Shown: positions 1 to 20,164 of the stretch, in pieces
Layout: each line of letters opens with the position of its first letter
How positions within the stretch are numbered: position 1 is the first letter of the stretch
Origin: Planctomycetota bacterium
GTDB lineage: Bacteria > Planctomycetota > UBA8742 > SKZP01
Assembly (NCBI GenBank): GCA_007127275.1
Contig: SKZP01000277.1
Location: forward strand, 1-20,164
Direction of reading: 5' to 3'
Length of the DNA stretch: 20,164 nt
Made by a program: the position numbers and the translations under genes
Notes under the pieces: generated by a model
Seen by the model: only the letters and a program-made list of their open reading frames with translations
What the model was told of the DNA's origin: nothing
The model's database searches: none

Positions 1-52
1 ACCCCGCACGTCCCGTGCCGGTGTTTTTTATGCCGTTCTTCAGGGAAAGATG

Positions 53-61
53 TGCTATGCT
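53..61 (+). promoter_or_regulatory. putative extended -10 promoter for the ASCH gene
   Basis: TGCTATGCT fits an extended -10 element (TGN followed by a hexamer matching TATAAT at 4 of 6). It would place the transcript start near 68, about 43 nt before the ATG at 111. No good -35 hexamer lies upstream, as expected for an extended -10 promoter. The hexamer overlaps a small dyad (GGAAAG at 44-49, CTTTCC at 60-65). This is motif reading only. Confidence 0.3.
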
Positions 62-110
62 TTCCAGTGACAGGGGATTGTGCGGAACGACGAATGTGAA
101 CTGGCCTGTG

Positions 111-641
111 ATGACGGAGCGACCTGCGACTTCACCGACGAATGAGCCGCCGAACGAGGTGCCGGTGCTGACTCAGGCGACACCGGTGATTCTCTTGTCG
201 ATCAAACCGCACTGGGCGGAGTCGATTCTCGAAGGGGTAAAGCGGGTCGAGTTGCGAAAGTTTTTTTCCCCCAAGGCGCTCGGACAGCCCTTGTTCCTGT
301 ATGCGACGTATCCGCGGCAAGCGATCGTCGGCATGGCCCACGTGCGGCAAATCGTGCGCGATGTGCCGGCGCGGTTATGGAACTTGTTCGGGGCGGAGTC
401 GGCAGTGCCGCGGCCGGATTTCGACGCCTACTTTGCCACTTCCCGCTACGGCTGCGCCATTCGGATAAGCGAGGTGCGTGCGTTGTCAGAGTTGAGTCTT
501 CAGCAAATGCGCAAGCTCGTACCCGGGTTTCGTCCGCCGATGAGTCATACCCGTCTGCCCCCGGAGCATCCGCTCGCACAGGGGCTGCTGGAATTGGCGC
601 AGACGCAACCGCCGCAAGGGAAGCGCGCCACCGACGTGTGA
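111..641 (+). CDS. ASCH-domain (PUA-like) protein
   Basis: This 176-residue protein carries an ASCH domain, a PUA-like fold thought to bind RNA or nucleotides; members are often annotated as predicted transcriptional regulators. Visible family features are the opening strand and helix with SIKPHWAESILEGVKRVELRK (about residues 30-50), the LFLYAT strand (61-66), the IVGMAHV strand (72-78) and the late segment with FRPPMSH (140-146). In this subfamily the last corresponds to a KPPQSF-like motif. The ATG at 111 was chosen because the open frame upstream (from a GTG at 15) encodes no conserved sequence; no clear Shine-Dalgarno precedes it. Residues 1-24 are Pro/Thr-rich and probably disordered. 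It converges on hemD with a 42-nt gap. The domain call is firm; target and biological role are unknown. Confidence 0.82.
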   Translation: MTERPATSPTNEPPNEVPVLTQATPVILLSIKPHWAESILEGVKRVELRKFFSPKALGQPLFLYATYPRQAIVGMAHVRQIVRDVPARLWNLFGAESAVPRPDFDAYFATSRYGCAIRISEVRALSELSLQQMRKLVPGFRPPMSHTRLPPEHPLAQGLLELAQTQPPQGKRATDV

Positions 642-670
642 TGAAATCCCCGCGGTTCGCGCTCTCCGCT

Positions 671-693
671 CGCCACCCTGCGTTCAGGTGGCG
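671..693. terminator. hairpin between converging ASCH and hemD genes
   Basis: CGCCACCCTG-CGTT-CAGGTGGCG folds into a 9-bp stem with one bulged C and a 4-nt loop, and spans the hemD stop codon. Its place between two converging 3' ends suggests shared termination or 3'-end protection. No T-tract follows on either strand, so it is not a canonical intrinsic terminator. Confidence 0.3.
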
Positions 694-1757
694 AACTCGC
701 GCTTGATCAGTGCCGCCAATGACTCGAGGCCGGGAGGCTCCGCGACGGCCCTTGGCGGCCAGTGGACCTGTTGCATGGTCTCCGCGGTGGAGGGACCAAT
801 GGCGAGCCAGCGGGCGCTGCGGGCGAGTTGCTCCTGCACCGACAACGGCAGGCCAGACCACAGGGCGGTGACCGCGGAACTGGAGAGAAAGGCGACGACC
901 GGCCCCGACTCCCATTGCGCGTACCGCAGCCAAACCGCCTCGTCGATCGGCTGGGGCCGATTCTCGTAGGCGGAGACGAGGTGCAGCTCGGCCACTTGCG
1001 TGCGCAACGGCTCGAGCATCTCGTCGTCGCCAATTGCCGAGCGAGGCACGAACACCCGTTGGTCGCGGAAAATGCCCGAGGCCAGCGCTTCCTCGACGAG
1101 GGCGGCGCCGGTTGCGGCACTCGGCACCCAGCTCGGACGCAACCCCTTCTCCTCGGCGGCCTCGGCGGTGCCACTGCCGACGCAGGCAAGCCGCATCCCG
1201 GCAAGCGCTTGCTCAGGCACCCCCCGCGCGGCGCAACGCGCAACCAAAAACTCCACCGCCGTTCGCGACAGCAAGAGTAGCCAGTCCATCTCGCCCCGGG
1301 CAATCCGTGCAAGGGCCGCATCCAACGGCGCGAGCTCTTGTGGCCACGTCAAGCGTATCACCGGCTCAACCCGCACCTGCTCCGCGGTCAGCCCAGATTC
1401 GCTTCCGTGTTCACGCTCGCCGTCTGTGCCGCCGCGTTCCTGCGCCCCGGCGCTTTCCATCAACAACAGCCCCGCAAGGCGCTCCGCAGTCGCTTCCGTG
1501 CCAACGACAACGACCAACGACTCCGCGTGGGGCGCGTCCACGTGACCCGCCGGGTCGGAGGTTGGCTTCTCGTGCGCACCCGACGACGGCGACGACAACG
1601 ACGAGGAGGAGGTCGACGAGGCGGCAGTGGTGGACAACGCATCATCCGCCGGCGGGTCGGTCGACGGCAGCCTCGCCTCGTTGGCGAATTTCTGGGCACG
1701 TCTGCTAATGCTCACACGAACAGCACGAATCAAGGATACGGCGGTGAGGGAGATCAT
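684..1757 (-). CDS. hemD: uroporphyrinogen-III synthase
   Basis: This enzyme closes and isomerises hydroxymethylbilane to uroporphyrinogen III in the cytosolic tetrapyrrole (haem) pathway. HemD family features are visible in order: a WLLLLSRTAVEFLV segment (the usual W-x-x-x-TS-x-NAV region), MRLACVGSGTAEA (the A-V-G-x-x-TA motif), a VFVPRS strand (usual PR), the VSAYENRP segment (usual Y-x-T), FLSSSAVTALW (usual FTS-x-S-V) and AIGPSTAETM (the IGP-x-TA motif), followed by the closing LESLAALIKREF helix. The start is the ATG at 1757, because GGGAGG lies 8 nt upstream (1766-1771). The product is 357 residues, about 100 longer than usual. The extra length includes a Ser/Thr/Pro-rich N-terminal stretch with a run of serines that is probably disordered. 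No other hem gene is adjacent. Confidence 0.85.
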   Translation of the reverse strand: MISLTAVSLIRAVRVSISRRAQKFANEARLPSTDPPADDALSTTAASSTSSSSLSSPSSGAHEKPTSDPAGHVDAPHAESLVVVVGTEATAERLAGLLLMESAGAQERGGTDGEREHGSESGLTAEQVRVEPVIRLTWPQELAPLDAALARIARGEMDWLLLLSRTAVEFLVARCAARGVPEQALAGMRLACVGSGTAEAAEEKGLRPSWVPSAATGAALVEEALASGIFRDQRVFVPRSAIGDDEMLEPLRTQVAELHLVSAYENRPQPIDEAVWLRYAQWESGPVVAFLSSSAVTALWSGLPLSVQEQLARSARWLAIGPSTAETMQQVHWPPRAVAEPPGLESLAALIKREFAT

Positions 1758-2176
1758 GAACTCAACCTCCCGTCGACGCATCGCGAATAAGCCGGCGTGC
1801 CGAGATGTGGGGTCGCTGGTGTTGCGAAGGGGCAACGAGGGCGTGGGGGCATGAGGTTCGGCTTCGGGGGCTCGAGGGGTTGGTCTACCGACCGATCTAC
1901 CATTTATCCGCACAACGTTTGTTTCGCCAACTCGACCGTCGTCTCCGGATCTGCAGCGGAACAAACGCCATTCCAAACCGGCACACGCCGTTTGCTGCTG
2001 TTCAGGACGGGACGCTCGCAGCAGCATGGCACGACCGGCACGGAACGCACACAGCGTATCACATCGCTTGGCGCGCTGTCACCTCCAGCCTTTCTGCCCG
2101 TGCATACCGCCAACGGAGAACGCTGGAGAACCGGCCACGGGCCGCGGCGCATGGGTCCGAAATCCTCGGCACTTGA

Positions 2177-2198
2177 CCCACGGGCCGCAGACCGTGGG
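2177..2198. repeat. REP-like palindrome (CCCACGG/CCGTGGG)
   Basis: CCCACGG-N8-CCGTGGG is a perfect 7-bp inverted repeat in the hemD/kinase gap. Its core resembles the palindrome at 6915-6935 and the elements at 16482-16495 and 16645-16655, suggesting a dispersed intergenic repeat family. Confidence 0.5.
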
Positions 2199-2381
2199 CT
2201 TTGGAGATTCACAGTTCCCCACCTGCGGGATGAACGCCGTTTCATGCCGCGTGCTTCCTTGTTGTGGACAAAGCGCACCCTGGCACCCGCCTTGTTTGGT
2301 CAACCCTTGAGTGGCTGTGGAGGAAGCAAGAACATCTTGGACCAACCACGCATTCGGTGGGGCGGACCTCCTTTGTATTCT

Positions 2382-2410
2382 TTGACCCGGTTCCGCTTGT
2401 GCAGTAGGCT
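2382..2410 (+). promoter_or_regulatory. weak sigma70-like promoter candidate for the kinase
   Basis: TTGACC (5 of 6 to the -35 consensus) and TAGGCT (3 of 6 to the -10) are separated by 17 bp. A start near 2417 would give a 43-nt leader to the ATG at 2460. The poor -10 keeps confidence low. Confidence 0.22.
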
Positions 2411-2459
2411 TTAAGCGTTGCCCAAGATGGCCAAGGCTTGTCGTGTCGCAGGGCTTGTG

Positions 2460-4214
2460 ATGCCGGAACTTGACCCAAATCACCCCTCAAGCGATGATGC
2501 CTCGGCACACTCGCATTCGTCCGGAACGCGCAAGGGCCGAATCACGTCCTCGGTTTGGCTGCGCGCCATTTCACAGTTGCACCGAATGCCCAGGCGCGGT
2601 CAGCCGCAGCACGGTCCCATTACCGAGGTATTTCGCCTCGCCACAGGGGATGTCAAGTTCACCTGCGCGCGCTGCGGCAAGCGGATGGTCTGCCCGACGG
2701 ACTACGCCGGCAAGCGGCTGCGCTGCTGGAATTGCCGGCTGCCGTTCGTGGTGCCGGGCCACGAGCCCTCGCGGCGCAACGAACCGCGTCCGTCGCGGCG
2801 ACTGTTGCGGCGGCGCGACATTGAGACGCAGGAAACGGCCACCGAGATCATCTACACCGTCGGCTCGGACGGCATGCCGATTCCTGTCGCCAGTGTCACC
2901 GACGACCAGATTGATCCGCTTGAGCCGCTTGGCGAGCTTGAGGAAATGCGTGCGGACCTGCCGCCGCCGCCGCCGGATCGGTATGCGCCGAAGGTGCATT
3001 TTCAGGATTTCGAAGTCGTCGACCGCATTGGCGGCGGCGGCATGGGTGCGGTGTTTCGGGTCCGCCGCGGCGGCAAGGATTACGCGCTGAAGCTTTTGGA
3101 TCCGAGCCTGTCGGACGAGTCGAGCTACCTGCATCGGTTCAACCAGGAAGCACAGCTCTTGCAGCGAGTCGAGCACCCCAACCTCGTGCGCATCTACGAA
3201 CACGGGGTGCACGAGGGCCGACCGTACATCCTGATGGAGTACTGCAACGGCCCCAACCTGCGGCAATTGGTGAAGCGCTACGGCCCCATGTCCTGGCCCC
3301 TCTCCACGGCGATCATTGCGCAGGTGGCCGCGGGCCTCGACGCCGCCCTCAAGGCGGGTGTGATCCACCGCGACGTCAAGCCGGACAACATCCTCCTGCT
3401 GCGCGACGAGCACGGCTCCATCCAGGCGAAACTCGTCGACTTCGGCCTGATCAAGCAGATTGGCCGGCCGAAGCTGGATACGAGCCAGTTCACGCTCGAC
3501 AAACAGGACTGGCTACGCGTCGTCGACGGCTTCACGCGGCACATCAAGCGGATGCTCAAAGGGCGCGACGCCCACCTTTCCTGGCGGCAGCGCCTCGACG
3601 AGATCCTCGCGACGGTGCGCCGCGAGTTCGCGCAACAGAAGCCGATCGAGATCAATCAGGCCCTGCGCGACAATTTCAAGTATCTGCGCCAGGTCCAGGA
3701 CGACAACCGCTCGCTCGGTTTGACGCGCACCGGGGAGTGCTTCGGCACCCCGAAGTTCATGGCACCGGAGATGTGGCTCGACATCCCCTGCGACCACCGC
3801 GCCGACGTCTTTGCGCTGGGCGTGACGTGGTACTGGCTCGTCTCGGAGGGGTATCCCTTCGAGGGGAAGAATGTCCAAGAGACCATGGAGCAGATCCTGC
3901 GAGATCCGCCGATCTCCCTGTCGCGGCGGCTCGGCGTCGTCGCCCTCGGCGGCGAGTCGATGATTTACACCATGATCAACAAGTTGCCCGACCAGCGCTA
4001 CCCGACGTATGAGCGGCTGATTGCCGACTGCGACCGCTTGCTGCGCGCGGAGGAGCCGGTGATCGACTTTTTCGGCGAGACGCTCGGCCTGTATACCAGC
4101 CAGCCCGAACCGGGCGAGGAGGCGCAATACGTCACCGAGATCATGCGCCGTTTCATCGACCTCGTCAGCGTCCGGCAAACGGCCCCGCCGGCGCCGATCA
4201 ACGACATTGGCTGA
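2460..4214 (+). CDS. Ser/Thr protein kinase with N-terminal zinc ribbon and activation-loop insertion
   Basis: This is a Hanks-type kinase of 584 residues from the ATG at 2460. A CxxC...CxxC zinc ribbon (C69, C72, C89, C92, with AGKRLRC between the pairs) precedes a charged, proline-rich linker. The catalytic domain has the Gly-rich loop IGGGGMGAV (190-198), Lys211 (YALKLL), Glu230, HRDVKPDN (303-310), DFG (327-329) and APE (435-437), so all catalytic residues are present. DFG to APE spans 108 residues instead of roughly 20-35. The extra segment (about 334-419) is charged and looks helical; the normal TRTGECFGTPKFMAPE end follows. There is no transmembrane segment, so it is probably cytosolic. 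The start is uncertain: ATGs at 2427 and 2586 are in frame; 2460 has a partial CAGGG Shine-Dalgarno. Substrate is unknown. Confidence 0.88.
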   Translation: MPELDPNHPSSDDASAHSHSSGTRKGRITSSVWLRAISQLHRMPRRGQPQHGPITEVFRLATGDVKFTCARCGKRMVCPTDYAGKRLRCWNCRLPFVVPGHEPSRRNEPRPSRRLLRRRDIETQETATEIIYTVGSDGMPIPVASVTDDQIDPLEPLGELEEMRADLPPPPPDRYAPKVHFQDFEVVDRIGGGGMGAVFRVRRGGKDYALKLLDPSLSDESSYLHRFNQEAQLLQRVEHPNLVRIYEHGVHEGRPYILMEYCNGPNLRQLVKRYGPMSWPLSTAIIAQVAAGLDAALKAGVIHRDVKPDNILLLRDEHGSIQAKLVDFGLIKQIGRPKLDTSQFTLDKQDWLRVVDGFTRHIKRMLKGRDAHLSWRQRLDEILATVRREFAQQKPIEINQALRDNFKYLRQVQDDNRSLGLTRTGECFGTPKFMAPEMWLDIPCDHRADVFALGVTWYWLVSEGYPFEGKNVQETMEQILRDPPISLSRRLGVVALGGESMIYTMINKLPDQRYPTYERLIADCDRLLRAEEPVIDFFGETLGLYTSQPEPGEEAQYVTEIMRRFIDLVSVRQTAPPAPINDIG

Positions 4215-4227
4215 CGTGCGCGCCGAT

Positions 4228-4279
4228 GCAAGCGACTCGACTCGCAGGGGGCGGTGCGCTTGCCTCGCTTGCTTTGTTT
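4228..4279 (+). terminator. possible terminator downstream of the kinase
   Basis: GCAAGCG (4228-4234) can pair with CGCTTGC at 4266-4272, which is followed directly by TTTGTTT; a second copy of the 3' arm lies at 4257-4263. Position just after the kinase stop and the T-rich tail fit an intrinsic terminator, but the 31-nt loop is long. Confidence 0.33.
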
Positions 4280-4293
4280 GCTTCGTTGGCTGG

Positions 4294-4635
4294 CTACGCG
4301 TCGCTCAGCTCGAGGCGAGCGCGAATCAGCTCTTCGGCGTGCGTGAAAAAGGTGTCGGCGTCACCCCAGCGGTCGCTCGCGCCGTAGTTGTGGTGGCCCT
4401 CGTCGTCGAAGACGGCGAGAAAGTGGGAGCCGCCGCCGAAGACGCGGCGCATGGCATTGACCTCCGCAGCGACGTAGAGCACCGGCTCTTCGACGCCTTC
4501 GCGGTGTACGGCGACAATGTACGTGTATTGCACCGCCCCCACCGAGACAATCTCGCCCCATAACACCAACTCGTACGCCCCAATGGTGTGGCGCCGCAGC
4601 GGCTTGGCGGATTGAATGAGCGGGACGTATTCCAT
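4294..4635 (-). CDS. small protein of unknown function
   Basis: The 113-residue product opens with MEYVPLIQSAKPLRRHT and ends with an ELIRARLEL helix. It has alternating strand-like segments (YELVLWGEIVSVGAVQYTYIV, then PVLYVAAEVNAM) and a Gly/His-rich region (FGGGSHFLAVFDDEGHHNYG). It contains no signal peptide, membrane segment or cysteine. I do not recognise the family. The regular protein-like composition and the lack of a competing frame support it as a gene. The ATG at 4635 is preferred over an upstream in-frame GTG at 4683; only a distant AAGGA lies before it. It is 400 nt downstream of dapF in the same direction and converges on the kinase. Confidence 0.6.
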   Translation of the reverse strand: MEYVPLIQSAKPLRRHTIGAYELVLWGEIVSVGAVQYTYIVAVHREGVEEPVLYVAAEVNAMRRVFGGGSHFLAVFDDEGHHNYGASDRWGDADTFFTHAEELIRARLELSDA

Positions 4636-5038
4636 GATCCGCGCGACGTTTCCTTCGCCGTCCAACGTTCGCACCCCACGCACTCGGCGTCGGCGAACAT
4701 TCGGTCGAAACAGAGCAACACCCGACCGGCGCCGCCGCTTTTACGTACAAGGGAACGACTCGCACCCACTTTGCATTCCCCCGCTCCCCGGTGCGTGCCT
4801 ACTCACGCTTTGGCTCATCAGCGGCCGAGGCGCTCGGAAGTTCAGATTCTTCTCGGCCTAGTGTTGTGTCACGGCGAACTCTTCCGGTCGAGCACCTGCG
4901 CTCGACGGTGCTTCGTTGTCGTCGGTTGTGCTGCTCAACGGCCAAGTGGCACGCCTGCGCGGCTCACCTTTTTCGCCCTCGCACACTCTTCGCTCGTCAC
5001 GCTCGACCCGGAAATCTCGCCCGACATAACACTGGCGC
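4636..5038. other. gap between dapF and the small unknown gene
   Basis: Nothing coding is recognisable in about 400 bases. It holds one clean hairpin, GTCGAGC-ACCTGC-GCTCGAC (4887-4906), with no T-tract. It could end the dapF transcript or sit in the leader of the downstream small gene. Confidence 0.4.
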
Positions 5039-5977
5039 TCATTCGTCATGGTGAACGTAGGTACCGGTGAAGACGTTCGTGGCGGGACCGGTCTTGTAGA
5101 CCGTGTTGCTGGCCTCGTCCCACGCAATCCGCAAGTCGCCGCCGAGCAGTGTGACCGTTGCCTCTCGGGCGGCCCGGCCAGTGAGATGCGCGGCAACGAG
5201 GACGGCGCAGGCGCCGGAGCCGCAGGCAAGCGTTTCGCCGCTGCCTCGCTCCCAGGTGCGCTGAATCAGTCGGGTCTCGCTGCGCACCTCGACGAACTCG
5301 ACGTTCGTGCGCTCGGGGAAATACGGATGCCGCTCCACCAGTGGGCCGAGTTGCGTCACCGGATGCTCGCGAACATCCGTGCCGGGGGGCAAGAAGATCA
5401 CCGCATGCGGGTTGCCCATGGAAACGCAACTGACCGTGACACGCTCGCCGCCGGGCAGTAAAAGCTCGTGCTCGAGGCTGCGCGCCTCCGCCGGGCCCGT
5501 GGTGGGCACCTCGCGGTTGCGCAGCCGCGGCGCACCCATCGCGAGGCGCACCTGTTCGACGTTGCCTGCCGCCTCGCCACTGCCGTCGCTTCGCGAGGCA
5601 ATCTCCACACGGTGCACCCCGGCACCGGACTCCACCTCGAAGACGTCGGCGGTGCCTCCTTCGACGTAGCCGCGGTCGGCGACGAGCTTTGCCACGCAGC
5701 GCAACCCGTTGCCGCACATGGCGCTTTCGCTGCCGTCGGCGTTGAACATGGTCATCCGAAACGGTGCCCGCTCGCCGGGGCCCACGAGGATCAAGCCGTC
5801 GGCGCCAACACCGAAGTGGCGGTCGCTGACGCGCTGCGCCAGCCGTTTGAGTGCCGCCGGCTGCTTCGCAAGCGTTGCGGCGAACTCGCGCTGCTCGAAC
5901 AAGTCCACGTATACGTAGTCGTTGCCAAGCCCTTCCATCTTCACAAAATCGAAGCGCGTCATGGTGTCGTTCATCAT
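5039..5977 (-). CDS. dapF: diaminopimelate epimerase
   Basis: This enzyme interconverts LL- and meso-diaminopimelate without a cofactor, for lysine and peptidoglycan synthesis, in the cytosol. The two catalytic cysteines are in the expected motifs: MCGNGLRC (Cys88) and ACGSGACA (Cys252). Other family signatures are the N-terminal KMEGLGNDYV, DRHFGVGADGLI, FNADGSE and MGNPHAV segments. The double ATG at 5977/5974 was chosen; an ATG at 5962 is also possible. The frame is open back to 6139, but that stretch is not conserved. The 312-residue product is slightly longer than the usual 275 or so, partly from the segment around residues 130-170. No other dap or mur gene is adjacent. Confidence 0.93.
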   Translation of the reverse strand: MMNDTMTRFDFVKMEGLGNDYVYVDLFEQREFAATLAKQPAALKRLAQRVSDRHFGVGADGLILVGPGERAPFRMTMFNADGSESAMCGNGLRCVAKLVADRGYVEGGTADVFEVESGAGVHRVEIASRSDGSGEAAGNVEQVRLAMGAPRLRNREVPTTGPAEARSLEHELLLPGGERVTVSCVSMGNPHAVIFLPPGTDVREHPVTQLGPLVERHPYFPERTNVEFVEVRSETRLIQRTWERGSGETLACGSGACAVLVAAHLTGRAAREATVTLLGGDLRIAWDEASNTVYKTGPATNVFTGTYVHHDE

Positions 5978-6161
5978 CCGGCCACGCGTTTCAGTCCAGT
6001 CCTCGGCGGATCTCAGTCGACGTCGCCATATCAAGCGAAACACGGGTGCGACACGGAAAAAAGCGCCTCTGCTGACTCTTCGAGGAAAGCTGCGAGGCAA
6101 TGCCGGGCGCTCGGCGCAGTCTGGCTCGTGCGGGCGCATGACCGCCAGGCGCGGCGTGCCG

Positions 6162-6548
6162 CTACGAGAAGAGGGGCAGCACCGGCGACGGCTCGCTGCG
6201 TGCCGCGGTGGGGACCGGCTCGGTGTCGAGCACGTCCTCGCTTGCCGCTGGCGGCGTCACGTTTGCGGACGGCTGCGGGGCCGCTTCGGGGGTTCGCTCG
6301 GCTACGGCGTGCCTTTCGACGGCCGTGGCGCAAAGCCCCTTGGGTCCGGCACGCAGGACACAGCGGACGACGTCGCCGACGGCGAGCGGCCACCTCTCGA
6401 ACTCGCACAGCGCGCGGTGATGAACGAACACATCCCCGCGCGGATGCCACACAAACGCGAAGCCGAGCGCCGGCACCACCGCCGTGACTCGGCCGACGTG
6501 TTGCTGTTGTTGCTGGTCTCGCTGGATTGCTACGCCCATCCTCGCCAC
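6162..6548 (-). CDS. cold-shock-domain (OB-fold) protein with Pro/Ala-rich tail
   Basis: Residues 17-80 form a divergent cold-shock domain, a single-strand nucleic-acid-binding OB fold. The RNP1-like strand reads GFAFVW (29-34) and the RNP2-like strand VFVHH (40-44), followed by the family's LAVGDVVRCVLRAGPKG...A segment. The usual Lys before RNP1 is replaced by Leu. Five glutamines sit near the N-terminus. About 45 Pro/Ala/Glu-rich residues follow the domain and are probably disordered; classic Csp proteins lack these. The start is a GTG at 6548 or ATG at 6539 (128 or 125 residues); neither has a good Shine-Dalgarno. A promoter with a perfect dyad lies immediately upstream. Likely role is RNA chaperoning or regulation, which is inference from the fold. 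Confidence 0.78.
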   Translation of the reverse strand: MARMGVAIQRDQQQQQHVGRVTAVVPALGFAFVWHPRGDVFVHHRALCEFERWPLAVGDVVRCVLRAGPKGLCATAVERHAVAERTPEAAPQPSANVTPPAASEDVLDTEPVPTAARSEPSPVLPLFS

Positions 6549-6560
6549 ATGCTCGCAAGT

Positions 6561-6583
6561 AGTGTTGGCAACTTGCCAACACT
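6561..6583. promoter_or_regulatory. perfect 23-bp dyad, likely operator of the cold-shock gene
   Basis: The arms AGTGTTGGCAA and TTGCCAACACT are exact reverse complements around a single central C. The dyad overlaps three bases of the proposed -10 and covers the expected start of transcription (about 6574), the classic site for a dimeric repressor. It lies 12 nt before the GTG start. An RNA hairpin role is possible, but a 1-nt loop would need the stem to open at its tip. The regulator is unknown. Confidence 0.6.
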
Positions 6584-6609
6584 CTAGCCCCAGCCGTCAG
6601 CTTGTGCAA
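6581..6609 (-). promoter_or_regulatory. putative sigma70-like promoter of the cold-shock gene
   Basis: On the minus strand TTGCAC (6604-6609) and TAGAGT (6581-6586) are spaced by exactly 17 bp. They match the consensus at 3 of 6 and 4 of 6, so the support comes mainly from spacing, position and the overlapping dyad. Confidence 0.4.
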
Positions 6610-6667
6610 GGGGCGGCGCAGCTCGGGGGCAGCCGGCGTTGTTGCATGGCACGAATTTGAAGGGAAT

Positions 6668-6723
6668 CGCGTCCGACAGGAGGGAGGGGTGACTTTACAC
6701 GCCCCCTCCCTTCGACGGACGCG
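6668..6723. repeat. 56-nt two-part stem-loop
   Basis: The outer arms CGCGTCCG (6668-6675) and CGGACGCG (6716-6723) enclose inner arms GGGAGGGG (6682-6689) and CCCCTCCC (6703-6710). A small internal loop lies between them and a 13-nt terminal loop caps the structure. No T-tract follows on either strand. It could be a 3'-end structure of the wrbA transcript or part of an intergenic repeat. Confidence 0.55.
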
Positions 6724-6914
6724 GGGTTCTGCCGCATCCGGCACTCCAGTCAGTGAATTACCGGCGAGCGGACTGACGGAAAGCGCGACGGCCGCTTTGC
6801 GGCTTGGCAACTCCGCACCCTCGCAGGCCGAGCAGGTCTCCCTGCGTACTCGAATTTGCCTGTGGCTCGGTCGCAGTTGCTTCTACGCCACGACACAATT
6901 GAATCGGTGGGAGA

Positions 6915-6935
6915 CCCACGGGCGAAGCCCGTGGG
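6915..6935. repeat. REP-like palindrome downstream of wrbA
   Basis: CCCACGGGC-GAA-GCCCGTGGG is a perfect 9-bp inverted repeat with a 3-nt loop, starting 48 nt past the wrbA stop. It shares its core with elements near 2177, 16482 and 16645. Without a T-tract it is better read as a repeat or 3'-stabilising hairpin than as a terminator. Confidence 0.6.
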
Positions 6936-6983
6936 CTTGTTGGTCCCCTGCACACCCACGGATTCCATCTCGACGGCCTACTA

Positions 6984-7610
6984 CTAGGCAGGGCCGTGGG
7001 CAACTTTGCGGGCGACGCGAACGACGTGTTCGCCGAACTTGTGGGCCATAGTTTTTTCCAACTCGCTCGGCCGCGGCTGGGGGCCACCGGCGACGAGGGA
7101 GGCGCCGTAGGGGCTGCCGCCAGCAATCTCGTCGCCGGTCATCTGCTCTTGCACCGAATACGGCATGCCGACAATCACGTAACCGAGGTGAAGCAGCGTG
7201 ATGTGCGTCGAGAGAATGGTGCTTTCCTGGCCACCGTGTTGGGTCTGCGTACTGGTGAAGACGCCGGCGGTCTTGCCAATCAGCTTGCCTTTTGCCCAGT
7301 GCTCGCCGGTTTGGTCGAGGTAGTTGCGCATCTGCGCGGTCATGTTGCCGTAGCGTGTCGGCGTGCCGAGCAGCAGGCAGTCGTAGCGGTCGAGTTCCTC
7401 GACGGTGACGACGGGGACGTGCTTGAACGTTTCCTGCGCCTCCTTTGCACCGCTCTTCTCGAGCACGTCGTCGGGGACAAGTTCCGGCACGCGCTTGAGC
7501 GTCACCTCCGTCTCCGGCGCTTGGCGGGCCCCCTCGGCGACCGCCTCCGCCATGCGGTAGACGTGCCCGTACATGCTGTAAAAGAGCACCAGAACGTTCG
7601 TGGTCGGCAT
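6984..7610 (-). CDS. wrbA: NAD(P)H:quinone oxidoreductase, WrbA type
   Basis: A flavodoxin-fold enzyme that reduces quinones by two electrons using FMN and NAD(P)H, so avoiding semiquinone radicals; cytosolic and usually tetrameric. The FMN phosphate loop YSMYGHVYRMAEAVAEGA (11-28), GTPTRYGNMTAQMRNYLDQT (82-101) and TSTQTQHGGQES (119-130) are typical WrbA motifs. The C-terminal GGSPYGASLVAGG (164-176) also fits. Length (208) matches the family. The ATG at 7610 has an AAGGAG Shine-Dalgarno 7-8 nt upstream; the longer open frame is not conserved. It has its own promoter region in the 257-nt gap after folP, containing a palindrome that overlaps the likely start site. Confidence 0.94.
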   Translation of the reverse strand: MPTTNVLVLFYSMYGHVYRMAEAVAEGARQAPETEVTLKRVPELVPDDVLEKSGAKEAQETFKHVPVVTVEELDRYDCLLLGTPTRYGNMTAQMRNYLDQTGEHWAKGKLIGKTAGVFTSTQTQHGGQESTILSTHITLLHLGYVIVGMPYSVQEQMTGDEIAGGSPYGASLVAGGPQPRPSELEKTMAHKFGEHVVRVARKVAHGPA

Positions 7611-7660
7611 ACGTTGACTCCTTGGCTTGCGGTGGCGTGACACAACGGCGAACAAATTCT

Positions 7661-7688
7661 CCGTTGCAACGGGTATTCTACCGTTGCA
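7661..7688. promoter_or_regulatory. palindrome and half-site repeat at the wrbA promoter
   Basis: CCGTTGCAACGG (7661-7672) is a perfect 12-bp palindrome covering the expected wrbA start site. Its half CCGTTGCA is repeated at 7681-7688, exactly 20 bp (about two helical turns) away, on the other side of the -10. This arrangement suggests a repressor site, perhaps redox-responsive given the gene; the regulator is not identifiable here. Confidence 0.45.
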
Positions 7689-7702
7689 CGCTCGTCGTTC
7701 AA
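7675..7702 (-). promoter_or_regulatory. putative sigma70-like promoter of wrbA
   Basis: On the minus strand TTGAAC (7697-7702, 4 of 6) and TAGAAT (7675-7680, 5 of 6) are separated by 16 bp. The start would fall near 7668, giving a leader of about 58 nt before the ATG. Confidence 0.5.
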
Positions 7703-7867
7703 TGGGTTTTCGACGTTGCTGTGGGTTCGGGCGTGAGTCGACACACACCGGTGCCACACGGGGACGTGCTGGGGGGGCTTGGGTGACAGGCGTCGAGTGG
7801 GCGCCGCGCGGAATCACGGCGCTCGTACAGCGTGGATCTCCGGCCACCGTGCGGTGTGGCGTGGACG

Positions 7868-9103
7868 TTACTCGTCCGGTCGGTTCACCGCACGCAGCAC
7901 CGCGAGTGCCTTGCGTGTCTCGGCGACGTCATGCACGCGCAGAATGCTTACGCCGTGCTGCGCGGCGACGACGTGTGCGGCGAGAGACTCGGGGAGCCTT
8001 TCCTGCGGGGGCGCCTGGTCGCTGATTGCGGCGAGGCTTGATTTGCGCGAGAGACCGGCAAGCACCGGTTGGCCGAGTGTGGTGAGCTCGTCGAGCCGCC
8101 TCAGCAGAGTGAAATTGTGCGCGACGGTCTTGCCAAAGCCGAAGCCGGGGTCGAGGACCATCTGCTCACGTGCAATTCCCGCCTCGAGCAAGGCGGCCGT
8201 GCGCTCGCGCAAAAAGGCATCCACCTCGGCGACGACGTCGCGCTCGTAATGCGGCGCCTGTTGCATGGTTCGCGGCTTGCCTTGCATGTGCATGCAACAG
8301 ACCGGCAGGTCGAACTCGGCGGCCACGGCCACCATTGCCGGGTCGCGGAAGCCGCCGACGTCATTGATTAGCGACGCTCCCGCCTCGACGGCGCGCCGCG
8401 CCACGGCGGGTTTCATGGTGTCCACCGAGAGGGGCACCGTGCCGTTCAAGCGCGTGGCAAGCTCGGCAATCACCGGCAGAACGCGCGCCGCCTCTTGCTC
8501 CTCGTCCACCGGCTGCGCCCCGGGGCGTGTCGACTCGCCGCCGACGTCAAGAATCTGCGCGCCCTGCTCGACAAGTTCGAGCGCGTGCGCCACCGCCGCC
8601 TCGGGGGAGACGTGCTCGCCTCCGTCGGAGAAGGAGTCGGGGGTGACGTTGACAATACCCATGATGGCTGGCGCGCCACGGGTCAGCGTGAGTTGCGGGG
8701 TGGTGTGCAAGGTAAACGTCCGTTGCGCGGCCCGCTCGAGCAACAAGCGCAACGCCACACTGAGCGACGAGTCCGCCGCGGCGTCCGCCACCAAGTCCCG
8801 CAGCGCTCGCTGCGGCGCAAGCAGCACCACCTCGCATGATGTGTCGCCCCCCTCGGCCGTCCGAGCCGCCGCCTGCATCAGCGCGACGTCGCGTTGCGAG
8901 CGCAGCCATGCGACGTCCTCCGGCGAGACGCGGTCGAGGTACACGCCGAGGCCGCTCGCCGAGGCGGCGGCGCCGCGTGCCGCTCGTTCGTCCGCGGCAC
9001 CGAGGGAGACAAGATATGCGGCGACGTGCGCCTCGGACTCGGCGCACGACGGCGCCCAGCGCAACAGCCGTGGTGCGTGGCGCACCCATGCTTCTTCGTC
9101 CAT
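7868..9103 (-). CDS. folP: dihydropteroate synthase with N-terminal extension
   Basis: It condenses 6-hydroxymethyl-dihydropterin diphosphate with p-aminobenzoate in folate synthesis, in the cytosol. The TIM-barrel motifs are complete: MGIVNVTPDSFSDGG (148-162), DVGGESTRPGA (186-196), SVDTMKP, INDVGGFRDPAM, HMQGKPRTMQ, DPGFGFGK (318-325), GLSRK (350-354) and RVHDV (389-393). The product has 411 residues, with about 145 before the barrel. This extension (LLRWAPSC, then LDRVSPEDVAWLRSQRDVALM) resembles the N-terminal region of long FolP proteins I recall in Geobacter-like bacteria; its role is unclear. The ATG at 9103 has a GAAGGTG Shine-Dalgarno and lies only 23 nt after the stop of the TPR gene, so the two are probably co-transcribed. 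Confidence 0.94.
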   Translation of the reverse strand: MDEEAWVRHAPRLLRWAPSCAESEAHVAAYLVSLGAADERAARGAAASASGLGVYLDRVSPEDVAWLRSQRDVALMQAAARTAEGGDTSCEVVLLAPQRALRDLVADAAADSSLSVALRLLLERAAQRTFTLHTTPQLTLTRGAPAIMGIVNVTPDSFSDGGEHVSPEAAVAHALELVEQGAQILDVGGESTRPGAQPVDEEQEAARVLPVIAELATRLNGTVPLSVDTMKPAVARRAVEAGASLINDVGGFRDPAMVAVAAEFDLPVCCMHMQGKPRTMQQAPHYERDVVAEVDAFLRERTAALLEAGIAREQMVLDPGFGFGKTVAHNFTLLRRLDELTTLGQPVLAGLSRKSSLAAISDQAPPQERLPESLAAHVVAAQHGVSILRVHDVAETRKALAVLRAVNRPDE

Positions 9104-9126
9104 GCGTTGACTCACACCTTCGCGTA

Positions 9127-10848
9127 TTACTCCGCCTCGACTTCTTTGCCGAGTTGTTCCATGCGCTCGGCAATCTGCTCGCGGCGCTCCTCGTCCGGGC
9201 AGTACCGGTACGCGTGCTTGAAACTTTCGAGCGCTTCGTCGTACCGCTCGAGGCTCGTCAACAGCGTTCCACGGCTCGCCCATGCCTGCCAATGCTGCGG
9301 CACTTTTTCGAGGATGCGCTCGACCTCACTGAGCGCCTGCGTCACATCCCCTCGAACCGCGAGGATGGAGCTGCGCAAGTAGATGGCCTGGACAAGTCCC
9401 GGATCAAGCTCCGTCGCTCGGTTGAAGTCGGCGAGCGCCTCTCCGAGGTTGCCCGTGATGTAGTGAGCGCGGCCGCGCTGGAAGTAGGCATGCGCGTACT
9501 CCGGCGAGAGTTCGAGCGTCCGGTCGAAGTCCTCCACTGCTCGCTGCGCCTCTCCTTGGGCCAGGTGAATCTCGCCGCGCAACAGGTACGCCTCGACGTA
9601 GGACGCAGGCTCCGCGTCGAGGAGGCGAGTGTAGTCCGCCAGCGCCTCTTCATACGAGCCGCGCAAGCCGTGAATGAAGCCGCGGAGGAAAAGCACGCTC
9701 GCGTCCATGCGGTGCTCTTCGAGGTCATACCACTGCGCAAGTACGTCGAGGGCCGCAAGGTGGTCCTCGAGCACCGACTGTCCGTCCTCCGGATGTGTCG
9801 CTTCGACCGAAAACGACTGCCCGCGTTCGCTTGCCGTGCGTCGCTGTTCGTGCAGGAACCACACGGCGTGAGAAAGTTGACGTTCCAACGCTGCGCCCAA
9901 GAGTGTCGCGGCCTCGACGTAGGCTTCCGCGCGTGCGCGCACCTCGTCGTCGAAGGTGGCGAGCTTCGCTTGTGCTGTCGCAAGTTCTTCGCGCAACGCC
10001 TGCACGTCCAACTCGAGGCGGTTCCTTGCATCCCCCTCCCTCTCTGCGTGGCGGATCACGGCCTCGAGGCCCTCTTCAAGGGCTCGAATCTCGGCTTCGC
10101 GCCGTTCCATGATGACTTGTTGTTCGGCGACGGTCCGTTGTTCCGCTTCGAGTTGCGCCCTGGCCTCCGCGTAGGAGCGAGCATGTTCCGCGGCCTGCGC
10201 CTCGAACTCGGCAAGCGCCTCGCGCTCTTGCGCAAGTCGCGCCTCGGTGCGTCCGCGCCTGGCCGCTTCGCGTGCCACTTGTGCGCGCAATTGTTTCACG
10301 ACCTGCGTGGTTTCGTCCGCCGCTTGCGTAGCTTCGTTGAGTTCGCGGCGCGTTTGATGCAGCGTGGCGACGAGTTCCTCGTTGTTCCTTTGCAAGCTCG
10401 CCACCTGCTCGCGCATCGCCGCAAGGGTGCGCTCTGCCGCCTTTAAAGCCTCCTCCGCCTGTTTGCGCTTCGCTTCCTGAGTCCGCCGGTGCTCGCGCAC
10501 CGACTCGGAAGCTTGCTCCGCGTCGTTCAACGCCTGCATTGCTTCGCGTAGTTCGGCGGTACGGTCGTCCTTGATGGCGCGTAGGCGCAATTGCTCGTTT
10601 CGGTCGGCCGCGTGGTGACGCTGGGCATCCTCGAGCGCCGTCTCCGCTTGCCGGCGCTTCTCGGCCTCCTGCGCGGCACGTTGCCTCGCCTCGCTCCACA
10701 TGCTCAGCAACACCACCGCGGCAGCGACGACGAGAAACAGGACCAGCACGGGTCCACGCAGCAGCGAACACGCACCGCCGGCGCCGCCAGCGAAGGACGT
10801 GGAACATTGTTTCGCCGCGGGATTCGACTCGTGGTTCGGTGTTGTCAT
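9127..10848 (-). CDS. membrane-anchored coiled-coil protein with five TPRs
   Basis: The 573-residue product has one hydrophobic segment (about 33-50, PVLVLFLVVAAAVVLLSM). A very long Glu/Arg/Ala/Gln-rich coiled coil follows (about 52-320), then five consecutive 34-residue TPRs (383-416, 417-450, 451-484, 485-518, 519-552). The repeats show the usual W/Y-x-x-x-G, A-x-x-F and P positions, e.g. YFQRGRAHYITGNLGEALADFNRATELDP. It should be tethered to the cytoplasmic membrane with a rod and a protein-binding TPR head on one side. The ATG at 10848 has an AAGGAGG Shine-Dalgarno 6 nt upstream. No catalytic motif is present. A scaffold or envelope role is inference; the tie to folP is spacing only (23 nt). 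Confidence 0.8.
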   Translation of the reverse strand: MTTPNHESNPAAKQCSTSFAGGAGGACSLLRGPVLVLFLVVAAAVVLLSMWSEARQRAAQEAEKRRQAETALEDAQRHHAADRNEQLRLRAIKDDRTAELREAMQALNDAEQASESVREHRRTQEAKRKQAEEALKAAERTLAAMREQVASLQRNNEELVATLHQTRRELNEATQAADETTQVVKQLRAQVAREAARRGRTEARLAQEREALAEFEAQAAEHARSYAEARAQLEAEQRTVAEQQVIMERREAEIRALEEGLEAVIRHAEREGDARNRLELDVQALREELATAQAKLATFDDEVRARAEAYVEAATLLGAALERQLSHAVWFLHEQRRTASERGQSFSVEATHPEDGQSVLEDHLAALDVLAQWYDLEEHRMDASVLFLRGFIHGLRGSYEEALADYTRLLDAEPASYVEAYLLRGEIHLAQGEAQRAVEDFDRTLELSPEYAHAYFQRGRAHYITGNLGEALADFNRATELDPGLVQAIYLRSSILAVRGDVTQALSEVERILEKVPQHWQAWASRGTLLTSLERYDEALESFKHAYRYCPDEERREQIAERMEQLGKEVEAE

Positions 10849-11044
10849 CCAAATCCTCCTTGGTGTTCCGTTCCGTGAAAAGTGTCCGCGCTAGTGACGT
10901 AGTGACGGCGACGTTGCTGCGGTGCGTTCGTTCGTCCTTCCTTGTCGTGGGCGCATCCGCAACAAAAGTAGGCAAGGGGGCCGAGCGCCGAGCGTGCGCG
11001 CCAAGGAACTGCCACGGATTACGTTGCGCAACGAGAGGCTCGCG

Positions 11045-11572
11045 TCAGTTGCTCAAGGCCCCGGCGACTTCGCGCACGACGTTGAGCGCGGCGTCGTAGT
11101 CCGGCTCTTGCTCCAGCGCCGGGACGAGCTCGACGTAGCGCACCGTGTCCTCACTGTCGAGCACGACAATGGCGCGCGCATCCAGGCCGTTTTCCTTGAT
11201 GTAGAGGCCCCAGGCTTTGCCGAAGTTGCCGTCAATGTGGTCGGAGAGCGCCGTCATGTTGCCGACGTTGGCGGCGCCGCAGAACCGCTGCTGCGCAAAC
11301 GCCGTGTCTCGGCTGACCACGAAGGTGGCAATTCCACCGCCGAGCCCGGCAATCTTCTCGTTGAACGTGCGCACCTCCGTGTCGCACACGGCCGTGTCGA
11401 GCGACGGCACGACAATGAACAGTCGCGTCTTTCCGCTCGTCTCGGCGAGCGTCACCTTGGAGAGCTTTGAATTCCGCAGCTCGAACTCGGGCGCCTTGTC
11501 CCCTTCCTTGAGCTCGGGGCCGACGAGCGTAAGTGATTTGCCGTGCAGCGAAATCACACCGGAACGTTCCAT
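11045..11572 (-). CDS. tpx: thiol peroxidase (Tpx-type peroxiredoxin)
   Basis: An atypical 2-Cys peroxiredoxin that reduces peroxides with thioredoxin as donor. The 175-residue product has PSLDTAVCDTEVRTFNE, with peroxidatic Cys63 and the family's DT-x-VC motif. The resolving Cys98 is in RFCGAANVGN, and SRDTAFAQ and the AIVVLD strand also match. Length agrees with Tpx (about 165-175). The ATG at 11572 has an AGGAG Shine-Dalgarno 7 nt upstream. It stands alone: 482 nt after the pseudouridine synthase and 196 nt before the TPR gene. Confidence 0.95.
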   Translation of the reverse strand: MERSGVISLHGKSLTLVGPELKEGDKAPEFELRNSKLSKVTLAETSGKTRLFIVVPSLDTAVCDTEVRTFNEKIAGLGGGIATFVVSRDTAFAQQRFCGAANVGNMTALSDHIDGNFGKAWGLYIKENGLDARAIVVLDSEDTVRYVELVPALEQEPDYDAALNVVREVAGALSN

Positions 11573-11788
11573 GGGCTTCTCCTGTTTCGTCGCGGGGTCG
11601 TAAGCGAACCCACCTAACCGACTGGCGTCTCGAGCGGCGACGAGGGCCGAGGAACGGGACACGAAACCAAGGTGCTCGGTCGATGGTACGTTCCGCTGCA
11701 CGCCGTGCCAACTACAACCCCGTCGCCAGGTGCAGCCGTACAGCCGGCTTGACTGCAGAAGCAAAGAATGGACGGATCCACCTACCTC

Positions 11789-11810
11789 GGGCGGGCCTCC
11801 GCGCCCGCCC
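11789..11810. repeat. GGGCGGGC palindrome, copy 1
   Basis: GGGCGGGC-CTCCGC-GCCCGCCC is a perfect 8-bp inverted repeat with a 6-nt loop. The same stem recurs with a different 6-nt loop at 11927-11946, which suggests conservation of structure rather than sequence. Confidence 0.5.
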
Positions 11811-11926
11811 AATTCGTCCCGCCGACGGATTGCGACGGGCGCATTCATGAAGCGAATTGCGACGGCGCACATTTATCAAGCGTCCGGGAAGGACGGACCC
11901 AATCCCGACCGGTTCGTTGCACACGG

Positions 11927-11946
11927 GGCGGGCGCAGTGGCCCGCC
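11927..11946. repeat. GGCGGGC palindrome, copy 2
   Basis: GGCGGGC-GCAGTG-GCCCGCC is a perfect 7-bp inverted repeat with a 6-nt loop, about 135 bp from copy 1. Confidence 0.45.
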
Positions 11947-12054
11947 TCAATCTGCGGGGGACGACAGGTGCGGGTGCATCCGTCACCTGCGCCGCACGTG
12001 CATGCGACGCCACGACGCGGGTGTGTGAGCGCCGCTTCCACGCTCGCATCTTTG

Positions 12055-13035
12055 CTACTCACTCATGGATGCGTCCTCTTCGACTGTCGGCAGTGGCCAC
12101 AACACGCGCTTGGTTCGCACGGCAACGCCGCGTGTCGCCTGCTCGAACTCCGCGGCGTCGAGCCCGGCCCTGCCCAAGGCGACGAGTTGACCGGAAAGCG
12201 TCTGCACCGCCACCTCGGCGTCGCGAGTGACATCCGCGGTGTAGGCGAGCACGCCTGGCACGTACAACGGGGATCCGCTTGCAATGTGGGCCACGGCCCC
12301 CTCGTCCAGCCAGATCCGTGGCATCCTCGCCGAGTCGAGCGCCGCTTCCAGCGGATACAGCGCGGGCTTGAGTTCCTTGTCGTCGAGGGCGTCATGCCAG
12401 CGGGCGCACGCCGCTTCGAGTGCGCTGAGGTTCACCGCGTCCTCGAGCGTAAAGCCGCCCGCCTCGGTGCGCCGCAACCAGGCCATGTGCGCGCCGCAGC
12501 CCAGTTGCTCGCCGACGTCGTGGCAAAGCTTGCGGATATACGTTCCCGCCTCGCAGTGCACGGAAAAGCGGACGTCGCGACCGGCAACCTCGGCAACCTC
12601 GAGCTCGTAAATCTGCCGCGTGCGTTCGACGCGCTTCACGCGCGAGCGCACCGGCGGGCGCTGCGTAATCCTGCCGACTTGCGCCGCCAGTACCTCGCGC
12701 ACCGACTCGCCGGGAACATCCCCGTGAAGCCACATACGTGCGTCGTAGGTCTTGCCCGCCCGCAACAGCACATGCAACACTCGCGTCGCCTGTCCGAGGC
12801 CGAGAGGCAACACGCCGGTCACCTCGGGATCCAACGTACCGGCATGACCGACACGTTTGTGACGCACGCAACGGCGCCCCCTCTCCACCACGTCGTGCGA
12901 GGTCATCCCGGCAGGCTTATCCACCACCACAAGCCCGCGCCGCAGCCCCGTTCCACTGGCCTCCTTCGCGGCCGGCACGAACCGAGGCGCAATCCCCGGC
13001 ACTCGTAGGCGAATCTCCTGTGGTTGACCCTTCAT
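12055..13035 (-). CDS. Cbf5-like (archaeal/eukaryotic-type) pseudouridine synthase with PUA domain
   Basis: The 326-residue protein is a TruB/Cbf5-family uridine-to-pseudouridine isomerase. Catalytic Asp69 is in GHAGTLDPEVTG (63-74); LDKP-like VDKPAGMTSHDVV precedes it, and AGKTY and AGTYIR supply the conserved Tyr97 and Arg168. Several features match Cbf5 rather than bacterial TruB: LDPxVTG in place of LDPxATG, LHGDVP (103-108), QRPPVRSRVKR (125-135) running straight into RTRQIYELEV without TruB's roughly 20-residue thumb insertion, CEAGTYIRKLCHDVG, and a C-terminal PUA domain (238-314) with PRIWLDEGAVAHIASG and VPGVLAY. The ATG at 13035 was chosen (weak AGGTCG upstream); an in-frame TTG lies at 13089. 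No Nop10, Gar1 or L7Ae gene is visible nearby. It may do TruB's tRNA Psi55 job; substrate is not shown by sequence. Confidence 0.9.
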   Translation of the reverse strand: MKGQPQEIRLRVPGIAPRFVPAAKEASGTGLRRGLVVVDKPAGMTSHDVVERGRRCVRHKRVGHAGTLDPEVTGVLPLGLGQATRVLHVLLRAGKTYDARMWLHGDVPGESVREVLAAQVGRITQRPPVRSRVKRVERTRQIYELEVAEVAGRDVRFSVHCEAGTYIRKLCHDVGEQLGCGAHMAWLRRTEAGGFTLEDAVNLSALEAACARWHDALDDKELKPALYPLEAALDSARMPRIWLDEGAVAHIASGSPLYVPGVLAYTADVTRDAEVAVQTLSGQLVALGRAGLDAAEFEQATRGVAVRTKRVLWPLPTVEEDASMSE

Positions 13036-13345
13036 CAAGGCGCGACCTACTGTCTTACGTGGCGCAAACGAAACCGTGTCCGCAGGCAAGGTATCACTCC
13101 ACCCGAAGGACGCGCGAGATCACGAAGTGAACGCGTGACGACATTCATTCCAACTGCTGCCCGCGGAACGTCCGACCCTTGGCTAGAAGGCTGCGACGCA
13201 GCAAAACTTGTATACCCCGTCGTTGGGGGGTGGGCTGGGATTGCGAGAGAAACCGTGGTTTCATGGTGCGGTCGCGACCCACGGTGAGTTGCGGCGCACC
13301 TGAGGACACGAAGGCCGCGACCTTGCTGCGAGCGGCGCACCCGCA
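13036..13345. other. divergent promoter region between the Cbf5-like gene and xseA
   Basis: These 310 bases must hold both promoters. Visible are a GCTGCG-A-CGCAGC dyad (13190-13202), the AT-rich AAAACTTGTATACC next to it (13203-13216) and a wide CCGTGG/CCACGG pair (13251-13284). No promoter pair is convincing. No gene is recognisable. Confidence 0.4.
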
Positions 13346-15130
13346 ATGAGTACCGACGACTCGAACGACCGGCAAGACAAGCGCGAAAAGGGACGAAAAC
13401 AAAAGGATCTCTTTGCCGCGCACGACTCCGACTCCGCCGCGTCACCTCCGCGAAAGGGGCGCACGCGGGACTTGGCCCGCAATCTGCACGTGCATCTGAG
13501 CGTCGACGCCGACGAGGCGGACGACAAAGAGACGCACGCACCGGGGGACGAGGAGGATACCGGCGAGTCCGCCGGCGAGCGGAGGGAGAATGCGCCGCCG
13601 CGCAGCACCTCGGTCAACCTCGAGTTCGACAGCACCGCCACACCTGCGCTCGAGCCGCCCGAGCCGCTTGCCCCGTCACGGGCTCGCTTACATCCGGCGC
13701 CGCAACGACGAAGCCGCGGCTCCGGCGCTGAAGGCCCCGACGCCGACTCGGAGTTGCTGACCGTCTCCCAGTTGACCGGGCGCCTGCGGCGGAGTGTCGA
13801 ACGCAGCTTCGGCGACGTGTGGGTCGTCGGCGAAGTCGCCGGCCTCTCGGCGCGCAGCCACCGGTTCTTCACGCTCAAGGACGACGCGGCGCGCCTAAAG
13901 TGCGTCATGTGGGCGAGCGACGCGGCACGGCTGCGCTTCGAAGTCAAAGACGGCCTCGACGTGCTCGTGCGCGGTCGCTTGAGCATGTACGAGCCGCACG
14001 GCCAGGTGCAGCTTTATGTGACCCACATGCAGCCGCAGGGAATTGGCGCGCTGCAGCTCGCCTACGAGCAACTCAAGGAGCGGCTCGCCACCGAGGGACT
14101 TTTTGCGGAGGAGCGCAAGCGGCCGCTGCCGTTTCTTCCTCGCCGCGTCGGCGTCATCACCTCCCGGCACGGGGCGGCGCTGCGCGACGTCATGCAAACC
14201 CTGCGGGCTCGTTTCCCGGGGATGCCGTTACTGCTTGCCGACGCACGCGTTCAAGGCGAGGGGGCCGTGGCGGAACTTGTCGACGCCATTCGCAAGATGA
14301 ACCGCTACGTTGCCCGCGGGGGCGTTGTCGACGTACTGCTGATTACCCGCGGCGGCGGCTCCTACGAGGACCTCGTCGCCTTCAACGACGAGTCGGTGGC
14401 GCGGGCCATTGCCGCCTCCCGCATCCCAACGGTCTCGGCGGTCGGGCACGAAGTCGACACGACCATTGCCGACCTTGTCGCCGACCGCCGTGGCACCACG
14501 CCGACCGACGGCGCGCGTCTCGTCGTACCGGAGCGTGGCGAACTCGAACGGCGCGTCCGCCTCGCGCAGCGGCGTCTGCAGGCGGTCATCCGCCACCGGC
14601 TCCATGCCGCACAAGCCACGGTGCGCGAGGCGCAAAGCCGGCTCGAGCGCAGCTCGCCGCACGGGCGGCTGCGTGGCGTGCGCCACCGGCTCGACGTGCT
14701 CGACCAGCGCTTCCATGCCGCCCTCTCCCAGCGGCTCGGCGCGACGCAGAACCGACTCGACCGGGCCCGCGAGGCGTTGTTGCACCTCGACCCGGCGCGA
14801 GCGCTGCTGCCACGGCTGCGCGAGCGACTCGGAAACAACGAGCGACGCCTGCATCGCGCCATGCGCCTGTACGTGCAACAACGTCGCGACCAACTCGCCG
14901 CGGCCGCGCAAGCCCTCGAGGCCTACTCGCCACTTAAGGTCCTCGCACGCGGCTACTCGGTTACGCTCTCCTCGGAGGGGCAAGCGCTCCTCGACGCAAG
15001 CGACGCGCAAGTCGGCGAAGAGATTCACACGCGACTGCACCGCGGCCATCTGCGCTCGCGCATTACCGCCCTGGAGCCCCCCTCTTCGCCCGAGCCGCCC
15101 GAGCCACTCGAGTCGCCCGACGAGGCCTGA
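13346..15130 (+). CDS. xseA: exodeoxyribonuclease VII large subunit
   Basis: Catalytic subunit of exonuclease VII, which degrades single-stranded DNA to oligonucleotides in repair, in the cytosol with XseB. Residues 137-232 are the OB-fold domain (LTVSQLTGRLRRSVE, then VWVVGEVAGLSARSHRFFTLKD). The catalytic core follows: LPRRVGVITSRHGAALRDV (264-282), LLITRGGGSYEDLVAFND (331-348), PTVSAVGHEVDTTIADLVAD (361-380) and RRGTTPTDGA. A long arginine-rich coiled-coil region comes next, then the closing LKVLARGYSV motif. At 594 residues it is longer than usual (400-450), mostly from a 135-residue acidic, Pro/Arg-rich, probably disordered N-terminus. The ATG at 13346 has no clear Shine-Dalgarno; a start nearer 13740 cannot be excluded. 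No xseB follows. Confidence 0.93.
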   Translation: MSTDDSNDRQDKREKGRKQKDLFAAHDSDSAASPPRKGRTRDLARNLHVHLSVDADEADDKETHAPGDEEDTGESAGERRENAPPRSTSVNLEFDSTATPALEPPEPLAPSRARLHPAPQRRSRGSGAEGPDADSELLTVSQLTGRLRRSVERSFGDVWVVGEVAGLSARSHRFFTLKDDAARLKCVMWASDAARLRFEVKDGLDVLVRGRLSMYEPHGQVQLYVTHMQPQGIGALQLAYEQLKERLATEGLFAEERKRPLPFLPRRVGVITSRHGAALRDVMQTLRARFPGMPLLLADARVQGEGAVAELVDAIRKMNRYVARGGVVDVLLITRGGGSYEDLVAFNDESVARAIAASRIPTVSAVGHEVDTTIADLVADRRGTTPTDGARLVVPERGELERRVRLAQRRLQAVIRHRLHAAQATVREAQSRLERSSPHGRLRGVRHRLDVLDQRFHAALSQRLGATQNRLDRAREALLHLDPARALLPRLRERLGNNERRLHRAMRLYVQQRRDQLAAAAQALEAYSPLKVLARGYSVTLSSEGQALLDASDAQVGEEIHTRLHRGHLRSRITALEPPSSPEPPEPLESPDEA

Positions 15131-15168
15131 CCCACAGCGCGGCGATCAAAGGCGCCAGTTCCTGCGCC

Positions 15169-15205
15169 CCACAGAGCCACCGTGCAGGCGTCGTTCCATC
15201 TGTGG
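15169..15205. terminator. dyad between converging xseA and E1-like genes
   Basis: CCACAGA (15169-15175) and TCTGTGG (15199-15205) form a perfect 7-bp stem with a 23-nt loop in the 129-nt gap between two 3' ends. No T-tract follows, so terminator function is only suggested by place. Confidence 0.25.
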
Positions 15206-15259
15206 CCCCGAAGCGGCATCCGAGGGCAGCCGGGGCGAGAGTCCGTGCCGCGCGCGGTC

Positions 15260-16153
15260 TTAATGCGTGGACAACGGTTCGCGGCAGAAGGGCTCGACGC
15301 AGCGGGGGTTGCGCATCGCGGTGGCGCGCTGGACGTCGTGCTGCGGCGTTTCGCTTCGTAGGACGACACCCAGATGCGGGCGGAGGCGGTTGTCGTCGCC
15401 CGCGGGCCACGTGCCGGTGGAGCGGTAGGTGGGAAGGCCGACGAGCAGTTTGATCGCTTCGCTCGCCATTTGGGCGGCTACCCAACTCGTTTGCGTGGAA
15501 ATGCTCGGAAACGCGGCGCGGGCTTCGACGAAGAACTCGAGGCAGGTTTGCTGCCGACGTCGCTCCATCACCCCGGCGAGGTATTCGGGCGTCCAGTTGC
15601 AGACGAGGCAGGCGGTGCCGGGGAGCTCGCAGGTACGCATTTGCGTGAAGTCCGCCCCCATCGCCCCTTCGATCAGGAAGCGGCTGTAGCCGGTCTCGTG
15701 GGCGAAGCCGAGCAGGTGCATGTTCAGGTAGTGGCGCGCATGGTCGTCGTCGACACCGCAGATGGTCAGGTCGATCTCGCGCCACGCCTCGTGCGGAACC
15801 TCCTCGATCGGCCGAGCATACGTCTCGACCCGCGTTGGCCAGCCCAATTGCCCGGCGGTCTCGGCGATCGCGGCGGGCTTCGGGGTTTTCGCGCGGGCGT
15901 GCTCGGGACGAAAAAGGACACAACGGTTCAGGTTCGACTCGACGACGACATCCGGATCCACAAGTGCAATCGCGCCGAGGCCGACCATGCCGAGATGCTT
16001 GACAATCTCGTTGCCGACGGCGCCCGCACCGACGACCAGCACTCGGGAAACGGCGAGCGTTTCCAGCGCGCGCTCCCCGAAGTAGCGGCGGGTGCGGGCG
16101 TGACGGTCGCTGTGCCCTTTCGGCGGCGGGGGTGGCTGCGCCTCGCTCATCAT
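15260..16153 (-). CDS. E1-like ThiF/MoeB-family adenylyltransferase
   Basis: This 297-residue protein has the adenylating fold of the ThiF/MoeB/HesA/E1 family, which activates the C-terminus of a ubiquitin-like or sulfur-carrier protein with ATP. Visible are the nucleotide loop VVGAGAVGNEIVKHLGMVGLG (40-60), DPDVV (66-70), SNLNRCVLF (73-81, with the family Asn/Arg), Lys89, VDDDHAR (135-140), one CxxC (C182/C185) and the helix QMASEAIKLLVG (228-239). A Cys at 204 (QQTC) may be the thioester or persulfide residue. The second zinc pair is C-x4-C (C285/C290), not the usual CxxC. The double ATG at 16153 follows CGGAG. No ThiS/MoaD-like, E2-like or JAB-protease gene is adjacent, so the partner is unknown. 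Confidence 0.88.
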   Translation of the reverse strand: MMSEAQPPPPPKGHSDRHARTRRYFGERALETLAVSRVLVVGAGAVGNEIVKHLGMVGLGAIALVDPDVVVESNLNRCVLFRPEHARAKTPKPAAIAETAGQLGWPTRVETYARPIEEVPHEAWREIDLTICGVDDDHARHYLNMHLLGFAHETGYSRFLIEGAMGADFTQMRTCELPGTACLVCNWTPEYLAGVMERRRQQTCLEFFVEARAAFPSISTQTSWVAAQMASEAIKLLVGLPTYRSTGTWPAGDDNRLRPHLGVVLRSETPQHDVQRATAMRNPRCVEPFCREPLSTH

Positions 16154-16172
16154 GCGGCTCCGCGGGGGCTAG

Positions 16173-16287
16173 TGTTGTATCTGGGCGCAATCTTCGGCTT
16201 GCGCGTAGCGAGCGAAACGCGCAGGAAGTCGAGCAGCGAAGAGTCGAACGCCGTAGCACAACTCGAAGATTGCGCCCTGACGCAACA
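16173..16287. repeat. 115-bp imperfect inverted repeat, possible leader RNA structure
   Basis: The arms GGGCGCAATCTTCG (16183-16196) and its exact complement (16264-16277) extend outward for 10 more positions, 7 of them matching (16173-16182 with 16278-16287). The 67-nt interior contains a nested hairpin, GCGCGT/ACGCGC (16201-16222). On the minus strand the structure ends about 10 nt before the Shine-Dalgarno of the E1-like gene, so it may be in that mRNA's leader. Confidence 0.65.
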
Positions 16288-16481
16288 TCAGGGTCGCTGA
16301 CGACTCCTGCATTCGGCCTCGACGACCCGTTCGAGCGCCCTGTCGAAATGATACACCCGCCGATCCGTGCGGGGAACGTCGCCGCGACGCCCACCACCTT
16401 CGCCCGTGGGCCGGGGCGCGAACCGGGCGCGACCGGCGGCGCACGAGATCCGTGCGACCCGCGCGGCGGGAAACGAGTGCG

Positions 16482-16651
16482 ACGGGCGAAGCCCGCGACG
16501 CCGTTAAGGTTTGACGAAGTAGGGCGAGCGCAAGGCGCAAGCCCTGCAAGGCGAACCCGCGTGGCTCCGTGCTTTGCCTCGCAGGGCTTGCCCCTTGCGC
16601 TCGCCTCGAACCGAAACCGTACCAGCAGTCGGGCGACGCGGCGACGCCCGT
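16482..16651. repeat. large palindromic element with 30-bp arms, MITE- or REPIN-like
   Basis: The arms at 16523-16552 and 16576-16605 are reverse complements at 28 of 30 positions, with a 23-nt centre. Outside them, similarity continues with small indels out to ACGGGCG (16482-16488) and CGCCCGT (16645-16651). The flanks include the same GGGCGAAGCCC and GCCCGTGGGC cores as the short REP-like palindromes elsewhere in the window. No transposase gene or target-site duplication is evident. Confidence 0.7.
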
Positions 16652-16872
16652 GGGCTTGGGTGCGAGGTTTCCCCAAATTGCAGATGCGCGGGAAGCAGTG
16701 ACGCCGGTCGTCCGGCGGCGGGCGGTGTGGTAAGATGCCACTGGTGCATCTGGCGCGTGCAAACAAATGCCGGCTGCACGTCGTTATTCTGCTAGCACGG
16801 GCACGGCGGCCGCCAGTCTGCAGTGTGCGCCGGTCGTTTCTCAAACGCGTTCCGCGAGAACATCTCTGAATC

Positions 16873-19800
16873 ATGCGCTTCGAGCAACATCTCCCGTCAC
16901 GAGCCCACGCCCTCGGCCCCCTGCGCACCGCGGCACTCGTGGGTTGCGCGCTTTTGCCCCTGCTGGCGCTGCATGCGTGGCCGGCGGCGCTCGCTGCCCC
17001 GAAGGGGCCGGCGCCGGTGGCGAAGGCAGCGGCGAAGCAGGCCCGCGGCGGCTCGTATGAGCACCCCATTGCCCGCGACCTGTTCGACCGGGCCATGCGC
17101 GCCTACGACGAAGCCCAGATTGCCGACGAGCGCCTGGAGCGACCCGACCTCAACGCATCCGACCGGCGACGGCTCGAGCGGAGTCGACGCGAGGCATTGC
17201 GCGAAGGCGCACGGCTGCTGCAGCGCATTTTGAACGACCGGGAGTTGCGTGACGCCGTCCTTTGGGACAGTGAGGAAGAACGCTTCTTCGGTGTCAGCCC
17301 CACGGTGCGGCGCACGTTGTTGGAGCAGGGAGAGCTCGCCCGGCAGGTGTACCGCGACCATGTCGACTCGGATGCCGACCACGCAGTGCGTCGGGCGCGG
17401 GCCACCGGTGACGCGGAGCGTTTGGCCGAAGTGGTGCTGACCTACCCGTTCTCTACCGCCGCACTCCCGGCGGGAATGGACGCCGCACGAATCTTTTGGG
17501 AAGCGGGCGAGGTGGACCGCGCCGCGGCGTTGGCCCGCCGACTGTTGGAGCGCGACGACCTCGAGAAGCCGCAGGGGGGGATGCTCGTCGCCTTGGCCGC
17601 CTACGCTTACGGCTTGCAGGGCCGGGTCTACGAAGCGACGGAGATGCGACGCCTTGCCGCGACACGCTTCCCCGAGGTGCGCGTCGCCACGGGGCGGACG
17701 ACGCAGCCGCTGGGGGAGATCGTTGCGGAGCAGGTGGCACGCGCCGAGGAGTACGCCAGCGGCAGTACCGAGGCACTGAGTTGGCCGAGCCAGGCAAGTG
17801 AGGCGCGTGGCGGACACTACGGCGTCGGCACCGTCGAGGCGGAGGAGTTGAAGTGGCGCCAGCGCTTCGCCGACCCGACACGGTCCGGGCCAACCGAGCA
17901 CTACTCGCTGGGCTACGACAGCTTCGACTTGCCACGGCGCTTTCCCGCCGCGAACGAGTCGCTGCTCGTCGTACCCAACCGCACTGGCGTCCTCGTCTAC
18001 AACCTCTTCGACGACCGCCGCCTGTGGAGCTACGAAGTGCCCATTGACAGCCCCGACAACAGGCGGATGCGCAGCCGCGACGGCGAGTTTTGGCTCGACG
18101 AGCGGCGCAACCGCGACCCCGCGAGTATTGACACGGCGACCATTGCCGGCGACGAGGTCTACGTGCCCCTGGAGACGCCGATGCAGTACGCCTTGCACGA
18201 CCCGGACGGCGTCGGCGCCAACCGCCATCAAAACCGCATCTGGGGCACCTGCATCATCAGCTTCGCCCCGCGGCGCCGTTTATACAGCTTCGACGCGCAC
18301 AGCGGCGAAATCCGCTGGCAAGTGGGGGCAAGCTGGGACGACCGCGAAGCGCCCATTCACGAAACGCTCTCCTACACCACCGCTCCGCTCGTGCTCGGGC
18401 AACGTGTCTACGCCTCCGCGGCAAAGGTGCTCGACCAGAACGCGCACGTGTTCGTCGTCGCCTTTGACCGCGACGCCCCCGACCGTACCGACGGCGGGGA
18501 CGGAAATGACGACGAGCCGCCCAAGCCCGAGGTGCTGTGGGAAACAAAGATTGGCAGCGGCCTGCAGGAGACCAACCTCTTCGGCCGGCCGACACGCGAG
18601 CCGGTCCCCTCCGCGCTTGCGTATCAGTCGCACCGACTCTTCGTCTCAACGAACATTGGCACCGTCGCCGCGTTGGATGCGCTGACCGGCGAACAACTTT
18701 GGTCGTTCCCGTATGACCGCATGTCGTTTGTGCCCCCGGTCGAACTCAACAACCACTACCGCGACCTCACCTGGTTCAATATGCCGCCGGTGGTACACGA
18801 CGGTCGAGTCTACGTCGCCCCCATGGATTCGAACTGGTTGTATGCCCTGGATGCGGAAACAGGCGAGGAGCTGTGGAAGCTGCCGTGGCGGCCGCGTACC
18901 CCGCGTGACGAGGCGCGGTATCTGCTCGGCGTGCATGGCGACTACCTGTATTGGGTCGGCGAGCGCTACCTGTTCCGGACGCATCTCGACCGTCCGCGGA
19001 TTGAGCACTTCGATCTGACCCGCTCCTTTCACACGAACGTGTCCGGGCGGCCCATTCTCGTCGACGGCGTGGTCTACGCGGCGACCACGAATCACAACAT
19101 TGTCCGTTTCGACGTCGAACGGCGCCGCCACCGAGCCACGGTACGCCGGGGCCTCGGCCTGGTCGGCGGCAACCTCGCACTCTCGAACGGGGTGCTCGTC
19201 GCCGTGAACGACCGGCAGTTCGGCGTCGCCTACGACTGGGAGTCTCTGCTCGCCGACCTGCAACGACGCGAACGAGCCCGCCCGAACGACCCTCGGATCA
19301 AGCTACGCATTGCCGACATTGCTCGGCAACGCGGCGACGGGCAAGGCCGCGAGATGGCCATTGAGTACTACGAAGAGGTGCTTTCGCTCACCGAGAGCCT
19401 CGTTACCGTCGAAGCGCGCCAAGCGACCCGGCAGGCACACCGCGGGCTCCTCTCCCTGTGGATGGAGACGTATGAGCGGGCTCGGGATACCGGCGACCGC
19501 GCCGGCCAACGGGAGGCGCTCGAAAACGCGCAACGGCACGTGCGAAGTCCCGAGGACGGCATCTCCATTCTGCTGATGCGCCTGCGGCATACGCGACAGC
19601 ACGACAACGACACTGCCCTTGCGGTGCTCGAGGAGTTGCGCGACGAATACGGCAGCTTCCGTCACGACTTTCCGGAGCATGGCCGCGTCAGCGTCGAGCA
19701 GTTCGCCCTCGTCGAGGGGGCCCGGCTTGCCGAGTCGCTCGGCCGGCACCGTCACGCCATTGAGTTGTGGCAGCGGGCTCTGGAGCGCTACGGTCGCGAG

Positions 19801-20164
19801 CGCCTCGAGGAGAGTCGGCTTGCCGAGGTGGCACGGGAGCGCATTGACGAGTTGATTGGTGTCGCCGGGCGCGCGGCATATTCGGAGATTGAGCGCCGCG
19901 CCGAGGAGGCGTATGAAGAAGCCGTCGCGCGGCAAAATGCCACTGCGGCGATGTCGGTGGCACGCCGCTTTCCCAACAGCCGTGTGGCGCCGCGCGCACT
20001 GCTTGCGCGAGCTCGCTGGGGGCTCGAACGGGCCGACGGCGAGGCGCGAGAGCCGGACGAGGAGGTGCTCGCCGAGGTGGTCGAGGTGTTGCGCCGCGTG
20101 CGCGACGAATACGGCGACTCCCCGGTGCGTCCCGAGGCGCTGCTGTTGCTGGCCCGCGCCTACA
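16873..20164 (+). CDS. large secreted PQQ-like beta-propeller and helical-repeat protein (partial, runs off the window)
   Basis: The frame is open from the ATG at 16873 to the window end, at least 1097 residues. Residues 1-42 look like a Sec signal peptide: basic start, hydrophobic AALVGCALLPLLALHAWPAALA, cleavage after about residue 42. Residues 60-320 are charged and helical. Propeller blades follow, with YNLFDDRRLW (376-385), YSFDAHSGEIRW (471-482), VAALDALTGEQLW (598-610) and YALDAETGEELW (657-668). These are the PQQ-like blade pattern. From about residue 790 an alpha-helical, TPR-like region continues to the edge. Such proteins are common in planctomycetes, probably extracytoplasmic scaffolds; a dehydrogenase role is unlikely without the cofactor-binding residues, which I cannot identify. 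No good Shine-Dalgarno precedes the ATG. The 3' end is outside the window. Confidence 0.85.
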   Translation, partial: MRFEQHLPSRAHALGPLRTAALVGCALLPLLALHAWPAALAAPKGPAPVAKAAAKQARGGSYEHPIARDLFDRAMRAYDEAQIADERLERPDLNASDRRRLERSRREALREGARLLQRILNDRELRDAVLWDSEEERFFGVSPTVRRTLLEQGELARQVYRDHVDSDADHAVRRARATGDAERLAEVVLTYPFSTAALPAGMDAARIFWEAGEVDRAAALARRLLERDDLEKPQGGMLVALAAYAYGLQGRVYEATEMRRLAATRFPEVRVATGRTTQPLGEIVAEQVARAEEYASGSTEALSWPSQASEARGGHYGVGTVEAEELKWRQRFADPTRSGPTEHYSLGYDSFDLPRRFPAANESLLVVPNRTGVLVYNLFDDRRLWSYEVPIDSPDNRRMRSRDGEFWLDERRNRDPASIDTATIAGDEVYVPLETPMQYALHDPDGVGANRHQNRIWGTCIISFAPRRRLYSFDAHSGEIRWQVGASWDDREAPIHETLSYTTAPLVLGQRVYASAAKVLDQNAHVFVVAFDRDAPDRTDGGDGNDDEPPKPEVLWETKIGSGLQETNLFGRPTREPVPSALAYQSHRLFVSTNIGTVAALDALTGEQLWSFPYDRMSFVPPVELNNHYRDLTWFNMPPVVHDGRVYVAPMDSNWLYALDAETGEELWKLPWRPRTPRDEARYLLGVHGDYLYWVGERYLFRTHLDRPRIEHFDLTRSFHTNVSGRPILVDGVVYAATTNHNIVRFDVERRRHRATVRRGLGLVGGNLALSNGVLVAVNDRQFGVAYDWESLLADLQRRERARPNDPRIKLRIADIARQRGDGQGREMAIEYYEEVLSLTESLVTVEARQATRQAHRGLLSLWMETYERARDTGDRAGQREALENAQRHVRSPEDGISILLMRLRHTRQHDNDTALAVLEELRDEYGSFRHDFPEHGRVSVEQFALVEGARLAESLGRHRHAIELWQRALERYGRERLEESRLAEVARERIDELIGVAGRAAYSEIERRAEEAYEEAVARQNATAAMSVARRFPNSRVAPRALLARARWGLERADGEAREPDEEVLAEVVEVLRRVRDEYGDSPVRPEALLLLARAY

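Follow-up and report, generated by a model that had tools for sequence, protein, structure and literature searches.

A Cbf5-type pseudouridine synthase among bacterial genes in a Planctomycetota genome

Introduction

What does a Cbf5-type pseudouridine synthase do in a bacterium? TruB makes pseudouridine-55 (Psi55) in other bacteria, U55 of tRNA being its usual substrate, and Cbf5-kind enzymes are steered by guide RNAs in archaea and animals. A gene of the latter kind lies in the window, the whole 20,164-nucleotide stretch of Planctomycetota DNA analyzed here, for which the initial annotation offered two readings: an ancient transfer that replaced TruB and acts without guides, or a bacterial guide-RNA modification system. 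Some planctomycete proteins are already named Cbf5 in NCBI records, which means that the gene itself has been seen before; the NCBI-named planctomycete proteins among the best 120 matches listed were P0003, P0013, P0067 and P0074. No account of a bacterial Cbf5 was found in the open-licence literature, judged mostly by titles and abstract openings. What we describe is a known enzyme family that here occurs in a different domain of life, apparently outside the complex to which it normally belongs.

Results

The cbf5 gene lies among bacterial genes

The interval first assigned to the gene, 12055..13035, was correct; the strand had been left unstated, and the gene proved to be on the minus strand, which encodes an uninterrupted protein of 326 aa with an ATG start at 13035. 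The plus-strand frame of 12055-13035 was ruled out as the gene. A TTG at 13089, upstream of the ATG, is a possible alternative start. The divergent neighbor is xseA, encoding the exonuclease VII large subunit (13346..15130, plus strand), and genes for a ThiF-type enzyme and a PQQ-repeat protein lie on the same side. Downstream is a peroxiredoxin gene (11045..11872, minus strand; PF08534/PF00578), on a side that also carries hemD, dapF, folP and genes for a Ser/Thr kinase, a flavodoxin-fold protein and a TPR protein. These neighbors are bacterial, and GC content is flat along the window (0.68 in cbf5 vs 0.64-0.70 elsewhere). In E. coli, truB sits in the order nusA-infB-rbfA-truB-rpsO; nusA, infB and rbfA were not recognized among the scanned neighbors of cbf5, which is thus outside that context, as first noted, and the window contains no tRNA genes. 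The genome (G000) is a fragmented MAG of 3.53 Mb in 712 contigs, with reported values of 54.39% completeness and 0.07% contamination. Its assignment to Planctomycetota agrees with a finding in G042, a genome of the same phylum: a 400-kb portion contained 7 frames bearing a DUF1559-type pseudopilin motif, and all 5 of these that were scanned belonged to PF07596, a family typical of planctomycetes. By contrast, 260 kb of G009, from the window's class, contained no such frame.

We also noted that in the folP frame (7868-9292, minus strand) about 210 residues precede the pterin-binding domain. The 5´ part of this frame overlaps the frame of the TPR gene (9127-10848), and the true folP start therefore probably lies later.

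The protein belongs to the Cbf5 family

The window protein passed both Cbf5 profiles, with 311.2 bits for NF003280 (NCBIfam, cut-off 242) and 277.4 bits for TIGR00425 (CBF5, cut-off 238.15), and with 135.0 bits remained below the cut-off of 151.45 for the TruB profile TIGR00431. As controls, E. coli TruB scored 319.6 bits with the TruB model and 138.3/110.4 with the two Cbf5 models, and two archaeal Cbf5 proteins scored 452.5/438.7 and 449.3/435.3 with the latter. Nine proteins of the bacterial clan gave 241-321 bits on NF003280/TIGR00425, compared with 435-453 for the two archaeal proteins; the outliers were the proteins of genomes G025 (255/232) and G047 (208/183).

The Cbf5 motifs quoted in the initial annotation are present in the minus-strand protein. 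Its catalytic motif in the alignment, TLDP (residues 67-70; 12826..12837, minus strand), contains the catalytic Asp, D69, which is kept in 21/21 bacterial-clan Cbf5, 18/18 archaeal-locus and 11/11 TruB rows, and the catalytic Tyr and Arg are present as Y97 and R168. The thumb segment (residues 131-143; 12607..12645, minus strand) is short and of the archaeal type: from S131 to Y143 there are 13 residues in the window protein and in the 10 other Cbf5 proteins compared, against 30 in three TruB proteins, and the 17-residue TruB thumb insertion is absent, as originally described. V133 matches V149 of P. furiosus and is kept in all but one of the 21 bacterial-clan rows. The C-terminal PUA domain that had been pointed out was recovered at residues 239-312 (12100..12321, minus strand; PF01472, 63.8 bits), and the Pfam domains TruB_N and TruB_C_2 were found as well. 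An N-terminal extension (residues 1-28; 12952..13035, minus strand) reaches beyond the segment aligned by TruB structures, and the predicted model aligns, from residue 1, with P. furiosus Cbf5 from residue 14 onwards. Pfam DKCLD (PF08068) gave no match in the window protein and was above its cut-off in G025 and three relatives of the family f92. Archaeal proteins share 72 alignment columns with conservation of 90% or more, and the window protein is identical at 62 of these, suggesting that surfaces serving RNP assembly in archaea may persist in it. Judged by its Cbf5 sequence, its active site and its predicted Cbf5 fold, the window protein is a true Cbf5-family pseudouridine synthase.

Few genomes of the phylum carry Cbf5, and many carry neither enzyme

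We surveyed a sample of 392 genomes of the phylum. Cbf5 exceeded the NF003280 cut-off in four of them (G000, G283, G051 and G025), and G047 encodes a Cbf5-like enzyme with 207.7 bits. In the class of G283, 3/75 genomes were above this cut-off (G283, G422 and G423), all of family f92, bringing the Cbf5-bearing genomes of the phylum to seven, G000 included. Three of the nine f92 members have Cbf5 and six have neither Cbf5 nor TruB; the class of G051 has Cbf5 in one of two genomes; and the 20 genomes of the window's class comprise one with Cbf5, two with a TruB-like match and 17 with no match to either.

The G047 protein (L073 490-1464, minus strand) has a Cbf5-type catalytic half, 45% identical to the window protein over 215 columns, with a short thumb and no PUA domain recognizable by Pfam. 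The idea that it is a hybrid with a TruB-type tail was not supported, its C-terminus having no significant match among 76 Cbf5/TruB sequences.

TruB was not found in six of the seven Cbf5-bearing genomes. A PF01509 search yielded their Cbf5 alone in G283, G051, G047 and also G000, for which the initial annotation had called for a search for a canonical truB; in G025 it yielded Cbf5 and TruB. In G422 and G423, searched for TruB with NF003280, only Cbf5 was seen; this model gives a match in all 10 bacterial controls. The G025 loci, L004 1498-2466 and L030 1091-1981 (both plus strand), hold a TruB (207.9 bits) and a very divergent Cbf5, and this co-occurrence suggests another role for the G025 Cbf5.

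The absence of TruB from Cbf5 carriers fits replacement. However, it says little on that point, since many relatives have neither enzyme (17/20 in the class; 6/9 in f92), and this part of the original proposal was not borne out. Across the phylum survey, NF003280 gave a match at E ≤ 0.001, in some cases weak, in 224/392 genomes and none in the other 168, and the association of Cbf5 with TruB loss is therefore not strong. Nine genomes with completeness of 90% or higher were rechecked with PF01509; seven of them had shown no NF003280 match and two only a weak one, and PF01509 matched in none. In enzyme-free genomes of the phylum Psi55 may be absent or made by an unrelated enzyme. Given the 17/20 class genomes with neither, losses of TruB were probably more widespread than gains of Cbf5, and the history may have been one in which TruB was lost first and Cbf5 was gained later in few lineages.

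Trees point to a probable old origin

In a first tree of 67 Cbf5 and TruB rows, the two families split at 100/99, with the window protein among the Cbf5 rows and not inside TruB. It fell in a 10-row set (96/92) with the planctomycete proteins P0003 and P0013, and the G025 Cbf5, on a very long branch (2.58), joined the archaeal side basally, with weak support (81/65). A second tree of 64 rows, with two relatives added and the long rows G025_Cbf5, G025_TruB, L020_TruB, L010_TruB and P0074 dropped, gave the same 100/99 split; when it was rooted on TruB, the bacterial rows formed a grade below a 37-row set (99/95) of named archaeal rows, some unassigned rows and P0067. Long TruB branches may exert a pull on this topology. 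In a third tree, built from the same 69 rows minus all 11 TruB rows, G025_Cbf5, P0074 and G047, 18 bacterial rows, several of them metagenome proteins, lay on one side of a 95/91 branch. A single bacterial clade of 18 rows, differing slightly from this one (P0074 and G047 in, G422 and G423 out), was not rejected by the AU test (p 0.267), and joining the window protein with the 11 TruB rows cost 45 log units and was narrowly rejected (p 0.047). On these groupings and AU tests we favor one old transfer, or very few.

P0067, labeled Sedimentisphaerales, has an archaeal-like score (412 bits) and was placed among archaeal rows in all three trees; it may stem from contamination or have been transferred independently, and we left it out of the bacterial group. 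In a search for the contigs of relatives, the best 80 loci listed were all archaeal.

No partner proteins, and no guide RNA near cbf5, were detected

The genome searches that the initial annotation had suggested for Nop10, Gar1 and L7Ae were extended to the other Cbf5 carriers. None of the seven genomes exceeded the Nop10 cut-off of 27.2 bits, the best score being 16.5 bits within a 996-aa frame of G283; the model passed its cut-off in 4/14 controls, presumably the four archaea. Gar1 had no match at E ≤ 1 in five Cbf5-bearing genomes (G000, G283, G051, G025 and G047), with a model that matched in all four archaeal controls and exceeded its cut-off in only two controls. Archaeal L7Ae was likewise not above cut-off in these five genomes, with weak matches of 12-13 bits, below cut-off, in G047 and G025. 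Since G283 and G422 are 96% and 90% complete, incompleteness is an unlikely cause of the missing Nop10, though for G000, only 54% complete, the absence of partners is not decisive alone.

Within the window, Rfam gave no match over the gathering score and, at E ≤ 1, a single sRNA match that lay below threshold and had no relation to H/ACA. For the two intergenic stretches flanking cbf5, folding was hardly more favorable than for shuffled sequences (z -1.6 and -0.9, with 6/100 and 17/100 shuffles, respectively, folding equally well). A guide RNA close to cbf5 was thus supported by neither approach.

Discussion

A probable stand-alone enzyme for tRNA

Our preferred reading, to which we assign a probability of about 0.6, is that Cbf5 was acquired long ago from an archaeal lineage of the enzyme or an early one and works alone, without guides, with tRNA U55 as its main substrate. 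As to origin, an old acquisition of this kind is most likely; by analogy with the archaeal enzyme, the action of Cbf5 on U55 of the tRNA T-loop is probably both guide-free and partner-free. Working without partners is supported by G047, whose protein has a Cbf5-like catalytic half and no recognized PUA, and with no partners detected, lone guide-free Psi55 formation is the simplest reading. The PUA domain would bind the CCA end of tRNA, as published for archaeal Cbf5 (PMC7991803), the catalytic domain would bind the T-arm, and the short thumb would close on the uridine to be modified, where Asp69 would act as the catalyst; in hosts without TruB, Cbf5 would supply the pseudouridine-55.

Archaeal Cbf5 is described as forming tRNA Psi55 guide-free in vitro, at a rate raised by Nop10 and Gar1 (PMC7912444; the stimulation by both proteins also in PMC7991803), and as modifying 23S U2603/U2607 without a guide, Gar1 being indispensable at one guide-free rRNA site (PMC6138745). 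This help from Nop10 and Gar1, neither found here, would count against a lone role on tRNA. Further points against it are that in Haloferax Psi55 does not come mainly from Cbf5 (PMC7912444), that many relatives have neither enzyme, that G025 has both, that surfaces for RNP assembly may persist in the window protein, and that G000 is only 54% complete.

A natural Cbf5 without detected partners offers a ready test of the need for Nop10, Gar1 and guide RNA and bears on how a protein enzyme became RNA-guided. It also highlights the many genomes of the phylum without a detected enzyme of this superfamily.

Alternative explanations

The enzyme could be guide-free and yet have another RNA as its physiological substrate, such as a 23S rRNA hairpin resembling the T-arm, instead of tRNA U55. 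The guide-free activity of archaeal Cbf5 on 23S rRNA is in line with this, as are the Cbf5 alongside TruB in G025 and the many relatives lacking both enzymes, in which Psi55 is perhaps dispensable. However, the archaeal rRNA site needs Gar1, not found in the five genomes searched, and TruB, its closest relative in bacteria, usually acts on U55; we give this alternative a modest chance, well short of even.

It is rather doubtful that the bacterial group is a lineage that split near the Cbf5 root, before or beside the archaeal radiation, instead of a late borrowing. If this were so, the bacterial proteins would be living stand-alone Cbf5 enzymes and would show the role of Cbf5 without H/ACA RNAs, Nop10 and Gar1.

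For the bacterial guide-RNA system envisaged at the outset, with divergent or different partners and Cbf5 as the catalytic subunit, no positive evidence was found. The full Cbf5 architecture of the window protein (PUA, modeled N-terminal segment, short thumb and V133) and its identity at most archaeal-conserved columns would suit such a system, but the searches for Nop10, L7Ae and Gar1, the Rfam and folding results in the window, and a family member without a recognizable PUA (G047) all speak against it, and we regard it as improbable.

Archaeal contamination or a chimeric contig, which the initial annotation had named, for a chimera with archaeal DNA, as a possible refutation, is very unlikely: although the genome is a fragmented MAG and the first named non-planctomycete protein in the match list is archaeal (P0007), cbf5 is embedded among bacterial genes on a 20-kb contig with uniform GC, reported contamination is 0.07%, seven genomes of the phylum carry Cbf5, with bacterial neighbors in f92, and most bacterial Cbf5 proteins form their own group in the TruB-free tree. 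That the protein is a TruB without its thumb insertion, merely resembling Cbf5, is barely credible, for despite the shared TruB_N and TruB_C_2 domains it does not reach the TruB cut-off, has the N-terminal extension and a Cbf5-type PUA, falls across the 100/99 split from TruB, and joins the TruB rows only at the cost that the AU test narrowly rejects.

Comparison with known systems and loci of relatives

The catalytic domain, short thumb, PUA and modeled N-terminal extension are common to the window protein and archaeal Cbf5 (P. furiosus 3hax, 2hvy and 2ey4), and the window model is 41% identical to 3hax over 312 structurally aligned residues. Unlike archaeal Cbf5, the window protein has a bacterial host, with Nop10, Gar1 and L7Ae undetected in the genomes searched, the bacterial-clan profile scores are lower, and DKCLD is unscored. 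Bacterial TruB (E. coli 1k8w; 1r3e) belongs to the same superfamily, shares the active-site residues and probably acts on the same tRNA position, but differs in its thumb insertion; the Cbf5-type PUA, the N-terminal extension and a score under the TruB cut-off likewise set the window protein apart. Eukaryotic dyskerin/Cbf5 (7bgb, 8oue and 3u28) is 31-33% identical and, unlike the window protein, has a full RNP as well as N- and C-terminal extensions, the latter described in PMC7991803. Pus10 also makes Psi55 in archaea (PMC7912444); it belongs to a different family, with a weak C-terminal profile likeness to the window protein, which scored 39 bits on the Pus10 NCBIfam profile against a cut-off of 200.

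We found xseA in 19/20 genomes of the window's class, G000 among them, and looked for an empty site at 11 of the 18 relatives' xseA loci with a match. Within about 1.5 kb of flank at each, no other window gene was present, and the insertion point is therefore unreadable. The three f92 carriers (L070, L170 and L171) all have a gene for PTS enzyme I no more than about 5 kb from cbf5; a link of PTS to RNA modification is not evident. A DUF362 ferredoxin gene is located beside cbf5 in G283 and G422, and the G423 contig ends at that point.
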